Below, piece by piece: positions 1 through 64,000 of a stretch of 64,000 nt of DNA. The DNA is taken from positions 1,054,001-1,118,000 of the forward strand of contig NC_021921.1 of the NCBI RefSeq assembly GCF_000470655.1, in the 5' to 3' direction. The DNA is from Halorhabdus tiamatea SARL4B (GTDB taxonomy: Archaea > Halobacteriota > Halobacteria > Halobacteriales > Haloarculaceae). Position 1 is the stretch's first letter; each line of letters opens with the position of its first letter. Both the position numbers and the translations under genes were made by a program. The notes beneath the pieces were generated by a model, which ran no database searches, was not told the DNA's origin, and worked only from the letters and a program-made list of their open reading frames with translations.

Positions 1-77
1 GTTAGTAACTCCATCACATTCGACTAGTCCACACAAATAATATTAAAAGTTGTGGTGTTTTTGAACGGCGACGTCGT

Positions 78-125
78 TGTCGAGCTGTGCGCCCACTTTC
101 GAAACTGTCGAGCTGTGCGCCCACT
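78..125. repeat. 20-bp direct repeat, 28-bp period
   Basis: The 20-mer TGTCGAGCTGTGCGCCCACT occurs at 78-97 and again, unchanged, at 106-125. It lies just past the 3' end of the MFS gene that ends at 176. No gene is visible in bases 1-175; the rest of that stretch is AT-rich from 20 to 60. The function of the repeat is unknown. Confidence 0.85.
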
Positions 126-175
126 CAAGTCATCACGAGAAAACCACGGGCCCAAGTGAGCGGAATCGAAGACCG

Positions 176-1411
176 TCAGTCGTCAGCGAGGACGGTTTCC
201 TCGTCAGAAATGTCGCGGCTTCTGAACCAGAGGCCAAAGAGGCCAAGAGCGACGACCGCCAGGAAGACGCCAGCGACACGAAGCATCCCCAGGCGGCCGA
301 ACGCGTCGATGAGGGGGTTCGGAAGGAACGGCGAGAGCGCGAAGCCACCGTACATGAACATCGTAACGCCACTGAGCGCACGACCGCGGTATTCCGGGTC
401 GACGACCTTTGCGACCCAGTCGTTCGCTGCCGGGAGGATGAGACCAAACCCGACTGCGGAGGTCAGAATACCGAGGTAGACCGGCAACAACGTGTCAAAC
501 GTGGCAATGGCGATGAATCCAACCGAGGAGACTCCAAAGGACAACGCCATAATGGTGATGTGGCGGAGGCGTTGCTTGATTTGGCCATAGAGAGAAGACA
601 TGGCGAACGCGACGAGGGAGACGCTCGATAGGATGATCCCGACCTGGCCATCGCCCACGTCAAGACCCCCAGTGAGATAGTAGGGGACCTCGATCTGGAC
701 GAGGTTGGTCGTCAACATTGCGAGCAAGACGAGAACGTAAATCGAGATGAGCAACCAGGCCGGGTTGTTGCGGACGATATTGATCGCTGCTTCGATGCGG
801 CCGACCTCGTCGTCGCTAGTCGTTTTGGTGACGTCCGGTTCAGTCAGATACCGGATGATGAACGGGACGAACAACAACGCGACCGCGTAGACGAGGAAGA
901 TGTACCGCCATCCGATCGAACCGGCGATGTATCCACCGAGCAGTGCCGCGATCACGCCGCCACCTGACGTCGCTGCAGTGAAGTATCCCATCACGGACTC
1001 CCGGCGGCCGTCCGAGTAATAGTCCGTGATGAGCGTCGGGACGGTAACGTTGATCGCGGCGATGGCGATCCCGTCGAAAATGCGTGTGGCGAGGATCAGG
1101 TAGATCGAATCGAGGAAGAACGCAACACTCGTTCCGGCACCGAAGATGATGACGGCCGCGAGTAAGATCGGTTTTCGGGCGTACCGATCGAGCAGGTACC
1201 CGGTCGTGGGAGCGGCGATGAGGACGACCCACGCCGACGTCGTGCTTACGAGCTGTGCGAGCGTCTCCGAGTTTGGAACGTGGGAGAACGTCGCCTGAAT
1301 CGACGGGATCGTCGGGTTGATCATCGCCCCGGAGAACGCAGGAAGGAACCCAAGGAGAATTAGCGTCAGTATCCGTGGGTATGTGAACGAACTCTTTGAT
1401 TCTGTTGACAT
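176..1411 (-). CDS. MFS transporter (likely sugar or sugar-acid uptake)
   Basis: This 411-residue protein is a major facilitator superfamily permease in the cell membrane. The sequence shows about twelve hydrophobic helices in two halves. A cytoplasmic loop with GYLLDRYARKP after the second helix matches the MFS A-motif (G-x-L-x-D-R-x-G-R/K), and an acidic linker (TKTTSDDEVGR) lies near the middle. The start follows the first ATG; its upstream region is AT-rich with no close gene. The neighbours are hexuronate/KDG catabolism genes in the same orientation, so a sugar acid is the likely substrate. That is inference, because substrate specificity cannot be read from MFS sequence. It could also be a drug exporter. 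Confidence 0.8.
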   Translation of the reverse strand: MSTESKSSFTYPRILTLILLGFLPAFSGAMINPTIPSIQATFSHVPNSETLAQLVSTTSAWVVLIAAPTTGYLLDRYARKPILLAAVIIFGAGTSVAFFLDSIYLILATRIFDGIAIAAINVTVPTLITDYYSDGRRESVMGYFTAATSGGGVIAALLGGYIAGSIGWRYIFLVYAVALLFVPFIIRYLTEPDVTKTTSDDEVGRIEAAINIVRNNPAWLLISIYVLVLLAMLTTNLVQIEVPYYLTGGLDVGDGQVGIILSSVSLVAFAMSSLYGQIKQRLRHITIMALSFGVSSVGFIAIATFDTLLPVYLGILTSAVGFGLILPAANDWVAKVVDPEYRGRALSGVTMFMYGGFALSPFLPNPLIDAFGRLGMLRVAGVFLAVVALGLFGLWFRSRDISDEETVLADD

Positions 1412-1525
1412 CGTTGGTTACCTCATTGTTGAACTACTTCGGTGGCTATGCGACGAGACACTTGTCACGGTCGATAGCTTCATACACCACAGAGTATTTC
1501 GCACATGGTATATAAATATTGTGCA

Positions 1526-2082
1526 CTATTTATCCTGCGGCAGTGTCAACGGTAGCCCGGGACCCAACAGAAACCGAGACAGCAGGTCGCAGACCGCACT
1601 GAGGGCAAGCACCCGGCGTCGATAGGGACGACAGGACCAATGGCAAACGTCGAGTCGGGTGTCGTCGAGTTCGCGGGCGTACTCGACCATCTCCGACCGC
1701 ACTTGGTTCCGGGCCTCGCCTTCGCGGTCGATTTCGTTGGCAATCAACCACAGCGCGGTCGACGTGCGGTTCCAATCGCGTTGGATAAGGCCCCGAAATG
1801 TACGAGACGGACGTCGTTACTTCCCAGTTCGGTGACCCACTCGAAGCGCTCCACAACGTCGTTGATATCGAGCGTGCGGCCCTTACCCGCGTGATTCTTC
1901 ATGGACGCGATCCCACACAGCCAGATAGATTCACCGATCAGGAGGCTGGCACTCTCTTCGACAGCGAGTTCACGGAAACCGATCTCGTCTTCGACTGACT
2001 CGGAGAGTAGACTGCTGGAGCGACCAGTTCGACGTGACCTACTGTATCGATTCAATCGAGTGGGGGCGACGCTCTCAGTCAA
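1526..2082 (-). pseudogene. frameshifted hypothetical gene
   Basis: Two minus-strand frames join into one plausible protein. The first runs from an ATG at 2082 through residues such as GIASMKNHAGKGRTLDINDV to RLVH, near 1798. The second continues from about 1798 as FRGLIQRDWNRTSTALW into a conserved-looking tail (EIDREGEARNQVRSEMVEYA). It ends at 1526. The joint lies within a short run at about 1790-1800, which suggests a one-base frameshift. The combined length would be about 185 residues. I do not recognise the family and assign no function. Both halves have normal soluble-protein composition, which argues against chance reading frames. A sequencing error could also explain the break. Confidence 0.45.
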
Positions 2083-2322
2083 GGACGCGGCGAAAGGCGA
2101 CGATCCACCCGCTGACGGGTTCTACGGCTACGAGTGTACAGTTGTCTCGACCAGGCAAAATCCGCCTCTCGCTGTGTCTTTGGCTCGCTGTCCCGTTCAT
2201 CAACTACGATCGCGGAAAATACAGGACGCACGACCATTCCGGTGTGGAATACGTTCTATGATACCGTCGGAGATAACGAAGAAATACAAACATATAAGTC
2301 TATTTAGGAACGTATATATAGT

Positions 2323-3177
2323 ATGGAAATTACGTTAATCGGGACTGGAAGTCCGATTCCGATTCCAGAGCGTGGAGGTACGAGCCTAGTGGTCGACATC
2401 GCGGACGACACGGTGTTGGTGGATTGTGGGCCCAGAGCGGTCTATGGACTGATGGACTCCGAGATTGACATGGGGGAGATAGAGACGGTATTTTTTACTC
2501 ATCACCACATGGATCACAACGCGTCATTCTTCCACTTCGCCTTTACAAGCTGGACCGAGGCAGGTCGCGAATCGCTCACCGTGTATGGCCCGGACGGCAC
2601 CGACCGACTCGTGGAGGCGCTGTACGATATCTATGCGGAAGATATCGAGTATCGAAAAGATGTCTACCCGACGGACGGTATTTCTGGTATCGAAACCAAG
2701 CGAGTGACGGACGGATTCAGTCGTCAGATGGACGGCTGGGAAATCACTGCACTGCCAGTTGACCACTCGATTGAGACGTACGCTTATCGGTTCGAGGAGG
2801 ACGAGACGGGAGAATCATTTGTCTTCTCCGGGGACACGCAGAAGATTCAATCACTTGCCGACTTTGCCGCCGACGCGGATATACTCGTTCAAGACAGTAA
2901 CACTGCACCAGTTGACGAGGACCAGGTCCCGAGCGATACCCAGTTCGTGTGGCCACAGTACGCGGCAGGCGACGAGGGACTCGACGAGTCGACGTTGACC
3001 GCCAATCATTGCGATGCGACAGACGCCGGTGAGATCGCACAAGACGCCGGTGTGCAGACACTCGTTCTCACCCACCTTATGCCGTACCGCGATCTCGACG
3101 CGATGCAGCGAGATGCCGAATCAGTCTTCGACGGTGACGTGATCGTAGCCGAAGACGGTCTCAGGCTTACACCGTAG
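2323..3177 (+). CDS. MBL-fold metallohydrolase
   Basis: This 284-residue protein is a metallo-beta-lactamase-fold hydrolase of the RNase Z/arylsulfatase-like type. It opens with the GTGSPIPIPERGG loop. It carries the metal-binding motif H60-H-H62-x-D64-H65, a later FSGDTQ aspartate site and a C-terminal ANHCDA/LTHLMPY segment expected to supply further metal ligands. The family hydrolyses phosphodiesters, sulfates, thioesters or lactones. Substrate cannot be assigned here. A TATA-like ATATAAG at about 2290 lies near -30 from the ATG, consistent with a leaderless transcript. Its position among hexuronate genes makes a sugar-lactone or ester role possible. The length is close to RNase Z but it lacks an obvious exosite arm. 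Confidence 0.8.
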   Translation: MEITLIGTGSPIPIPERGGTSLVVDIADDTVLVDCGPRAVYGLMDSEIDMGEIETVFFTHHHMDHNASFFHFAFTSWTEAGRESLTVYGPDGTDRLVEALYDIYAEDIEYRKDVYPTDGISGIETKRVTDGFSRQMDGWEITALPVDHSIETYAYRFEEDETGESFVFSGDTQKIQSLADFAADADILVQDSNTAPVDEDQVPSDTQFVWPQYAAGDEGLDESTLTANHCDATDAGEIAQDAGVQTLVLTHLMPYRDLDAMQRDAESVFDGDVIVAEDGLRLTP

Positions 3178-3328
3178 TGACTGACTCATTCGTGTGAATT
3201 CAATTTTCGGTCGATCAAACAGGTAGAAAAATACTCGGCAGCAGCATATGTCAATACAAGATAATAGGTTTTGCATTATCCATATCGGAATCGGATCGAG
3301 CAAACACCGTCACGGGGTAGGGATCTCC

Positions 3329-4282
3329 TCAGCGCGAGATTTCGGTGCCGCCGTCGTCGACGACCGCCTGCACTTCCTGGGGCGTGAGTATCGCCTGGTC
3401 GCCGCTGATCGTCCGCTTCAGCGCCGCACTCGCGGCAGCGTGGGCAAGCGCATCCGCGGGATCGGCTCCGTGGAGGTGCCGGGCGAGGAACCCGCCGACG
3501 AACGCGTCGCCGGTGCCGATCGGATCGATCGTCTCCGTCTCGTAGACGGACTGTTCGAACACCTCGTCCCCGTGGTGACAGAGCGCGCCGTCTGCGCCCT
3601 GTGTAACGACGACCGTTTCAATATCGTACTCGCTTGCGAGGGCTGTCGCCTGTTCCGTCGGTGGTCCCGAGAGCCCAAGCACCGCAGCGGCGTCGCGCTC
3701 GGGCGCGAACAGCAGGTCCACGTCTGCCAGTAGCGACTCGAACGTCTGCCTGGCTGTAGCCGGATCCCAGAGCTTGCGCCGGTAGTTCAGGTCAAATGCA
3801 GTACGGACGTCCGCTGCAGAAGCCTCCCGAAGCAACTGCTCGGTAGCCGTCGCCGCCGCCGCTGACAGCCCGGGCGTGATCCCCGACGTATAGAACAGTT
3901 CCGCAGTCTCGAGTTCGTCGATCGGGAGCTCGCTAACGGTGACATCGGCAAATGCCGAGTGCTCGCGGTCGTAGACGACTTCTGTCCCCCTCGGTTCGGC
4001 CCCGTGTTCGAGATAGTACGTCCCGAGCCGACTTGACTCCGCCCAGTCGACGGCAGGGTCGACACCGTGTCGCCGCAACTCGCCAGTCACCCGTCGCCCG
4101 AGCGGCGAATCGGGGACTCGCGATAACCAACGAACCTCGTGGCCGAACCGCGACGCGAGGACCGCGACGTTGCTCTCGGCTCCGCCGACAGCGACGTCGA
4201 ACGCGGACACCGCTTCGAGGCGCTGTCCCTGTGGCGGCGACAGTCGTAACATCGTCTCGCCGAACGTAACCAGATCAGTCAT
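3329..4282 (-). CDS. kdgK: 2-keto-3-deoxygluconate (KDG) kinase, PfkB family
   Basis: This 317-residue ribokinase/PfkB-family sugar kinase probably phosphorylates 2-keto-3-deoxy-D-gluconate to KDPG with ATP, feeding the semi-phosphorylative Entner-Doudoroff route. The N-terminus MTDLVTFGETMLRLSPP and the VGGAESNVAVLASRFG segment are the family substrate-binding region. The C-terminal signature PIGTGDAFVGGFLA contains the catalytic base D259. The ATG at 4282 is chosen because family homology begins there; an upstream in-frame start would add 37 unrelated residues. It stands 120 bp downstream of the SDR gene and near mannonate dehydratase, whose product is KDG, which supports the assignment. 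A PfkB kinase for another sugar is the main alternative. Confidence 0.85.
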   Translation of the reverse strand: MTDLVTFGETMLRLSPPQGQRLEAVSAFDVAVGGAESNVAVLASRFGHEVRWLSRVPDSPLGRRVTGELRRHGVDPAVDWAESSRLGTYYLEHGAEPRGTEVVYDREHSAFADVTVSELPIDELETAELFYTSGITPGLSAAAATATEQLLREASAADVRTAFDLNYRRKLWDPATARQTFESLLADVDLLFAPERDAAAVLGLSGPPTEQATALASEYDIETVVVTQGADGALCHHGDEVFEQSVYETETIDPIGTGDAFVGGFLARHLHGADPADALAHAAASAALKRTISGDQAILTPQEVQAVVDDGGTEISR

Positions 4283-4306
4283 GTGTTCGTCTATGTTGGA
4301 CAGTGT
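4283..4306. promoter_or_regulatory. candidate operator upstream of kdgK
   Basis: TGTTC and GGACA half-sites flank nine bases (4286-4302 region), directly before the kdgK start. Twenty of 24 bases match a second site at 6789-6812 upstream of the IclR gene, where the half-sites form a perfect inverted repeat (TGTTC-N9-GAACA). A regulator site is inferred; the IclR protein is the obvious candidate. Confidence 0.45.
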
Positions 4307-4402
4307 ATTGATCGCGTGGCCTGTTTCGGGGAATTCTCCGTGAGAGGTTCTGAACGTCACCGCGGAATCGTGATCACCGCGAAACTGCGCCAAACACAGG
4401 AC

Positions 4403-5224
4403 CTAGACGCCGCTGTACGCGGAGAAGCCGCCGTCGATGGGGATGACGGCCCCGGTGACAAACTCAGAGCCGGGCGCGATCAGCCAGAGCACGGTCGAGA
4501 GCAGATCCTCGGGGTCGCCAAAGCGGTCCTGGGGCGTGTGGTCGATGATCTGCTGGCCGCGGTCAGTCAACTCGCCGTCGTCGTCGAGCAGGAGATACCG
4601 GTTCTGCTCGGTCAGGAGGAAGCCGGGGGCGATCGCGTTCACCCGAATATCGGGCGAGTGGTTCTGGGCCATGTCGACCGCGAGCCACTCCGTGAAGTTC
4701 GAGACCGCGGCCTTCGCGCCCGAATAGGCCGGGATTTTCGTCAGCGGTGTGAACGCGTTCATCGAGGAGACGTTGAGGATGTGACCCTCGCCCTGCTGGG
4801 CCATGTACTCGCCAAACGCTTGCGAAGCTAGGAACGTCCCCAGGAAGTTCAGGTTGAACACGTTCTCGACGCCCTCGGCGTTCAGGCCGAAGAAGTCCGT
4901 CTCCTCGTCCGTGGTCGCTTCCGGGCTGTTGCCGCCAGCGCCGTTGATCAGCACGTCGATGCGGCCGTATTCGTCGACGACCGTCTCCGCGGCCGCCTCG
5001 AGTTCCGCCCGGTCGAGCACCGACCCCTGGATAGTCGTATATTCGACGCCCATCTCATCGAGTTCGTCGCCGGTCATCGCGAGCTTCTCGTCGTCGAGGT
5101 CGAGGACCACAACTGTCGCACCCTGCTGGCCGATCGCCTTCGCCATCGCGGAGCCGAGCACGCCTGCGCCACCAGTGATGACGCATACCTTGCCGTCGAT
5201 ATCGTAACTGTTCGGTACGTTCAT
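4403..5224 (-). CDS. SDR oxidoreductase, likely D-mannonate oxidoreductase (UxuB/YjmF-like)
   Basis: This 273-residue short-chain dehydrogenase likely interconverts D-fructuronate and D-mannonate with NAD(P)H in hexuronate breakdown. The cofactor loop TGGAGVLG (residues 17-24), the NGAG motif at 94-97, the catalytic serines near 153 and the Y167-x-x-x-K171 pair are all visible. The long TTDEETDFFGLNAEGVENVFNLNFLG segment is typical of the mannonate-oxidoreductase branch of the SDR family found in uxu operons. The start at 5224 is chosen by family length; an ATG five codons upstream is possible. It lies between kdgK and uxuA in the same orientation, each with its own upstream region. A gluconate or other polyol dehydrogenase is the alternative. 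Confidence 0.75.
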   Translation of the reverse strand: MNVPNSYDIDGKVCVITGGAGVLGSAMAKAIGQQGATVVVLDLDDEKLAMTGDELDEMGVEYTTIQGSVLDRAELEAAAETVVDEYGRIDVLINGAGGNSPEATTDEETDFFGLNAEGVENVFNLNFLGTFLASQAFGEYMAQQGEGHILNVSSMNAFTPLTKIPAYSGAKAAVSNFTEWLAVDMAQNHSPDIRVNAIAPGFLLTEQNRYLLLDDDGELTDRGQQIIDHTPQDRFGDPEDLLSTVLWLIAPGSEFVTGAVIPIDGGFSAYSGV

Positions 5225-5240
5225 GCGCTTCAACAGCACT

Positions 5241-5270
5241 GTTATCGGTTATCGGTTATCGTATAAATAT
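5241..5270 (-). promoter_or_regulatory. promoter with TATA box and GTTATCG triplet repeat
   Basis: On the minus strand a TATA box (ATATTTATAC, 5261-5270) sits about 40 bp before the SDR start. Immediately downstream, over the expected transcription start, three head-to-tail copies of the heptamer GTTATCG (plus-strand reading, 5241-5261) occur. The repeat is well placed to be an operator, but no binding protein is known. Confidence 0.5.
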
Positions 5271-5379
5271 CTTTGTGTTTATCAATCAAGAACCGGGAAC
5301 CATCGAGGACCGACAAATGGCTGTAATCGCTGTTTAGGGGATCCTGGCTCCGAAGAACGTGCTCAGTGCGGTCCAGACG

Positions 5380-6333
5380 TCAGACCGATTCGAGCAGGCC
5401 GCGCATGTAGCCGATGGCGAACAGCCGGCCCTTGGTGTGATATCCCGGATTGGAGTTGTCCTCGCCAGCCATCGTCGGGACGTGATCGGGGCGCATCGGC
5501 CCGTCGAAGCCGACGTCCTCGAACGCAGCCATCGCTTCCTGCATGTCCGTTGGGCCATCATCGTGCCAGGTCTCGACGAACCGCTCTGGCGTCCCCTCGA
5601 CGTCACGGAAGTGCGCGAAGTTGATCCGGTCGCCGAAGTGGCGAATCGCCTCGGGGACCGGCGTATCCATCAACGAGAAGTTCCCCTGGCAGAATGTGAC
5701 GCCGTTGTGTTCGCTGTCGACGATGTCGAGAATTCGATCGTAGTTCTCGACGCTATAGGCCAACCGCGGAACGCCTCGAACGGACTCCTTGGGTGGATCG
5801 GCTGGATGCAGGGCGAGCTTCACGCCCGCCTCCTCGGCGACGGGAACGACCTCCGTGAGGAAGTACTCGATCGCGTCCCAAAGCTGATCCCGGCTCACGT
5901 CCGTGTAGTCGGTCTTTGGACCGCCGCGCATCTTCTCGTCGTCGTAGCCCGTGACAAGCGAGCCCCCGCGGGATTCGACGTGTGCCTCTGTCCGCGCCCA
6001 CCGGATGCCGGCCATCCAGTCGTAACAGACGACCGGGATGCCGGCCGCACCGACATCCCTGATGAACCGCTTGAAGTTCTCGATGTCCTCGTCACGACCG
6101 TCCTGGCCGAGGCGAATCCTGTCCGTGAGCGGGACTGACCCCTCGAGGACGTCCAGGCTGATCCCTGCGTCCTCGAACCAGTTGACCATTCCTTTGAGTT
6201 GGTCGTAGGTCCACTCAGACTGATCGTCGCCGATTTCGAGCGGGTGAACGACAGCACTCCGCACACCCATCTGTTTTGCGAGCTGCCAGCGATCGTCCGG
6301 CTCAGGCGGCAGTATGAGCGATAGGTCTACCAT
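5380..6333 (-). CDS. uxuA: D-mannonate dehydratase
   Basis: This 317-residue enzyme of the UxuA family dehydrates D-mannonate to 2-keto-3-deoxygluconate, the substrate of the nearby KDG kinase. Family landmarks visible are the VVHPLEIGDDQ strand, the VVCYDWMAGIRWARTEAH segment, LALHPADPP, GVTFCQGNFSLM, INFAHFRDVEGT and the C-terminal MRPDHVPTM region. These hold the His, Cys and Asp residues that bind the metal in a TIM barrel. It is shorter than the roughly 390 residues of the E. coli enzyme but has the core intact. The ATG at 6333 is preceded by a TATA-like ATTATATATC at about 27 bp, consistent with a leaderless mRNA. An upstream in-frame start would add 26 unrelated residues. Confidence 0.9.
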   Translation of the reverse strand: MVDLSLILPPEPDDRWQLAKQMGVRSAVVHPLEIGDDQSEWTYDQLKGMVNWFEDAGISLDVLEGSVPLTDRIRLGQDGRDEDIENFKRFIRDVGAAGIPVVCYDWMAGIRWARTEAHVESRGGSLVTGYDDEKMRGGPKTDYTDVSRDQLWDAIEYFLTEVVPVAEEAGVKLALHPADPPKESVRGVPRLAYSVENYDRILDIVDSEHNGVTFCQGNFSLMDTPVPEAIRHFGDRINFAHFRDVEGTPERFVETWHDDGPTDMQEAMAAFEDVGFDGPMRPDHVPTMAGEDNSNPGYHTKGRLFAIGYMRGLLESV

Positions 6334-6788
6334 ACACTTCCCCGGACCAGTTTTAGATATATAATCATTTTGCTTTTCTGGAACATTTGAATAAAAGAAG
6401 GTTTTATACATCAGCGTCCAAAACGCGGATATGGATCGCGAAGAACTCAGGCCTGTGCCAGATCGAACTCACCACTACCATCGGGATCGATCGGTTCCGT
6501 AGTCACCCTGTCTAGAAACCCACCATCTGGCGACTGGCATCAGGTACCCACAGGCCGGAGTTCCGAGAGATCCTGTCTCGATGGACGACCGTAGCCGGTC
6601 GGGCCATCGTGGCTGTAGTAACCCCTTTCCCCACGACCGGCGAGTCGTCCGAAGTTACACGATTACTCGTCGTGCCGTCTATGTGCCCGTGCGTGGTCCC
6701 CAGTACGAGCGCACACACTGGATTGCGGCCGTGGCGCCAAAGTGAATGACTCGATCGAGATCGTCTCTGGCCTTCGAAGCAGAATCAG

Positions 6789-6812
6789 GTGTTCGTCAAT
6801 ATTGAACAGCGA
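6789..6812. promoter_or_regulatory. candidate operator TGTTC-N9-GAACA
   Basis: A perfect inverted repeat of five-base arms (TGTTC at 6790-6794, GAACA at 6804-6808) with a nine-base AT-rich spacer. It matches the kdgK-upstream site at 4283-4306 in 20 of 24 bases. It may be a regulator site or a remnant of a duplicated kdgK promoter. Confidence 0.4.
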
Positions 6813-6842
6813 TGGCGTTCACAACCAGTAAAGGCCGACACA

Positions 6843-6930
6843 AGAGCACGATGTGGAACCGGGGCGGTCGCCCACCGTCGCAAACACGGCAACGTCCTCC
6901 ATGCACGAGAGCACGATGGGGCACCGGGGC
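6843..6930. repeat. two 23-bp imperfect direct repeats
   Basis: Bases 6843-6865 and 6908-6930 share 21 of 23 positions (AGAGCACGATG then CCGGGGC), 65 bp apart, upstream of the IclR gene. Their role is unknown; a duplicated regulatory half-site or fragment of decayed coding sequence is possible. Confidence 0.6.
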
Positions 6931-6973
6931 CGAAATTCGTCCAGCGGTGTTGGACAGTTTATGACAGCCACAC

Positions 6974-6994
6974 GTGAGTAATACTAATACTCAC
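6974..6994. promoter_or_regulatory. perfect palindrome in the IclR promoter
   Basis: GTGAGTA (6974-6980) and TACTCAC (6988-6994) form a perfect inverted repeat around ATACTAA. The palindrome ends 18 bp before the IclR start codon. It is well placed to overlap the start of transcription and act as an autoregulatory operator. The binding protein is inferred, not shown. Confidence 0.6.
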
Positions 6995-7012
6995 TGCCCC
7001 AAACTGGTAGAC

Positions 7013-7792
7013 ATGAGCGAGAACGAAGACGAGTCGAACTCGAAAAACCGAATTCAGTCTGTCGAAAATGCGTTCAAGATTGTTGACGAGCTCAAACAAC
7101 GGGAGTCGGCCAGTGTTTCAGCGCTCGCCCGTGATCTCGAGATTCCAAAGAGCACCGCTCATGTCTACCTCCAGACCTTACAGGATCTCGGATACGTTGT
7201 CCAGGAAGACGACAAGTACGGACTGAGCCTGCGGTTTCTCGAACTCGGGGGGCACGTTCGGCACGATCTGAACATCTATCACGCCGCCAGGACAGAGATC
7301 GACGACCTCTCGGAGACGCTTGGTGAAGTCGCAACGATCGGGTACGAACAGAACGGGCTTCGGGTACTCGTCTACCGCACCGAGCCGACGACGGGCATTT
7401 CAGACAACGCACCGACAGGTGAATACACGCAGATGCACTGGACGGCACTCGGAAAAGCGCTCCTCTCCCGACATTCAGACGCGGAAGTACGGGACATCGC
7501 CGATCGACACGGGTTGCCGGCGGCGACAGAACAGACGATCACTGACGTCGACACACTCCTCGAAGAGATCCAGACGATCCGAGACCAGGGCTATGCCCTC
7601 GAGGACGAGGAACGCGTCAACGGCATTCGTTCGATCGCCGTGCCGATCGGGAATACAGCGCTGGGGGGGAACTCCGCGATTTCGATCGCCGGGCCCAAGC
7701 ACCGCTTCAACGACGACCGGATCGAGGACGAACTCCTGCCGGAGCTCAAGAACGCAGCGAACGTCATCGAGTTAGAGTACCGTCACTACTAA
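7013..7792 (+). CDS. IclR family transcriptional regulator
   Basis: This 259-residue regulator has an N-terminal winged helix (about residues 12-72, with SVSALARDLEIPKSTAHVYLQTLQDLGYV as the recognition region). A C-terminal IclR effector domain follows (about 85-255, including HWTALGKALLS and the closing NAANVIELEY). Such proteins bind small sugar acids or aromatic acids and repress or activate nearby operons. The ATG at 7013 is chosen over an upstream in-frame codon at 6974 because that codon lies inside the operator-like palindrome. Adjacent uxuA, SDR and kdgK genes point to control of hexuronate/KDG catabolism. The true effector is unknown. Confidence 0.85.
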   Translation: MSENEDESNSKNRIQSVENAFKIVDELKQRESASVSALARDLEIPKSTAHVYLQTLQDLGYVVQEDDKYGLSLRFLELGGHVRHDLNIYHAARTEIDDLSETLGEVATIGYEQNGLRVLVYRTEPTTGISDNAPTGEYTQMHWTALGKALLSRHSDAEVRDIADRHGLPAATEQTITDVDTLLEEIQTIRDQGYALEDEERVNGIRSIAVPIGNTALGGNSAISIAGPKHRFNDDRIEDELLPELKNAANVIELEYRHY

Positions 7793-8703
7793 CCTCTCAT
7801 CACCCCATTACAGACATACAAATGTAACACCCATTCTGCTGCGGGGAGCGTATTGACGTGAATGGGTCGTGGTCACTCCGGTCGTCAAATCAGCAACCGA
7901 ACCCGGTCCAGGAATACCGAAATGAAATATCGACACACATACCAAAATGAAATATAAGACAGGAATTTTATAATTTATGCGGCGGCGGACAAGCTGCCAC
8001 TATCAAAATACAGACTACGTTCGATAGAATAATAGTATAAACGAACACCAAAAGACCAAATTAAGTTAACATATTTATAATAACCGTATAAAAAGTTAAA
8101 TAGCTATTCAAAACTAATGGCGAAGCAGTATCCCAGGTTCAGAAAGAACAACGCGACAAATAGACGAATATGTACGCCTTTGAGCCGATAATGGGCTATT
8201 TACTCGATCTGGAATGCTGTCACGATCGTCGATAAAGCTCCTATCGAGGCAACAGATAGACTCCACTAAAATTACAAAGATAGTATAGTTATATAGATCC
8301 CTAAATTTTCTTACTATAATTGTTCAGATAGCACGTCGTCTGTTAACCTGGCGTGGTTCTCAGGAGAACACCTCATGAGTGAAGCGACGATATAGTGTCA
8401 TCCAGACGTAAAATAAACGGATCGTGAGCGAGGAGACCGGTGACACGCGCCAATCTCGGCAAGACCGCGTTGAACGGGTCACAAAGGAGCAGACAACGGT
8501 GTCACACCGTGGCGACGGGACACGGGACCTCGTCGATTGTGTTACTCCACGCCAGTCACGTCCGTCACCGTCCCGACGCCCTTCGAACGGCCCTCGCGGA
8601 AGATGTCCTGTCATTTTCTGACATACTCTCTGCCCAGTAGATGTATAGAATGAAATTAAGATAGGAAGAGATAAATACTGATTGGTTATAAATCAAATTG
8701 GAA
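7793..8703. other. AT-rich 910-bp gene-free tract
   Basis: No convincing gene is visible on either strand. Bases 7920-8340 are much richer in A and T than the flanks, with stop codons in all frames and repeated AAATGAAATAT at about 7922 and 7944. GC rises again at 8400-8600, where the duplicated GTPase 3' end lies (8542-8605). The tract ends with the promoter region of the low-GC gene at 8704. It looks like decayed or horizontally acquired DNA at the margin of the island. Confidence 0.6.
8542..8605 (-). repeat. left att-like duplicate of the GTPase 3' end
   Basis: Bases 8544-8589 are identical over 46 bp to 11603-11648, the 3' end of the GTPBP1-type GTPase gene. The match continues with four differences to 8605. 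Read on the minus strand it encodes FREGRSKGVGTVTDVTGVE and a stop codon, the same C-terminus as the gene. Differences beyond the core are mostly synonymous (TTT/TTC, CGG/CGC, GGT/GGC). That pattern fits an integrative element carrying its own copy of the target gene's end. No integrase gene lies between the copies. Confidence 0.8.
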
Positions 8704-9192
8704 ATGGTAGAAAAATCACGACGTCGGAACATCATGAAGCTGGGAGCGGGTGCTGCACTATCTCCCATCATCGCCGATAGTGTCCAAGCTAAGCAAAGTA
8801 AACACAATGATCTTGCTCAGATAATAGATACATACGAAGAAGAGCACGGTAGCGTGACGGAGATAAACGTGGTGAACAGAGATGATCTGAGAAATGGAAA
8901 TAAAAACAATCGCAACACGAAAAAGAGAAAAAAGAGTGGAAAGGGAAAGAAAAAGACGAGAACGCTAGAACTAGAGTATATTTTTGATGATGGATATTGC
9001 GAAGAGGTACGGATGAAACAATTAGCCTCAAGAAAATCCATGGTGAAATTTGGAAATGAGAAAGTCAAGTATGAACTCTCAAAGGAGAAGCTATCGGATT
9101 TTGAAAATAAGGCAAAGAGGTTGAGAAAACAAGACAGCCGAGAACGTAAAAAGTGGGTCGTGTCGCAAAGTCCTCTAGAGTTCAGTAACTGA
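8704..9192 (+). CDS. Lys-rich Tat-signal protein, 3' end replaced by an IS
   Basis: This hypothetical protein of 162 residues begins with a twin-arginine signal (SRRRNIMKLGAGAALSP, ending near SVQA), so it is predicted to be exported folded. The mature part is strikingly basic (residues 60-85 are mostly Lys, Arg, Asn and Gly), which is unusual for a haloarchaeal protein. Its GC content is low. The insertion sequence at 9156 replaces the original last 13 residues after W151 (HKKLGKQTEETDD, still readable at 10611-10649) by 11 IS-encoded residues. The uninterrupted gene would have ended at 10652, overlapping the next gene's ATG by eight bases. Function is not recognised. Confidence 0.65.
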   Translation: MVEKSRRRNIMKLGAGAALSPIIADSVQAKQSKHNDLAQIIDTYEEEHGSVTEINVVNRDDLRNGNKNNRNTKKRKKSGKGKKKTRTLELEYIFDDGYCEEVRMKQLASRKSMVKFGNEKVKYELSKEKLSDFENKAKRLRKQDSRERKKWVVSQSPLEFSN

Positions 9193-10601
9193 CTCCCCTG
9201 AGGAAGGGGACGCCTCTGGTGTCCACTCCGAGAGGTGCCCCATGCACGCCACAATCGACGTGCGGTTGACCGTTAGCATCGACGACGACAAAACGATACC
9301 GCTGGCCACGCTTGCCGAGTTCATCACCGATCAGAACATCGAATCAGTTCTTCTCGAAGGACTCGTCGAGAGCCTCGACGCGGCTCGCGTCGAGGCGCTC
9401 TGTGGTGAAAAACACGCCCACGGCAACGGTGACCAGCGCTACCAACGCGCCGGTACCGATACCCGCACGGCCGTCACAACCGCCGGTGAGCACGAATTCG
9501 ACCTTCACTACGTCGAAGATACCGCCGCTGACCACGACGAACCCAGCTACTTCCGCCCCGTCGAAGATGTTCTTAGCTTCGACGGAGAAAACCGTTATCA
9601 GCAGGACATTGCGGCCAAGAGCGTCGATCTCGCTACCTCGCTCAGCTATCGTGACGCCGCTGACCACGGCGACGGCATCCTCTCGGAGATGCCGTCGCCG
9701 ACCACGATCAACCGCCGCGCCAGAGAATACGGCAGCAAGCTCAAACAGTTCCTTCCAGACTGTGTCGCTGACACAGACGCTGATGCGGTTATTCCTGACG
9801 CCACGAAGTGTCACAGTCAAGACGACGACCGCTCGTACCACTCCGTCCAAGCCACGCTCGGCAAAGATACTGCCGAGGAGTCCCGCTCCCTGCTGGATCT
9901 CTCGGTCAACGCTGACTGGGACGAGACAGCCGCCGACCTCGACGACATCGACGCAGTCACTGACGACGCGACGGTCGTCAGTGACGCTGAGGAGGGTATG
10001 GTCACGGCCTTTACCGACGAAAATCGCAATCACCAACTTGATCTCGTCCACGTCGGCCGAACACTGGACTACAACCTCTGGGACGACGGCGTGTTCTCCT
10101 TGGATCGACGAAACGAGATCGTCTCGGAGGTGATCGACGAGGTGTTCCATCTGAAGAATTCGGTCGCCAAGCACCGGCCGGAAGAGGAGTTCGCGGCGAT
10201 CCGCGAGCGGATCGCGCGAACGACCGAGCGTATCGAGAAGACAGCGTGGCAGTTGGATCAGTACGGGTCAGAGAAGGCTGCGGGGTATCTTCGGCGGTGG
10301 GTGCCGTCGATCGTGACGTTTGCCGAGCAGGCTGTCGAGGGGTTCGAGGTGCCGTGGACCTCGAACCCCGTCGAACGGCTGATGGGCGAAGTCAGCAAGC
10401 GATGCAAGAACCAGTGGATGCGCTGGACAACGGAGGGATTAGAGGCGATACTCCAGCTTCGGCTGGTGAAGTACGCTGATCCAGAGCACTACCAGGCGTT
10501 CCTTGATGAACTGCTCCAGCGATCGACCAAAACAGCAATGAGCTGTGACCTCTCAATTGAGAGTACCAGAGGCAAACTCTAGACCGCTTTGCGACACGAC
10601 C
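9156..10601. mobile_element. ISH6-type insertion sequence, 1446 bp, complete
   Basis: The ends form 27-bp terminal inverted repeats that match at 24 positions, starting GGTCGTGTCGCAAAG. They are bordered by an 8-bp target duplication AAAAAGTG at 9148-9155 and 10602-10609. A single transposase gene fills the element. Length, repeat size and 8-bp duplication match what is known of the haloarchaeal ISH6 group. The intact target duplication and intact transposase suggest a recent insertion. It splits the basic Tat-signal gene from its last 13 codons. Confidence 0.9.
9242..10582 (+). CDS. transposase, ISH6 family
   Basis: This 446-residue transposase lies inside the insertion sequence at 9156-10601, and its stop codon lies within the right inverted repeat. 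Candidate DDE catalytic residues are D186 (in PDATKCHSQ), D248 (in VVSDAEEGM) and E378 (in SNPVERLMGEVSKR). A Lys/Arg-rich helix follows the last acidic residue, as in many DDE transposases. GC content and codon use are those of the host chromosome, unlike the AT-rich genes it separates. The family assignment rests on element length, repeat structure and remembered ISH6 architecture. No frameshift or stop is visible, so it is probably active. Confidence 0.88.
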   Translation: MHATIDVRLTVSIDDDKTIPLATLAEFITDQNIESVLLEGLVESLDAARVEALCGEKHAHGNGDQRYQRAGTDTRTAVTTAGEHEFDLHYVEDTAADHDEPSYFRPVEDVLSFDGENRYQQDIAAKSVDLATSLSYRDAADHGDGILSEMPSPTTINRRAREYGSKLKQFLPDCVADTDADAVIPDATKCHSQDDDRSYHSVQATLGKDTAEESRSLLDLSVNADWDETAADLDDIDAVTDDATVVSDAEEGMVTAFTDENRNHQLDLVHVGRTLDYNLWDDGVFSLDRRNEIVSEVIDEVFHLKNSVAKHRPEEEFAAIRERIARTTERIEKTAWQLDQYGSEKAAGYLRRWVPSIVTFAEQAVEGFEVPWTSNPVERLMGEVSKRCKNQWMRWTTEGLEAILQLRLVKYADPEHYQAFLDELLQRSTKTAMSCDLSIESTRGKL

Positions 10602-10644
10602 AAAAAGTGGCACAAGAAGCTTGGGAAACAGACGGAGGAGACAG

Positions 10645-11262
10645 ATGACTAAATCAGTTGATATAGGAAACGATGAACGTTTTGATGGTGCAGACACGGG
10701 GAATTCCGGTGGTGGAGGGTTCCAATTAGGTAATGTCATGAAGAGTTTTGTCGATAGGAGAGACGAAGCCCAAGCGGCGTGTCAGGCCATGCTTGCAGGA
10801 CTGCCAAATGGACTGACCGCATGGGCGGAAGCAGGACATGTGTTTACTGTGGAAGGAGATGGTTCGCAAGATGCAGACATTATTGTTGAGGGCGAGTACG
10901 ATGGAAGCCAAATTGGAGCGGCAATGGGGTTTGCACAAAGTACTATCTCTGTTCACTTAGAAAATTTATCTGATGAATCTGGAGGTGGGTGGCTCCCTTG
11001 GGACTCTCCATCGCCAACTGAAGTAACTAACACTCAGGTATTTCATGCGAAATCCTATGCGGTTCACTGGAATTGGTTCAGCGATGAATTCGAAGCGAGA
11101 ATGAGTGCAGACTTGGAGGCAGGAGATAAGTACTATGCGTATCTTAAAGTTCACACCCAGGCGGTTGGAGAAACAGCAGGATATGGGATAGCAAACATGC
11201 ATAGAGCCGGTCACGATGGCGGCTATGGGAAAGTTGACAATATACGAATTGAGTGGGATTAG
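10645..11262 (+). CDS. hypothetical protein, second gene of the island operon
   Basis: This 205-residue protein is not recognised. It has a Gly-rich N-terminus (NSGGGGFQLG), no signal peptide and no clear membrane helix. Its beta-rich middle is aromatic (SYAVHWNWFSDEF, KYYAYLKVHTQAVG) and it ends DNIRIEWD. The start at 10645 is chosen because this ATG overlaps the TAA that ended the upstream gene before the IS inserted (ATGACTAA), an arrangement typical of translational coupling. An earlier in-frame TTG at 10621 is less likely. Low GC matches the genes on both sides. A secreted partner, carbohydrate-binding or pore-forming role cannot be decided from sequence. Confidence 0.6.
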   Translation: MTKSVDIGNDERFDGADTGNSGGGGFQLGNVMKSFVDRRDEAQAACQAMLAGLPNGLTAWAEAGHVFTVEGDGSQDADIIVEGEYDGSQIGAAMGFAQSTISVHLENLSDESGGGWLPWDSPSPTEVTNTQVFHAKSYAVHWNWFSDEFEARMSADLEAGDKYYAYLKVHTQAVGETAGYGIANMHRAGHDGGYGKVDNIRIEWD

Positions 11263-11284
11263 TTATATGAATTACAACTAAACA

Positions 11285-11587
11285 ATGGAGAGGAGATACC
11301 CAGGGTGGATACCGATCGCATTGATCTCAGTGGTGAGCATTGTGTTTGGCTTCATCGGATCGGTTACCGTTCCAGATACGATCGTCTCGACAATAATTTT
11401 CTTCCCGTTTTTGTCTGTCCTGATCGTTCTCCTCTTGGCTTCACCGCGTTTTGTGGCTCAAGAGCGCGAACAGTTGAGCGAATCGGGACCCTGGTATCCG
11501 TCGCGGTGGTACTATCTCATTCCGGTCGTGCCACTGCTTACTTTCATCTACATCATACAACGATATCGATACATCGGGCTACGGTAG
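11285..11587 (+). CDS. small membrane protein, third gene of the island operon
   Basis: This 100-residue protein has three predicted membrane helices. They lie at about residues 8-28 (IPIALISVVSIVFGFIGSV), 33-53 (IVSTIIFFPFLSVLIVLLL) and 74-92 (WYYLIPVVPLLTFIYIIQR), with a short charged loop between the second and third. It begins 22 bp after the preceding gene and shares its orientation, so one transcript is likely. No family is recognised. It ends 13 bp before the duplicated GTPase 3' end, so it is the last gene of the island. It might anchor or protect against the products of the two upstream genes, but that is speculation. Confidence 0.6.
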   Translation: MERRYPGWIPIALISVVSIVFGFIGSVTVPDTIVSTIIFFPFLSVLIVLLLASPRFVAQEREQLSESGPWYPSRWYYLIPVVPLLTFIYIIQRYRYIGLR

Positions 11588-11600
11588 GACTCCCGAAGAC

Positions 11601-11664
11601 TCACTCCACGCCAGTCACGTCCGTCACCGTCCCGACGCCCTTCGAACGACCCTCCCGAAAGACG
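11601..11664 (-). repeat. right att-like copy, at the GTPase 3' end
   Basis: Bases 11603-11648 repeat 8544-8589 exactly (46 bp), with further similarity to 11664. This copy is the functional 3' end of the GTPase gene with a TGA stop, whereas the left copy ends in TAA. The pair brackets the low-GC operon and its insertion sequence. Confidence 0.8.
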
Positions 11665-13238
11665 AAGCGCTGGCCCTCCTCGACCAGGTACGGCCGGAAC
11701 TTGAACCGAACTCGCGCGCGACCGCTGTCGCCGGGCAAGAGCTGACCACCCTCCGGATAGAAGGCAGCAGCCTCGCTGATCGTTTCCAGATGCACCACGG
11801 GCTCGTAGCCTTCGCCGATCCGCGTCGGGTGGTTGAGCACCATCACCTCGGCCTCGAACTCCCGGACTGGCTGTGGATCGGCCTCGCGTGGCAGGAGGAC
11901 CATCCCGCGCTCGACGTCCTGTTCTTCGACGCCCTTCAGCGCGATGCCGACGATCCGGCCCGCCCGGCCTTCATCGACGCGGTGGTAGTGCATCTCGATG
12001 GAGCGGGCCTCGACCTCGCGAAAGCCCCCGTCGGCCATCGGCCCCAGGAGGAGGTCGTCGCCGGCCTCGACGCGCCCGGCGTTGATCGTCCCCGAGGCGA
12101 CCGCGCCGACGCCGGTGACGTTGTAGCTCCGGTCGACGTACATCCGGAACTCGGCGGTCTCGTCGCCGCCGGTTTTGGGCAATCGCTCGAAGAGCTCGTC
12201 CAGGGTGTCGAGTCCCGCACCGGAGACGGCGCTGGTCGTCACGACCGGGACGACAGTCTCGGAGATCTCCTCGACCGCGGCGTCGATTCCATGGCGCTCG
12301 ACCGGTAGCGGCGTCTTCTCGACATCCCGTAGCAGACGTTCGACCTCGCGCTCGACCGCGACGACCCGGTCGTCATCCACCAGATCGGCCTTCGTGATGG
12401 CGACGATCGTCGGCAGTTCGGTCGCCAGCAGGATGCCCAGGTGCTCGCGGGTCGTCTTGGTGGGGCCGTCGTCGGCCGCCACGGTCAGCAGGCCGTAGTC
12501 GAGTTTCTGGCCGACGAGCCCCCGGATCGTCGTTCGAAGCCAGGGCTCGTGGCCGACGGTATCGACGAAGGAAACGAGCCGATCGGCCTCCTCGACGATG
12601 CGGGCGCGATCGGTCTTCCGATCGGGGTTGTCCATCCGGACGGGACCGTCGTCGTCGAAGCCGTAGACGCCATAGGAGAGATCGGCCGAGAGGCCGCGCT
12701 TGACTTCGTGCGGGCGGACGTCCATGTACGAGCGCGTCCCGCCCTGGCCGTCGTCGGACTGACCGGTGACGAGCGACCCGACGAGCGTGCTCTTGCCGTG
12801 GTCGACGTGGCCGGCGGTCCCGACGACGATGTGCTCGTCGTCGTCCATGACCGCACCCTCCCGGATGGTCGCGACGCCGACGATCCCGCGCTCACCGGAC
12901 TGGCCGCGGACGGCATTGCCCTCCCCGTCGACACCCCACGTCTCGACGTCCTCGATGTGCGCGTCCGCCTCGTCGGCGAGCAACGAGAGGACGTCCATCG
13001 ACTCGGAGAAGGCCGGCGGCTCGATACCGGCGAGATGGCCGTCGTCGGTGATCCCCACGACGTAGGTCGCTTCGCCATCGCCGCTGAGGACGCGGTGGCG
13101 AAGCTGGGCAGCCAGACTTTCGAGGCGACCGTCGACGAGGTGCGTATCGCGAGTCAGGCGTTCCTTGAACTCGACGCTGCCGCCCTCGTGCTCGCCGCGC
13201 TCGATCGCGCGTTCGAGGACGGCCCGGTCGGGAGTCAT
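11601..13238 (-). CDS. GTPBP1-family translational GTPase
   Basis: This 545-residue GTPase belongs to the GTPBP1/EF-1alpha-like group. An N-terminal domain of about 130 residues (EFKERLTRDTHLVDGRLESL) precedes the G domain. It has G1 GTAGHVDHGKST (140-151), G3 DTVGHE and G4 TKAD, followed by two beta-barrel domains ending in FREGRSKGVGTV. Relatives act in translation or ribosome-associated mRNA surveillance in the cytoplasm; the archaeal role is not settled. The start at 13238 follows family homology; longer upstream reading would cross another gene. Its last 15 codons overlap the right att-like copy, so its 3' end appears to have been supplied or restored by an integrating element. Confidence 0.88.
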   Translation of the reverse strand: MTPDRAVLERAIERGEHEGGSVEFKERLTRDTHLVDGRLESLAAQLRHRVLSGDGEATYVVGITDDGHLAGIEPPAFSESMDVLSLLADEADAHIEDVETWGVDGEGNAVRGQSGERGIVGVATIREGAVMDDDEHIVVGTAGHVDHGKSTLVGSLVTGQSDDGQGGTRSYMDVRPHEVKRGLSADLSYGVYGFDDDGPVRMDNPDRKTDRARIVEEADRLVSFVDTVGHEPWLRTTIRGLVGQKLDYGLLTVAADDGPTKTTREHLGILLATELPTIVAITKADLVDDDRVVAVEREVERLLRDVEKTPLPVERHGIDAAVEEISETVVPVVTTSAVSGAGLDTLDELFERLPKTGGDETAEFRMYVDRSYNVTGVGAVASGTINAGRVEAGDDLLLGPMADGGFREVEARSIEMHYHRVDEGRAGRIVGIALKGVEEQDVERGMVLLPREADPQPVREFEAEVMVLNHPTRIGEGYEPVVHLETISEAAAFYPEGGQLLPGDSGRARVRFKFRPYLVEEGQRFVFREGRSKGVGTVTDVTGVE

Positions 13239-13347
13239 GCCAACAGGTAACGGTGGTGTCCCCAAAAACCTTCCCCGGAGATCGCCACGTAGCGTTCCCG
13301 ATGGTGGCGTTTGTGAATATATGACAATGAAGAACAAACGACTGGCG

Positions 13348-14046
13348 TCACCACTCGCCGGCGTCGACTCGATCCAGCGCCTCCAGAAAGCCATCGGCGA
13401 AGGTGTCGTCCGTGACGTGGTCGGCTGCCGCGAGTGCCGCGTCGTCGGCGTTCGCGACCGCGATGGCCGTCCCGGCGCGTTCGAAGGTCGAGACGTCGTT
13501 GGTCGAGTCGCCCACGGCGACGAATTCGGTTGGCTCGTACCCAAGCGCGTCGGCGACCGTTTCCAGACCCTTTCCCTTGGTCATCGTCGGGGACTTGACG
13601 TGGTAGGCGTACTGGGTGTCGACGACCTCCAGGCCGTGCTCGGCCGCAAGGTCCCGGAGCGGTTCGAGTGGCCGGTCGCGGGCGGCGATCACCTCGGTCT
13701 CACGCCACCGGTTCGGCAAGTCGGCCACACCCCACCCGAGGTCGTACCCGGCCTCGACGTAGGCGTCGGCGACCGCCTGAGCCGCCTCGCGATCACCGTG
13801 CACGCGGAGGTCGTCGGTCGCCTCGACGAACGTGACGCCACCGTTCTCGGCGATGACGGTTCGCTCGAGGCCGAGGTAGTTCGCGAGCGCGATCGGGAAC
13901 GGGAGGACCTTGCCAGTCGCCAGAACGACCGGCCCGTCCCACGCCCGGAGCGCGGGCCCCATCCGGGGGTCGAGGCGCAACTCGTCGTCGGTCAGCGTCC
14001 CGTCGACGTCCGTCACCAGCGGCGGCGCAGTGCCGGCTCCAGCCAT
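13348..14046 (-). CDS. HAD-superfamily phosphoglycolate phosphatase (archaeal type)
   Basis: This 232-residue HAD phosphatase probably dephosphorylates 2-phosphoglycolate. Motif I is DVDGTL (residues 13-18). A small cap follows (ANYLGLERTVIAENGG), with a conserved lysine region (KSPTMTKGKGLETV) and motif IV VAVGDSTNDVSTF. This is the layout of the TA0175-type archaeal enzymes of the Cof/IIB subgroup. The length matches that subgroup. It is divergently oriented to the DUF389 gene 110 bp away. Sucrose-phosphate or another small phosphoester remains a possible substrate, since the cap is the same. Confidence 0.8.
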   Translation of the reverse strand: MAGAGTAPPLVTDVDGTLTDDELRLDPRMGPALRAWDGPVVLATGKVLPFPIALANYLGLERTVIAENGGVTFVEATDDLRVHGDREAAQAVADAYVEAGYDLGWGVADLPNRWRETEVIAARDRPLEPLRDLAAEHGLEVVDTQYAYHVKSPTMTKGKGLETVADALGYEPTEFVAVGDSTNDVSTFERAGTAIAVANADDAALAAADHVTDDTFADGFLEALDRVDAGEW

Positions 14047-14156
14047 GTGCGGATCTCGCGTCCCCGGGGGCTTGCCGGTTGCGTTTCCACCGAGACAACG
14101 AGTCCGATCGCGGAGCGACCCAACCTTTCATTGCCCCCGACGACGAGCCTACGGGC

Positions 14157-15446
14157 GTGCGACTCGTCCAGGTCACGATCCCGGCGGGCAAACGCGAGGC
14201 GATCGAGGCGGCACTCGAGGACGTCGACGTCGAGTACGTCCTCACCGACGAGACCAGCGGTCGGAAGTACACTGCCATCGCGTACATCCCGTTACCGACC
14301 AACGCCGTCGAACCGGTCCTGGAGAAACTCCGGGAGGCCGGCATCGACGAGCAGGCCTACACCGTCGTCGTCGAGGCCAACACCGTCATCTCACGGCGCT
14401 TCGAGGAACTCCAGGATCGTTACGCCGAAGAGAAAAGCGAGGAACGCATCGCCCGCGAGGAACTCACCTCCAAGGCCGCAGACCTCGCCCCGGCGACCTG
14501 GAGTTACGCTATCCTGACGGTCGTCTCGGCCGTGATCGCGACCGCCGGCCTCCTGCTCGACTCCCCGGCCGTCATCGTCGGGTCGATGGTGATCGCGCCA
14601 CTGATCGGGCCCGCGATGGCCGCGAGCGTCGGGACCGTCGTCGACGACCACGAGCTGTTCCGGCGGGGCGTCGGGCTCCAGATCGCCGGCCTGGGACTGG
14701 CCGTGATGAGCGCGGCCGCTTTCGCTTTCGTGGTCAAGAACCTGTTTCTTGTCCCGCCAGGACTCGACGTGACCGAGATTCCGGCCGTCCGCGAGCGACT
14801 GCTGCCGGACTTCCTCTCGCTTGTCGTCGCGCTGGGGGCCGGCGTGGCGGGCGTCGTCAGCCTCTCGACGGGCGTCTCGACGGCCCTGGTCGGCGTCATG
14901 ATCGCCGTCGCGTTGATCCCGCCGGCGGCGACGGTGGGCATCGGCATCGCGTGGGGGCTGCCCGCCGTCAGCCTCGGGTCGGGCGTGCTGACGCTGGTGA
15001 ACGTCCTCTCGATCAACCTCGCCGCGCTGGCGGTGCTGTGGTACATGGGCTATCGGCCGACCTACTGGTTTCGGGAGGACGAGGCGCGGGCGAGCACGCT
15101 CAAACGGTTCCTCGCGCTCGCGGCCGCCATCGCCGTCCTGTCGCTGTTTCTGGGCGGCGTGACCTACGACACCTATACTCGCGCCACCGTCGACGGCCAA
15201 ATCGACGAGGCAGTCCGGGACGTGATCGAGGAGACGCCGACAGCGACGCTTCACTCGGTGTCGGCCGAGCGGACCGGCGGACTGTTCTTCCGACAGACCG
15301 ACCGAGTCGTCGTCACGGTCGGCGTGCCGCCGGGGGAGTCGCCGCCGGACCTCCGGGACCGACTCGACGACCGACTCGACGGGAGCCTCGACCGGGACGT
15401 GACCACGGAACTGCGATACGTGACGACCGAGGTCGCCGGTAGTTGA
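14157..15446 (+). CDS. DUF389 / TIGR00341 membrane protein
   Basis: This 429-residue membrane protein has a cytoplasmic ferredoxin-like N-terminal domain (about 1-100, VRLVQVTIPAGKREAIEAAL). Five or six membrane helices follow (from WSYAILTVVSAVIATAGLLL to about FLALAAAIAVLSLFLG), including the conserved SPAVIVGSMVIAPLIGPAMA stretch that defines DUF389, and then a soluble tail. The function of the family is unknown. The GTG at 14157 is preferred because homology starts there; an ATG at 14079 would add 26 residues. The upstream region is divergent from the phosphatase gene. Confidence 0.82.
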   Translation: MRLVQVTIPAGKREAIEAALEDVDVEYVLTDETSGRKYTAIAYIPLPTNAVEPVLEKLREAGIDEQAYTVVVEANTVISRRFEELQDRYAEEKSEERIAREELTSKAADLAPATWSYAILTVVSAVIATAGLLLDSPAVIVGSMVIAPLIGPAMAASVGTVVDDHELFRRGVGLQIAGLGLAVMSAAAFAFVVKNLFLVPPGLDVTEIPAVRERLLPDFLSLVVALGAGVAGVVSLSTGVSTALVGVMIAVALIPPAATVGIGIAWGLPAVSLGSGVLTLVNVLSINLAALAVLWYMGYRPTYWFREDEARASTLKRFLALAAAIAVLSLFLGGVTYDTYTRATVDGQIDEAVRDVIEETPTATLHSVSAERTGGLFFRQTDRVVVTVGVPPGESPPDLRDRLDDRLDGSLDRDVTTELRYVTTEVAGS

Positions 15447-15471
15447 GGTGACTGGCGGATCCCGGACCGCT

Positions 15472-15485
15472 CAAACGAACGTTTG
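15472..15485. promoter_or_regulatory. CAAACG-NN-CGTTTG element before the SIMPL gene
   Basis: CAAACG and CGTTTG arms flank AA, 46 bp before the SIMPL-protein start. A TATA-like CTATATG follows at about 15499. The same arms with spacer CG occur at 34413-34426 in another promoter. It is a candidate operator placed just upstream of BRE/TATA. Confidence 0.5.
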
Positions 15486-15531
15486 ACCGTTCGATTGGAC
15501 TATATGTTCTCCGGGTGTCTCGACACCTGTA

Positions 15532-16272
15532 ATGCAGATAAACAGATCGACCCTCCTGGTGTCCGCCGTGGCGGTACTGTTGCTCGCCGCGGTGGGCGCC
15601 GCGACGGCCGTCACGCCCACAGCACAGTCCGACCAGCCAGCCAAACAGATCGACGTCGCCGCGTCGGCGGAGGTCTCGGCCCAGCCCGATCAGGCCCTGG
15701 TCCGACTCGGCGTCGTCGCGACCGCCGAAGACGTCCAGACCGCCCGCGATCGGGTCGCCGAGAACGTCTCAGCGGTCCGTTCGGCACTGGATGAGCTGAA
15801 CGTCTCAACCGAGCAGATCGAGACCGCGTACTACGACATCGGCGAAGTGCACGAGCGCCCCGAGACCGAAGGCGCGAGTGAATTCCGTGCCGTCCACACG
15901 CTGGAAGTCACGCTGAACGATACCGACCGCGTCGGCGAGATCATCGACGGAGCGGTCGACAGCGGTGCCAACCGCGTCGACGGCGTCTCCTTTACGCTCT
16001 CGGCGGAGAAGCGTCACGAACTTCGCCAGGATGCCCTGGAGAAAGCAATGGACCGCGCCCGGACCGATGGCGATACCCTCGCCAACAGTTCCGATCTCCG
16101 GGTCGTCAGTGCGTCCTCGATCAGCGCCAGCGACGCCAGCGTAACCCCGTACCGCGTCGAGCAAACGATGCTCGAGGCTGCCGGTGACGCTGCCGCCTCG
16201 ACGACGGTCGAGAGCGGTCCCGTCGACGTGAGTGCGTCCGTCCAGGTCGTCTACAACGCGACCAGCGCCTGA
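15532..16272 (+). CDS. SIMPL-domain (DUF541) exported protein
   Basis: This 246-residue protein begins with a Sec-type signal or membrane anchor (STLLVSAVAVLLLAAVGAATA, about residues 6-26). A SIMPL domain (about 38-243) follows, with the typical start IDVAASAEVSAQPDQALVRLGV and the later VDGVSFTLSAEKRHELRQDALEKAMDRA segment. The family forms oligomeric, periplasm-like or surface proteins of uncertain role, linked in bacteria to membrane stress or interleukin-receptor-associated-kinase binding. It stands alone with its own promoter and the palindrome at 15472. Enzymatic activity is not expected. Confidence 0.85.
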   Translation: MQINRSTLLVSAVAVLLLAAVGAATAVTPTAQSDQPAKQIDVAASAEVSAQPDQALVRLGVVATAEDVQTARDRVAENVSAVRSALDELNVSTEQIETAYYDIGEVHERPETEGASEFRAVHTLEVTLNDTDRVGEIIDGAVDSGANRVDGVSFTLSAEKRHELRQDALEKAMDRARTDGDTLANSSDLRVVSASSISASDASVTPYRVEQTMLEAAGDAAASTTVESGPVDVSASVQVVYNATSA

Positions 16273-16292
16273 GAACCCGGAATAGCACCCAC

Positions 16293-17339
16293 TCAGTCTC
16301 GACCCGTCGACTGACCGAGCCCCGGAATCGAGACCGCGGTTTCGAGTTTTCCCATCGCCAGTGCCGTCGTCAACACCAGGGCGAGGTAGAAGACGGCGAC
16401 GATCACGTAAATATCCGTAAACTGGAACGTATCGGAGCCGATGTCACTGGCGCGCGCGAAGAGGTCCGGGACGGTGATGAACGATGCCAGTGAGGAATAC
16501 TTGATGAGGTAGACGAACTCGTTGGTCCAGCCCGGGATGGCAAGCCGGAGGCCCTGGGGGAGGACGACGTGACGAATGGCCTGGAGCTTCGAGAGGCCCA
16601 CAGACCGCGCGGCGGTCACCTGGCCCGAGTCGACTGACTCGAGTGCCGACCGGATGTACTCAGCCTGGTAGGCCGAGGAGTTGATGGTGAACCCGACGAT
16701 GGCGACTGCGGCCGCGGCCCGCGGGATCGGGGGCTGGCCGTCGATACCGAGCTGTCGAGCCACGTTCGCCAGCGGCAGGCCGTAGTAGACGAAAAACAGC
16801 TGGGCCAGCAACGGCGTCCCGCGGATGAGTTCGGTGTACCCCAGGGCGACGGCCCGGAGCAGACGCCCCCCGTAGGTCCGGGCCACCGCCACCGGAATCG
16901 CGATGATCAGCCCGAACAACAGCGACAGGATCGTGAGGTAGACCGTGATGAACGCACCCTCGGCGAGCGCAGGCGCGGTCGTCGTCGCGAACGCCGCCAG
17001 GTCGGCGAGCCAGACCAGCCACTCAAGCAGGGGGCTCGCCGGACCGAGCGCGTCGACTACGCCCGCGGCCGCATCGGCGATCGCCTCGAACGGGGCGGCG
17101 GGGATCCAGCCTGTACGCGCCGAGACGGGAACGCCCGAACGAACGAGATCGGGGAAACCCAGTGTCGTCGCCACCGCATCGAGGACCGAGTTGTGGGAGG
17201 CCCAGCGGGCGAGCAGCCAGCCCCAGAAGACGACGCCGACGGTCGCGATGACGACGCGACGGCGAGTCGGCAACTCCTCGACGAGCGAGGCGCGGTCCTC
17301 GGTCGGATCAGTCACCGTCCCGGCAGGCTCGTCGGTCAT
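16293..17339 (-). CDS. polar amino-acid ABC transporter permease
   Basis: This 348-residue permease has the HisM/GlnP fold. An N-terminal extension of about 120 residues includes a first helix (VVIATVGVVFWGWLLARW). The core of five helices carries the EAA loop SVGLSKLQAIRHVVLPQGLR that contacts the ATPase, after RGTPLLAQLFFVYYGLP, the amino-acid-permease signature. It overlaps the ATPase gene by four bases and forms one operon with the ATPase, second permease and binding protein. The two permeases probably form a heterodimer in the membrane. The substrate is a polar amino acid, not further defined. Confidence 0.88.
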   Translation of the reverse strand: MTDEPAGTVTDPTEDRASLVEELPTRRRVVIATVGVVFWGWLLARWASHNSVLDAVATTLGFPDLVRSGVPVSARTGWIPAAPFEAIADAAAGVVDALGPASPLLEWLVWLADLAAFATTTAPALAEGAFITVYLTILSLLFGLIIAIPVAVARTYGGRLLRAVALGYTELIRGTPLLAQLFFVYYGLPLANVARQLGIDGQPPIPRAAAAVAIVGFTINSSAYQAEYIRSALESVDSGQVTAARSVGLSKLQAIRHVVLPQGLRLAIPGWTNEFVYLIKYSSLASFITVPDLFARASDIGSDTFQFTDIYVIVAVFYLALVLTTALAMGKLETAVSIPGLGQSTGRD

Positions 17340-18070
17340 TGTTCGAGGTCGGTGAGTCGGCCGAGAAACGCCGCAGTGCGGTCGTGGTCGGGGTTCTCGA
17401 ACAGTTGCTCCGGTGGCCCGCGTTCGACGATCTGTCCGTCGTCGAGGACGGTGAGCGTATCGGCCGCCGAGCGGGCAAAGCCCATCTCGTGGGTGACCGA
17501 CAGCATCGTCATGCCTTCGGCGGCGAGGTCGGTCATCACCTCGAGGACCTCGCCGACGAGTTCCGGGTCGAGCGCGCTGGTCGGCTCGTCGAACAGCATG
17601 AGTTCGGGCTCCATCGCCAGCGCGCGGGCGATCCCGACGCGCTGTTTCTGCCCACCCGAGAGTTCAGCCGGGTAGGAGTCGGCCTGGTCGGCCAGGCCGA
17701 CACGGTCGAGATAGGCGTCGGCGCGCTCGACGGCTGTAGCGTGATCCAACGCCAGGACCTCCTCGAGGCCGAGCGTGATATTGCCCCGTGCGGTCCGGTG
17801 GGCAAAGAGGTTGAAATCCTGAAACACCATGCCGACGCGTCGCCGGAGGTCGTTGACGTCGAGTGAGTGGATCGGATCACCGTCGAGAGTGATCGTGCCG
17901 CCGTCGATCTCGGTGAGGCGGTTGACACACCGCAACAGCGTCGACTTTCCGGCCCCGCTCGGGCCGACAATCACCTCGACGTCCCCGCGATCCATCGCGA
18001 AACTCACGTCCCGGAGGACGTCTTCGTCCCCGTAGGACTTCTCGACGTGCGTGACTTCGAGTAGACTCAT
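17336..18070 (-). CDS. polar amino-acid ABC transporter ATPase
   Basis: This 244-residue ATP-binding subunit energises amino-acid import. Walker A is GPSGAGKST (36-44), the Q-loop is MVFQDFNLFAHRTARGN and the signature is LSGGQKQRVGIARAL. Walker B is LMLFDEPTSALDPE, and the switch histidine lies in LSVTHEMGFA. The sequence is of the GlnQ/HisP class. The gene overlaps the downstream permease by ATGA and follows the second permease after about 50 bp, so all parts are co-transcribed. No residue critical for ATP hydrolysis is missing. Confidence 0.93.
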   Translation of the reverse strand: MSLLEVTHVEKSYGDEDVLRDVSFAMDRGDVEVIVGPSGAGKSTLLRCVNRLTEIDGGTITLDGDPIHSLDVNDLRRRVGMVFQDFNLFAHRTARGNITLGLEEVLALDHATAVERADAYLDRVGLADQADSYPAELSGGQKQRVGIARALAMEPELMLFDEPTSALDPELVGEVLEVMTDLAAEGMTMLSVTHEMGFARSAADTLTVLDDGQIVERGPPEQLFENPDHDRTAAFLGRLTDLEQ

Positions 18071-18119
18071 CGGTTCGTTCCCTCCCGAATGGCGGTGTGC
18101 ATGGCTTGAGCGGTTCGTG

Positions 18120-18839
18120 TCATGTCTCAGTTCCCTCCGGAATCGCGTACGCGTCGCCGAGGTACTCCAGCGTCCGGTTCGTGGTGAACGTCAGGACGAA
18201 GTAGATCACACTGATGACGATGATCGCTTCCATCATGGCGGTGTCACGGCCAGGTTGGAGATAGAGATCCTCCGCCCGGGTGAGCAGTTCAGCCAGTCCG
18301 ATCGCGATGGCGACGCTGGTGTCTTTCAGGACGATCGTGAACTCGTTTTGAAACCCGGGGAGCGACCGGCGAATCGCCTGCGGAAGGATGACGTGTCTGA
18401 TCGCCTGAAACCGGGTCAGTCCGACCGACCGGGCGGCTTCCATCTGACCGTCGTCGATCGACCCGATCGCGCCGCGAAACACCTGACTCTGGTAGGCCGC
18501 GCTGCGGAGGCCGAGCGCCAGCGTCGCCGCGAAGAAGGCACTCAATCGGACGTCAAGCACCGGGATCGACCCCAGCCGCGGGATCGGCAGTCCGTAGTAA
18601 AACAGGACCATCAACACCACGATAGGCGTCGCCCGCAGGAGCACCCCCGCAGTGCTGACGGCTCCCCGGAGTCGACCCGAGCCGTAGGCTTCGATAGCCC
18701 CTGCCGGAAACCCGGCGAGGAGGCCCACGGCGAGGCTACTCGCCGTCAGCAGGACGGTCACAGCCGTTCCGAGTGCCAGCCACTCCCAGTTGGCGAGGAT
18801 GAACCCCCAGTCGCCCGTCTGCAGGACAGTCCCGAGCAT
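18120..18839 (-). CDS. polar amino-acid ABC transporter permease
   Basis: This 239-residue membrane protein is the second permease of the transporter. It has five predicted helices, the family segment RATPIVVLMVLFYYGLP, and the EAA loop SVGLTRFQAIRHVILPQAIR. The ATG at 18839 is chosen because it starts homology and lies 11 bp after the binding-protein gene. It is shorter than its partner permease, which has an extended N-terminus. Together with the ATPase and the solute-binding lipoprotein it makes a complete importer. Ligand identity, such as glutamate, glutamine or a basic amino acid, cannot be told from the permease. Confidence 0.9.
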   Translation of the reverse strand: MLGTVLQTGDWGFILANWEWLALGTAVTVLLTASSLAVGLLAGFPAGAIEAYGSGRLRGAVSTAGVLLRATPIVVLMVLFYYGLPIPRLGSIPVLDVRLSAFFAATLALGLRSAAYQSQVFRGAIGSIDDGQMEAARSVGLTRFQAIRHVILPQAIRRSLPGFQNEFTIVLKDTSVAIAIGLAELLTRAEDLYLQPGRDTAMMEAIIVISVIYFVLTFTTNRTLEYLGDAYAIPEGTET

Positions 18840-18850
18840 CGACGACCCCG

Positions 18851-19621
18851 TTACTCGTGCCACTCGGCGACGAGATCGTCGTACGTGCCGTCCTCGCGGA
18901 TCTCGGCGATCGCGTCGTTGATGTCCGCGATCCGGTCGTCGTCCTGGCGCATGCCCAGGCCGTACTGCTCGCCGGTGTCGATCTCGAAGGCCACGGCGAC
19001 CGAACGCTCGGCAGTGAAGTTCTGGGCGACCGGGACGTCGATCACGACGGCGTCGACGTTGCCGTTCTCCAGGTCCTGGACGGCGAGCGTGTAGTTCTCG
19101 TACTGGCGGTAGTCGCTCTCGGTGATCGTCCCCGCCTCGATGAGATCCTCGATCTGGCCCTCGCCGGTCGTTCCCGCCTGGGCACCGACGCGCCGATCCG
19201 CGAGCTCGTCGACGCTGCCGGGCTGGAAGCCACCGTCCGCACGGACGAGGACTGCCTGGCTGGCCTCCCAGTAAGGGTCCGAGAAGTCGATCTGCTCCTT
19301 GCGACCGGGTTCGATCGTCATACCGGCCGCGATGAGGTCGATGTCGCCGTCGTTGAGTGAAGGGATAAGCGAGCCGAAGTCGATGTCGACCCACTCGCCG
19401 ACCTCGTACCCGGCACGGTCGATCACTTCCTCGGCGAGGGCGACGTCGAAGCCGACGATCTCGCCGTCCTGCGTGTATTCGAACGGTGGAAACGTCGCGT
19501 TCGTTCCCGGAACGATCGTGTCGTCGCTGCCGCCCTGACAACCAGCGAGCGTTGCCGATACCCCAACTGCGCCGACCGTCTGCAGATATGCTCGACGGTC
19601 CATACTGAACTCGCGTGTCAT
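18851..19621 (-). CDS. amino-acid ABC transporter substrate-binding lipoprotein
   Basis: This 256-residue protein is exported by the Tat pathway and lipid-anchored: DRRAYLQTVGAVGVSATLAGC combines twin arginines with a lipobox cysteine. The mature part is a type 2 periplasmic binding domain with FPPFEYTQDGEIVGFDVALAEEV, the GMTIEPGRKEQIDFSDPYW hinge and the RVGAQAGTTGEGQIEDL segment, as in polar amino-acid binders. It is the first gene of the operon. A second ATG at 19603 would place the Tat motif at residue 3 and cannot be excluded. A palindrome (TACCCC-N5-GGGGTA) overlaps the start. Confidence 0.9.
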   Translation of the reverse strand: MTREFSMDRRAYLQTVGAVGVSATLAGCQGGSDDTIVPGTNATFPPFEYTQDGEIVGFDVALAEEVIDRAGYEVGEWVDIDFGSLIPSLNDGDIDLIAAGMTIEPGRKEQIDFSDPYWEASQAVLVRADGGFQPGSVDELADRRVGAQAGTTGEGQIEDLIEAGTITESDYRQYENYTLAVQDLENGNVDAVVIDVPVAQNFTAERSVAVAFEIDTGEQYGLGMRQDDDRIADINDAIAEIREDGTYDDLVAEWHE

Positions 19622-19637
19622 ACCCCTAGTGGGGGTA
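19621..19637. promoter_or_regulatory. TACCCC-N5-GGGGTA palindrome at the ABC operon start
   Basis: A perfect inverted repeat of six-base arms with a TAGTG spacer touches the first base of the assigned start codon, or lies 18 bp upstream of the alternative ATG at 19603. It could be an operator for the amino-acid transporter operon or an mRNA hairpin. Nothing in the sequence names the regulator. Confidence 0.45.
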
Positions 19638-19690
19638 GAGACGCGTTTGAACGTTTCGAGACGGGCGCACGATCGGAGAGAACGGGTCGA

Positions 19691-20659
19691 TTATTCCTCA
19701 AAGGGGAGTTCGGGTTCGTACCCGACGGCCTCGATGGCCGCATCGAGGACGCCCTCGACGTTGTCGCCCTCGGTGACGCTCATGTAGTGGTCGGCCTCGA
19801 CGTCACGCGACCGGTCGGCCTTGTTGGCGACCGTCAGAACCGGTGCATCGCCGAATCGGGAGGCGATGTCGTCTCTGAGATCGAGCTGGACGTCGATCGG
19901 GAAGCCACACTCGCCGCTGGCGTCGACCATCACGAGGACCGCGTCGGCGAGGTGGGCAAGCGCGCTCACGGCCTGGGCTTCGATCGCGTTTCGCTCCTGG
20001 GGCGGTCGATCGAGCAGGCCCGGCGTGTCCACCAGCTGATACCGGATGTGGTCGCGCTCGACGTGGCCGACGTGGATCTGGGTCGTGGTGAAGGGGTAGG
20101 CGGCAATCTCGTTGTCGGCTCGGGTGACGCTGTTGACGAACGAGGACTTCCCGACGTTGGGGTAGCCCGCGACGACGATCACGGGCTCGTCCGGCTTGAT
20201 GTCCGGCAGTTTCCGGAGCGCCTGGCGGGCGTCGGCCAGCGCCGCGAGGTTCTCGTCCACCTGACGGGTGACGTCGGCCAGGCGGGCGAACGCTTGCTTG
20301 CGGAGCTTGCGCGCGTCGTCGGCGTCGACGTTCCGCAGCCGGGACTGGTACTCGTCGCGGATGTCGCTGGTCTTGCGACTCGCCCAGGTCACTTCCGAGA
20401 GGTGCTGGCGCAGCTCGTCGACCCCGTGCTCGGCGTCGGCGAGTTCGCGGTAGAACGGGTCGAGGTCGTCGAAGTCGGGCCAGGCCTGGACGACGTTCTC
20501 TAAGTTGTCCGAGAGGATGTTCGCGGCGGTCTGGAGCATCGACTGCTGGGCGTCGTGGCCCTGTTTGGCCCGGCCGGCTCTGGCGGCCCGGGAGAAGGCC
20601 TTGTCGATGAGTTCCTCCGACGTGGGAGTCGTCGGGAGGGTCTCGAAAGGATGGCTCAT
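19691..20659 (-). CDS. NOG1-type GTPase
   Basis: This 322-residue Obg-superfamily GTPase resembles the archaeal version of NOG1, a factor in large-subunit ribosome assembly. A helical N-terminal domain (about 1-150) precedes G1 GYPNVGKS (165-172). The switch-I FTTTQIHVGHV, G3 DTPGLLDRPPQERN and G4 NKAD (in LTVANKADRS) follow. It is shorter than eukaryotic Nog1 and lacks the long C-terminal extension, as is usual in archaea. It forms a single-gene unit behind the ABC operon. The precise ribosomal substrate is not known in haloarchaea. Confidence 0.88.
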   Translation of the reverse strand: MSHPFETLPTTPTSEELIDKAFSRAARAGRAKQGHDAQQSMLQTAANILSDNLENVVQAWPDFDDLDPFYRELADAEHGVDELRQHLSEVTWASRKTSDIRDEYQSRLRNVDADDARKLRKQAFARLADVTRQVDENLAALADARQALRKLPDIKPDEPVIVVAGYPNVGKSSFVNSVTRADNEIAAYPFTTTQIHVGHVERDHIRYQLVDTPGLLDRPPQERNAIEAQAVSALAHLADAVLVMVDASGECGFPIDVQLDLRDDIASRFGDAPVLTVANKADRSRDVEADHYMSVTEGDNVEGVLDAAIEAVGYEPELPFEE

Positions 20660-20812
20660 TAGGGCGGGATAGACCGTCTGGGGGTAAAAGGGCGTTCTTC
20701 CGCGTATTTGGGTGGTCGGGAGAAGCGAAAACAGCCGTCAGCTTGCGTGTCATGAACCGTACTCACCCTGGTTCGGTTATTTGAGCAAGATATCATTGTT
20801 CCTCCTGGAGGA

Positions 20813-20847
20813 TCTGGTAGTGGGATTGATCTGATTGAACTACCAGA
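20813..20847 (-). terminator. hairpin downstream of the lipoprotein gene
   Basis: Nine-base arms TCTGGTAGT (20813-20821) and ACTACCAGA (20839-20847) form a perfect inverted repeat directly after the stop codon of the minus-strand lipoprotein gene. Haloarchaeal termination usually relies on T-rich tracts, so the role as terminator or RNA-stability element is tentative. Confidence 0.4.
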
Positions 20848-21297
20848 CTAGGGTTCTTTTGTTTCCGAGATCTCGTTGCATTTTGAACTTGCAGCACTCC
20901 AAATGCTTAGTTCATTTTCTCCAGTGATCCGGATCTCAACCTGAATACATGAGGAATCCTTTATGCGATCTGGTTTAATTTCATATGTGGTGTCTTCTCC
21001 ATCAATATCCACTTGGAGTTGATATACTGCGGGTGAGCTAGGAACGTCCGGGGAGATCGTCGGTACGCTATCAAGGCCACTACTTTTTGCATCCGCAGTA
21101 ACGGTTTTTTTAATTATGGGCTCATCATCTTTGTATATTTCTATGGAAACTGTATGGGAAGAATCGTCAATATTTCGAATTATTATTGAATCTAATATAA
21201 CCTCAGATCTCGAATCCTTCAATCCGAGACAGCCACTCAATCCGACATAAATCCCAGACCCCAAAAAAGTTCTTCGGGAGAGGAGACGTGCCATCAA
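20848..21297 (-). CDS. hypothetical Tat lipoprotein, low GC
   Basis: This 149-residue protein starts with a twin-arginine signal and lipobox (LSRRTFLGSGIYVGLSGC), so the mature form is probably lipid-anchored outside the cell. The rest is a small beta-rich domain (EVILDSIIIRNIDDSSHTVS, VYQLQVDIDGEDTTYEI), similar in style to haloarchaeal surface domains of immunoglobulin-like fold, and ends with a Cys near residue 141. Codon use is more AT-rich than in neighbouring genes, which suggests transfer. No family is recognised and no partner gene is adjacent. The start is either of two adjacent ATG codons. Confidence 0.65.
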   Translation of the reverse strand: MMARLLSRRTFLGSGIYVGLSGCLGLKDSRSEVILDSIIIRNIDDSSHTVSIEIYKDDEPIIKKTVTADAKSSGLDSVPTISPDVPSSPAVYQLQVDIDGEDTTYEIKPDRIKDSSCIQVEIRITGENELSIWSAASSKCNEISETKEP

Positions 21298-21472
21298 CTC
21301 ATACTACGTTCAATCAAATATCAATTTTTCGTTTTACTAAATGAAGAGGATCGAGTCAGCAGTGGTTCCATGGTCATCGTTGGGAAAGCAGACAAGGGAT
21401 GATTTCAGAAATATCACTCGATACTTGGGGTGTTGTCCGCTCAGCAGACCGTGTAGCGTGACGAGTGGTAAT

Positions 21473-21823
21473 TCACAGACCGAGGCTGTTTTTGATCGCC
21501 GCATCGATCTTCGCCATTCGCGTCGCCGGCACCGATCCGATATTCTTCGTTACTCGATTGTGAATATCGACAACACGGATCTGACTGAGATCGGCCACCG
21601 AATCGTGATCGAGCGGCGTGTTCGAGGCACGGACTTCCACCTCAAACGGGTAGATGTCAGTGGGGTCGTACTGTTTCGTGAAGGGGGCGACGATCGTCGT
21701 TGGGGCGTACTGGTTGCCGATGTCGTTTTGAATGACGACACAGGGCCGATTCGAACCCTGTTGCTCACTCCCCTTCGTTGGATTCAATTCGACAATGACG
21801 ATGTCTCCACGGCGCACCTTCAC
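21473..21823 (-). CDS. mazF: MazF/PemK-type endoribonuclease toxin
   Basis: This 116-residue protein has the PemK/MazF fold. It opens with VRRGDIVIVELNPTKGSEQQGSNRPCVVIQND, where the GSEQQGSNRP loop bears the conserved catalytic arginine. TTIVAPFTKQ and VADLSQIRVVDIHNRV complete the family core. The family cleaves mRNA at short sequences and is held inactive by a paired antitoxin. The gene follows its antitoxin after three bases, an organisation typical of a type II toxin-antitoxin operon. All core positions are present, so the toxin appears intact. Confidence 0.88.
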   Translation of the reverse strand: MKVRRGDIVIVELNPTKGSEQQGSNRPCVVIQNDIGNQYAPTTIVAPFTKQYDPTDIYPFEVEVRASNTPLDHDSVADLSQIRVVDIHNRVTKNIGSVPATRMAKIDAAIKNSLGL

Positions 21824-21826
21824 AGG

Positions 21827-22096
21827 TCACTCACTCCACTCCGGAGCACCTCCGAGTCGCTCGGTTGCTTCTGCTGACGTCCCGTCCATCTCTTCGACCA
21901 GCTGCCGAGACCGGTCTGCTCGTTTCTTGTATCCTTCCGCCAGGCGCTGTTCGTCCGTCGGTGGCTTGATGATGATCTCGTCGTCGACCTCGATGAACCG
22001 GACCTCGTCACCACCTTCGATCCCGCGGCGGTCCCGAAGCTCTTTCGGAATGGTGACTTGCCCTCGATCACCGACTTTTCGGGTATGCTCTGCCAT
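21827..22096 (-). CDS. AbrB/MazE-like antitoxin
   Basis: This 89-residue protein begins with an AbrB/MazE swapped-hairpin DNA-binding domain (KVGDRGQVTIPKELRDRRGIEGGDEVRFIEVDDEI, residues 6-41). A charged tail (DEQRLAEGYKKRADRSRQLVEEM) would wrap the toxin. It is the first gene of the pair, and the toxin starts three bases later. Such antitoxins repress their own promoter together with the toxin; repeated GTATGAA motifs just upstream (22102-22119) are candidate binding sites. AbrB-only transcription regulators are the alternative, but the adjacent MazF makes the antitoxin role clear. Confidence 0.88.
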   Translation of the reverse strand: MAEHTRKVGDRGQVTIPKELRDRRGIEGGDEVRFIEVDDEIIIKPPTDEQRLAEGYKKRADRSRQLVEEMDGTSAEATERLGGAPEWSE

Positions 22097-22101
22097 ACGA
22101 G

Positions 22102-22119
22102 TTCATACTTTTTTCATAC
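22102..22119 (-). promoter_or_regulatory. direct repeats before the antitoxin gene
   Basis: On the minus strand GTATGAA occurs twice with an 11-bp period (plus-strand TTCATAC at 22102-22108 and 22113-22119), ending six bases before the antitoxin ATG. A further GTATG lies at the start codon. The helical-turn spacing suggests an autoregulatory operator. Confidence 0.45.
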
Positions 22120-22242
22120 CCATAGGGTTGTCGGTGCCTGCCGACTTTGAGAACTAGCCACGTGCAAGAAGCGCTCAGAACAGGAATTTCGATCGAACTC
22201 GGTGAAAGACAATCCCCGAGGGAACGGTTCCACGAAGCGCAA

Positions 22243-23466
22243 CTACTGGAACATCACGGGCGTGCCGACGCTGTCCTCCTCGGCTTCCTGGATCTTTTCG
22301 ATAGCGTCTTGGAAGTCAGACTCGGTGACTTCTGTCCGGCTGTCCCGGATCGCGAACATCCCGGCCTCGGTCGTGAGGCTCTCGAGTTCCGCGCCGGTCA
22401 TGCCCTCGGTCTCGCCGGCGATATCGCCGAGATCGACCGAGTCAGCGAGGTTCATCTCGCGAGTGTGGATCTCCAGAATGCGTTCCCGGCCCTCGGCGTC
22501 GGGTTCGGGAACTTCGATGAGGCGGTCGAAACGACCCGGGCGCAAGATGGCCCGATCCAGCATGTCGAAGCGGTTGGTCGCGGCGATGATCCGGATCTCG
22601 CCGCGGTCGTCGAAGCCGTCCATCTCCGAAAGGAGTTGCATCATCGTCCGCTGGACCTCGGCGTCGCCGCTGGTCTTCGAGTCGGTCCGTTTCGAGGCCA
22701 GCGCGTCGATCTCGTCGATGAAGATGATCGCGGGCTCGCGTTCGGCGGCGAGTTCGAAGAGATCCCGGACGAGTTTCGCGCCCTCGCCGATGAACTTCCG
22801 GACGAGTTCGGAGCCCGCCATCTTGATGAACGTGGCGTCGGTCTGGTTGGCGACGGCCTTTGCCAACATCGTCTTGCCCGTCCCCGGCGGCCCGTGCAAC
22901 AGGACGCCGCTCGGCGGATCGATCCCCACCTCGCGGAACTGCTCGGCGTTGAGCAGGGGTTCCTCGACGGCCTCGCGGACTTCCCGGATCTGCTCGTCGA
23001 GCCCGCCGATGTCGTCGTAGGAGACGTCCGGACTCCCGTCGATCTGCATCGCCTGAGCGCGCGCGTCGGTCTCGGCCGAGAGCGTCGTCTTGACGTTGAA
23101 CGAGTCGTTTATCGCGACGCGATCACCCGCTTCGACCTCCTCGGCGAGGCCTGCCGGCAGTTCGGTCAACACTTCCTGGTTGTTGCCGTGCTGTCTGACG
23201 ATCACGCCGTCCTCAGTCAGTTCTTCGGCCGTCGCGATGTACAGTGAGGCGGTCTTCAGCGCCTGGTTCTCACGTTCGAGAGTGTCGACGTTTTCAGCCA
23301 GCGAGCGCTGTTTTTCGCGGGCAGCGTCGATCTTTTGCTGCAACTGGTCGTTGACGCGAAGGACTTTCGCGTAGTGTTCTTCGAGCGCTGCGAGTCGTTC
23401 GGACGGCGACATCTCTGGATCGAGATCGAGCGTCGGGCGATCCGGCAGCGAGGGACTGCGGGACAT
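22243..23466 (-). CDS. pan: proteasome-activating nucleotidase (PAN)
   Basis: This 407-residue AAA+ ATPase unfolds proteins for the 20S proteasome. An N-terminal coiled coil (about residues 22-75) and OB domain precede the ATPase with Walker A GPPGTGKT (192-199) and Walker [12 protein letters not shown] second region of homology ([23 protein letters not shown]) and the C-terminal helical domain follow. The protein ends VGTPVMFQ: the last three residues (Met-Phe-Gln) occupy the place of the HbYX gate-opening motif with Phe for Tyr. It is a single-gene unit. Haloarchaea often have two PAN paralogues, and which one this is cannot be told. Confidence 0.93.
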
Positions 23467-23544
23467 CTGACACCCAATACTACTCCGCCCGAGAAAAAGT
23501 GCCTTTGGGTCGCGGGGTTCCCGTGCCGAATGCTACCGCTCCCC

Positions 23545-25392
23545 TCACAGCAGGTCGGCCATCTGATCGAGCGCGTCGTCGTACTCCGCGATGGCATCCT
23601 CGATCGGCCCGGCGCTGGCCATGTCGACGCCGGCCGTCTGGAGAAGTTCGATCGGGTACTCGCTCGACCCGCTTTCGAGGAACGTCCGATAGCGCTCGGC
23701 GGCCGGGTCGCCCTCTTCCTCGATGGACTGGGCGATCGCGACGGCCGCGGAGATGCCAGTCGCGTACTGGTAGACGTAAAAGGCGCGATAGAAGTGCGGA
23801 ATGCGCATCCACTCGCGGGCGATCCGGTCGTCGATCTCGCCCGGCGCGTAGTAGTCACCCTTGAGTTCGCGGTAGAGGCCATCGAGCCGATCGGGCGTCA
23901 GCGGTTCGCCAGCCTCGCTCATCTCGTGGGCGCGGTGTTCGAACTCCGCGAACATGGTCTGGCGATACAGCGTCGACCGGAAGCGTTCGAGGTAGGTGTC
24001 GAGGACGTGTCGGCGGAGTTGCTCGTCCTCGACAGTGTCCAGGAGGTGGCGGGTCAGCAGCGCCTCGTTGACCGTCGAGGCGACCTCGGCGACGAAGATC
24101 TCGTACCCCGAGTAGACGTAGGGCTGGACCTCGCTGGTGTACTCGCTATGCAGCGAGTGGCCGAGTTCGTGGGCCAGGGTGTACATCGACTCGACGTCGT
24201 CCTGGTAGTTCATCAAAATGTACGGCTGGGAGTCGTAGGTCCCGCCGGAGTAGGCCCCCGATTGCTTGCCGCGGGTCTCGTAGACGTCGACCCATCGCGA
24301 GTCGAGTCCCTCGGCGACCCGGTTCTGGTAGTCTTCGCCCAGGGGCGCGACGGCGTCGACGACGTACTCGCTGGCCTGCTCGTAGTCGATCTCGGGGCTC
24401 TCGGTCTCGGTCAGCGGGACGTACAGATCCCACATCGCCAGCTCGTCGCCGTCGGTGTGCTCGCGCTTGAGTTCGGCGTGGCGGTGGAGCGGGTCGAGGT
24501 TCTCACGGACAGTCTCGACCAGCGTGTCGTAGACGTCGGTCGGGACGTTCGGGCCGTCGAGGGCGGCCTCGCGTGCCGTCTCGTAATTGCGCGCTTGAGC
24601 GATCTTCGAGTCAGTCTTGACCGCGTTCTTGTAGGCCGATCCGACGGCGTTTCGTACCTCGGCCCACTCGTCGTAGAAGGCCTCGTAGACGTCCTGGCGG
24701 AACTGTCGGTCCTGGCGCTTCTGAAGGGTAGTGAAGTTGTTGAGGGAAATCTCGACGGCCTCGCCGTCTCGCGACTCCTCGTCGTCGCCGCTCGACCTGT
24801 CCGAGGCGCTTCGCGCCTCGCTGTCCGGCTCTTCCACCGTCGGGAACGACATGTCGGCGTTCGTCAACATGTCGTAGACATCCCCGGCCGCGCCGGTGAC
24901 CTCGCTCAGATCCGCCAGGAGGGACTCGACTTCCGTCGAGCGGGTGTGGGGTTTCATCCGCAACACGTCGTCGAAGTAGTGGTCGTATTCCTCGAGTTCG
25001 GGTTCGGCCTCGATCATCGCCTCGACCTCGTCGCGGTCGAGGTCCTGGATCTCGGGGTCGAGGAAACTCGCGGCGCTGCTGGCGTCAGCGGACAGCGACT
25101 GCGCGCGGGCAAAGAGCGCCTTCGCGTCGTCGTCGCGGGTGTCCTCGTCCTGTCGCATCCGGGCGTAGGAGACGACGTTCGAGACGGTCCGCATCAGATT
25201 TTCATAGTCTTCAAGCACCGACAGCAGCGTCTCGGCGTCCTCGGTCGCCTGCCCCTCGTAACTCGCGACGACCTCGGTCAGTTCTTCGGCCTCCTCGAAG
25301 GCACTCTCCCACTCGTCGGTATCGGCATACAGCGACGCCAGATCCCACTTGTACTCCTCGTCGATCTCGCTTCGCTCGGGTACGGTACTCAC
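23545..25392 (-). CDS. pepF: oligoendopeptidase F (M3 metallopeptidase)
   Basis: This 615-residue intracellular zinc peptidase cleaves short peptides and probably recycles proteasome products. The zinc motif is H408-E-L-G-H412, within YTLAHELGHSLHSEY, and the third ligand is expected in the YEIFVAEVASTVNEAL helix. The N-terminal region (EEYKWDLASLYADTDEWESAFEEAEEL) is typical of PepF. The GTG at 25392 is selected from where homology starts. About 20 residues rich in Ser, Arg, Asp and Glu (ARSASDRSSGDDEESRDGEA) interrupt the helical domain at DNA 24760-24830 in a place where related proteins are shorter. It follows the PAN gene in the same orientation. Confidence 0.9.
   Translation of the reverse strand: MSTVPERSEIDEEYKWDLASLYADTDEWESAFEEAEELTEVVASYEGQATEDAETLLSVLEDYENLMRTVSNVVSYARMRQDEDTRDDDAKALFARAQSLSADASSAASFLDPEIQDLDRDEVEAMIEAEPELEEYDHYFDDVLRMKPHTRSTEVESLLADLSEVTGAAGDVYDMLTNADMSFPTVEEPDSEARSASDRSSGDDEESRDGEAVEISLNNFTTLQKRQDRQFRQDVYEAFYDEWAEVRNAVGSAYKNAVKTDSKIAQARNYETAREAALDGPNVPTDVYDTLVETVRENLDPLHRHAELKREHTDGDELAMWDLYVPLTETESPEIDYEQASEYVVDAVAPLGEDYQNRVAEGLDSRWVDVYETRGKQSGAYSGGTYDSQPYILMNYQDDVESMYTLAHELGHSLHSEYTSEVQPYVYSGYEIFVAEVASTVNEALLTRHLLDTVEDEQLRRHVLDTYLERFRSTLYRQTMFAEFEHRAHEMSEAGEPLTPDRLDGLYRELKGDYYAPGEIDDRIAREWMRIPHFYRAFYVYQYATGISAAVAIAQSIEEEGDPAAERYRTFLESGSSEYPIELLQTAGVDMASAGPIEDAIAEYDDALDQMADLL
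24760..24830. repeat. GC-rich palindromic insertion inside pepF
   Basis: This coding segment has a perfect hairpin with 8-bp arms (CGAGGCGC-TTC-GCGCCTCG, 24802-24820). It shares the block order CTCGCCGT, CTCGCG-CT, CGCCGCTCG and then a hairpin around CGCTTCG with the segment at 47472-47540 in the radical-SAM gene. Both remain in frame. It looks like a dispersed coding-compatible repeat. Confidence 0.5.
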
Positions 25393-25503
25393 GCTCGCCG
25401 CATAAGACGGGCGGGCGCTAAAACGTTCGGGGCCGAGTCGATACGCGCACCAAAACACCCGGTGGGAAAGCGTCTGGGACGAATTTCTTCTCGCCGAACT
25501 TTT

Positions 25504-25517
25504 TATACGATTGTATA
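25504..25517. promoter_or_regulatory. TATAC-N4-GTATA palindrome, vapB promoter
   Basis: A perfect inverted repeat 15-28 bp before the antitoxin ATG that also contains TATA-like sequence. Ribbon-helix-helix antitoxins typically bind short inverted repeats over their own promoter, so this is a likely autoregulatory site. Confidence 0.5.
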
Positions 25518-25531
25518 GGATATGTACAGCC

Positions 25532-25756
25532 ATGAGCAGTGATCGAGAATCTGTCCCGGTGTCACTCCCGTCAGAACTCGTCGATCGGCTCGACTCACTC
25601 GTCAACGACGGGATTTTCAGTTCGCGTTCGGACGCACTCCGCTACGGGGCGCGCCTGGTCGTCCGGGAAGAACAGCTAGAGCGCCTCCACGACCGTGCGG
25701 ACAGCGAGGCACGGGAAGACGTGGCCGAGCGACTGGAGCGCAAGCGTGTATCTTGA
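25532..25756 (+). CDS. VapB-type ribbon-helix-helix antitoxin
   Basis: This 74-residue protein has an N-terminal ribbon-helix-helix (VPVSLPSELVDRLDSLVNDGIFSSRSDALRYGARL, about residues 7-42) for DNA binding. A charged helix (REEQLERLHDRADSEAREDVAERLERKR) is suited to neutralise a partner toxin. Its 3' end overlaps the PIN-domain gene by 11 bases, so the two are translationally coupled. The ATG at 25532 is preferred to an upstream TTG within the promoter palindrome. It should repress its own operon. It acts as antitoxin for the neighbouring VapC; no other partner is near. Confidence 0.8.
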   Translation: MSSDRESVPVSLPSELVDRLDSLVNDGIFSSRSDALRYGARLVVREEQLERLHDRADSEAREDVAERLERKRVS

Positions 25757-26132
25757 TCTCGACGTTATCCTCGCCGAGTTGAAGGACGACGACTGGCTTT
25801 CGAGTGCAGTCGATCTCACGTCGATCGACGCCCCGAAGACGTCGGTCGCGACAGGTATCGAGCTACAGTACGTGATGGAGGACGACTGGGACCGGAGCCG
25901 GGTCGTGTGGGCGCACGAGGAGATCGCCGATCGAAATATCGAACTTGTTCCGCTCACGGCCGAGGCACTCGACGCTGCGGGGCAGCTCCGTTCGCAGTAC
26001 GAATCAGTAAACGTTTTCGACGGCGTTCATCTCGGGAGTGCCCGCGTGCTCGAGGAACCGATCGTCTCGACGGACACGCTGTTCCCGGAGATCGACAGTG
26101 TCGAACACGTCGATCCGCGCGCCCTCGAGTGA
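25746..26132 (+). CDS. VapC-type PIN-domain toxin
   Basis: This 128-residue protein is a PIN-domain ribonuclease. The first acidic residue is in VYLDLDVILAELKDDD (D4 or D6). A mid-protein acidic residue is in GIELQYVME, and later acidic residues are in NVFDGVHLGSARVL and STDTLFPEID. This matches the four-acid metal site of the family. The GTG start at 25746 overlaps the antitoxin gene by 11 bases, as expected for a VapBC pair. The usual substrate is tRNA or rRNA, but the target here is unknown. It is the second toxin-antitoxin pair within 4.5 kb, after MazEF. Confidence 0.8.
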   Translation: MYLDLDVILAELKDDDWLSSAVDLTSIDAPKTSVATGIELQYVMEDDWDRSRVVWAHEEIADRNIELVPLTAEALDAAGQLRSQYESVNVFDGVHLGSARVLEEPIVSTDTLFPEIDSVEHVDPRALE

Positions 26133-26171
26133 GGCCGACCACAAACAGTAGCTGGAACCGGAGCCACAGCG

Positions 26172-26321
26172 CTACCGCGTGAGATCGACCGTCAGGTCGG
26201 TCGCGATCCAGCCGTCGGGATTGCCTTCTTCGGTGAACACCGTCCAGTCGGGCGAGGACTGGAAGGACTGGACCGCCGTCGACGCCTCGCGATCGGCGTC
26301 CGGGTCGTCGGATCGTGGCAT
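26172..26321 (-). CDS. 49-residue haloarchaeal protein (DUF7331-like)
   Basis: A short gene of 49 codons on the minus strand, from an ATG at 26321 to a TAG at 26172. It begins MPRSDDPDADREASTAVQ and ends with TVFTEEGNPDGWIATDLTVD before a short basic end. The N-terminal half is acidic and disordered. The last third, with a tryptophan in a Gly-Trp-Ile-Ala context, resembles small haloarchaeal proteins of the DUF7331 kind; that resemblance is from memory and needs a search. It is divergent from the GH3 gene, with start codons 149 bp apart. No function is known. Confidence 0.55.
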   Translation of the reverse strand: MPRSDDPDADREASTAVQSFQSSPDWTVFTEEGNPDGWIATDLTVDLTR

Positions 26322-26470
26322 TGGTTCCCCGTAGGAGACTGGCCGGTCTTATGTGTTTTGGCTAGCCTAAAAAAGAGTTGCGGGGCTGGGGAGTCATCAC
26401 CCGACGCTAGCCGGAGTGTTGCCACCCGTCGGGTGGAAGCATTAACGTCCCGGCGAGTGAAAGCCGAGCC

Positions 26471-28744
26471 ATGGATGAAAACCGGCCAACGGACGAAAAT
26501 CCCCCCTACAGAGATCCGAATCGGTCGACCGAGGCGCGCGTCGAGAACCTCCTTTCGCGGATGACTCCGGCGGAGAAAGTCGGCCAACTCGTCGGGACGG
26601 CCCCAACGCTCCGACCGGGCCGCGAGACCGTCTCCGGGATCGCCGAGGCGGTCACCGAGCACCACCTCGGTGCAGTTTCGCCGTTCGGCCACGGCGGCTC
26701 TCCGTGGGAAACGCCCGAAGAGTGCGTCGAGGTCGCCAACGCCATCCAGCGCGAGGCTCGCAATACCACTCGGCTCGGCATTCCCGTCCTGTTCTACGTC
26801 GACGCCGATCACGGCCACGGGTTCGTGAAGGGGACTACCGTCTTCCCGCACAACCTCGGCATGGCAGCCACCCGTGATCCGGAACTCGTCGAGCGAGCGG
26901 CGAGCGTCACGGCGACCGAAGTCGCTGCGACCGGCGGCCACCAGAACCTCAACCCGGTCGCCGACGTGGGCCGGGAGGCACGCTGGGGACGGATCTACGA
27001 GACCTTCGGCGAGAGTCCGCACCTCTGCGCGTCGATGAGCGCGGCAGCCGTCCGGGGGTATCAAGGCGACGACGTCGGCGATGCCGACAGCGTCATCGCC
27101 ACGCCGAAGCACTTCCCCGCCTACAGCGACCCGGTCCGGGGCGAGGACGGCTCGCCGGTCGATGTCTCCGAGTATACCCTCCGGCGGGTGTTCCGGCCGC
27201 CCTTCGAGGCCGCACTCGACGCCGGAGCCGGTTCGATCATGCCCGCATACAACGAACTCAACGGCTATCCCGTCCACGGATCGAAGGAATACCTGACGGG
27301 CTGGCTTCGCGAGGAACTCGACTTCTCGGGCTACGTCGTCTCCGACTGGAACGGCATCAACATGCTCCATCACGACCACCGGACCGCCCGCTCGATGGAG
27401 GAGGCCGTCTGGCAGGCGACGACCGCCGGCGTCGACGTCGCGAGCGTCGGCGGCGTCGAACACGCCGAGCGACTGCTCGATCTGCTCGAATCGGGCGACA
27501 TCGCCGAGTCGCGGATCGACGAGAGCGTCCGGCGGGTCCTCGGCGCGAAGTTCCGGCTGGGGCTCTTTGAGGACCCCTACGTCGAGGCGGATCGGGTCGA
27601 AGCCGACGTCGGAACCGACGACCACCGCGCCGTCGCCCGCGAGGCCGCTCGCGAGTCGATGACGCTGTTGCAGAACGATGACGACGTCCTCCCGCTCGAT
27701 CCGGACCTCGATTCGATCGCCGTGCTCGGTCCGAACGCCGACGACCTGCGCAACCAGTTCGGCGGCTGGAGTACCATCTCCGAGCCCGAACCGCCGGGGA
27801 CGACCATCCGTGAGGGTATCGAGCGTGCCGTTCCAGCCGAAACGACGGTGCGATACGAGCAGGGGGCCGAGATGACCGAGAGGGTCGACGTCGACGCTGC
27901 GCGCGAGGCAGCGAGCGCGAGCGAGGCGGCCGTGGTCGTCGTCGGCGAGACGGGGTACCGTCACGAGTTCCACCGCAGCGAGACCGACCGCGGCGAGTTT
28001 CCGACCCGATCAGAGCTCGAACTTCCCGCGGCCCAGCGGGAGCTGCTCGGGGCGGTTCGAGAAACAGGGACGCCGACCGTCGCCGTCTTCGTCGCCGGCC
28101 GGCCGCTCGCCATGGGGTGGACTGTCGAGCACGTCCCAGCCATTCTGTTTGCCTATCTACCGGGCTCGGAAGGCGGGAAGGCAGTCGCTGACGTGCTCTT
28201 CGGCGCTGCCGACCCAGGCGGGTCGCTCCCGGTCTCGATTCCGCGCTCGAGTGGCCACCTCCCGACGCACTTCGACTACCGCCCGCACCCTCATCCAATC
28301 GAGGGCAGCCCCCGCGAGGAGAACCCGCGCCCGCCGGAACATCCCGAGACGTACGATCCGCTCTTTCCCTTCGGCCACGGCCTGAGTTACGCGGCCTTCG
28401 AGACGAGCGACCTGTCGGTGTCGCCGGAGCGGGTTGGTCCAGAGGGACGCCTTACAGCGACCGTCGAGGTGGAGAACGTCAGCGACCGCGAGGGGTCGAC
28501 GGCGCTACATCTCTACGGGACCGACGAGTTCAGCTCCCGAGTAACGCCCGTCCGGGAGCTGGTGGGGTTCGAGAAGGTGCGCCTGGCAGCCGGCGAGCGG
28601 ACCGAGGTGTCCTTCGAGGTCGACGTCGCAGACCTTGGCGTCTTGGACGATCCCGGCGAGCGCCGGGCGGAACCCGGCACGCTGGGGCTGTCGTGTGCTG
28701 GTGAGTCCGTCGAGGTGGTCATCGAAGGCCGGTTCGACCGGTGA
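26471..28744 (+). CDS. glycoside hydrolase family 3 (beta-glucosidase/xylosidase)
   Basis: This 757-residue GH3 enzyme releases terminal beta-linked glucose or xylose from oligosaccharides. The barrel domain (about 15-370) contains YVDADHGHG and AATGGHQNLNPVADVGREARWGR. The nucleophile D292 lies in GYVVSDWNGINM. The C-terminal alpha/beta domain (about 390-640) carries the acid/base region and LGPNADDLRNQFGGWS. A fibronectin-III-like domain ends the protein (about 665-745). No signal peptide is visible, so it should act in the cytoplasm on imported sugars. Length matches family BglX-type enzymes. Glucosidase versus xylosidase cannot be decided from sequence. Confidence 0.92.
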   Translation: MDENRPTDENPPYRDPNRSTEARVENLLSRMTPAEKVGQLVGTAPTLRPGRETVSGIAEAVTEHHLGAVSPFGHGGSPWETPEECVEVANAIQREARNTTRLGIPVLFYVDADHGHGFVKGTTVFPHNLGMAATRDPELVERAASVTATEVAATGGHQNLNPVADVGREARWGRIYETFGESPHLCASMSAAAVRGYQGDDVGDADSVIATPKHFPAYSDPVRGEDGSPVDVSEYTLRRVFRPPFEAALDAGAGSIMPAYNELNGYPVHGSKEYLTGWLREELDFSGYVVSDWNGINMLHHDHRTARSMEEAVWQATTAGVDVASVGGVEHAERLLDLLESGDIAESRIDESVRRVLGAKFRLGLFEDPYVEADRVEADVGTDDHRAVAREAARESMTLLQNDDDVLPLDPDLDSIAVLGPNADDLRNQFGGWSTISEPEPPGTTIREGIERAVPAETTVRYEQGAEMTERVDVDAAREAASASEAAVVVVGETGYRHEFHRSETDRGEFPTRSELELPAAQRELLGAVRETGTPTVAVFVAGRPLAMGWTVEHVPAILFAYLPGSEGGKAVADVLFGAADPGGSLPVSIPRSSGHLPTHFDYRPHPHPIEGSPREENPRPPEHPETYDPLFPFGHGLSYAAFETSDLSVSPERVGPEGRLTATVEVENVSDREGSTALHLYGTDEFSSRVTPVRELVGFEKVRLAAGERTEVSFEVDVADLGVLDDPGERRAEPGTLGLSCAGESVEVVIEGRFDR

Positions 28745-28802
28745 GACTGGGCGCGTCCCGGCGAGGGATAGATTAATCCGGCCGCGATTCTGAGCCCCTG
28801 AT

Positions 28803-29051
28803 ATGCCGAAGGTTTCGATCTCACTGCCCGATCGGATCGAGAACGACATCGAGCGACTCGTCGAACAGGGCGAGTTTGTCAACCGCGACCAGGCCGTCGA
28901 GGAACTCCTGACGATGGGCGTCTCCGCGTACGACACCGGCGAGGACGAACCGGAAGTCGCCGCCGAAGACGACTTCTTCTCCCAGACAGTCGAAGACCAG
29001 CAGGACCCCGCACTCCAGGACGACGACCCCGACGACGGCTATACGTTCTGA
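28803..29051 (+). CDS. ribbon-helix-helix protein (DUF7120-like)
   Basis: This 82-residue protein begins with a CopG-type ribbon-helix-helix (PKVSISLPDRIENDIERLVEQGEFVNRDQAVEELLTMGVSAY, residues 2-44). It continues as an acidic, unstructured tail (DEPEVAAEDDFFSQTVEDQQ). The architecture and the neighbouring trpC are often found together in haloarchaea, although no role in tryptophan regulation is established. It may be a small DNA-binding regulator. No toxin gene is adjacent, so it is not an obvious antitoxin. Its ATG is preceded by a GC-rich leader with no clear TATA box. Confidence 0.75.
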   Translation: MPKVSISLPDRIENDIERLVEQGEFVNRDQAVEELLTMGVSAYDTGEDEPEVAAEDDFFSQTVEDQQDPALQDDDPDDGYTF

Positions 29052-29128
29052 CTGCCGACGCCCCTCTCGCGTCTGTGTCCGTCTCCGCGATAGCGTAGCC
29101 AGCGTGTCGCAAGCCTTATGTCCATGTC

Positions 29129-29144
29129 TGTACGTTAGTGTACG
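29129..29144. promoter_or_regulatory. TGTACG direct repeat at the trp operon start
   Basis: TGTACG occurs at 29129-29134 and 29139-29144, 10 bp apart, ending three bases before the trpC ATG. A TATA-like CTTATG is at about 29114. Repeats over the start of a leaderless transcript suit an operator; TGTACA-like sites are known for the TrpY regulator of methanogens. A relation here is inference. Confidence 0.4.
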
Positions 29145-29147
29145 GTA

Positions 29148-29933
29148 ATGGACTCCAATGAGGAAATAGCACCTGACGTGCGCTCGATCCTCTCGGCCGC
29201 ACGGGATCGCGGCGGGGCGTCGGGCACGGTGGACGTGACGGCCCGCTCGCTGTCGGCGGCCTTCGATCGTGCGGAGCGCGACGGTCGAGTCCCGACGATC
29301 ACCGAGGTCAAGCCGACGAGTCCGACCACGGCGGGGCGACACGACGGCGACCCGGTCGAACTTGCGACGGCGATGGTCGAGCACGGCGCGGCGGCACTGT
29401 CGGTGCTGACCGAACCCGAGCACTTCGGGGGGTCGCCAGAGACCCTCTGCCGGGTCCGGGAGGCCGTCGACGTGCCCGTCCTCCGGAAGGACTTCATCCT
29501 CTACGAGGAACAACTCGACGTCGTCGAAGCCGATCTCGTCCTCCTCATCGTCCGGTTTCTCGAGGAAGCGGGGACGGACGACCTCGACGACTTGATCGAC
29601 GCCGCGCGCGATCGCGGGTTCCAGGTACTCGTCGAGGCCCACTCCCGGGCAGAAGTCGAGGCCGCCGTCGAGGCCGGCGCGGAGTTCGTCGGTGTGAACA
29701 ACCGTGATCTCGCGAAACTCGACGTCGACCTCGAAACGTTCGAGTCGGTCGCGCCCGCAGTCGGCGACGACGTGACGCTGATCGCCGAGAGCGGGATCGA
29801 GACACCGGCGGACGTCCGGCGGATGCGCGCGGCCGGCGCGGACGGGCTGTTGATCGGTTCGGCGATCATGGACGGCGACGTGGCGGCGAACACGCAAGCA
29901 CTTACCACACCGACGGAGACACACAACCAATGA
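29148..29933 (+). CDS. trpC: indole-3-glycerol-phosphate synthase
   Basis: This 261-residue TIM-barrel enzyme converts CdRP to indole-3-glycerol phosphate in tryptophan synthesis. Conserved strands include [13 protein letters not shown] (catalytic lysine), [31 protein letters not shown] (second lysine), [15 protein letters not shown] and VGVNNRDL with the catalytic Asn. The phosphate-binding end [30 protein letters not shown] is also present. It overlaps trpB by the ATGA arrangement and is the first gene of trpCBA. The N-terminus is shorter than in bacteria, as usual in archaea. The upstream TGTACG repeat may regulate the operon. Confidence 0.95.
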
Positions 29934-31180
29934 CCACGAACGAGACTAACGGCAGATTCGGCGGGTACGGGGGCCAGTACGTCCCCGAAGCACTGATGCC
30001 CGCCATCGAGGAGCTTCGAGACGCCTACGAACGCTACGTCCTCGAGAACGAGGACGGGTTCATGGACGAACTCCGTGCGCACCTCGCGGACTTCGGCGGT
30101 CGGCCTACGCCGTTACAGCGGGCCGACCAGTTGAGCGAGCGTTACGACGCCGAGGTCTACCTCAAACGCGAGGACTTGCTCCACGGCGGGGCACACAAAC
30201 TCAACAACGCCCTCGGGCAGGTCCTGCTCGCGAAGTACATGGGCAAGGAGCGAATCATCGCCGAGACGGGGGCCGGCCAGCACGGGACGGCGACCGCGAT
30301 GGCCGCCGCCCACCTCGACATGCCCGCCGAGATCTTCATGGGCGAAACCGACATCGCCCGCCAGCGCCCCAACGTCTTCCGGATGGAACTCAACGGCGCG
30401 ACGGTCACGCCGGTGACGACCGGCCGCGGTACCCTGAAGGAGGCCATCAGCGAGACGATGCGCGACTGGGCCGAAAACGTCGAGGACACCCACTACGTCA
30501 TCGGCTCGATCGTCGGCCCGGACCCGTTCCCGCGAATGGTCCGGGACTTCCAGTCGGTCATCGGCGACGAGACCCACGAGCAGATCCTCGCGAAAACCGG
30601 CGACACCCCCGATTCGATCGTCGCGTGTGCCGGCGGCGGCTCGAACACGATGGGTGCCTTCCACGAATTCAGAGACAAGGAGGACGTGGACCTGATCGCC
30701 GTCGAGGCCGGCGGATCCTCGCTCGAAGTCGACGAAGAGGCGGGCGTCGCACCCAACTCCGCCACCCTGTCGACAGGCGAGGAGGGCGTCCTCCACGGCG
30801 CGCGGACGAAACTCCTCCAGGACGAGGACGGCCAGATCATGGAGTCCCACAGCGTTTCGGCGGGCCTGGACTACTCGGGCGTCGGCCCGGAACTCGCCTA
30901 TCTCGTCGACGAGGGACGCGTCGAGGCGGTCAACGTCGACGACGAGACCGCCCTCGAAGCCTTCCACCGCGTCTCGCGACTCGAAGGTGTCATTCCCGCG
31001 CTGGAGACCGCCCACGCCTTCGGCTATCTCGAAGAGAATCCCGACGCTGTCGGCGACATTACCATCGTCAACGTCTCGGGGCGCGGTGACAAAGACCTAG
31101 AGAGCGTCGTCGCAGAGACCGAAGAGCGCGATCTCGACGTCGAGCCTGCGTCGAGCGTCTTCCAGGAGGCCGGAGAATGA
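29930..31180 (+). CDS. trpB: tryptophan synthase beta chain
   Basis: This 416-residue PLP enzyme condenses indole and serine to tryptophan. It starts with the family hallmark [22 protein letters not shown] and the [20 protein letters not shown] segment containing the PLP lysine (in HKLNN). [10 protein letters not shown] and the phosphate loop [15 protein letters not shown] follow. The sequence is of the canonical TrpB1 type that pairs with TrpA. It overlaps trpC and trpA by four bases each (ATGA), giving a tightly coupled operon. It forms the alpha2beta2 complex with the TrpA encoded next. All key residues seen are intact. Confidence 0.96.
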
Positions 31181-32016
31181 CCGCAAACACCGAGATCGGG
31201 GGTGTCTTCGAATCTGGCGATCCGGCGTTCATCCCGTATCTGGTCGCCGGCGACCCGAACTACGAGGCCTCCCTGGAATACGTCGAGGCCTTAGAACGCG
31301 GCGGAGCCGACGTCATCGAACTCGGGCTTCCCTTCTCGGAACCGATCGCCGAGGGACCGACGATCCAGAACGCGATCGTCCGGTCGCTTTCGGCGGGGAT
31401 AACGCCCGACCGGTTCTTCGCGTTCGTCGAGGAGCTGGACGTCGAGATTCCGCTGGTCTGTATGACCTACTACAATCTGATCTACCAGTACGGTAGTGAG
31501 GCAGGCCCCCAAGCGTTCGTCGAGCGCGCCGCGGCGGCGGGCATCTCGGGACTGGTCGTCCCGGACCTCCCGGCCGAGGAGGCCGACCCGCTCCGGGACG
31601 CCTGCGACGAGTTCGGGCTGGATCTGGTCTTCATCGTCGCGCCGACGACGCGCGGCGACCGCCTCGAAACCATCATGGAGCAGGTCTCGGGGTACGTCTA
31701 CGTCCAGGCCCGCCTCGGGACGACGGGCGCTCGGAGTGACGTCAGCGATCAGACCGACGAGAGCCTCGCGCGCCTGCGGGAGTGGGACGTCCCCAAGGCC
31801 GTCGGCTTCGGCATCAAGACCGGCGAGCACGCCGAGCGGATCGTCTCGGCGGGCGCGGACGGCATCATCGTCGGGAGCGCGCTGGTCGACATCGTCGCCG
31901 AAGGGGCCGAGAGCGGCGAACCGGTCGAGACCATCGCCGAGCGACTCGAAGCGAAGGCCCAGGAACTCAAAGACGGGGCACTCCGGGGGGTGCCCACGGC
32001 GGAATCAAACGATTAA
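31177..32016 (+). CDS. trpA: tryptophan synthase alpha chain
   Basis: This 279-residue TIM-barrel subunit cleaves indole-3-glycerol phosphate and passes indole to TrpB. The sequence shows [19 protein letters not shown], the catalytic glutamate in [19 protein letters not shown], and the Asp loop [38 protein letters not shown] and the phosphate site [27 protein letters not shown] follow. It overlaps trpB by ATGA and ends the operon, which then converges on a lipoprotein gene. The first Glu and Asp of the active site are both present, so the protein should be active. Confidence 0.96.
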
Positions 32017-32060
32017 GCGACCCGTTCAGGCAGTGTCTGTGGGATCGAACGGGCAGCCGA

Positions 32061-32822
32061 TCACGCGCCGGGACAGCCCCCCTGCCAGGTCTCGCCGGTG
32101 ATCGCGGGGTCGTCGACGTGGACTGGCTCGCCGTACGCCTCGTAGTCGATCATCACGTTCGCCGTGGCCTCCCCGCCGTTGCCCGAAATCTGGATCTGCA
32201 GGAGCGACCGAACCGGCCGGGAGGTCTCCTGATCGACCCAGAGTTTGGCGGTGATGTTCTCGACGGTGGCGTCCGTGTTCGCGAGGTCTGTCTGACTCTG
32301 TCCGGGCAGTGAGGAGACCGTCTCCTGTGACGGGTGAGCGACGATGACCGCCGTCTCCTCGCCGTCGATGGTCGCCGTCCCGTCCCAGTAGACGTTCGTC
32401 TGCTCGAACAACTCGACCTGGCGACCCAGCGGCGTTAGCGACAGCCACTCGACGTCGGTCGACTGGTTTTGCGTGCCCCACCCGGACCACGGGCTGGGAC
32501 ACTTCGTGTAAACGGTCCGCTCGTCGAGGTAACTCGTCACAGTTCGACCTTGGGAACTCGTGTTCATCCGCATTCGCTGGCTCGTCCGGTTGACGACGCC
32601 GTCGCTGTCGACCGAGAGCGACCGAGAGCGTCCCTCGGCCGACGCCGAGACGTCGGCGTCCATCGACATCCGATAGGTGTCGACGTTTTCGAGTGCGTCG
32701 ACCGTCTCGTTTCGGACCTCGAGGGCGCGGTCGTCACTCGGCGGCTGGTCGTCGCCGAGCATGCCACACCCCGCGAGGGCGATCAGGGCAGCGAGGAGGA
32801 CAGCGGGGACTGCGCGGTGCAT
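32061..32822 (-). CDS. haloarchaeal LppX/LolA-like lipoprotein
   Basis: This 253-residue protein has a lipoprotein signal (MHRAVPAVLLAALIALAGC) and a domain that resembles outer-membrane LolA/LppX-type lipid-binding folds: ENVDTYRMSMDADVSASAEG, VVNRTSQRMRMNTSSQGRTVTSYLDERTVY and IDGEETAVIVAHPS. Haloarchaea carry many such lipoproteins (DUF7537-like) of unknown function outside the membrane. The ATG at 32822 starts the signal; an upstream ATG would add 18 residues. It is convergent with trpA, so it is unrelated to tryptophan synthesis. A role in lipid or hydrophobic ligand binding is inference. Confidence 0.7.
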   Translation of the reverse strand: MHRAVPAVLLAALIALAGCGMLGDDQPPSDDRALEVRNETVDALENVDTYRMSMDADVSASAEGRSRSLSVDSDGVVNRTSQRMRMNTSSQGRTVTSYLDERTVYTKCPSPWSGWGTQNQSTDVEWLSLTPLGRQVELFEQTNVYWDGTATIDGEETAVIVAHPSQETVSSLPGQSQTDLANTDATVENITAKLWVDQETSRPVRSLLQIQISGNGGEATANVMIDYEAYGEPVHVDDPAITGETWQGGCPGA

Positions 32823-32934
32823 ACAGTCCAATGTGGCCACACGACAGCTAATAAACCTTCTCGTGTCGAAAGACACCGCAGCAACGCGCCGGGACCGGAA
32901 CGCCCATTACCGTCACTTGCCACAGCATCACACA

Positions 32935-33729
32935 ATGACTGCCGGGAAAGACGCACGCCTGACACGTATTGGTACAGGGGGCCGATACCTCGTCGTTCCG
33001 ATGGACCACGGCCTGACGATGGGGCCAGTCACGGGACTCCAAGCCCTCGAATCGACCGTCGACGCGATCACGCGCGGCGGCGCGGACGCCGTCCTGACCC
33101 AGAAAGGCGTCGCCGATCGCGTCCACGGCAACCTCAACGACGCGGGCTACGTCGTCCACCTCAACGGCTCGACGACGATCGGTCCCGACGAAGAGGACAA
33201 GCGCAAGACCGGCACCGTCGAGGACGCCGTCCGGGCCGGAGCCGACGCCGTCTCCTTTCACATCAACGTCGGCAGCGAGTACGAGCCCGACCAGCTCACC
33301 CAGCTCGCCGAGGTCACGGGCGAGGCCGACCGCCTCGGGATGCCCGTCCTCGCGATGGCCTACGCCCGCGGCCGGGGCATCGACGAGTCCGACCCCGAGG
33401 CACTGGCTCACGCTGTCCGGCTCGCCGAGGAGGTCGGCGCGGACGTGATCAAGACGGCCTACAGCGGCGACGCCGACTCCTTCGAGCGCGTCGCGGCCGC
33501 CTCGGCCAAACCCGTCGTCATCGCCGGGGGATCGAAGGGGACGGACGAGGAAACCCTGGAGATGGTCCGCGGCGCGATGGACGCAGGCGCGGCCGGAATC
33601 TCGATGGGACGGTCTATTTTCCAGCACGAGGATCCAGAAGCGATCACCACCGCCGTCTCCGCGGTCGTTCACGACGACGCGTCCGTCGAAACGGCACTCG
33701 AGGCGGCCGGACTTGGCGAGGACGCCTGA
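32935..33729 (+). CDS. 2-amino-3,7-dideoxy-D-threo-hept-6-ulosonate synthase
   Basis: This 264-residue class I aldolase-type enzyme (ADH synthase) makes the first committed compound of the archaeal alternative shikimate pathway. Family marks are LVVPMDHGLTMGPVTGL, DAVLTQKGVADRV, ADAVSFHINVGSEYE and the Schiff-base lysine in GADVIKTAYSGD. KPVVIAGGSKGTDEETLEMVRGAMDAGAAG forms the phosphate-binding end. The ATG at 32935 starts homology. The 3-dehydroquinate synthase II gene, which uses its product, lies 3.2 kb away, and aroD follows. A fructose-bisphosphate aldolase class I is the alternative reading, but the neighbours favour the shikimate route. Confidence 0.87.
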   Translation: MTAGKDARLTRIGTGGRYLVVPMDHGLTMGPVTGLQALESTVDAITRGGADAVLTQKGVADRVHGNLNDAGYVVHLNGSTTIGPDEEDKRKTGTVEDAVRAGADAVSFHINVGSEYEPDQLTQLAEVTGEADRLGMPVLAMAYARGRGIDESDPEALAHAVRLAEEVGADVIKTAYSGDADSFERVAAASAKPVVIAGGSKGTDEETLEMVRGAMDAGAAGISMGRSIFQHEDPEAITTAVSAVVHDDASVETALEAAGLGEDA

Positions 33730-33740
33730 CGTCTGAGTTT

Positions 33741-34346
33741 CTACGCGGACTGGATCCGATCGACGACCCATAGCACCGAAAGCACGATCAGCCCGCCGGC
33801 GAGGAAAACTGCCACGAGCACGATCGGATCCGGCGCGACCGGCTCGACGGCGCTCTGATACTCGCTGGCGTTCACGCCAGTCGAGGTCACCAGACGGGAC
33901 TGATCCAGCCCGAATCGATCGAAAAGGACGACGATCGCGAGCGCGCCGACGGCGAGTGCAGCGATCACGCCGACGAGCCGTTCCAGTAGCGCTCGCAGCG
34001 ACGATTCGGGGTCCCCGCCGGCGAATAGCACCAACGCCTCGTCGGTCGGCGCGTAGACGTCCATCTCCGCACCGTTTTGTCCGTACCAGGTGTCGACGAC
34101 CGTCACGAGGTCGGCGGCTTCGAGTTTCGTGAGGTGGTACTGGACGTTCTGGAGCGTGGTCCCGACGTCTTCGGTGAGTTCCGAGGCCGGCCGGGGGTCG
34201 GCGTGTAAGGACTGGAGGATGGTCCGGGCCGTCTCCGAGCCCAGGGCGTCGAACACCTCGTCGGCGCGCTCGTCGTCCAGGGCGAGCATCGACGGCTCGC
34301 GGTCGTCGGGCGAGACGTCCGGCCGCCCGGGGAGCAGGCGACTCAC
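33741..34346 (-). CDS. membrane-anchored ArsR-type transcriptional regulator
   Basis: This 201-residue regulator has an N-terminal winged helix (about residues 25-105) with ALGSETARTILQSLHADPRPASELTEDVGTTLQNVQYHLTKLEAADLV as the DNA-binding part. Two C-terminal membrane helices follow (LVGVIAALAVGALAIVVLF and PIVLVAVFLAGGLIVLSVLWV). The GTG at 34346 fits common haloarchaeal members; an earlier TTG at 34415 would overlap the operator palindrome. Such membrane-anchored ArsR/HTH proteins may sense envelope signals. A CAAACG-CG-CGTTTG palindrome lies 67 bp upstream, between this gene and the divergent lipoprotein, and is a candidate autoregulatory site. Confidence 0.78.
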   Translation of the reverse strand: MSRLLPGRPDVSPDDREPSMLALDDERADEVFDALGSETARTILQSLHADPRPASELTEDVGTTLQNVQYHLTKLEAADLVTVVDTWYGQNGAEMDVYAPTDEALVLFAGGDPESSLRALLERLVGVIAALAVGALAIVVLFDRFGLDQSRLVTSTGVNASEYQSAVEPVAPDPIVLVAVFLAGGLIVLSVLWVVDRIQSA

Positions 34347-34412
34347 CGGCCACCTCCAGGCTGGTCCATACGCCTCGGCAGGCGGGCGGAGCCCTTGAGT
34401 ATTCGTGGTGAT

Positions 34413-34426
34413 CAAACGCGCGTTTG
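34413..34426. promoter_or_regulatory. CAAACG-CG-CGTTTG palindrome in a divergent promoter
   Basis: A 14-bp perfect palindrome between the divergent regulator (start 34346) and lipoprotein (start 34470) genes. Its six-base arms equal those of the site at 15472-15485. It is a candidate operator for the ArsR-type regulator. Confidence 0.55.
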
Positions 34427-34469
34427 GGTACTCCGGAGGTTAAGGGACGGTGGACACACACGTCCGGAC

Positions 34470-35051
34470 ATGCCCGATCGAGACCTGCTTTCGCTCACCC
34501 TCCTGCTCACCGTCGGGACGGCCGGCTGTCTGGGCGCGATGGACGCGCCGTCACCAACGCCTGCGGGGACGACCCCGGTCGAGACCGTTGGCGAGTGTCC
34601 CGAAGACATCGAACGCCTCGACGCCGGCGTCACGAACGGCTCACTCCCAAGCCAGGACGCCGGCTTCGCGATCGAGGCCGACCGGCGGACCGTCTCACGT
34701 GGCGGCGAACTAACCGTCACACTCGAGAACACCGCCGAGGCGTCCCGGGGGACGGGGACGGAACGTATGTTCGTCCTCCAGCGCCACGTGGGCAAGTGGA
34801 CAACGGTCCTTGGCGCACGCGACGGTCGAACCGGGTGGAACGCGACGCTGGTCACGCACGACCCCGGCGAAGGATACGCCTGGACGATCAGTTTGGACGA
34901 CGAGGGCTTCGCGGAGTGGGGGTACGAGCCCTGTGGCTCGCTGCCGGCGGGCGAGTACCGCTTCGTCTATCACGGCTTCGTCGAACCGGGCGAGTTCGAG
35001 ACCGAGATTCCCGAGCCGTCGATCGCTGTCGCGTTCCGGATCACGAAGTGA
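34470..35051 (+). CDS. hypothetical lipoprotein with Ig-like domain
   Basis: This 193-residue protein starts with a signal ending in a lipobox (LLSLTLLLTVGTAGC). A Pro/Thr-rich linker leads to a beta-sandwich-like domain: GFAIEADRRTVSRGGELTVTLEN, FVLQRHVGKWTTVLGARDG and YAWTISLDDEGFAEWGYEPC. The pattern of alternating strands resembles immunoglobulin-like surface domains of haloarchaea. Two cysteines (near residues 40 and 154) might form a disulfide. It is divergent from the ArsR-type regulator and shares its promoter region with the palindrome, so both may be controlled together. No specific function is recognised. Confidence 0.6.
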   Translation: MPDRDLLSLTLLLTVGTAGCLGAMDAPSPTPAGTTPVETVGECPEDIERLDAGVTNGSLPSQDAGFAIEADRRTVSRGGELTVTLENTAEASRGTGTERMFVLQRHVGKWTTVLGARDGRTGWNATLVTHDPGEGYAWTISLDDEGFAEWGYEPCGSLPAGEYRFVYHGFVEPGEFETEIPEPSIAVAFRITK

Positions 35052-35128
35052 ACAAAAAGCCGCGTTCCGGGGGGACGGTCGCGTTCCGGAGACGTCGTGG
35101 CCCGAACCGCTCTGTCCCGATTCCTGAT

Positions 35129-36811
35129 TCAGTCCTCGGCGAGCAACACGTCTAGGGTGCTCTCGTCGACGTGTTGGCCCTCCCGACCGGCGACGTAGGT
35201 TTTGGCGGCGGCGACGGCACGTCCGGTCCGGGGGTCGCCGATATCGGCGATTCGGTCGGATTCGAGCAAGTCGGCCGTCCAAAACGACTCCTCGTAGTCG
35301 ATCTCGCCGCGGATCAGGCCCCGACACAGTGAGACGAAAACGGTGTTCATCGCGTCTGTGACGTGACTCGCCTCGAATCCGATGCTGTCAGCGAGTTCGC
35401 CCGCGTCGATCGGTTCGCCGCCGGTCGTCGCCGCGAAGAAGACGGCCCCGGCAGCCAGTTCCGGCGCGGCGAACCCGCCGTGGTCCGCCGCCGGTTCGTA
35501 CTGTTCCAGCGTCCGGCGGCTGTCTTCGAGCACTGTTTCGGAGAACGCGACGTCCTCGGCGAGTGCCTCGACGACGTCCGACGGCCCGCGACGTGGGATG
35601 TCGACGGCGGCGATCTCCCCGAGGCGGTCGAGCCACTGGTAGAGTACCCGCGTCCCGAAACCCCGTTCCCTGGCAACGGTCGCTGGATCGAGATCACCGT
35701 CGTTGATCCGGCTGCTTGCGATCAGGGCCGCACCGGCGAATTCGGCGGCGTCCTCGACGGCGACACTTTCGGCGGCGTCACTGACCAGGCCCCGGGCAAA
35801 GAGCCGCACGGACGCGTCGACGTCGAGTGCCTCGACGAGAGCGTCGACCTCGCTGTGGACGGCGTCGATCGTCAGGTCCGCCCCGAGTTCGTCCCGGTCA
35901 CCCGGGATCCAGGCGACGGTCTCGCCGGCGCGCCTGGCCGTGAGTTCGCCGCGATCGGCGAGGTCCTGCAGTCGATCACCGACACGTTCCTCGGGAGCAC
36001 CCAGATCCTCGGCGACCGTCGCCGTGGTCGGGAGTTCGTCCGGGAACATCCCACGGACAGCGTCCATACACGCATCCGCCGAGACGTCCGAAACCCCGCC
36101 GTCCGAGGCGGATGATTTCGCGTCCGGTCGCCCGGTATCCGCGGGCGCTCCCTCCTCGACAGCGTCGGCCTGGTAGCGTCGGGCATCCAGGCCCCCCTCG
36201 TCCAGTACCTCCCGAAAGGCTTTGTACCGGTTCTTGATCGTGACGCCGCCGGCCGCGCCGACGTCCCCAACCTCGTTGGGTCCGATCCCGTCGACGCCGT
36301 TGGCCTCCGCCGCGAGGACGAGTGACGCGCCAGCCGTCTCCGCCGGTGAGGACGCCTCGGCGACGGCGCGGGGTGCCTCCCGGAAGACATCTGTGAGGAT
36401 TCGCTTTCCCGCCGTCCCGACTGATGCCGACAGATCAAGGGAGTCGGCGTAGCGCTCGACCAGCGTGTCGGGGCGCTCCGGGGGGTGGTCGATGTCGAGC
36501 CGGTCGGCGACCGCCTCGATCTGTTCGGGGAGGCGTTCGGGATCTAGTTCGGTCGCCTCCGGATCCGCGAGCAGATCGACCCACGGTTCGACGATGTCCC
36601 GGCCGGTGATCGGGAGGCCGTCTTCCCGGCAGGAGAGTGCGAGTACCGTCGGCGCAATCCGGGCGAACTGTGCCGCGTCGACGTCTGCCTCCCCACGGAG
36701 ATGATCGAGACGGACGCGCGTGATCTGTAAGGTACTATCGGGGATCTGTAACTTCTCTGCCACGTCGTAGAGCCGGTTTTCGTAGGTTTCGTTGTTTTTT
36801 GATCCTGTCAT
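35129..36811 (-). CDS. TFB-like protein with cyclin-fold repeats
   Basis: This 560-residue protein has no N-terminal zinc ribbon, but its segments resemble the cyclin folds of transcription factor B. LSASVGTAGKRILTDVFREAPRAVAEASSPAETAGASLVLAAEANG and GGVTIKNRYKAFREVL look like one repeat ending in a TFB-type helix-turn-helix. A similar pair lies at 370-520, and a winged-helix-like part is in the middle (ATVAEDLGAPEERVGDRLQDLADRGELTARRAG). I infer a transcription-factor-like role. It is divergent from 3-dehydroquinate synthase, sharing a 172-bp promoter region with a 26-bp tandem repeat. A family search is needed to confirm. Confidence 0.55.
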   Translation of the reverse strand: MTGSKNNETYENRLYDVAEKLQIPDSTLQITRVRLDHLRGEADVDAAQFARIAPTVLALSCREDGLPITGRDIVEPWVDLLADPEATELDPERLPEQIEAVADRLDIDHPPERPDTLVERYADSLDLSASVGTAGKRILTDVFREAPRAVAEASSPAETAGASLVLAAEANGVDGIGPNEVGDVGAAGGVTIKNRYKAFREVLDEGGLDARRYQADAVEEGAPADTGRPDAKSSASDGGVSDVSADACMDAVRGMFPDELPTTATVAEDLGAPEERVGDRLQDLADRGELTARRAGETVAWIPGDRDELGADLTIDAVHSEVDALVEALDVDASVRLFARGLVSDAAESVAVEDAAEFAGAALIASSRINDGDLDPATVARERGFGTRVLYQWLDRLGEIAAVDIPRRGPSDVVEALAEDVAFSETVLEDSRRTLEQYEPAADHGGFAAPELAAGAVFFAATTGGEPIDAGELADSIGFEASHVTDAMNTVFVSLCRGLIRGEIDYEESFWTADLLESDRIADIGDPRTGRAVAAAKTYVAGREGQHVDESTLDVLLAED

Positions 36812-36916
36812 GTCGAGGGCTTCTGCGTCCACGGTCTTAACTGTTGAACGAACGGACAGAAAACTGACAGCACGGGCGACTCGCCCTGTCAACGCCGGCC
36901 CGACGGAATCGTGTGT

Positions 36917-36970
36917 TCCGCCACGTTCAAGCCGGACCGCCGAATCCGCCACGTTCAAGCCGGACCGCCG
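36917..36970. repeat. 26-bp tandem direct repeat, 28-bp period
   Basis: An identical 26-base unit (beginning TCCGCCACGTTCAAGCCGG) occurs at 36917-36942 and 36945-36970, two bases apart. The second copy ends 13 bp before the 3-dehydroquinate synthase ATG. It is either a regulatory repeat or a slippage product. Confidence 0.85.
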
Positions 36971-36983
36971 CGAGCGTGGACAC

Positions 36984-38147
36984 ATGACACGCTCGGTGTG
37001 GCTCAAAGCCGACGATGCCGTCGGCGACTGGGAAGCGCGCAAGCGACGCATCACCGCCGGCCTCGAAGCCGGCATCGACTGGGTACTCGTCGACGAACAC
37101 GACGTCGACCGCGTCCGAGAACTCGGCGAGGTCAACGTCGCCGCCTTCGCTGGCGACGACGTCCACGTCATGGACGCCGAGGGAACGGCCGAGTCGACTG
37201 CCGACGCAGTAATCGTCGGCAAGGATGGCGAGGGCGACGGCACGGTCGGCCTGCCCTCTGACTTCTCGGGGTCGGCCGACCTCTCGGCGCTCCGCAGCGG
37301 CGGGGCAACGGGCGGGTACGTCCACATCTTCGACGAGGACTACGAGGCCTTCGCCGAGGCCGTCGCCGACGAGGCCGACTACACGATGGTCGTCGCCGAG
37401 GACTGGCAGATCATCCCACTGGAGAACCTCATCGCCCGCGTCGGCGAGGAGACAGAACTCATCGCCGGCGTCCAGACCGCCGAGGACGCCCGCACCGCCT
37501 ACGAGACCCTGGAGATCGGGGCCGACGCGGTCCTGCTTGACACCGACAACCCCGACGAGATCCGCGAGACCTGCGAGGTCCGTGATGCGGTGGGTCGAGA
37601 AACCCTCGACATGGAGTACGCCGAGATCACCGCGATCGAACAGACCGGCTCGGCCGACCGGGTCTGCGTGGATACGGGATCCATCATGGATCACGACGAG
37701 GGGATGCTGGTGGGCTCGATGGCCCGCGGGCTGTTCTTCGTCCACGCCGAGACCGCCGAATCGCCGTACGTCGCCTCCCGTCCCTTCCGGGTCAACGCCG
37801 GCGCGGTCCACGCCTACGCCCGGACGCCGGGCGGCGAGACGACGTACCTCTCGGAGTTGTCGAGTGGCGACGAGGTCCAGGTCGTCGACCGTGACGGCAA
37901 CACTCGCGAGGCGCTCGTCGGCCGCGTCAAGATCGAGAAGCGCCCGATGTTCCGGCTCCAGGCCGAGACCGAGAGTGGCGACCGCATCGAGACGCTGCTG
38001 CAGAACGCCGAGACGATCAAGGTCGCCACGCCGGAGGGTCGGATCGCCGTGACTGACCTGGAGGTCGGCGACGAGGTGCTGGTCTACCACGAGGACACGG
38101 CCCGGCACTTCGGCGAGGCTGTCGAAGAGAGCATCATCGAAAAGTAG
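36984..38147 (+). CDS. 3-dehydroquinate synthase II
   Basis: This 387-residue enzyme oxidatively deaminates and cyclises the ADH-synthase product to 3-dehydroquinate with NAD+, in the archaeal shikimate route. The sequence matches DHQ synthase II: VWLKADDAVGDWEARKRRITAGLEAG, YTMVVAEDWQIIPLENLIA, GADAVLLDTDNPDEI, DRVCVDTGSIMDHDEGMLVGSMA, FRVNAGAVHAYA and EKRPMFRLQAE. The ATG at 36984 follows the tandem repeat. ADH synthase lies 3.2 kb upstream in the same orientation and aroD is 0.5 kb downstream on the other strand. The protein is close to the usual length of about 390 residues. Confidence 0.93.
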   Translation: MTRSVWLKADDAVGDWEARKRRITAGLEAGIDWVLVDEHDVDRVRELGEVNVAAFAGDDVHVMDAEGTAESTADAVIVGKDGEGDGTVGLPSDFSGSADLSALRSGGATGGYVHIFDEDYEAFAEAVADEADYTMVVAEDWQIIPLENLIARVGEETELIAGVQTAEDARTAYETLEIGADAVLLDTDNPDEIRETCEVRDAVGRETLDMEYAEITAIEQTGSADRVCVDTGSIMDHDEGMLVGSMARGLFFVHAETAESPYVASRPFRVNAGAVHAYARTPGGETTYLSELSSGDEVQVVDRDGNTREALVGRVKIEKRPMFRLQAETESGDRIETLLQNAETIKVATPEGRIAVTDLEVGDEVLVYHEDTARHFGEAVEESIIEK

Positions 38148-38198
38148 CAGTCCTGTTTTCGCTCTTCGCACGTCAACCACCGCCGCTGTCGCCCGACG

Positions 38199-38639
38199 TT
38201 ACAACTTGAATCGCGAGTCCGCCTCAGCCTCCTCGACGCTCTCGAGTTCGGTGGCACACCACGGACAGAACGTGAGATCGTCGTCCGCCTCGGAGAGATC
38301 GTGGCCACACTCGGGACACTGTCGCCCCGACTCGACGGGGTCCGTACGGGTGGTCTGGCGCGCGAGGACGTACGCATCGATCACGTTGAGGACCCGAAGG
38401 CCGAGGATGAGAAACGAGGCGTCCCGGGGGAGATTCCGGCTGGCCTGCATGATCGCCTCGTAGGACGTCTCCTGGGGGATGAGGTCGGGTGGAATCACCA
38501 GCCACGCAGTGGCGAACAGCAGGACGAGCCACAGCCCCGTCCGGAGCCACTCCCGCAGGTAGACGTGTCCCAGGCCGGGAAAGACGACCGACAGCACGAT
38601 CGCCACCCACGGGCGCTTTGCCGACGCAGTCTCGGTCAC
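38199..38639 (-). CDS. membrane protein with C-terminal zinc ribbon
   Basis: This 146-residue protein has three or four hydrophobic helices (AIVLSVVFPGLGHVYL, LWLVLLFATAWLVI and ILGLRVLNVIDAYVL). A C-terminal zinc ribbon with two CxxC pairs (CPECG...FCPWC, residues 107-127) follows. The order of a TM2-like FPGLGHVYLREW segment and a ribbon is common in haloarchaeal proteins of unknown role. It lies between dehydroquinate synthase and aroD in opposite orientation to the former, and is not part of aromatic synthesis. A cytoplasmic ribbon could bind nucleic acid or a partner protein. Confidence 0.65.
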   Translation of the reverse strand: MTETASAKRPWVAIVLSVVFPGLGHVYLREWLRTGLWLVLLFATAWLVIPPDLIPQETSYEAIMQASRNLPRDASFLILGLRVLNVIDAYVLARQTTRTDPVESGRQCPECGHDLSEADDDLTFCPWCATELESVEEAEADSRFKL

Positions 38640-38694
38640 TGACTCAGTTGTGTAGGCGGCGAGACGTAAACCTGACTAACCACTACGACGTCGC

Positions 38695-39369
38695 TCACCG
38701 GCCACCGAGTTCCGCGACGAGATCGGCGAGCGTCGCGAGATCGTACTGTCCGGGGGCAGTCGCCGCGTCTGGATCCACCGGCGCGTACCCGATCCGCGAG
38801 CCGTACAGCGGGGCGACCGCCCGCGAGTGACGACCGGCCTCGCCCATCGCCATCGTCGCCACGGTGTGTCCCTCGACGGTGGCCGCCCGCGTCGCGACCA
38901 GCAAGTCGAGCACGTCGTCCGGCGTCTCGGCGGTGACGGCGAGTTTGCCCACGTCGCCGTACTCACAGGCGTCCCGCAGCGTCTCCTGAAGATCACCCAT
39001 CGACGGCGTCGCCTCGAAGTCGTGACTCGAAACGACCACGCGCACGTCGTGCTCGTCGGCGGTCTCGATCAGCGCCTCGGCGTCACCCCCGCGTGCGGTC
39101 GCGAGTTCGACGTCGACAGCCGCGACGGCGTCGTCAGTGACGGCCGCTTCGAGCGCAGCGAGGCGGCCCGCGTCCGCGGCCTCGCCACCCTCCCACTCGG
39201 GACGGTTGGTCACGAACAGCGGCAACTCGCCGTCGTAGTCAGAGAGTTGCGTGAGTGGTTCGTCGGCCAGATCCATCCGGAACTCGACCAGGTCGGCGTG
39301 CTCGCGGGCGGCCGGCTCCTCGCCGAGGTCAGCCGTCGAGGCTGCCAGTCTGAACGAACTGAAGTTCAT
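38695..39369 (-). CDS. aroD: type I 3-dehydroquinate dehydratase
   Basis: This 224-residue class I enzyme dehydrates 3-dehydroquinate through a Schiff-base lysine. The family strands DLVEFRMDLAD, LPLFVTNRPEWEGGEA, DVRVVVSSHDFEATP (catalytic His), and GDVGKLAVTAETPDDVL with the active lysine are visible. HTVATMAMGEAGRHSRAVAPLYGS gives the substrate loop. The ATG at 39369 marks homology; an upstream in-frame codon would add 48 residues. Together with ADH synthase and 3-dehydroquinate synthase II it supplies the early shikimate steps within 7 kb of the trp operon. No other shikimate gene is in the window. Confidence 0.93.
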   Translation of the reverse strand: MNFSSFRLAASTADLGEEPAAREHADLVEFRMDLADEPLTQLSDYDGELPLFVTNRPEWEGGEAADAGRLAALEAAVTDDAVAAVDVELATARGGDAEALIETADEHDVRVVVSSHDFEATPSMGDLQETLRDACEYGDVGKLAVTAETPDDVLDLLVATRAATVEGHTVATMAMGEAGRHSRAVAPLYGSRIGYAPVDPDAATAPGQYDLATLADLVAELGGR

Positions 39370-39547
39370 ACCGGAGATGGGTAGCCGCGGGGCAAAAGCG
39401 CCCCGGCTCGAATCCCCACACGACGCTCTCTCTCTCTCTCGAAAATTGAGGGGTGACGTGATCCCTTCTTCCCCACGTCGAAACCGACTGAACTCCCCCT
39501 GGGCCATGTCCATTACAGCTATTACAATCGATTACGTACTGTACGGT

Positions 39548-39874
39548 ATGCCCATCAACATCAGACGGTTCGAAGAAAGCCCACCCGAGGACCTCCGGGC
39601 CAGTGGACGCACGAACGCGGAAGAGATCCTTTCGTTTCTGGCGTCGTCCCCGGACCAGGCGTACACGCCGAAGGAGATCCACGAGGCGACCGAGGTCAAG
39701 CGAGGGAGCGTCGGGGTCGTCCTCTCCCGTCTCGAGGAGCGGGGACTGCTCCGCCACCGGGGCGACTACTGGGCGATCGCTGCGGATGCCGATGTCGAGA
39801 AGACGTTGAGTTCGATGTCGACCGCGCGAGCGGCTTCGGAGCGGCTCGGTGTGGAGGATACGGACGAGTGGTAA
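39548..39874 (+). CDS. winged-helix antitoxin-like regulator
   Basis: This 108-residue protein has a MarR-like winged helix (about residues 20-70): AEEILSFLASSPDQAYTPKEIHEATEVKRGSVGVVLSRLEERGLLRHRGDYWAI. The N-terminus (MPINIRRFEESPPEDL) and length are those of a haloarchaeal group usually encoded directly before a PemK/MazF-type toxin. Here no toxin follows; only a decayed membrane-protein remnant lies downstream. It may be a solitary antitoxin or a regulator left after toxin loss. The start overlaps TGTACGGTATG, similar to the trpC promoter. The CT-rich run at 39426-39440 lies upstream. Confidence 0.7.
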   Translation: MPINIRRFEESPPEDLRASGRTNAEEILSFLASSPDQAYTPKEIHEATEVKRGSVGVVLSRLEERGLLRHRGDYWAIAADADVEKTLSSMSTARAASERLGVEDTDEW

Positions 39875-40247
39875 GTATAGTGGAGCGGTGTTTCGATTCG
39901 TGGAACTGGTCGGTTCGTCAGGCAGGTACCGGGATGGACGAAGCGACGGCACTCGCAATGATACCATCTGCGATCAACAGGAAGATTGCAAATCCGCCGT
40001 TGAACTCGTGGGTGTCAGTGGTGATTGATGCATGAACGTACGCAGCCAGACTTACGACCATAATTCAGGAAGAAAATGTAGGCCAATAAGTGTAGCGGAA
40101 CCGAGCAGTTCACAGAATCCAGGACCCGATACAAATGCAAGTCTACTTACCGGATGATCCACTAACGTTCAGCCCGAAATCAACACCTTGTGAATCGTTC
40201 TATGACACCCTGTCTCCCAGCATATGCAACGGAAAGGGCCGACGTTT
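39875..40247. other. 373-bp region with a decayed gene only
   Basis: No intact gene is visible. The minus strand of 39918-40132 retains a membrane-protein remnant described separately. The remaining sequence, 40133-40247, is of mixed composition with stop codons in all frames. Confidence 0.5.
39918..40132 (-). pseudogene. remnant of a small membrane protein (DoxX-like)
   Basis: Read on the minus strand, bases about 40132-40050 encode GPGFCELLGSATLIGLHFLPEL. After a frame change the sequence continues as VVSLAAYVHASITTDTHE and FAIFLLIADGIIASAVAS to a stop at 39918. Two hydrophobic segments with a short loop resemble the C-terminal half of small DoxX-type membrane proteins. The 5' part is not recognisable. 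The frameshift and lack of a start mark it as decayed. The family name is a resemblance from memory. Confidence 0.4.
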
Positions 40248-41282
40248 TCACCCTATATTCTCGATCGGCGCGTGCGTCACCGTATACCCTCCCGTCGTCT
40301 CCGCCACCGACTCGACGGCGTAGAGCCGAAGGGTCCGTTCCTGTTTCGTCCGGACCGGCGTCTCGTAGTGGTCGTTCTCGTAGCCCAGTTCCTCGCCCGA
40401 GTCCTGGCGGTCTGTAACCCACTCGCGGTGGCGTTCGAGGCGGGCGCGGGCGCGCTCGCGGGACCGGTCGGGCAGCCCCTCGAAGCGATCGTCGAAGGCG
40501 GCCCGGAGGTCGGCATCGCGCTCGTAGCCCACGGAGCCCCGGCCGGCGAGTATCGCCGCGAGCGTCGTCGTCCCGGTCCCCCAGAACGGGTCGAGGACGG
40601 TATCGCCGTAGACTGAGAACATCCGGATCAGCCGGAGCGGGACCTCGACGGGAAACGCCCCCGAGCGCTCGCGGAGTCCGGCGTCGAGGTTCTGGGATGT
40701 GCCAGTCATCTCCCAGAGGTCCGAGAACCACCGGTTGCGCTCCTCCCAGAAATAGGCGCTCTCGTAGCGATTTTCGTCACCTGGCGGAAACGACCGCCGC
40801 GAGCCGTTCCGGAAGAGCAAGATCGACTCGTGTTCGAGCGTCGGATAGGCGTTGGGCGGCACCATCCCCGAGCCCATGAACTTCGCGGCGCTGTTTCCGG
40901 GCTTGCGCCAGACGATGTCCGGCAGTGGATCGAACCCGTGCTCGACCATCCGGCTGGTGATCTCACTCGCGTTGGGGTACTGTCGGAAGCGATCGAGCGT
41001 CCGCGTGGCGTCGCCGACGTTGATCGCGGCGATCCCGCCGTCGACGAGGACGCGATCGAGCTGTTGCCACACGGCATCGAGCACGTCGTGCATCGCCTCG
41101 AAGGCACGCTGGCCCTCCTCGGCCGCGAGCGCGTCAGCGATTGCGGGATCGAGCGCAGCGAAGACGTCGTCCCACATCTCGATCATGGGGTAGGGCGGCG
41201 AGGTGACCACGAGGTCGACCGAGTCAGCGGGCAGTTCCAGTTCGCGAGCGTCGCCCGTCACCACGGCGTGGTCAGTCTCCAT
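40248..41282 (-). CDS. DNA methyltransferase, likely orphan N4-cytosine (CTAG) type
   Basis: This 344-residue enzyme has TSPPYPMIEMWDD as the catalytic motif IV (S/T-P-P-Y) near its N-terminus and DPFWGTGTTTLAAILAGR as the SAM-binding motif I near residue 220. This is the beta order of exocyclic amino methyltransferases. The Ser before Pro-Pro favours cytosine-N4 methylation. No restriction gene is adjacent, so it is an orphan. Haloarchaea share a CTAG-specific N4-cytosine methyltransferase (characterised in Haloferax volcanii); length and motif order here suit that enzyme, but identity must be checked. It may regulate replication or repair rather than defence. Confidence 0.78.
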   Translation of the reverse strand: METDHAVVTGDARELELPADSVDLVVTSPPYPMIEMWDDVFAALDPAIADALAAEEGQRAFEAMHDVLDAVWQQLDRVLVDGGIAAINVGDATRTLDRFRQYPNASEITSRMVEHGFDPLPDIVWRKPGNSAAKFMGSGMVPPNAYPTLEHESILLFRNGSRRSFPPGDENRYESAYFWEERNRWFSDLWEMTGTSQNLDAGLRERSGAFPVEVPLRLIRMFSVYGDTVLDPFWGTGTTTLAAILAGRGSVGYERDADLRAAFDDRFEGLPDRSRERARARLERHREWVTDRQDSGEELGYENDHYETPVRTKQERTLRLYAVESVAETTGGYTVTHAPIENIG

Positions 41283-41356
41283 ACCGGCGTGTCGACCCGG
41301 AGCCTAACGTGGGTTGTGATCCGATCAGGCACAGCGGGAGTAAAGACAAAACGGCT

Positions 41357-42253
41357 TCAGCGACGGTCGAGCAGCGACTCGAGTTCGTTGACCTTCGCCG
41401 CCTGCTGTTCGTTGGCGGCGGCGATGTCCTCGATCTCGTCGGCCACCTCCTCGGCCGTCTCGGCGGTCCGGTCGACCATCGAGGCGACTTCTTCGGTGGA
41501 AGCGGCCTGGTCGTCGGTCGCCTCGGCGACCTCCTGGGCCCCCTCGGCGGCCTCGGTGACGGCCTGGTCGATCTTCTGGAGGATGTCGACGGTCTCGCCG
41601 ACCTGATCGATCCCGTCTTCGACCTGCTCGTTGGCGTCGCCGATGCTGTCGACGGTCGACTCGGTCTCGGCCTTGATGTCGGCGACCATCTCCTCGATCT
41701 CGGTGGCGTTCTGCTGGGACTCCTCGGCTAAGCTCTTGACCTCGTCGGCGACGACGGCGAAGCCCTCACCCGCCTCGCCCGCGCGGGCGGCCTCGATCGA
41801 AGCGTTCAATGCGAGCATGTTGGTCTGGTCGGCGATGTCGTTGATGACCTCGACGATCTCGTCTATCTCGTCGATGCGATCGCGCAACTGCTGGACGTCC
41901 TCCGAGACCTCCTCGTTGGCCGTATCGACGCCCTCCATGGCGTCGATGGCGTCGTCGGCGACGTCCCGGCCCTGATCGGCGAGCTGGCTGGCCTGCTGGC
42001 TGACGGCCTTGACCTCGTTGGCGCTCGAAGCGACCTCCTCGACCGTCGCGGAGAGGTTCGAGACCTCGCCGGCGACCTCCTGCATGTTCTCGGATTGCTC
42101 GTTCGCGAGGTCGCTGATCTGTTGAGAACTCCGGGAGACGTTCTCAGAAGTCCGCAGCAGTTCGTCGATCGCGTCGCCGACCTCCGCCCGTGAGACCGAC
42201 TCTCCACCCGCCGCGACAGTCGAATCGAGGTGACTGTCCGATTCTGAAGCCAT
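41357..42253 (-). CDS. soluble chemotaxis transducer (MCP signalling domain)
   Basis: This 298-residue protein consists almost entirely of the methyl-accepting signalling coiled coil. The hairpin tip [47 protein letters not shown] (about residues 135-180) is the highly conserved CheA/CheW contact. No membrane helix or sensory domain is present, so it is a cytoplasmic transducer that probably receives a signal from another protein. The N-terminal 40 residues are short and polar. It stands alone, with no che gene in the window. The methylation helices are rich in Glu and Gln as expected. Confidence 0.88.
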
Positions 42254-42353
42254 ATATCATAGACCCATACAGCTGGCGGATTAAACGTGACCCTTCGGTT
42301 ATCAGGTCTGATAGCCGTCGGTGGGCGAAGAAAACGTCGAACGCCGGTGAGAA

Positions 42354-43331
42354 TCAGGCTGCGGGGATCGACTGCTCGGCCTCGAGGAGTTCGTGATACC
42401 GGTTGCGGATCGTGACCTCGGAGATGTCGGCCACTTCCGAGACGGCGGCCTGGGTGGTCTTCTCGTTGGTGAGCAGCGAGGCGGCGTAGATCGCCGCAGC
42501 GGCGAGGCCGACGGGGCTCTTCCCGGAGTGGACGCCCTCCTCTTTGGCGTTGGCAAGCAGTTCACGCGCGCGACGCTCTGCCTCCTCGCTCAGTTCGAGG
42601 TCCGAGGTGAACCGTGGGACGTAGCTCTCGGGGTCTGCGGGTCGGACTTCCAGACCGAGTTCGCGGACGACGTACCGATACGTCCGGGCGATCTCGTCTT
42701 TCTCGACCCGAGAGACGTCGGTGAGTTCGTCGAGGCTCCGCGGGACGCCGGCCTGGCGGGCGGCGGCGTAGACCGAGGCCGTCGAGACGCCCTCGATCGA
42801 GCGGCCGGGCAGGAGGTCCTCGTCGAGCGCGCGGCGATAGATGACGCTGGCGGTCTCACGAACGTTCTCGGGGAGGCCAAGCGCGCTCGCCATCCGGTCG
42901 ATCTCACCGAGGGCCTGCTTGAGATTGCGTTCCTTGGAGTCACGCGTCCGGAAGCGCTCGTTCCACTTCCGGAGGCGCTGCATCTTCTCGCGCTGGCGGG
43001 AGCCAAGCGAGTTGCCGTAGGCGTCCTTATCGCGCCAGTCGATGTTGGTCGACAGCCCCTTGTCGTGCATCATGTTCGTCGTCGGCGCGCCGACGCGGGA
43101 CTTCTGGTCTTTCTCCTTGGCGTCGAAGGCTCGCCACTCCGGTCCGGGGTCGATCTCGTCTTCCTCGACGACGAGTCCACACTCCGTACAGACGGTCTCA
43201 CCGCGCTCGGTGTCGGAGATGAGGTTGCCACCACACTCCGGGCAGTTGACGTCCTCGGCCTCGGTCTCGGTTTCGTCTTCGTTGACTGTCGTCGACTGGT
43301 CGAGTCGGGTTCTGGTGTTTGTCTCGCTCAT
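42354..43331 (-). CDS. tfb: transcription initiation factor B (TFB)
   Basis: This 325-residue general factor recruits RNA polymerase to TBP-bound promoters. It has a zinc ribbon (CPECGGNLISDTERGETVCTECG, about 28-50) and the B-reader/linker GPEWRAFDAKEKDQKSRVGAPTT. Two cyclin repeats follow (LKQALGEIDRMASALGLPENV onward and FTSDLELSEEAERRARELL onward), with a helix-turn-helix in AAVSEVADISEVTIRNRYHELLEAE for BRE contact. Haloarchaea carry several TFBs. The promoter 75-100 bp upstream has BRE-like arms on both sides of a TATA (43407-43430), unusual and possibly autoregulatory. The ATG at 43331 marks the standard start. Confidence 0.94.
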   Translation of the reverse strand: MSETNTRTRLDQSTTVNEDETETEAEDVNCPECGGNLISDTERGETVCTECGLVVEEDEIDPGPEWRAFDAKEKDQKSRVGAPTTNMMHDKGLSTNIDWRDKDAYGNSLGSRQREKMQRLRKWNERFRTRDSKERNLKQALGEIDRMASALGLPENVRETASVIYRRALDEDLLPGRSIEGVSTASVYAAARQAGVPRSLDELTDVSRVEKDEIARTYRYVVRELGLEVRPADPESYVPRFTSDLELSEEAERRARELLANAKEEGVHSGKSPVGLAAAAIYAASLLTNEKTTQAAVSEVADISEVTIRNRYHELLEAEQSIPAA

Positions 43332-43406
43332 GGGTCTGAAGGCGGGTGCTATCCGGGCACGACGTCGGCAAAAACCCGGAAAGTCGTTCGGTGAACAGGG
43401 GTTAGT

Positions 43407-43430
43407 CCGAAACTTATTAAAGTGTTTCGG
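43407..43430. promoter_or_regulatory. symmetric BRE-TATA-BRE element upstream of tfb
   Basis: CCGAAAC (43407-43413) and GTTTCGG (43424-43430) form a perfect inverted repeat around TTATTAAAGT. On the minus strand this reads as BRE, a TATA-like CTTTAATAA and then the mirrored BRE. Each strand thus carries a promoter-like BRE-TATA. It may drive transcription in both directions or bind TFB itself. Confidence 0.5.
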
Positions 43431-43604
43431 TGGGGTATCGATTCTTGCCGGAGGAGCGGCCGCAGCCGGCGTTTGGGTACTGTTCACACGGCGATTAAAG
43501 TATATGATGGACTGGAAACGAGCGGCGCGGACAGGTGCTGAACGACAGGTTTTTACGCGAACGATCGGAGCAGGTCGCTCGGCACGGGCCAGACGCGTGG
43601 TCGA

Positions 43605-45425
43605 TCAGTCCCGTACGGCGACAGACTCGAGTGAATCCTCGACGTCGGCGCTCTCTTCGACAGCGGTCGTCAGCGAGACGTTGAGCCACGCCATCGAGAC
43701 GGAGCCGCCGGCGATGGTGACGACGTTCTTGACAGCGTGATCGACGATCGCGACGCCGAGGGCGAGTTCCCAGGTCGCCGCGGGGACGATCGCGAGGACG
43801 AGCACCGAGAAGACACCCTCGTAGAGGCCGACGCCGCCGGGCGACAGCGGGAGCACCTTCGCGAGATTCCCCACGCTGACTGCGAAGAAACTCACGACGA
43901 CGAGCGTCACCGGAGCGACGGCAACGTCGAAAGCGGCGAAGACGACGATTGCAGTCACGACGTCGATCGTCCAGATGAGGACGCTCGAAGCGGCGACGCG
44001 GCCGAACGCGGCGGGGCTGGCGGCGACGGTCTGAACGTCACCCGTGAAGTCCTCGACGACGCCCGCGACGTAGCCGGCGTAGGCGTCGTCGCTGAGGGTT
44101 TCGAGGGTGCTTCGAACGAAATTGCGGTCGGAACGCGCCGTCAGGACGATCAGGGCAGTCACGCCGATCGCGGCGAGCCCGACGCCGGCGGCGACCGCCA
44201 CGCCGACCTGCCCGCTCTCGCGACCGCTGGTGACCGCGCCAGTCAGATCGGCGATCCGACCGGGGTCGAAGGCGGCGAAGCCGACGAGGACGACGCCGGC
44301 GAGACCGGCGATCGTCAGCAGGTCGAAGACCCGTTCGACCGCCAGCGAGGCGAACCCGGACGGATAGGGGACGCGACGCCGGGCCTTCATCACGTACGCG
44401 CGAACGCCGTCGCCGAGTCGCGCCGGGAACACGAGATTGCCCGTCTGGCTGATGAAGATCGCGCCGGTCAGAAAGCCGACGTCCGAGTCGTAGCCCAATT
44501 CGGCGAGGATGTCGCGGTAGCGATAGCCACGAAGCGGCCAGGAGGCGAGATAGACGAGGGTCGCGAGGGCGATCAGCGCGGGATCGGCCGCTCGCATCTC
44601 CGCGAGGACGGCGGTGGGATCGAGATAGACGGTCATCAGGGCGAGCGCGAGCAAGATGAGACCGGTCGCGGCGATCATGCTCCGGGTGCGCGTGATCCGT
44701 GGCTGGACGGAGAGTTGCCAGAAGGTTCGGATGACCTGACTCCCCATCCCGAAGACGTCCCGGACGAAGTCGACCTTCGAGTCGCCCTTCGGCGTCCAGG
44801 CGACCGGGAACTCCGCCACGTCGAAGCCGCGACGCTGGGCCCGAACCAGCATCTCGGTGTCCCAGAACCAGTGGTCGTCTTCGACCGTTTCGGCGAGTTC
44901 CTCGAAGGCCTCGCGGGAGAACGCCTTGAATCCGCACTGGTGGTCGGCCAGTTCCGACCGGAGGAGCGTTCGGACGAGGGCGTTGTACCCCCGACTCGGC
45001 ACGCCGCGTTTAGCCGGGCGGTCGGCGTCGCTGTCCGGGAGCATTCGCGAGCCAGTCGCGACGTCGTAGCCCTCCGTGTGGACGCGTTCGATCAGTTCTT
45101 CGAGGTGGGCCATGTCCGTCGCCAGGTCGGTATCGATGTAGACGAGCGTCTCGCCCGCGGCCTGCCGGAAGGCGTCCTCGAGGGCGGCCCCACGGCCCAG
45201 GCGCTCGTCGCTGTGGACGTGCCGGACCCGGTCGTCCTCGCGGGCGAGCCGCGCGGCGATCTCGGGCGTGCGGTCGGCACAGCCGTCCTCGGCGACGATC
45301 ACCTCGAAGGAGCCGTCGGGCAGAAACGCCCCGAGCCGGTCGAGCGTCGCGCTGACGGTCCGCTCGATGGTCTCGGCCTCGTCGTAGGCCGGGAGCACGA
45401 CGCTGACATCGACAGCCCGATTCAT
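43605..45425 (-). CDS. GT2 glycosyltransferase fused to flippase-like membrane domain
   Basis: This 606-residue protein joins two parts. An N-terminal family-2 glycosyltransferase (about 1-230) has VDVSVVLPAYDEAETIERTV, the VIVAEDGCADRTPEI nucleotide site, IDTDLATDMAHLEELI with the DxD, and an SGMW-type DDHWFWDTEML segment. A C-terminal domain of eight or more helices resembles UPF0104/lysylphosphatidylglycerol-flippase-like proteins. It probably transfers a sugar to a lipid carrier at the cytoplasmic face. The membrane part may help move or hold the product. The two-part arrangement is known in archaeal dolichyl-phosphate glycosyltransferases. Specific sugar and acceptor are unknown. Confidence 0.82.
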   Translation of the reverse strand: MNRAVDVSVVLPAYDEAETIERTVSATLDRLGAFLPDGSFEVIVAEDGCADRTPEIAARLAREDDRVRHVHSDERLGRGAALEDAFRQAAGETLVYIDTDLATDMAHLEELIERVHTEGYDVATGSRMLPDSDADRPAKRGVPSRGYNALVRTLLRSELADHQCGFKAFSREAFEELAETVEDDHWFWDTEMLVRAQRRGFDVAEFPVAWTPKGDSKVDFVRDVFGMGSQVIRTFWQLSVQPRITRTRSMIAATGLILLALALMTVYLDPTAVLAEMRAADPALIALATLVYLASWPLRGYRYRDILAELGYDSDVGFLTGAIFISQTGNLVFPARLGDGVRAYVMKARRRVPYPSGFASLAVERVFDLLTIAGLAGVVLVGFAAFDPGRIADLTGAVTSGRESGQVGVAVAAGVGLAAIGVTALIVLTARSDRNFVRSTLETLSDDAYAGYVAGVVEDFTGDVQTVAASPAAFGRVAASSVLIWTIDVVTAIVVFAAFDVAVAPVTLVVVSFFAVSVGNLAKVLPLSPGGVGLYEGVFSVLVLAIVPAATWELALGVAIVDHAVKNVVTIAGGSVSMAWLNVSLTTAVEESADVEDSLESVAVRD

Positions 45426-45611
45426 TGATACATACACGGCCGTGGGCCACCAAGAACCTTCTGTTGCTCGTCGTCGTTCACTTCGCGACGACGGACAGCC
45501 AACTAGTTGTCGGATAGTGACACACCCACTCGCTAAGCGGGAACCAGAACACACAGGTACGACGACGTCCGACCCCGGAGTCGTGAACGAGCGACAGGTG
45601 GTGAAAAGGCG

Positions 45612-46814
45612 ATGAATCCGCTCACGACGATCCGTCGGGAGGCGAGGGCACTCTGGAGCGACGGCCGGGGACCGTCGCTGGGAACCATCGCCGGTACGTG
45701 GGGGCTGTTGCTCGGGGTGCGAATGATCTACCCCGTGCTCCTGCCCATTCTCCGGGAGGACTTCGGCCTCTCGCTTTCGGTCGCCGGGTTGCTGGTGACG
45801 ATTCTCTGGCTCGGCTCCGCACTCGGCCAGCTCCCCAGCGGGATGCTCGCCGACCGGTTCAGCGAGCGAAGCGTGATAGCGGTCGGGACGCTGGTGGCCG
45901 CCGTCGGCGTCTCGGCTGTCGTGATCGCTCCGACGGCTGCCGTGCTGTTCGGGGCGACCGCGCTGGTCGGTCTCGGCCAGTCGCTGTACCCCATCGCCCG
46001 GATCACAATCCTCACTGACCTCTACCCCGACCGCATCGGGAGCGCCCTCGGCGTGACGATGGCGACGGGCGACCTCGGCCAGACGATCTTCCCGCCGCTG
46101 GCCGGCGCTGTCGCCGCCGCCGTCGCCTGGCAGGCCGGCCTCGGCATGATGGTCCCCGGCCTGTTACTCGGCGGAGTCGCGCTCGTGGTCGTCCTCCCCG
46201 GAGAGACGGGATCGACCGGGCCCGGCGACGACTCGGCGAGCAGTTCGCTGCGAGAGGTGTTCAGAGACCTCCGGGAAGGGGACATCCTCTTTTTCGCGTT
46301 CATCCTCTTTCTGTACATCCTGGTCTGGCAGTCGTTCACGAGCTTCTACCCGACGTATCTCACCGAACAGAAGCCACTCTCGGAGACGACTGCCGGGTTG
46401 CTCTTTAGCCTGTTTTTCGCCGTCGGTGTCGTCGTCAAGCCGCTCGCGGGGGCTGCCTACGACCGGATCGGGCCGCGGTGGTCGCTGGTCGCCGTGCTGT
46501 CCGGCCCGGTGATCGGGCTCGCCCTGCTCCCGGTCGTCGACAGCCTCGCAGGGATCGTCGTGATCACGGCCCTCGTGAGCACGATGCTCGGCTCGGGCGC
46601 GATCACGCAATCGTTCCTCTCGGAGGCGTTCTCCGAGGAGGCGCGCGGAACCGGGCTGGGGATCGTCCGGACCACCGCAGCGACGCTGGGGGCGGCCGGT
46701 CCCGTCCTCTTCGGGATGATCGCGGACCGGGGCTTCTTCGACGAGGGGTACTTCCTGCTCGCCGGGCTGATGGCTGTCATCGTCGTCCTTACGTTCCGAT
46801 TCTTCGACGCGTGA
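45612..46814 (+). CDS. MFS transporter
   Basis: This 400-residue permease has about twelve hydrophobic helices with the MFS A-motif-like GMLADRFSERSV and a central acidic linker (GPGDDSASSSLREVFRDLREGD). The later PLAGAAYDRIGPRWSL is the second-half A-motif. Its N-terminus has a cytoplasmic stretch of about 25 residues before the first helix. It shows no obvious substrate-specific motif. Neighbouring glycosyltransferase and radical SAM genes do not reveal a substrate. It is divergent from the glycosyltransferase gene with 186 bp between start codons. A drug-proton or metabolite exporter is most likely. Confidence 0.82.
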   Translation: MNPLTTIRREARALWSDGRGPSLGTIAGTWGLLLGVRMIYPVLLPILREDFGLSLSVAGLLVTILWLGSALGQLPSGMLADRFSERSVIAVGTLVAAVGVSAVVIAPTAAVLFGATALVGLGQSLYPIARITILTDLYPDRIGSALGVTMATGDLGQTIFPPLAGAVAAAVAWQAGLGMMVPGLLLGGVALVVVLPGETGSTGPGDDSASSSLREVFRDLREGDILFFAFILFLYILVWQSFTSFYPTYLTEQKPLSETTAGLLFSLFFAVGVVVKPLAGAAYDRIGPRWSLVAVLSGPVIGLALLPVVDSLAGIVVITALVSTMLGSGAITQSFLSEAFSEEARGTGLGIVRTTAATLGAAGPVLFGMIADRGFFDEGYFLLAGLMAVIVVLTFRFFDA

Positions 46815-46827
46815 CCGCTCGACGAGA

Positions 46828-48585
46828 TCACCCGATCGTGGTGAACGCGTCGAAGTCGACGCCCTCGACGTCCGGCGGCGAATCGTACGGCCGTCCGACG
46901 ATGACGTTCCCTGCCGTCTGAGAGCCGACACCCGGGAGCGCCTCGAGTTCGTCCATCGACGCCGCGTTGAGATCCAGTGGGTAGGGCACGCCAGTCACGG
47001 AACGGTAGCCGTGGTCGGTGATCGCCACGTCGATCGTTGACCCGAGTTCCCGCTCGCCCGGAATCCCCACGAGCAGGGGGTACGTTCCGAGCTGGCGGCC
47101 GAAAGTCTTGCCGTCCTGGTGGTATTCGAGGTGGACGTCCTCGAGAATCGTCCCTGGCGGCGCGACCCGTTTGAGCATCGGGTTGTCGATCGTCTCGCGG
47201 ACCTCGCGTTTGTACTGCTGGAACTGTTTTTTGTGATCGTGGGCGATCTCGGCCCCGGTCGCGTCCATCTCGGTCCCCGGGAACGCCATGACCTGGCGGA
47301 TGTTGACCCGCCGGATCATGAGACCCTCGTCGAGAATCCGCTTTAGGAACCGCTTGTTGTGCTCGAAGGTCTCGCTCGTCTCGCCTTTCAGCCCGTGGAC
47401 GAGATTGATCCCAGGGAGGAGTTTCGGGAGGCCGCGGCCGGCGGTGTCGTCCGTGCTGGGTACAGTTCCCGGCTCCTCGCCGTGCTCGCGGCTATCGCCG
47501 CTCGCTCGTTCGGAACCCGTCGCTTCGCTCCGGGTTCCCGGCCTGAATCCCCCTTCCTCGTTGACGATCCGGACCGCCTCGAGGGCCTCCTCGGCGGTGA
47601 CGTTGAGGTTGTTATCGGTCTGGACCGCCGGATCGGCCGACTCCACGCCGAAGGCGGCGGTGTCGCCGGGCGTGTTGTGCTCGGCGATGATCCGGATGCC
47701 CTCGCGGGCCAACTCCGGCCACTCGACGACCGTGATCGGATTCATGTTGTCGAGGTGTAACGTCTCCAGGTCGGGCGCGACCTCGCGGATCCCGGTGTAG
47801 AGTTCCCGGAGTGCGTCGGGGTTCGGGGCCTCGCCGTCGCCACCGTAGGCGAGGATGTCGGCCTGCCGGCCCAGCCGGAAGTGGGCCACGCCGTGATCGG
47901 CGAGCGCGTCGACTTCGCCGACGACGGCCCCGGGTTCCCGAAACGAGGGGTCGCCATACAGTGGCTCCGTACAGAACGAGCATCGGTAGGCACACCCGCG
48001 GCCGGTCTCGATCTCGGCGATGAGATAGTCGGGATGATTGGGGTGCTGTTCGACGATGAACGCCCCTTCACGGGCCCACCGTGAGGACTCCTCCATCGTG
48101 CGATAGCGGGGATCGAACCCGTCCAGGCCGTTCGTGACGAGGTCGAAGACGGCAGCCTCGACGTCCGCACCGGCCAGAAAGTCGAAGTCCAGATCGTCGC
48201 GTTCTGGTTCGCTCGCGCCCTCGTTCTCGTCGCCGACGCCGAAGCGGACCGGTCCGCCCATCAGACTCGTGCCGTCGGCCGTCCAGGCGATCCGCCGGAC
48301 TTCGTCGGGTTCGGCCGGCGTCCCGCCGACGTAGTTGCCGGGAACGGTCATCCCGCCGACGTAGACGAGGAGGTCGGCGTCCTCGACGTCGCGCCAGCGG
48401 CGATTCTCCGCTCGGAGCCCGTCGATCGTGTGGTAGGTGATCGACTCGTGGGGGACGCCGGCGTCGACCAGCGCGCCAGCGACGTAGCGGGGATAGGTGG
48501 AGATGTACGGTGGCACGCCGAAGTGGGCCGGTTCGTCGACGTAGCCGTCGACGATCGTGACGGTGAGAGCCGCAGGATCGGTCAT
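46828..48585 (-). CDS. radical SAM protein with C-terminal helix-hairpin-helix
   Basis: This 585-residue protein has an N-terminal B12-binding-like domain (about 1-190: TVTIVDGYVDEPAHFGVPPYISTYPRYVAGAL). A radical-SAM barrel (about 190-490) has the cluster motif C-A-Y-R-C-S-F-C in RGCAYRCSFCTEPLYG, and the tail has a helix-hairpin-helix (DLNAASMDELEALPGVGSQTAGNVIVGR). Such tails bind DNA or RNA, so the substrate may be a nucleic acid, but this is inference. An in-frame insertion of about 25 residues rich in Ser, Arg and Glu lies at DNA 47472-47540. It converges with the MFS gene 13 bp away. The reaction is unknown. Confidence 0.85.
   Translation of the reverse strand: MTDPAALTVTIVDGYVDEPAHFGVPPYISTYPRYVAGALVDAGVPHESITYHTIDGLRAENRRWRDVEDADLLVYVGGMTVPGNYVGGTPAEPDEVRRIAWTADGTSLMGGPVRFGVGDENEGASEPERDDLDFDFLAGADVEAAVFDLVTNGLDGFDPRYRTMEESSRWAREGAFIVEQHPNHPDYLIAEIETGRGCAYRCSFCTEPLYGDPSFREPGAVVGEVDALADHGVAHFRLGRQADILAYGGDGEAPNPDALRELYTGIREVAPDLETLHLDNMNPITVVEWPELAREGIRIIAEHNTPGDTAAFGVESADPAVQTDNNLNVTAEEALEAVRIVNEEGGFRPGTRSEATGSERASGDSREHGEEPGTVPSTDDTAGRGLPKLLPGINLVHGLKGETSETFEHNKRFLKRILDEGLMIRRVNIRQVMAFPGTEMDATGAEIAHDHKKQFQQYKREVRETIDNPMLKRVAPPGTILEDVHLEYHQDGKTFGRQLGTYPLLVGIPGERELGSTIDVAITDHGYRSVTGVPYPLDLNAASMDELEALPGVGSQTAGNVIVGRPYDSPPDVEGVDFDAFTTIG
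47472..47540. repeat. GC-rich palindromic insertion inside the radical SAM gene
   Basis: The segment contains GGAACCCG (47512-47519) and CGGGTTCC (47531-47538) around CGCTTCGCT, and a second hairpin around GCGGC-N3-GCCGC near 47488-47501. It shares block order and several blocks of 8-9 bases with the pepF insertion at 24760-24830. It encodes a linker (TRSEATGSERASGDSREHGE) that interrupts the gene in frame. Confidence 0.5.
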
Positions 48586-48749
48586 CGAAGTCGTCTAGCC
48601 GTCCGACGCCTAAAACCGTGTCTCCACGTCCCGCGCGTCGGTTCGGTGCGTCCACGCAGTCAGTTCGTGTCGATCGCCCGAGTCCGCCGAGTTCTGTCGC
48701 CTCGCCGCGGGCACAACGGCTAAGGAGACGCCGACCCAATTGGAGGTAC

Positions 48750-49244
48750 ATGAATCAGCTTCGCGAACTCACCGAGGAAATCGGCGGGACCGTCCTCGAG
48801 AGCGTCGGCCGCGCCGTCGGGAAAGCACAGGAACGGACGCCGCTACCGGTCGACCTCTTAGAGAGTGAGGACGCCTACCTGGCGGTCTTCGACGCCCCGG
48901 ACGCGACAGCCAGTGACGTCCAGGTCCAGTTGTCGGGACGGACAGTCGAGGTCCGACTCGACCGGTTCCGACAGCCGCGCGAGGACTTCGAGATGCGCTT
49001 TCCCGGACGGGGGCTGACCCTCGACGGCCACGTCACGCTCCCGCCGGACGCGGCGATCGACGGCGAAGGCGCGACGGCGACGCTCGCCGAGAACGGGACG
49101 CTCCAGGTTCGAGTTCCCAAGGGCGAAGAGGGAACGGCGGTCGAGGTGACTGACGACGACGGTGAAACGGAAAGTGAGGACAGCGACGCCGAAGACGACG
49201 AGAGTGAATCGGACGAGGTCGACGTAGACGACGAGACGGCCTGA
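48750..49244 (+). CDS. Hsp20/alpha-crystallin-type small chaperone
   Basis: This 164-residue protein contains a beta-sandwich of the alpha-crystallin type (about 45-125: PLPVDLLESEDAYLAVFDAPDATASDVQVQLSGRTVEVRLDRF). The second strand set is FPGRGLTLDGHVTLPPDAAIDGEGATATLAENGTLQVRVPK. It ends in a long acidic tail (over 30 Asp, Glu and Ser), which suits solubility in high salt. A GGAGGT site lies two bases before the ATG at 48750. Members of this haloarchaeal group are sometimes named GvpH, but no gas-vesicle gene is near, so a general heat-shock or aggregation-preventing role is likelier. Confidence 0.83.
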   Translation: MNQLRELTEEIGGTVLESVGRAVGKAQERTPLPVDLLESEDAYLAVFDAPDATASDVQVQLSGRTVEVRLDRFRQPREDFEMRFPGRGLTLDGHVTLPPDAAIDGEGATATLAENGTLQVRVPKGEEGTAVEVTDDDGETESEDSDAEDDESESDEVDVDDETA

Positions 49245-49283
49245 TTTCTCGCGGGTCACGAGCGGGTCGTGCCGACGACGCCG

Positions 49284-49919
49284 TCACGGCGGCGAGTTCG
49301 TCTCAGCCTGGCAGTCCAGCGTCCGTGGCACGGTCCAGTCAGTTGTAAGTTCGAGGAACTGTGTCAGGATGCGGGCGGTCGCCCCCCAGACCGTGTAGCC
49401 GTCGACGTGAAAGTAGTGAAGCTGGACCGAGCCGTGCGCCGGGTGATCGCGACAATCAGTCTCGTAGTTGTCGAGGTCGGTCAGGGCCGCGACTGAGAGA
49501 ACGGCAATCTCGGCGACTTCGCCGTCGTTGGGCTCGTAGGACCGGTCGGGAATCCGGGCGACGAACGGGCGGATCGCATAGTCAGTCACCGTCTGGATGT
49601 CGTCGAGTCGCCCGATCACAGTCGCTTCGGCCGGCTGGAGGCCGACTTCCTCACGTGCTTCCCGCAGCGCCGTCTCCCCGAGGTCAGCGTCGACCGGTTC
49701 GACCCCGCCGCCCGGGAAGCTCATCTGCCCCGGGTGATCGTTGAGGTGATCGGCCCGGCGGGTGAACAGCAGGTGTGGGCCCGACGGTCGCTCGACGATC
49801 CCAACCAGCACCGCCGCTTCGCGAGCGGCCGTCACAGCCGTGGGATCGTGTGCGACGACGGGGTCGAGATCCATGTCAGCAAGAAGGGGGTCGCGACTCT
49901 TAACTCGCTCGTCACTCAC
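49284..49919 (-). CDS. Nudix hydrolase, CoA pyrophosphatase-like
   Basis: This 211-residue Nudix enzyme has the box GGGVEPVDADLGETALREAREEVGL (G-x5-E-x7-R-E-x2-E-E). Just before it, LLFTRRADHLNDHPGQMSFPGG matches the CoA/acyl-CoA pyrophosphatase subgroup. It probably cleaves CoA or a related nucleotide diphosphate derivative. The start at 49919 overlaps the stop of the DUF7109-like gene by four bases, so the two are co-transcribed. An internal ATG at residue 16 is the alternative start. All box residues appear intact. Confidence 0.83.
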   Translation of the reverse strand: MSDERVKSRDPLLADMDLDPVVAHDPTAVTAAREAAVLVGIVERPSGPHLLFTRRADHLNDHPGQMSFPGGGVEPVDADLGETALREAREEVGLQPAEATVIGRLDDIQTVTDYAIRPFVARIPDRSYEPNDGEVAEIAVLSVAALTDLDNYETDCRDHPAHGSVQLHYFHVDGYTVWGATARILTQFLELTTDWTVPRTLDCQAETNSPP

Positions 49920-50392
49920 TCGGGATCGGTGCCTTCGAGGGCATCGTCCAGGCGATCGCGCGTCTCGGCGAGATCGACGGGGGCCCAGGCTTCGAGTTCG
50001 TAACTCACGGAGAGGAGTGTCTCGATGCGGTCGGGATCGCCGGCGGCGACTGCCTGACCGGCGTCTCGCCGAAAACGGCGTTCGGCAGCAGTCGCGAGAC
50101 GGTCGCGGTCGATCGACCGGTCGGGAGCGTCCAGAATATGCGGGAGATCACGAGCCCCCTCGGGCAGGGTGGGGAACGCGACCGGGCCCACGACGAGCAA
50201 GGGCTCCTCGCCAGGGAGTTCCAGAAGGTGATACGACTCGACGGCTGCAGCGACGTCGTCCGCGAAGGTCGCCGGGTCGTGGTCCTCGCCGCGCTTGAAG
50301 GCGAGCTCGGCGAGGGCCGCCCGAAGCGTCGCCGGCGGGAGCGCCCCGAAGAGGTCGACGACGCCGGCGATGTCGTCCGGTGACAGGTCCAT
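49916..50392 (-). CDS. haloarchaeal protein (DUF7109-like)
   Basis: This 158-residue helical protein begins DLSPDDIAGVVDLFGALPPATLRAALAELAFKRGEDHD. It has no membrane segment or signal. Its sequence is conserved in haloarchaea next to Nudix and glycosyltransferase genes (a DUF7109-like group, from memory), and it has no known function. Its stop overlaps the Nudix start by four bases (ATGA). It is probably expressed with the Nudix enzyme and the GpgS-like gene 64 bp upstream. The internal mix of helices would suit a protein-binding role. Confidence 0.55.
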   Translation of the reverse strand: MDLSPDDIAGVVDLFGALPPATLRAALAELAFKRGEDHDPATFADDVAAAVESYHLLELPGEEPLLVVGPVAFPTLPEGARDLPHILDAPDRSIDRDRLATAAERRFRRDAGQAVAAGDPDRIETLLSVSYELEAWAPVDLAETRDRLDDALEGTDPE

Positions 50393-50456
50393 GTCGGGAA
50401 TCCGGTCCCCATCCTCTTTAGCGCGACGGGTGCGCGACAGGCGCTGAACGACGGAC

Positions 50457-51554
50457 TCACCCACGTCGCTCTGCCAGTGCCTCGCTGGCGAGCGTCGCGA
50501 TCCGTTCGGGATCGAGCGCGGTGGCTTCCCAGGCCGGCAACCGGTCGTCCACACCGGGCGGCTCGATCGCTGCCGCGTAGGCGTCGACCTGGGCACGTTC
50601 GTCCGCCCGGTCGTAGGTGAGTCCGTTGAAGGCGGCGTCCGTGGCATAGCGTTCGATGTGCGATCGGGCACGTTCGCGGTATCGACCCGGAAGCGAGTCG
50701 TAGTCGGGCATGACGCCGGCCCCTTCCAGCGCGCGAAAGAGCGACGCAGCGACCTCACTCGCCATGGTACCGAGCCCGTCTGGCCCCCCGACGGCGCGGT
50801 GATCGTGTTCGTGCATCCCGAGGTCGACCTGCGCGGTGTCTTCGAACCCGGCTTCCCCGTAGGCCTCGGCAAGCGTGCCGACTTCGAGTCCCCACCCCCG
50901 AGGAACCCGGAGTCGTCGGACGAGGTCACTCGTCGCGGCGAACTCCCCGGCGAGGGCGTACCGAAACGCCCCGAGATACGCGAGGATCGCCGCGTCGTGA
51001 GCGTCGGCGAGCGCCCGGACCACTGGGACGTACAGGAGTCGAAAGAGTCGGCCGTACAGCCGGTCGTTCTCGACGCGGGCGTAGTAGCCCTTCGAGAACT
51101 CGTATCCTCGAGACAGCGGGAAGAGCAATCGCGGGACGTGGGTCGCCGCGTAGTTTCCGGCGTCCGCGTCGTGGACGGCGACGTACTCGCCGCGCCCGGC
51201 GGCGACACCGAGGGCAAGCCAGACGTCCCGACCCTTCCCACGCTGGCCGTCGAGGCGCGCGTCCGCGAGTGCAGATTCGACGGCGGGAGCGCTACACCAC
51301 AGGATCTCGAGCGAGAGGTCGAAAGAACCGAGCCAGGTCGTGACCTCGTCGACCCGATCAGGATCGGCCCGGAGCGCGACGATTACCTCGCGAGGGGCGA
51401 CCGTCTCGAGCGTCGAGAAGACGCGTTCGGCGGCCAGGCTGGCGTGGTCGCGGGCCGTCATCGGGACGACCACGACCGCGCGGTCGGTCGGGGCCGACGG
51501 GGCGACCCCATCGAAGTCGTGGAGGGTAGCGATCCGTTCCTGAACGTACTCCAT
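50457..51554 (-). CDS. glucosyl-3-phosphoglycerate synthase-like glycosyltransferase
   Basis: This 365-residue enzyme resembles the GpgS group (GT81). It has an N-terminal GT-A fold (RAVVVVPMTARDHASLAAERVFSTLE), the metal site VAVHDADAGNYAATHV and the phosphoglycerate segment YEFSKGYYARVENDRLYGRL. PRGWGLEVGTLAEAYG and QVDLGMHEHDH follow. In other organisms it makes glucosyl-3-phosphoglycerate, a precursor of the compatible solute glucosylglycerate. Whether this organism uses that solute is not shown, since no GpgP phosphatase is identified nearby. The ATG at 51554 starts homology; an earlier ATG would add 29 residues. Confidence 0.65.
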   Translation of the reverse strand: MEYVQERIATLHDFDGVAPSAPTDRAVVVVPMTARDHASLAAERVFSTLETVAPREVIVALRADPDRVDEVTTWLGSFDLSLEILWCSAPAVESALADARLDGQRGKGRDVWLALGVAAGRGEYVAVHDADAGNYAATHVPRLLFPLSRGYEFSKGYYARVENDRLYGRLFRLLYVPVVRALADAHDAAILAYLGAFRYALAGEFAATSDLVRRLRVPRGWGLEVGTLAEAYGEAGFEDTAQVDLGMHEHDHRAVGGPDGLGTMASEVAASLFRALEGAGVMPDYDSLPGRYRERARSHIERYATDAAFNGLTYDRADERAQVDAYAAAIEPPGVDDRLPAWEATALDPERIATLASEALAERRG

Positions 51555-51692
51555 TCGTCGGGACTCGGGCCGGGACGTCAAAAAAGGGACCGGCGACCGG
51601 CAGTTTCGCCGTATTCTGAAGGGGAGACCGACGAGAGTCACGATCCGGCGGCGAGCGCGGGCTTTTTGTCACATGGTCGCATACGTCTACGC

Positions 51693-51863
51693 ATGGAATC
51701 CGTCAGAAAGGGACTTCGGTCGGGGGATCTCGAGAAGGACACCTACGAACGGTTACGGTGTACCGAATGTGGCGAGGAGTTGACGACGAAAAACGACCCC
51801 GACGAAGTCGGGTCCGTCCGGGCCTGTCCGGAGTGTGGCCGCGAGTGGAAACAGGTGGGCTAA
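51693..51863 (+). CDS. HVO_0758-type zinc-finger microprotein
   Basis: This 56-residue protein has two CxxC zinc knuckles (CTECGEEL and CPECGREW), separated by about 20 residues. MESVRKGLRSGDLEKDTYERL forms the N-terminus. The size and spacing match the haloarchaeal HVO_0758 family of small zinc-finger proteins, known from memory. Such proteins are cytoplasmic; their individual roles are unclear, and regulatory functions have been reported for some. It is divergent from the GpgS-like gene with 138 bp between starts and convergent with the DHH gene. The reading is short but clean, with archaeal codon use. Confidence 0.78.
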   Translation: MESVRKGLRSGDLEKDTYERLRCTECGEELTTKNDPDEVGSVRACPECGREWKQVG

Positions 51864-51879
51864 GACGGACACTCCGGCG

Positions 51880-53064
51880 TCACTGCCGGTCGCCAGTCAT
51901 CGCCTCGAACAGTCGCTCACGGAGGTCCGTTCGGGAGACACCCTCGCCCGGCCCGAGGCCGTTCATGTGCTCGACGCTTATTTGGCCCCCACCCATGCGA
52001 GCGTGCCCGCCAGCCTCGGCCATCGGGATGTCCTCGACGGCAGCCTGGAGGGCCCTGCCCATGTGAACACGATCGTCCCGCGAACGTCCTGAAAGATGGA
52101 CGGTTCCGTCAGCCACCCCGAGGACGACGATCGCTGTCACCCCCTCGAGTCGGAGGAGTTCGTCGGCCGCCTGGGGGATCGCGTCGACGTTCGAGACCGT
52201 CCCGACGTCGCTGCAAGCGAAGGCTCCGCGGACGTCTCGTTCGGTAATCGCCCTGGCTTTCACTTCGAGGACCTCCGTGTCGACTTCGGGGTTGGCGATC
52301 CGGTCGAGCGTGGCCTCGTCGATGCCCTCATAGAGATACGACGCGGCGTCGAATTCAGCCGGAGAACAGCCCTTCGTCAGGTGCTTCGTATCCGCCTGGA
52401 TGCCGTAGAGAAGTCCCGTGGCGACTTCCGAGGGAAGCGCGTTTGCGGACCCCTCGGCGTCGGGATCACCTGGCTCGACGCCCAAATATTCGAAGTACTC
52501 GGCGAGGATCGTCGCGCAGGCCCCGTACTCGGATCGGACGTCGGCGAAGGCGCTGCCAGTGCCGTCGCCGGGATGGTGGTCGATGACCGCAACCGGCGAG
52601 AGTGCGTCCGCGCCGGGAAACCCCCGCGCTTCGTTGTGATCGACGAGGACGACCGCGTCGGCGTCGATCTCCTCGGCCGTCTCGATCTGGTCGAGGTCGA
52701 GATCGAGGACAGTCTCGAACGCTCGATTCTGCTGGTGGCGGATCTGCCCCGGATGCTGGAGGACGGCTTCGGTGTCGACACTCGAGGCGAGTTCGGCGAC
52801 ACCCTGGGCGGCCCCCATCGCGTCCGGGTCGGGATTCGGATGCATCAGGACGCTCACCCGGTCGTGGTCGGCGAGCACACGGCGCAGTCGTTGGCCGGGC
52901 ATCCGCGTGTGCCGGCGAATCAGGACGGCGAGTCCGACGACGAGAACGAGTCCGACAACGACGGCGACGCCGGCGACGATCGGGTTCGACGCGGCGAAGT
53001 CGGTGACGGCGTCGATCCCAGCCGTCGCCGCCTCGGCGGCGTCCGCCTGGCCCGGACGTACCAT
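51880..53064 (-). CDS. membrane-anchored DHH-family phosphoesterase
   Basis: This 394-residue protein has one N-terminal membrane helix (NPIVAGVAVVVGLVLVVGLAVLI, about 27-50) and a cytoplasmic DHH domain. The metal ligands lie in VLMHPNPDPDAMGAAQG, VVLVDHNEARG and VAVIDHHPGDG, and DHHA1 residues in GHARMGGGQISVEHM bind substrate. The family includes RecJ-like exonucleases, nano-RNases and cyclic-di-AMP phosphodiesterases (GdpP-like). The helix and missing PAS/GGDEF parts give no clear substrate. A cyclic-dinucleotide or short oligonucleotide hydrolase is plausible. The ATG at 53064 starts the hydrophobic region. Confidence 0.82.
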   Translation of the reverse strand: MVRPGQADAAEAATAGIDAVTDFAASNPIVAGVAVVVGLVLVVGLAVLIRRHTRMPGQRLRRVLADHDRVSVLMHPNPDPDAMGAAQGVAELASSVDTEAVLQHPGQIRHQQNRAFETVLDLDLDQIETAEEIDADAVVLVDHNEARGFPGADALSPVAVIDHHPGDGTGSAFADVRSEYGACATILAEYFEYLGVEPGDPDAEGSANALPSEVATGLLYGIQADTKHLTKGCSPAEFDAASYLYEGIDEATLDRIANPEVDTEVLEVKARAITERDVRGAFACSDVGTVSNVDAIPQAADELLRLEGVTAIVVLGVADGTVHLSGRSRDDRVHMGRALQAAVEDIPMAEAGGHARMGGGQISVEHMNGLGPGEGVSRTDLRERLFEAMTGDRQ

Positions 53065-53130
53065 ACCGTGGACTGTCACCCCCACAACGTAAGAAGGTTC
53101 GCCACCTCGCAAGTCGGCGCGTTACCGCGT

Positions 53131-54030
53131 TCAACGGTCCGTCTCGCCGGACCGATACCACTCGAGGGCATCCTGATAGCCTGCACGAAACGTCGGATAC
53201 GCGAACTCGTAGCCGTCCTCGCGGAGTCGATCGTTACTGACGCGTTTGCTCGAGCGAATTCGCCGACGGGTCGCCGCGCGGTCGACATCGGCGAGTCGCT
53301 GCTCGACCGGCTGTTTCGGCGGAAACGCGACGTCGGCCTGCTCGGCCAGCCAGTCGGCAAAGCCCCACTTCTCGACCGGTTCGTCGTCGACGACGTTGAC
53401 GACCTCGCCGCGTCCGTGGTCGCGTTCGAGCAGGAACCGGACTGCACCGGCAGCGTCGTCGCGGTGGACCATGTTGAGCACCCCGGCGGTGACCGGGCCA
53501 TCGAGGTATCGGTCCAGCCGGTAACGGTCCGGACCGTACAACCCGCCGAAGCGGGCGACCGTCCCGTCGATCCCCGACGGCGGGCGTTCGCGAGCGAGTC
53601 GCTCGGCCGTCGCCAGGACCTCGGTCCGTTCGTCGCCCGGGTCGATCGGCGTCCCCTCGTCGACCCACTCGCCGTCGTGATCGCCGTAGACGCCCGTACT
53701 CGACGTGTAGACGAAGCGATCGGGGGCGTCGGCTCGATCGGCGAAGTGATCGATCGCCGTCCGGAGCCCGGAGACGTAGGTCTCGCGGGCAGCCTCGGCG
53801 TCCCGGCCGCCTGCGCTCGCGGCGAAGACGACCCACTCGGCGTCCGGGACTGCCGAGAGGGACTCGGCGTCTGTCACGTCGGCCTGGACCGGTTCGGCCC
53901 CGGCGTCCTCGACCGCCGCGAGTCCCGCATCCGACCGGCGGACGCCGACGACGTGGTGGCCGCCATCGACGAGTTGCCGGGCGAGTTCACACCCGACGTA
54001 GCCACACCCGAGGATGGCGACGCGCGTCAC
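53131..54030 (-). CDS. NAD(P)-dependent epimerase/dehydratase (extended SDR)
   Basis: This 299-residue extended SDR begins VAILGCGYVGCELARQLVDGGHHVVGVRR, a Rossmann NAD(P)-binding start (G-x-x-G-x-x-G type). VFAASAGGRDAEAARETYVSGLRTAIDHF, FVYTSSTGVYGDHDGEW (Ser and the YxxxK-type region) and LNMVHRDDAAGAVRFLLE follow. Such enzymes act on nucleotide sugars or related substrates, but this branch is not characterised. It overlaps the preceding DUF5791 gene by four bases (ATGA), so they share an mRNA. Substrate is unknown. Confidence 0.82.
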   Translation of the reverse strand: MTRVAILGCGYVGCELARQLVDGGHHVVGVRRSDAGLAAVEDAGAEPVQADVTDAESLSAVPDAEWVVFAASAGGRDAEAARETYVSGLRTAIDHFADRADAPDRFVYTSSTGVYGDHDGEWVDEGTPIDPGDERTEVLATAERLARERPPSGIDGTVARFGGLYGPDRYRLDRYLDGPVTAGVLNMVHRDDAAGAVRFLLERDHGRGEVVNVVDDEPVEKWGFADWLAEQADVAFPPKQPVEQRLADVDRAATRRRIRSSKRVSNDRLREDGYEFAYPTFRAGYQDALEWYRSGETDR

Positions 54031-54455
54031 GTTTTCCCCGCCACGAACCCACGGATCTCGGCGTACTCAGCGAGCGTCATCGGATGTCGCCCTTCCATCT
54101 TGGCCTGGAGTTCCTTGGGAGTCACGTCGCGGCCGAGACCCTGACTGAGCGCCTCGACGTCGAGAACGGCGCTCGACAGTTCGAGCAGGAGGCGGTCGCG
54201 CGCGTCGGCAGCGAGCGCGTCGGCGTCCCGATCCGTCGTGAGTGCGAGGACCGCACTCGCCTCGGAAAGGGTCACCGACGGCGTTTCGGCGGCGTTATCG
54301 GCGTCGGCGAGTGCGTCGACAGTGTCGGCATCGAGGGCAGTCCCGGCAACGACAGCGTCTACACCGGCCGTTTCGATGGCGTCCGCGAGGAGTCCGTCGT
54401 AGGCACGGCGAAGCGAGGCAGCGTCGTGGGCGTCCGCGTCGACAGCAGCGAGCAT
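54027..54455 (-). CDS. DUF5791 family haloarchaeal protein
   Basis: This 142-residue protein contains LRRAYDGLLADAIETAGVDAVVAGT, SEASAVLALTTDRDADALAADARDRLLLELSSAVLDVEALSQGLG and TPKELQAKMEGRHPMTLAEYAEI. These resemble the haloarchaeal DUF5791 family, from memory. It is helical and acidic, without signal or membrane segments, and its function is unknown. The ATG at 54455 is preferred to an earlier one, which would add 38 residues. Its stop overlaps the SDR start by four bases. It is divergent from cetZ with 124 bp between start codons. Confidence 0.65.
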   Translation of the reverse strand: MLAAVDADAHDAASLRRAYDGLLADAIETAGVDAVVAGTALDADTVDALADADNAAETPSVTLSEASAVLALTTDRDADALAADARDRLLLELSSAVLDVEALSQGLGRDVTPKELQAKMEGRHPMTLAEYAEIRGFVAGKT

Positions 54456-54578
54456 AGGTGACGGTAGGATTCGGACGTACAAGGAGGCGTCGCCACCGGA
54501 AACTGCGTCGCTGCTGAGCGCCGGTCCCACCGCCGAACTGTCACAAGCTTTGAATAGGCGGTCCGCCAATCGGTGGGT

Positions 54579-55658
54579 ATGAAAGTCGTCCTAATTGGTC
54601 TGGGTCAGGCCGGGGGGAAACTCACCCAGGCGCTGGCCACCTACGACTACGAGATGGGGTTCGACGCGATCCGGGACGCGCTCGCGGTCAACACCGCCCG
54701 GGCTGACCTCCAGTCCCTGGAGATCGATACGATGTTGATCGGCCAGGATCGCGTGAAGGGCCACGGCGTCGGCGGCGACAACGAACTCGGCGCGGAGATC
54801 ATGCAAAGCGAGGCCACCGAAGTCCTCGACGGCCTCGACGGCCGGATCACCTCCCAGGCCGAGGGTATCTTCGTCGTCGCCGGCCTCGGCGGCGGGACCG
54901 GCAGCGGCGGCGCGCCCGTCCTGGCGAAGGAACTCAAGCGGATCTACGACATCCCCGTCTACGTTCTGGGTATCCTGCCCGGCCGCAGCGAGGGGTCGAT
55001 CTACCAGGCCAACGCTGGCCGGTCGCTGAAGACCGTCGCCCGCGAGGCCGACGCGACGCTGCTGGTCGACAACGACGCCTGGCAGAGCGCCGACGAGAGC
55101 GTCGAGGAAGGCTTCGAGACGATCAACCAGCAGATCGCCCAGCGGGTGGGTCTCCTGCTCGCGTCGGGCGAGATTGTCGAGGGCGTCGGCGAGAGCGTCG
55201 TCGACTCCAGTGAGGTCATCAACACGCTCCGACCGGGCGGCATCGCCGCGCTCGGCTACGCGAGCGCGGAAGCCAGCCCGGACAGCGCCGAGAATATCAA
55301 CACCATCACGAGCCTGGCCCGCAAGGCCCTCCTGACCGGGACCAGCCTCCCCAACGCCGTCGAGGCCGAGACCGCCCTCCTGGTGATCGCCGGCGAGCCC
55401 GACCGCATCGCCCGGAAGGGCGTCGAGCGCGCCCGACGGTGGCTCGAAGACGAGACTGGCAGTCTCGAGGTCCGCGGTGGGGACTTCCCGCTCGAAAGTG
55501 ATCGACTCGCCGCGCTGGTCTTGCTCGGCGGCGTCGAGCGCTCACAGCGTCTCCAGGCGTTTCTCGACCGGGCCACCGAGGCCTACGAACAGGCCAGCCA
55601 GCAGCAGGCCGAACCGGCAGCTGACTTCCAGAACGACGACCTCGAAAACCTCTTTTGA
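54579..55658 (+). CDS. cetZ: CetZ tubulin-like protein
   Basis: This 359-residue GTPase belongs to the CetZ group of the tubulin/FtsZ superfamily, which controls cell shape in haloarchaea. It begins MKVVLIGLGQAGGKLTQALATYDYE and has the tubulin signature GGGTGSG at 104-110. RVKGHGVGGDNELGAEI, LGILPGRSEGSIYQANAGRS, TLLVDNDAW and the T7-like ESVVDSSEVINTL (catalytic acidic loop) follow. The ATG at 54579 is chosen over a GTG two codons before. It has the NDDLENLF acidic tail. It lacks the large insertion seen in CetZ1-type proteins, so it may be a shorter paralogue. A GGCGG-T-CCGCC palindrome lies 12 bp upstream. Confidence 0.92.
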   Translation: MKVVLIGLGQAGGKLTQALATYDYEMGFDAIRDALAVNTARADLQSLEIDTMLIGQDRVKGHGVGGDNELGAEIMQSEATEVLDGLDGRITSQAEGIFVVAGLGGGTGSGGAPVLAKELKRIYDIPVYVLGILPGRSEGSIYQANAGRSLKTVAREADATLLVDNDAWQSADESVEEGFETINQQIAQRVGLLLASGEIVEGVGESVVDSSEVINTLRPGGIAALGYASAEASPDSAENINTITSLARKALLTGTSLPNAVEAETALLVIAGEPDRIARKGVERARRWLEDETGSLEVRGGDFPLESDRLAALVLLGGVERSQRLQAFLDRATEAYEQASQQQAEPAADFQNDDLENLF

Positions 55659-55713
55659 ATCGGTCGCCCGCGGTCCGAGAATCGACTCGGCGTCAGCGTC
55701 GAAACGACCGACG

Positions 55714-55767
55714 ACTCGCCGTCAGCGTCGCCGTCCGTCTACTCGCTGTCAGCGTCGCCGTCGGTCT
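55714..55767. repeat. 27-bp tandem duplication at the 3' end of a gene
   Basis: Bases 55714-55740 and 55741-55767 match in 25 of 27 positions, with exactly nine codons per unit. The second copy encodes the final residues of the acidic protein at 55739, and its stop codon spans the junction. The first copy lies beyond the stop, so a one-base change created the shorter end. Confidence 0.75.
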
Positions 55768-56314
55768 CCTCCTCGATGTCGACGTCGGCGATCGCGTCGG
55801 CGATCTCGTCGTCGTCGGCCCCGTCTTCGGGTTCGGCGGGCGGTTCGGGGGATTCGTCCGCGGTTTCGCCGGGCGGCTCGAGATCGTCGGAGTAGGCGAA
55901 CGCAGAGGCGGACGCCTCCACCTCGTCGTCTTCCGTTCCGACATCGTCTTCGCCGACGAACGCGAAGCCTTCTGGCTCCGTCTGGGAGGTGTCCTCGTCC
56001 GCGAGCGTCGTCTCGTCCTGGTCTGGGTTCCACGCGTGGGACTCCCGGGACGCGTCGAACCAGTCCGAGGGGTCGGAGCTGGTGGCGCTCGTCCGGGGCT
56101 GGTCGAGCGCTTCGTCAGTCAGTGCGGCCGCCAGTGATTCGACCCGGCCCGCGAGTTGATCGAGACGCGCCTCGACGCGCTCGCCCGGCGGCTGGAGGAC
56201 CGCCTGGCGGTGTTCGAGCAGCCACCTGGCGTAGGCCTCGGCCGATTTGAACCCGCGCTCGTCGGCTTCCTCGGCCAGCGTTTCGGCCAGGTCCGGATCC
56301 AGATCGAGGTCCAT
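55739..56314 (-). CDS. hypothetical acidic protein with helical N-terminus
   Basis: This 191-residue protein has a short helical N-terminus (LDPDLAETLAEEADERGFKSAEAYARWLLEHRQAV, similar to ribbon-helix-helix antitoxin starts). A second helix (RVEARLDQLAGRVESLAAAL, possible coiled coil) precedes a long Asp/Glu/Pro/Ser-rich tail of about 110 residues. The family is not recognised; it might bind nucleic acid or protein at its N-terminus. It is convergent with cetZ and divides it from the phosphatase gene. A 27-bp tandem duplication at its 3' end (nine codons) suggests recent tail-length change. Confidence 0.6.
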   Translation of the reverse strand: MDLDLDPDLAETLAEEADERGFKSAEAYARWLLEHRQAVLQPPGERVEARLDQLAGRVESLAAALTDEALDQPRTSATSSDPSDWFDASRESHAWNPDQDETTLADEDTSQTEPEGFAFVGEDDVGTEDDEVEASASAFAYSDDLEPPGETADESPEPPAEPEDGADDDEIADAIADVDIEEETDGDADSE

Positions 56315-56359
56315 TCGGCCGACGGTACGGGCGGTCGGCCCAAATAGCTGCTGGGCGAC

Positions 56360-57703
56360 TCAGACCAGACTCGACCCGTCGAAGTCGGTCCGGTCGTACT
56401 CGACGTCCATCAGCGAGAGGATCGTCGGCGCGACGTCGTACAGGTCAGCACCCGAGATCGACGCGTCGTCGTCCTCGATGAACAGACTGGCGTTGTCGAA
56501 GCTGTGCATCCCGTTGCGCGGCCCGGTGCCGAAGACCGCCTCGCTGCCCTTGAACCCGGCCTTCAGGTCGAAGCCGTGGTTCGGGATCACGACCAGATCG
56601 GGCGCGATGTCGTCGTGGTCGCCCCGGAACGCGTCTTCTTTCGTGACGACTCGGTCGGCGACCGGATTCCCGTCCGGTCCTTCGAGGGCTTCGAGCTTCG
56701 CTTTGAGTTCGGCCCGAACGTCCTCGTAGTCCTCCTCGGGGACGCCGCCGTTGGCTTCGCGCTCTTCGAGGTTGACGTAGAACCGACCGGGGATCAGCGA
56801 GTAGGCCTTCGTCGACGAATCGAGGTCAGCAAGCTCTTCGGGGTCGTCAGTGTCGAACGTGAGCCACCCCTCCTCGCGCAGCCACTCGTTCATGTGGACC
56901 TCGTAATCGAGGCTGGTAAAGCCGTGATCGGAGGCGACCATCATCGTCACGTCGTCGTCGAGTAGGTCGCGGAGTTCACCCAGGTACTGATCGACCGTCC
57001 GGTAGAACTCCAGGAACTCCTCGCTGTACTCGCCGTCTTCCTCGTAGTGTTTGAACAGGAAGTGGTTGATCCGGTCGGTCGTCATGAAGACGCCGAAAAA
57101 CAGGTCCCAGTCGTCTTCCTCGATGTAGTGTTTGAACGCCTCGAAGCGCTTCTCGACGGTCTCGTAGGAGTCTTCGAGGAAGTCAGTCTTGTCGTCGTCG
57201 TGGCCGAGTTTGGCGTTGACGTCGATCCGGTACTCTAAGCCCTCGAGCGTGTCCCGGAGTTCGTCGGGGTAGGCGGCCTCCTCGACGCCGGGGGAGAGAA
57301 AGCCCGAGACCATCCGCTGGACGTCACGCTGTGGCGGGAAGGTGACGGGGACGTTCAGCACCGTCGCGTCCCGGCCGGCCGACTGGACGCGGTCCCACAG
57401 CCGCGTGGCCTGGACGTCCCGCCCCATCGGGACGTACGTCTCCGCCGAGCCGACCTCGCGGTCCTGAAAGCCGTAGACACCGGTCTGGCCGGGGTTGACG
57501 CCGGTCGTCAGCGACGGCCAGCAGGCGCTGGATTCGGGCGGGACGATACTGTCGATGGCCCCGCCGGCCCCCTCGGCTGCGAGTGCGTTCAGGTGCTCGA
57601 ACTCTTCGTCGTGTTCGGCGATCAGGCTATACGGGACGCCGTCGATGCCGAAGAAGGCGACCCGGGGATCGTCGTCGCCGCGTATCCGATCGAACAGACC
57701 CAT
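56360..57703 (-). CDS. alkaline-phosphatase-fold phosphodiesterase/pyrophosphatase
   Basis: This 447-residue protein belongs to the type I phosphodiesterase/nucleotide pyrophosphatase group. The N-terminal metal site is VAFFGIDGVPYSLI (D24 region). The nucleophile lies in PPESSACWPSLTTGVNPGQTGVYGF, and metal ligands later in MTTDRINHFLF, MMVASDHGFTS and MHSFDNAS. There is no signal peptide, so it should act in the cytoplasm on a phosphodiester or sulfate-like substrate that cannot be named. Relatives lie beside glycosylation genes in haloarchaea. The ATG at 57703 is the plausible start; nine codons earlier is another in-frame start. Confidence 0.8.
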   Translation of the reverse strand: MGLFDRIRGDDDPRVAFFGIDGVPYSLIAEHDEEFEHLNALAAEGAGGAIDSIVPPESSACWPSLTTGVNPGQTGVYGFQDREVGSAETYVPMGRDVQATRLWDRVQSAGRDATVLNVPVTFPPQRDVQRMVSGFLSPGVEEAAYPDELRDTLEGLEYRIDVNAKLGHDDDKTDFLEDSYETVEKRFEAFKHYIEEDDWDLFFGVFMTTDRINHFLFKHYEEDGEYSEEFLEFYRTVDQYLGELRDLLDDDVTMMVASDHGFTSLDYEVHMNEWLREEGWLTFDTDDPEELADLDSSTKAYSLIPGRFYVNLEEREANGGVPEEDYEDVRAELKAKLEALEGPDGNPVADRVVTKEDAFRGDHDDIAPDLVVIPNHGFDLKAGFKGSEAVFGTGPRNGMHSFDNASLFIEDDDASISGADLYDVAPTILSLMDVEYDRTDFDGSSLV

Positions 57704-57790
57704 ACCTCGCGATACTGTGGTCTGACACAAGAAGCTTCTTCTAGGGGCCGACTCCGAGGACGCACCGCGATGGCGGCAAAGAGTGCGAAC

Positions 57791-57907
57791 TCAGTCGTCC
57801 CGTGTCACCGAGTCTTCGGGAGATTCAGGCTCTGGCTCCGCCGGTTTGAAGTTCTCGGGGACGACCGTGTAGTGGGCGATCCCGACCGCGGGACGTTCAG
57901 TGGCCAT
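57791..57907 (-). CDS. 38-residue small protein
   Basis: A clean 39-codon frame on the minus strand from an ATG at 57907 to TGA at 57791. It begins ATERPAVGIAHYTVVPENF and ends with an acidic Pro/Glu/Asp-rich tail (EPEPESPEDSVTRDD). Its upstream region (57925-57975) is AT-rich with TATA-like sequences. The N-terminal half has a strand-like GIAHYTVVPENF segment. It is too short for a statistical call, but the amino-acid composition is typical of haloarchaeal proteins and the promoter region is present. Function is unknown. Confidence 0.5.
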   Translation of the reverse strand: MATERPAVGIAHYTVVPENFKPAEPEPESPEDSVTRDD

Positions 57908-58022
57908 CACACGCGAAACGAGGGTCGCCACACGCAAATAATTACCCATAAGCATACCGCATGGTCCTGACGGTGGGGTATAACCGGCAGGAATCAGTGG
58001 CCGTCTCCGAACAGCGACGGCG

Positions 58023-58559
58023 CTACTTGGCGATCTTCTCCTCGTAAAGGTCCTGGGAGTGCTCGATAGCTTCCTTGGCGGCGGCCGCGTCCTCCCAGCC
58101 CAGCGTCTCGACCTCCTTGCCTTCCTCTAAGTTCTTGTAGGTCGCGAAGAACTCGTCGATCTCGTCGCGCTGTTGGGAGGGAATGTCTTCGAGGTCCTCG
58201 ATGTGGTCGTAGCGCGGATCCTCGGTCGGGACGGCGATGACCTTGTCGTCGGCCTCGCCGTCGTCGTCCATCTTCATCAGCGCGACCGGGCGGGCCTCGA
58301 CGACACAGCCGGGGAACGTCTGGTCCTCGACGAGGACGAGGACGTCCAGGGGATCGTCGTCGTCGTAGTGCGATTGGGGGATGAACCCGTAGTCGCTGGG
58401 GTAGTGGACGTTGCTGTGGAGGACGCGATCGAGGACGACGCCGGGCAGGTCCTTGTCGTACTCGTACTTGTTGCGCTCGCCCTTCAGACACTCTACGACG
58501 GCGTAGATCTCCTCGGGCGGGTTCGGGCCCGCCTCGAGGGCTTCGAAGAGGTTCACCAT
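58023..58559 (-). CDS. ppa: inorganic pyrophosphatase
   Basis: This 178-residue soluble family I pyrophosphatase hydrolyses PPi to drive biosynthesis. It contains the family sequence ERNKYEYDKDLPGVVLDRVLHSNVHYPSDYGFIPQSHYDDDDPLDVLVLVEDQTFPGC with the metal-binding Asp cluster (DDDPLDVLVL). VKMDDDGEADDKVIAVP-type residues follow. The ATG at 58559 starts homology. Length is close to the archaeal norm of about 175 residues. It stands alone, transcribed away from the PadR-family gene. All catalytic residues that I can trace are present. Confidence 0.94.
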   Translation of the reverse strand: MVNLFEALEAGPNPPEEIYAVVECLKGERNKYEYDKDLPGVVLDRVLHSNVHYPSDYGFIPQSHYDDDDPLDVLVLVEDQTFPGCVVEARPVALMKMDDDGEADDKVIAVPTEDPRYDHIEDLEDIPSQQRDEIDEFFATYKNLEEGKEVETLGWEDAAAAKEAIEHSQDLYEEKIAK

Positions 58560-58907
58560 CACCCCTGTCTGGTGGTGGCCGCCAAATAGACCTTTCGAGT
58601 CCCGCACTCCTCGCGAACTCGTCGAGTCCCGGTGGCTCACGTGACGATAATGCACACTGGCCATCGGTCGTCGGTGGATCGCTGCTCGCGTAGCCGTTAG
58701 CCAGTAGATAACTGCTCGCGTCGCCAGTGCCTACGCCCGGGCGTACTCGCGCCGCTGTGACCGGCAGTCGGACACACGAATGACTCGAATCTGCTTTTGA
58801 CGGTCGGTACCGACTCTCACGCGGCGTGTTAGAAGATGACGAAAAATTTCGTGCCGCACCCACCACAGGTAACAAAGGTTAAATGTCCGGATGACATTCC
58901 TTTAGGT
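58560..58907. other. 348-bp divergent regulatory region
   Basis: The region separates ppa and the PadR-family gene. It holds no gene. Near the PadR start it carries two palindromes (58839-58852 and 58883-58897), a TATA-like GGTTAAAT just before the second, and a repeated CTGCTCGCGT upstream (near 58682 and 58712). Confidence 0.6.
58839..58897. promoter_or_regulatory. two palindromes before the PadR gene
   Basis: ACGAAA-AA-TTTCGT occupies 58839-58852 and ATGTC-CGGAT-GACAT occupies 58883-58897. The second is 11 bp before the ATG and next to the TATA-like GGTTAAAT. PadR regulators usually repress their own promoter through such sites. Confidence 0.5.
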
Positions 58908-59267
58908 ATGTCAGAGGCACAAACTGAAGTCGAGACGCCAAGCATCGCCCGAGAACTCTCCGCGTTCCAGCAGAACATCCTCGTCATCCTGGCCGAGGAA
59001 GCGCGCTACGGCCTCGCGGTCAAGCGCGAACTCGAGACCTACTACGACTCGGACGTCAACCACGGTCGCCTGTACCCGAACCTCGACGATCTTGTCGAGA
59101 TGGACCTCGTCGAGAAGAGCGAACTCGACAAGCGGACCAACGAGTACAGCCTCACCGAGAAGGGCTACGACGTCCTCCTCGAGCAGTTGGCCTGGGAGTT
59201 CGGCAAACTCACCACCGAGGACGGCCGCGCCGACGACATCCGAGAGATCCTCGAAGACGCAGCCTGA
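58908..59267 (+). CDS. PadR-family regulator, RosR-like
   Basis: This 119-residue winged-helix protein of the PadR family starts SEAQTEVETPSIARELSAFQQNILVILAEEARYGLAVKRELETYY. It continues DVNHGRLYPNLDDLVEMDLVEKSELDKRTNEYSLTEKGYDVL, the typical PadR wing and dimerisation helix. The sequence resembles RosR, a haloarchaeal regulator of the oxidative-stress response, in its N-terminus and HHGRLYPNLD-type segment. Whether it is RosR or a paralogue is unclear. The upstream palindromes could be its operator. It is divergent from ppa, whose start lies 348 bp away. Confidence 0.75.
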   Translation: MSEAQTEVETPSIARELSAFQQNILVILAEEARYGLAVKRELETYYDSDVNHGRLYPNLDDLVEMDLVEKSELDKRTNEYSLTEKGYDVLLEQLAWEFGKLTTEDGRADDIREILEDAA

Positions 59268-59321
59268 AGCGCGTTCTGACACTGATCGCCGTTCGCCGAC
59301 GCACTTCCGTCGGCTTTTTTA

Positions 59322-59963
59322 TCACACGTCGTAGCCGTCGGCTTCGCGGTCGATCGGCGGGGGCTCCCCGTCGACGAATTCGAACGCGCGCTGGAGTGAC
59401 TCCTCGACGACGGCACGCTGGTCGTCGTCGGGAAAGGCGTTGCGTGGGAAGTATTCGTCGAGGAATTCCGCGACGTGATCGGCGGTCGCGTCGGCGATGC
59501 GGAGGGCGTGGTGGTTGCTCATGTAGTCGGCGAACGCCGCCACGTTCGCGGCGTGGACCGCCCCGTAGTGCTCCTCGACCGCGTCGACGACCTCGCGGTT
59601 GTCGGCGTCGATCGTCTCCCAGTCCGCGTCAGTCTCGGGGTCGAGCGCGCGCTCGAGCGCGCGCGAGCGGTCGTCGATCCGGTCGATGACGACCTCGCCG
59701 TCCTCGAGCCACTCGCCCGGATAACAGACCAGGACGTCGCCGTCGCGTTCGGAGCGGATCCGCGCCTCGAAGCCGTGTTCGGCCAGAATGTCGTCGCGGC
59801 GATCCCGGAGCGTTGTGGCGCGCTCGTCGTCGGCCCATCGAGCGCGGTGTGTGAGTCGTTCGACCGTCTCGACTACGTCACGGGGCAGTTCCTCGGTCGT
59901 CGATTCATCTGTCGAGGAGTCGCCGGCCGTCGTATCGCTGTCTGTCGACCCTCCCTCAGCCAT
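59322..59963 (-). CDS. DUF7108 family protein
   Basis: This 213-residue protein begins with a short acidic disordered segment (residues 1-28). A helical core follows: LPRDVVETVERLTHRARWADDERATTLRDRRDDILAEHGFEARIR, DNREVVDAVEEHYGAVHAANVAAFADYMSNHHALRIADATADHVAEFLDEYFPRNAFPDDDQRAVVEESLQ. It resembles a haloarchaeal family (DUF7108, from memory) encoded next to rnhA. It lies downstream of rnhA and its start overlaps rnhA's end by eight bases, so the two are co-translated. Its role in relation to RNase HI is unknown. No membrane or signal sequence is seen. Confidence 0.7.
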   Translation of the reverse strand: MAEGGSTDSDTTAGDSSTDESTTEELPRDVVETVERLTHRARWADDERATTLRDRRDDILAEHGFEARIRSERDGDVLVCYPGEWLEDGEVVIDRIDDRSRALERALDPETDADWETIDADNREVVDAVEEHYGAVHAANVAAFADYMSNHHALRIADATADHVAEFLDEYFPRNAFPDDDQRAVVEESLQRAFEFVDGEPPPIDREADGYDV

Positions 59964-60552
59964 CCTCGAACGCCTCGTTGGCAAGGGAATCGGCGCGCTC
60001 GTTGATCTCCCGGGGGACGTGCTCGATCGACCAGTCCTCGAACTCGCGGAACAGTTCCCGGACCCGGACGCGGCGTTCGCGGAGGTCGGGGTCGTTAGTG
60101 TCCCACTCCCCGCGGACCTGCCGGACGGCCAGTTCCGAGTCGCTCCGGACCTCGACGGAATCGAAGCCGTAGTCGGCGGCGATTTCCAGGGCGTGAATGA
60201 GTGCCTCGTACTCCGCACAGTTGTTGGTCGTCGAACCGATGCGCTTGCCCCCCTCGGTGACGATGCCGCCGTCGCCGGTGAGGATCACCCAGCCGATGGC
60301 CGCCGGGCCGGGGTTGCCCCGCGAGGCCCCGTCGACGTAGACGTGGGCGCGCCCGCCCTCCTCGGCCAGGACCGCGGTCAACTTGCCCGGGTCGGCCCCC
60401 TGGACGACGACCTTCCCATCGTAGGCGACGGCGGTCGCGCCGCCCGATTCGGCCCGCCAGCACTCGTGATCGGTGTTGCCCGACTCGACCGCGATGCCCG
60501 CGGCTTCCAGCCGTTCGCGGGCGGCCGACGGGTCGCACTCGATGACCGGCAT
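59956..60552 (-). CDS. rnhA: ribonuclease HI
   Basis: This 198-residue enzyme cleaves RNA in RNA-DNA hybrids. The C-terminal RNase H domain (about 68-195) begins AHVYVDGASRGNPGPAAIGWVI with the first catalytic Asp. NNCAEYEALIHALEIAADYG (Glu) and VEVRSDSELAVRQVRGEW (Asp) follow, with a late acidic Asp in REINERADSLANEAFED. The N-terminal part (about 1-65) is an additional domain, ERLEAAGIAVESGNTDHECWRAESGGATAVAYDGKVVVQG. The ATG at 60552 starts homology; an earlier ATG would add 16 residues. It overlaps the DUF7108 gene. Confidence 0.92.
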   Translation of the reverse strand: MPVIECDPSAARERLEAAGIAVESGNTDHECWRAESGGATAVAYDGKVVVQGADPGKLTAVLAEEGGRAHVYVDGASRGNPGPAAIGWVILTGDGGIVTEGGKRIGSTTNNCAEYEALIHALEIAADYGFDSVEVRSDSELAVRQVRGEWDTNDPDLRERRVRVRELFREFEDWSIEHVPREINERADSLANEAFEDG

Positions 60553-60625
60553 TGGGGGGGCTATCCGGGCGACGGGGTAGGGCTTTTCGGTCGGCGACAA
60601 GCCACTGGCCGACCCGCGAGCGCGT

Positions 60626-61369
60626 TCACTGTCCAGTGAACGCCGACAGCGTTTCCTCGGAGATACCCGACCGGGAGTGCACCGTCACGAAGTCACCCGC
60701 CTGGATGGTCGTCTCGCCCGTCGGCGAAATCGACTCGCCGTCGCGGTTGATCCGCACTACGAGGAGGTCCGACGTGAGCAACTCTTCGTCGTTGGCCGCC
60801 TGGAGGGTCTTGCCGACGATCGGGGTCCCCTCCTCGACGATCAACTCCACCACGTTGGCGTCGCCCGTCAACCCGGCCACGCCCGAGACTGGGGAGATCG
60901 GCTCCTCGTCGCGAGGGCCAAACGGCGCGTAGGGCCGGAAGTACTCCCGATAGCCCAGTCCCTCGTCGTCGATTTCGATCCCCAGCGAGTTGAGATCCTG
61001 GGCGATGCGCGTCAGATCGTCGGTGTCGGTTCCGACCACCTTGACCCGGAGGTCGCCACGGCCCGAGAGGATCTCCCTGACGTTGACGACGCCCGAGACG
61101 TCCAGTGCCCGGCGGGCGAGTTCCTGGCGGTCGCGGTCGCCCGTCGAACAGACGTAGTGATTGACCAGCCGCCCGTCGACTTTCTCGTAATCGATGTGCG
61201 CGTGATAGCCCTGGATGATCCCGTCCGCCTCGAGTTGCCGGATCCGGTTGCGGACTGTCGGCGGCGAGACCTCGACCCGCTCGGCGATGTCCGGCGCGGA
61301 GGTGTGACGGGCCTCCTGGGCGAGGTAGTACAGGATCTGCTCGTCGATCGCGTCGATCGCCCTGGCCAT
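60626..61369 (-). CDS. Lrp/AsnC HTH fused to RCK_C (TrkA-C) domain
   Basis: This 247-residue regulator joins an AsnC-type helix-turn-helix (about 6-55, AIDEQILYYLAQEARHTSAPDIAERVEVSPPTVRNRIRQLEADGII) and an Lrp effector-like segment (about 65-145). A C-terminal RCK_C/TrkA-C domain (about 165-245, VVELIVEEGTPIVGKTLQAANDEELLTSDLLVVRINRDGE) follows. RCK_C domains bind small ligands such as nucleotides in K+ channels and transporters. It is divergent from trkA, with trkH beyond, so it may regulate potassium uptake in response to the same ligand. The fusion is found in other haloarchaea. The DNA target is unknown. Confidence 0.85.
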   Translation of the reverse strand: MARAIDAIDEQILYYLAQEARHTSAPDIAERVEVSPPTVRNRIRQLEADGIIQGYHAHIDYEKVDGRLVNHYVCSTGDRDRQELARRALDVSGVVNVREILSGRGDLRVKVVGTDTDDLTRIAQDLNSLGIEIDDEGLGYREYFRPYAPFGPRDEEPISPVSGVAGLTGDANVVELIVEEGTPIVGKTLQAANDEELLTSDLLVVRINRDGESISPTGETTIQAGDFVTVHSRSGISEETLSAFTGQ

Positions 61370-61628
61370 GATCGTCCCCGAAATCGATCCGGTAGCGCCT
61401 TTTAGTTTCCGTTACGGATTCTGTCGTCACAATCCAAAAACACCACGCGAAGCAGGTCGACAGATATGCGAGTGACTCGAATCCGGATCGGATCGCTTTC
61501 ACAACGGGGATAAACGAACGCGAAATCTATCATTACCTGTCTACGCCTTCGTTCCGCGTTCCGCTATATTTTTATCGGCCCGAGCGTAGCATTTGCCAAC
61601 GAGTGTCGCGTTGGAGGACTGATCGAAC

Positions 61629-62318
61629 ATGTACATCATCATCGTGGGCGCAGGCGACATCGGCACGCCACTGATCGAAATCGCGACGCGATCCGGCAAC
61701 GAGGTCGTCGTGATCGAACAGGACACACAGAAAGCCGAGGCGATCGGTAGGGAGTACGACTGTCTGGTGCTCAATGCCGACGCAACCTCGAAAGAGACCT
61801 TAGAGGACGCCGAAGCCGAGCAAGCCGACGCGATCATCTCGACGACCGATCAGGACGCGACCAACGTCATGGTGTGTCTGCTCGCCGAGGAGTTCGGAAT
61901 CCCGGCGATCACGTCGGTCGTCCACGACGCCGAGCACATGAACCTCTTCCGGCAGATCGGCGTCAACACGATCGAGAACCCCCAACAGCTCATCGCCGGC
62001 TACCTCTATCGGGCGGTCGCACGTCCTGCGATCGTCGACTACATGCGCATCGGCGACCAGGCGGAAGTCTTCGAGATCTCCGTCACCGAGAACGCGCCGA
62101 TTGCGGGAAAAACACTCACCGAGGCTGGCGAGGAGGACATCCTTGGGGACGACGTTCTTATCGTGGCCATCGAACGCGAGGGCGAGGACAGCCCGCTGAC
62201 GCCCCGCGGGAACATTCAGATCCAGCCGAACGACATGCTGACGGTCTACTCGGCGAGAGGCGCAGATCCGGATCTCACTGACGTCTTCGGGCACTACGAG
62301 GACAAAACCGTTCAATAG
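61629..62318 (+). CDS. trkA: Trk potassium uptake regulatory subunit TrkA
   Basis: This 229-residue peripheral protein gates the TrkH channel. It has an N-terminal RCK_N Rossmann domain with IVGAGDIGTPLIEIATRSGNEVVVIEQD (NAD-binding G-x-G-x-x-G type, residues 5-30). LNADATSKETLEDAEAEQADAIISTT and a linker (NTIENPQQLIAGYLYRAVARP) follow. A C-terminal RCK_C domain (about 145-228, FEISVTENAPIAGKTLTEAGEEDILGDDVLIVAIERE) completes it. One RCK unit per chain matches archaeal TrkA. The Lrp-RCK_C gene is divergent and trkH starts 357 bp downstream. It binds ATP, ADP or NAD(H) in other organisms. Confidence 0.92.
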   Translation: MYIIIVGAGDIGTPLIEIATRSGNEVVVIEQDTQKAEAIGREYDCLVLNADATSKETLEDAEAEQADAIISTTDQDATNVMVCLLAEEFGIPAITSVVHDAEHMNLFRQIGVNTIENPQQLIAGYLYRAVARPAIVDYMRIGDQAEVFEISVTENAPIAGKTLTEAGEEDILGDDVLIVAIEREGEDSPLTPRGNIQIQPNDMLTVYSARGADPDLTDVFGHYEDKTVQ

Positions 62319-62675
62319 CGACCAACGGCTCGCCGCCCGGGTTGTCGTCGTTGCGCGGTAGCGGCTGCTCCCCAGTTTCGGGACGTGGGTCGCGTGACAG
62401 ATCGACCCGTCGTGGATTCGCGATCCTCGATGTTCTACCAGTCGCTCCGACAGACCCCATCAGTCCAGTTCAGAAACAGCTCCGTCTACATGCATTTCAA
62501 TACTGCTAGGATGACTGAATGCCAAATATAATCGAAATCGGCAACGCTTTCCATAAAATACCGGATTCTTTATATCGATAGAGAAATCACGTAGCTCACG
62601 AACACGACGCGACGGCCGCGATGAATACCGGTCAGTCGCCAAAGACGCGTCCAGAGACGGAATGTTGACCCAACT
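62319..62675. other. 357-bp trkA-trkH intergenic region
   Basis: No gene is visible. Bases 62515-62590 are AT-rich and include a TATA-like TTCTTTATATCG at about 62569-62580, 95 bp before the trkH ATG. A 60-residue minus-strand frame in this tract has composition unlike the neighbours and no homology that I see. Confidence 0.6.
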
Positions 62676-64000
62676 ATGTCCGATTCACCTGCGTCGTTTC
62701 GATCCAGAATTGACCGATTGAGCGCCCCCACAGCGGCGAAAACAGTCCTCAGGGACATCGGTGCCCTCCAGGTACTCATCGGGCTGTTGATGCTGATTCC
62801 GTTCGTCGTGTCGCTGCTCTACGGGGAGTGGTACAGTGCCGTTTCGTTTCTTATCGGATCAGGTGTCACGGCACTCGTCGGCGGCGTGACGTACAAACTG
62901 TGTGAAGACGCGCCCGAGCCAAAGCGCCATCACGCGATGATCGTCGCGGCGCTCGGGTGGCTCGTCACGGCGGCGTTCGGTGCCGTCCCGTTTATTGTCG
63001 CGGCCTACATCACGCCCGAGGGAGTCCTCAACTCGTTCATCCCGGCGGGGGCGGATTATGCGCGTTCGAGCCTCCTCAACTTCCGGGATCCGCTGCACGC
63101 CTTCTTCGAGAGCGTGAGTGGGTACACGACGACCGGCCTGACGATGAGCGTCCACGAACCTTCGATCGGCCACGGCTTTCTGTGGTATCGCTCCCAGATG
63201 CAGTGGATCGGCGGCGCGGGGATGATCGTCCTCTCGCTGGCGATCCTTCGCCAACCGCACGGCACGGCCGGTATCTCGCTCTATCGCTCGGAGGGCCGCG
63301 ACGAGAAGCTGCGGCCGAGCATCGCGGGAACGGCCAAGGCGATCTGGAAGATCTACCTCGGGGTCACTGCGTTGCTTGCCGTCTATCTCGCGGCGGCGAC
63401 GTTTCTCGTCCAGCCGGGCTACGGAATCGAGAACACGATCTTCGACGCGCTCAACCACGCGATGACCGGCCAGTCCACCGGCGGGTTCAGTACCCTCGAT
63501 AACTCCATCGCTGGCTATGGCTCCTACGCGATGGAACTCGTCCACATCCCCGCGATGATCACCGGGGCGATCGCGATCCCGGTCTACTACGGCGCGATCT
63601 CCGAGCGCGACATCCGGGAGTTCACCCGCGACCCGCAGGTTCGGCTGCTGTTCGGGATGTTCGTCGTCGGCGTGATCGGCCTGACGGCCTTCCTGGCCCG
63701 CTGGGTCGGCGTCCCCTATCACGGCGACCCGATCGGCTACGTCGGCCGCGTGGCGACGAGCAAAGCGTTCCGTGATGGCCTCTTCCAGTTCATCAGCGCA
63801 CAGAGCACAACTGGGTGGCAGACCTCCGCGATCGGCGACTGGGTCCCCGGCGGCGTGATGTTCATCGTCTTCGGGGCGATGCTGCTGGGCGGGTCCGCCG
63901 GGGCGACCGTCGGCGGGATCAAGATCCTCCGCGGGTACATCCTCGCCCGCGGGATCGGCTGGGAAGTCTCCCGGTCGTTCCTCCCGGAGCACGCGATCGA
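62676..64000 (+). CDS. trkH: TrkH-family potassium uptake protein (truncated by window end)
   Basis: At least 441 residues of a TrkH/KtrB-type K+ channel subunit are present; the gene continues past the window's right end. The N-terminus is polar (MSDSPASFRSRIDRLSAPTA), followed by eight or more membrane helices. Selectivity-filter-like loops with the conserved glycine include ESVSGYTTTGLT, NHAMTGQSTGGFST and SAQSTTGWQTSA, and a fourth should lie beyond the window. HRRS-like cytoplasmic loops link the repeats. It works with the TrkA encoded upstream. The ATG at 62676 starts the clear frame after an AT-rich promoter. Confidence 0.92.
   Translation, partial: MSDSPASFRSRIDRLSAPTAAKTVLRDIGALQVLIGLLMLIPFVVSLLYGEWYSAVSFLIGSGVTALVGGVTYKLCEDAPEPKRHHAMIVAALGWLVTAAFGAVPFIVAAYITPEGVLNSFIPAGADYARSSLLNFRDPLHAFFESVSGYTTTGLTMSVHEPSIGHGFLWYRSQMQWIGGAGMIVLSLAILRQPHGTAGISLYRSEGRDEKLRPSIAGTAKAIWKIYLGVTALLAVYLAAATFLVQPGYGIENTIFDALNHAMTGQSTGGFSTLDNSIAGYGSYAMELVHIPAMITGAIAIPVYYGAISERDIREFTRDPQVRLLFGMFVVGVIGLTAFLARWVGVPYHGDPIGYVGRVATSKAFRDGLFQFISAQSTTGWQTSAIGDWVPGGVMFIVFGAMLLGGSAGATVGGIKILRGYILARGIGWEVSRSFLPEHAI

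Follow-up and report, generated by a model that had tools for sequence, protein, structure and literature searches.

A palindrome between the genes of a membrane-anchored ArsR-like regulator and a lipoprotein is probably an operator of a haloarchaeal envelope-gene set

The 14-bp palindrome between the divergent genes for the regulator RegH and a lipoprotein is likely to be the operator of a family of autoregulated, membrane-anchored, ArsR-like (HTH_20) one-component regulators. RegH would be the local member of this family, which probably activates an envelope regulon. The site is one of a much larger set in front of envelope genes, and its reader would be a regulator family, not necessarily RegH alone. 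What the sequence itself shows is the site with its spacing and conservation, the bias of its targets and the predicted architecture of the regulator.

The operator and its occurrence

The window is the whole 64,000-nucleotide stretch of DNA that was analysed. The operator in it has the half-site layout CAAACG-NN-CGTTTG and is flanked by the features listed in Table 1. As the earlier note had described, the palindrome is present, fully self-complementary and located between divergent genes for a regulator and a lipoprotein. Perfect 6-2-6 palindromes are ordinary as a class; the window contains 36 of them, and CAAACG and CGGCGA are the only half-sites that recur. A first-order model of the window predicts 0.0026 occurrences of the exact pattern in the window and 0.13 in 3.146 Mb. 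The pattern is found twice in the window and three times in the genome (3,146,160 bases, 2 contigs), and the reversed control pattern has no match in the same 3,146,160 bases. The third exact copy, at C2:2028465, lies upstream of a Tat-type lipoprotein gene.

Table 1. Features of the RegH/lipoprotein and SIMPL loci (positions in the window)
Feature	Position	Strand	Description
First operator copy	15472-15485	.	CAAACGAACGTTTG; 46 bp upstream of the SIMPL ATG
SIMPL (DUF541, PF04402) exported protein	15532-16272	+	Distant member of the operator set
RegH regulator, 201 aa	33741-34346	-	GTG start at 34346; predicted N-terminal HTH_20/ArsR-like winged helix and two TM segments
Leader mini-ORF MDQPGGGR*	34343-34369	-	8 codons; stop overlaps the regulator start (GTGA)
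CTCAAGGG block	34392-34399	-	Near the predicted TATA position of the regulator promoter; kept in 4/4 species
Operator	34413-34426	.	CAAACGCGCGTTTG, fully self-complementary; 16-bp form TCAAACGCGCGTTTGG at 34412-34427
Weak TATA-like element TTAAGGG	34440-34446	+	Putative; about -30 to -24 of the lipoprotein ATG
Lipoprotein, lipobox TAGC	34470-35051	+	ATG 43 bp from the operator

The 146 genomes of the taxonomic family contain 105 exact sites, compared with 12 matches to the reversed control, and 69 of these genomes have at least one exact site. The picture of a pair of sites, one at SIMPL and one at the regulator, is too narrow, and the operator is one of a wide set. Some exact sites are intragenic or face no start.

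Conservation of the divergent pair

RegH and the lipoprotein are both found in the same four of the seven genomes of the genus and are both absent from the same three, which suggests that the pair is inherited together. The RegH orthologues of three congeners share 67-70% identity with RegH; the remaining three contain paralogues alone, none above 47% identity. In all four genomes that keep the pair the half-sites are exact, with CG, CG, CG and GG as the central dinucleotide. Within the site, 13 of the 14 columns are invariant among the four species, compared with 55 of the 131 other columns in an alignment of the region. Comparison of orthologous intergenic regions had been proposed as a check on the palindrome, and within the genus it upholds the site. 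A second genus (g12) has the same synteny in three genomes, where the lipoprotein ATG is 43 bp away from the best palindrome-like stretch. These stretches have 3, 5 and 6 mismatches to the 16-mer, and the match is clear only in the first.

The region around the pair (29148-38147) contains genes that we take, from the look of their sequences, to be trpCBA, an ADTH-synthase-like gene (33001-33729) and a DHQ-synthase-II-like gene (36984-38147). RegH-type regulators adjoin such aromatic-pathway genes in other genera too. The 567-aa protein encoded at 35129-36832 on the reverse strand presumably resembles a TFB-type (cyclin-fold) factor.

Spacing and promoter layout

The distance from operator to start codon was counted for 104 of the 105 family sites, with L134 omitted as it is truncated by a contig end. 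Both sides were used (208 flanks), and raw ATG triplets were scored on either side without gene calling. Of the 208 flanks, 51 have an ATG at exactly 43 bp and 86 have one at 42-46 bp, compared with 0-5 ATG triplets at each of the other offsets from 20 to 99. Outside the family, 32 sites among the matches listed (64 flanks) have 11 ATG triplets at 43 bp and 5 at 42 bp. The looser pattern CAAA-N6-TTTG with an ATG at 42-46 bp has 64 matches in the seven genomes of the genus, compared with 8 for its reversed control.

A promoter profile was built by aligning the 46 non-redundant members of the 51 promoters. Its consensus is T-CAAACG-NN-CGTTTG-A, followed by T at +4, C at +6 and A at +10. A W-T signal occupies +16/+17, which is about -27 from the ATG, the TATA-like signal is weak, and a pyrimidine precedes the ATG. 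The operator apparently sits a short way upstream of the BRE/TATA of leaderless haloarchaeal promoters. A site just upstream of BRE/TATA combined with a leaderless start agrees with what is generally known of haloarchaeal promoters. A site outside BRE/TATA together with a weak TATA is the usual layout for activators in archaea.

Architecture of RegH

The earlier note had described the regulator as a membrane-anchored ArsR-type protein, and domain searches and hydropathy agree. HTH_20 (PF12840) matches residues 58-107 of the longest ORF in Pfam with 46.4 bits against a cut-off of 27, and simple hydropathy predicts TM segments at 124-142 and 175-193. The first TM segment begins about 25 residues after the wing. 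Some of the 53 homologues have a single TM segment above the hydropathy threshold. In the AlphaFold model (overall pLDDT 75.6, pTM 0.50), the winged helix has block means of 91-97 over residues 31-100, and long helices span 113-144 and 174-200. Foldseek and profile matches are to ArsR-like structures such as NolR, PH1932 and CzrA. No HAMP domain was found in RegH by Pfam at E<=0.001.

ArsR/SmtB metalloregulators bind metals through cysteines, for example in the alpha3N CxC motif. Assignment of RegH to this class was rejected: NF033788 scores 39.5 bits against a cut-off of 55, and the 201-aa RegH sequence contains no cysteine. Across 25 aligned members, the recognition-helix region has two invariant residues, Q66 and H71, and three nearly invariant ones, N67, Y70 and L72. 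These shared residues fit a common operator across the regulator family.

A leader ORF before RegH

The operator lies 66 bp from the GTG of RegH and 43 bp from the ATG of a short leader ORF (Table 1). The three congeners with RegH have the same arrangement, with leaders MQQFGGDR, MQQFGGIR and MHHCGGRR, and the distance from leader start to operator is 42-43 bp in all four species, so that the operator stands at promoter distance before the predicted RegH transcript. Three g12 genomes and one g18 genome have a GTG-started ORF of 7-8 codons that overlaps the regulator start, and here the leader start is 46-47 bp from the best palindrome-like stretch (3-6 mismatches). Altogether, a leader ORF of 7-8 codons precedes all eight RegH orthologues examined, in three genera; alternative in-frame starts are present in some of the eight. 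The spacing of the leader and the stop/start overlap suggest a regulator transcript that starts with the leader ORF, and translation of RegH by coupling. Overlapping archaeal genes are reported to be coupled by termination-reinitiation (PMC6728339).

Paralogues and autoregulation

Similar sites precede the starts of several paralogues. The K group (MGKLLPRRGER/MGTLLPRRGER) has its own site at 44 bp in all seven genomes of the genus, with 1-4 mismatches. The L group has one at 42-43 bp in the four cases found, with 2-3 mismatches, and two g22 homologues have the exact 14-mer at 43 bp before their own start. A second taxonomic family includes members with a site at 47-48 bp, these members having been found via the motif. 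A non-circular count was made on 40 members collected by protein search among the matches listed, with RegH excluded. A site with at most 3 mismatches is found 41-52 bp before the start in 14 of the 40 paralogues and in 3 of 400 control windows; with at most 4 mismatches, the counts are 21 of 40 and 8 of 400.

Autoregulation across the whole family was rejected as a reading. Among the ten plasmid homologues examined, from 58 records, the site is good in one, at 44 bp, and poor in another, at 47 bp, and the upstream site is absent from the other eight. It is also absent from the plasmid-borne copy L166 and from the RegU paralogues, where the operator instead lies downstream of the stop. Several, not all, of the membrane-anchored HTH_20 paralogues are probably autoregulated via a similar site. 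For RegH itself, the proposal of an autoregulatory site gains from the symmetric 43-bp spacing and from the sites before these paralogues.

A distinct arrangement is seen at RegU/phosphoesterase loci. At eight of them (L140, L159, L163, L155, L158, L043, L044 and L081), an operator with 0-2 mismatches faces a stretch of non-coding DNA that precedes a convergent phosphoesterase gene. At these loci the operator is downstream of RegU or RegU is missing, and most of them have a CGCTTYGGCYCTC-like block. The non-coding stretch contains a CCGCTTYGGCYCTCC block; among 20 distinct places with this block in the loci examined, 6 have an operator (at most 3 mismatches) about 50 bp upstream. The CCGCTTYGGCCCTCC block also occurs away from the operator (L241-L246, L248-L253), with 39 places in the family compared with 10 for the reversed control. 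The non-coding stretch may possibly give rise to a small RNA or an antisense transcript under the operator. Rfam at gathering thresholds, run on seven RegU/phosphoesterase loci, matched only a CRISPR direct repeat (RF01337) in L060, at 1669-1698 on the reverse strand and about 155 bp from the operator.

SIMPL and the other targets

SIMPL has a site in all seven genomes of the genus, exact in five and in a looser form in two, and the three genomes without RegH keep it. SIMPL is thus very likely a target of the same kind of regulator as RegH. The earlier suggestion of a distant target stands as far as the site is concerned; control by RegH itself does not extend to the three genomes that lack it, where a paralogue may act. 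Provided that this family reads the operator, SIMPL would there have to be served by a paralogue, for which the K group is the simplest candidate. The gene for a DUF389 membrane protein (14157-15446, forward strand) is immediately 5' of SIMPL and its operator, and by eye this order recurs in other genera.

The targets are mostly exported or envelope proteins, as judged from their predicted N-termini. The target set was 79 sides with an ATG at 42-46 bp and an ORF of 40 aa or more, and 355 other called genes of the loci examined served as controls. A hydrophobic N-terminal segment is found in 68 of 79 targets and 65 of 355 controls (Fisher p about 2e-30), and a lipobox with a hydrophobic N-terminus in 39 of 79 and 19 of 355 (Fisher p about 1e-19); related sequences make these observations non-independent, and a coding-score filter was applied to the controls and none to the targets.

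Several Tat lipoproteins have the site in at least two genomes of the genus, and the looser form is found before a small membrane protein in six of seven. In another genus (L046), a similar-looking small membrane protein with a site is followed by a DUF7123 gene (PF23438). Among the targets elsewhere are a lipoprotein with DUF4349 (PF14257), an exported beta-propeller protein (PF09826) and, judged by eye, proteins resembling SIMPL. In four genomes of the genus (L269, L210, L273 and L276), the looser operator stands at 42-43 bp from a short-ORF or non-coding target with a similar promoter, GTGANCNRGGYTTTT. The ORFs of 29-31 aa at these loci are dissimilar between the two species pairs.

One motif with a fixed spacing provides a ready target list and a candidate regulator family for haloarchaea. 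The list includes SIMPL and DUF4349, which are families of unknown function according to Pfam. The motif may also offer a natural case in which several paralogous regulators share one operator.

Proposed mechanism and alternatives

It is proposed that the cytoplasmic winged-helix domains, as a dimer, recognise both CAAACG half-sites. Each of the two predicted divergent transcript starts would lie 43 bp from the end of the bound site, which would be outside BRE/TATA, and the regulator on it would most likely help to recruit TBP/TFB to weak promoters, resulting in activation. One operator would serve both RegH, by autoregulation, and the co-inherited lipoprotein. With operator and spacing in common, one envelope regulon would comprise SIMPL, Tat/Sec lipoproteins, beta-propeller exported proteins and small membrane proteins, and its readers would be RegH and probably also paralogues. 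The RegH message would start with the 8-codon leader, where the stop/start overlap would bring about translational coupling. An envelope signal may be sensed by the membrane part or via the partner lipoprotein. The binder, the transcript starts, the sign, the signal and the coupling are thus the proposed elements of the model. The sign of regulation is the least certain among them, and activation is most likely given the upstream position of the site. A more ambitious reading, which we offer tentatively, is an undescribed haloarchaeal envelope-surveillance regulon. It would consist of an expanded family of membrane-tethered ArsR-like activators that share one operator, placed 43 bp before their own genes and before leaderless genes for lipoproteins, SIMPL and further surface proteins, with RegH and the lipoprotein as a sensor-partner feedback pair and leader-coupled synthesis of RegH.

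Operators are kept at SIMPL and at other targets in genomes without RegH, which argues that RegH is not the sole reader. It is quite conceivable that the main reader is a paralogue, for example of the K group. RegH would then be a younger member, either target-type or modulating, and SIMPL would be outside its own control. The K group has its own site in 7/7 genomes and SIMPL has its site in 7/7, whereas RegH is present in 4/7. However, the recognition helix of RegH is near-identical to that of the other members, and the half-sites of its operator are exact in 4/4 genomes, as expected if RegH is the binder. The reader may instead lie outside the family altogether, as an unrelated soluble transcription factor that binds the operator and co-regulates the envelope genes and these regulators, though we consider this improbable. 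The regulators could then be mere targets, as the link between family and motif is one of sequence, and an IclR-type gene (L050) also has the operator at 43 bp. Only the RegH-type family, however, recurs with a site before its own start among the loci examined, and it does so in several groups and two taxonomic families, the members in the second having been found via the motif.

With the regulator family retained as the reader, the operator could also serve repression until a signal frees the membrane-anchored dimer, which is rather unlikely. Many ArsR-family proteins are repressors. In the Haloferax regulator CsmR, moreover, targets are reported to rise in the deletion despite an upstream site (PMC13286277). 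The site described here, on the other hand, ends outside BRE/TATA next to a weak TATA-like signal, which speaks for activation. A chance palindrome without function would be in keeping with the number of perfect 6-2-6 palindromes in the window, but it is extremely improbable; the 43-bp spacing peak and the conservation speak strongly against it, and the control counts point the same way.

Relation to known systems

The predicted design of RegH, a one-component regulator with a membrane-tethered cytoplasmic DNA-binding domain, is also that of bacterial CadC/ToxR-like activators. These differ from RegH in having another DNA-binding domain and one TM segment. RegH shares its winged-helix domain with ArsR/SmtB proteins, whose operator cores resemble the 6-2-6 geometry; RegH differs from them in scoring below the metalloregulator cut-off, in lacking cysteine and in its predicted membrane anchor. 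No literature on this operator, or on an envelope-stress-type regulon of this kind, was found among the matches listed in searches of open-licence PubMed Central.

CsmR of Haloferax volcanii, also haloarchaeal, acts at a semi-palindromic sequence that, like the operator described here, is located upstream of BRE/TATA (PMC13286277). Its motif, TATCA-N4-TGATA, and its motility and cell-shape targets (PMC13286277) are unlike those of the present set, and the CsmR motif was rejected as the identity of the operator.

ArnR and ArnR1 of Sulfolobus acidocaldarius likewise have an N-terminal HTH and two C-terminal TM segments (PMC6396743). They are paralogous one-component regulators of cell-surface genes with proposed short inverted-repeat boxes (PMC6396743). 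For ArnR, a putative HAMP and a sensing domain are described (PMC6396743), whereas RegH has no HAMP match and a variable loop between its TM segments. The ArnR box is given as TCGAC-N5-GTCGA (PMC6396743), compared with TCAAACG-NN-CGTTTGA here, mostly at 43 bp. Because the HAMP/sensor part was not found and the box differs, RegH is not assigned as an ArnR. ArnR/ArnR1 are nevertheless the closest working analogue found, and the likeness described here is one of architecture, boxes and target genes.
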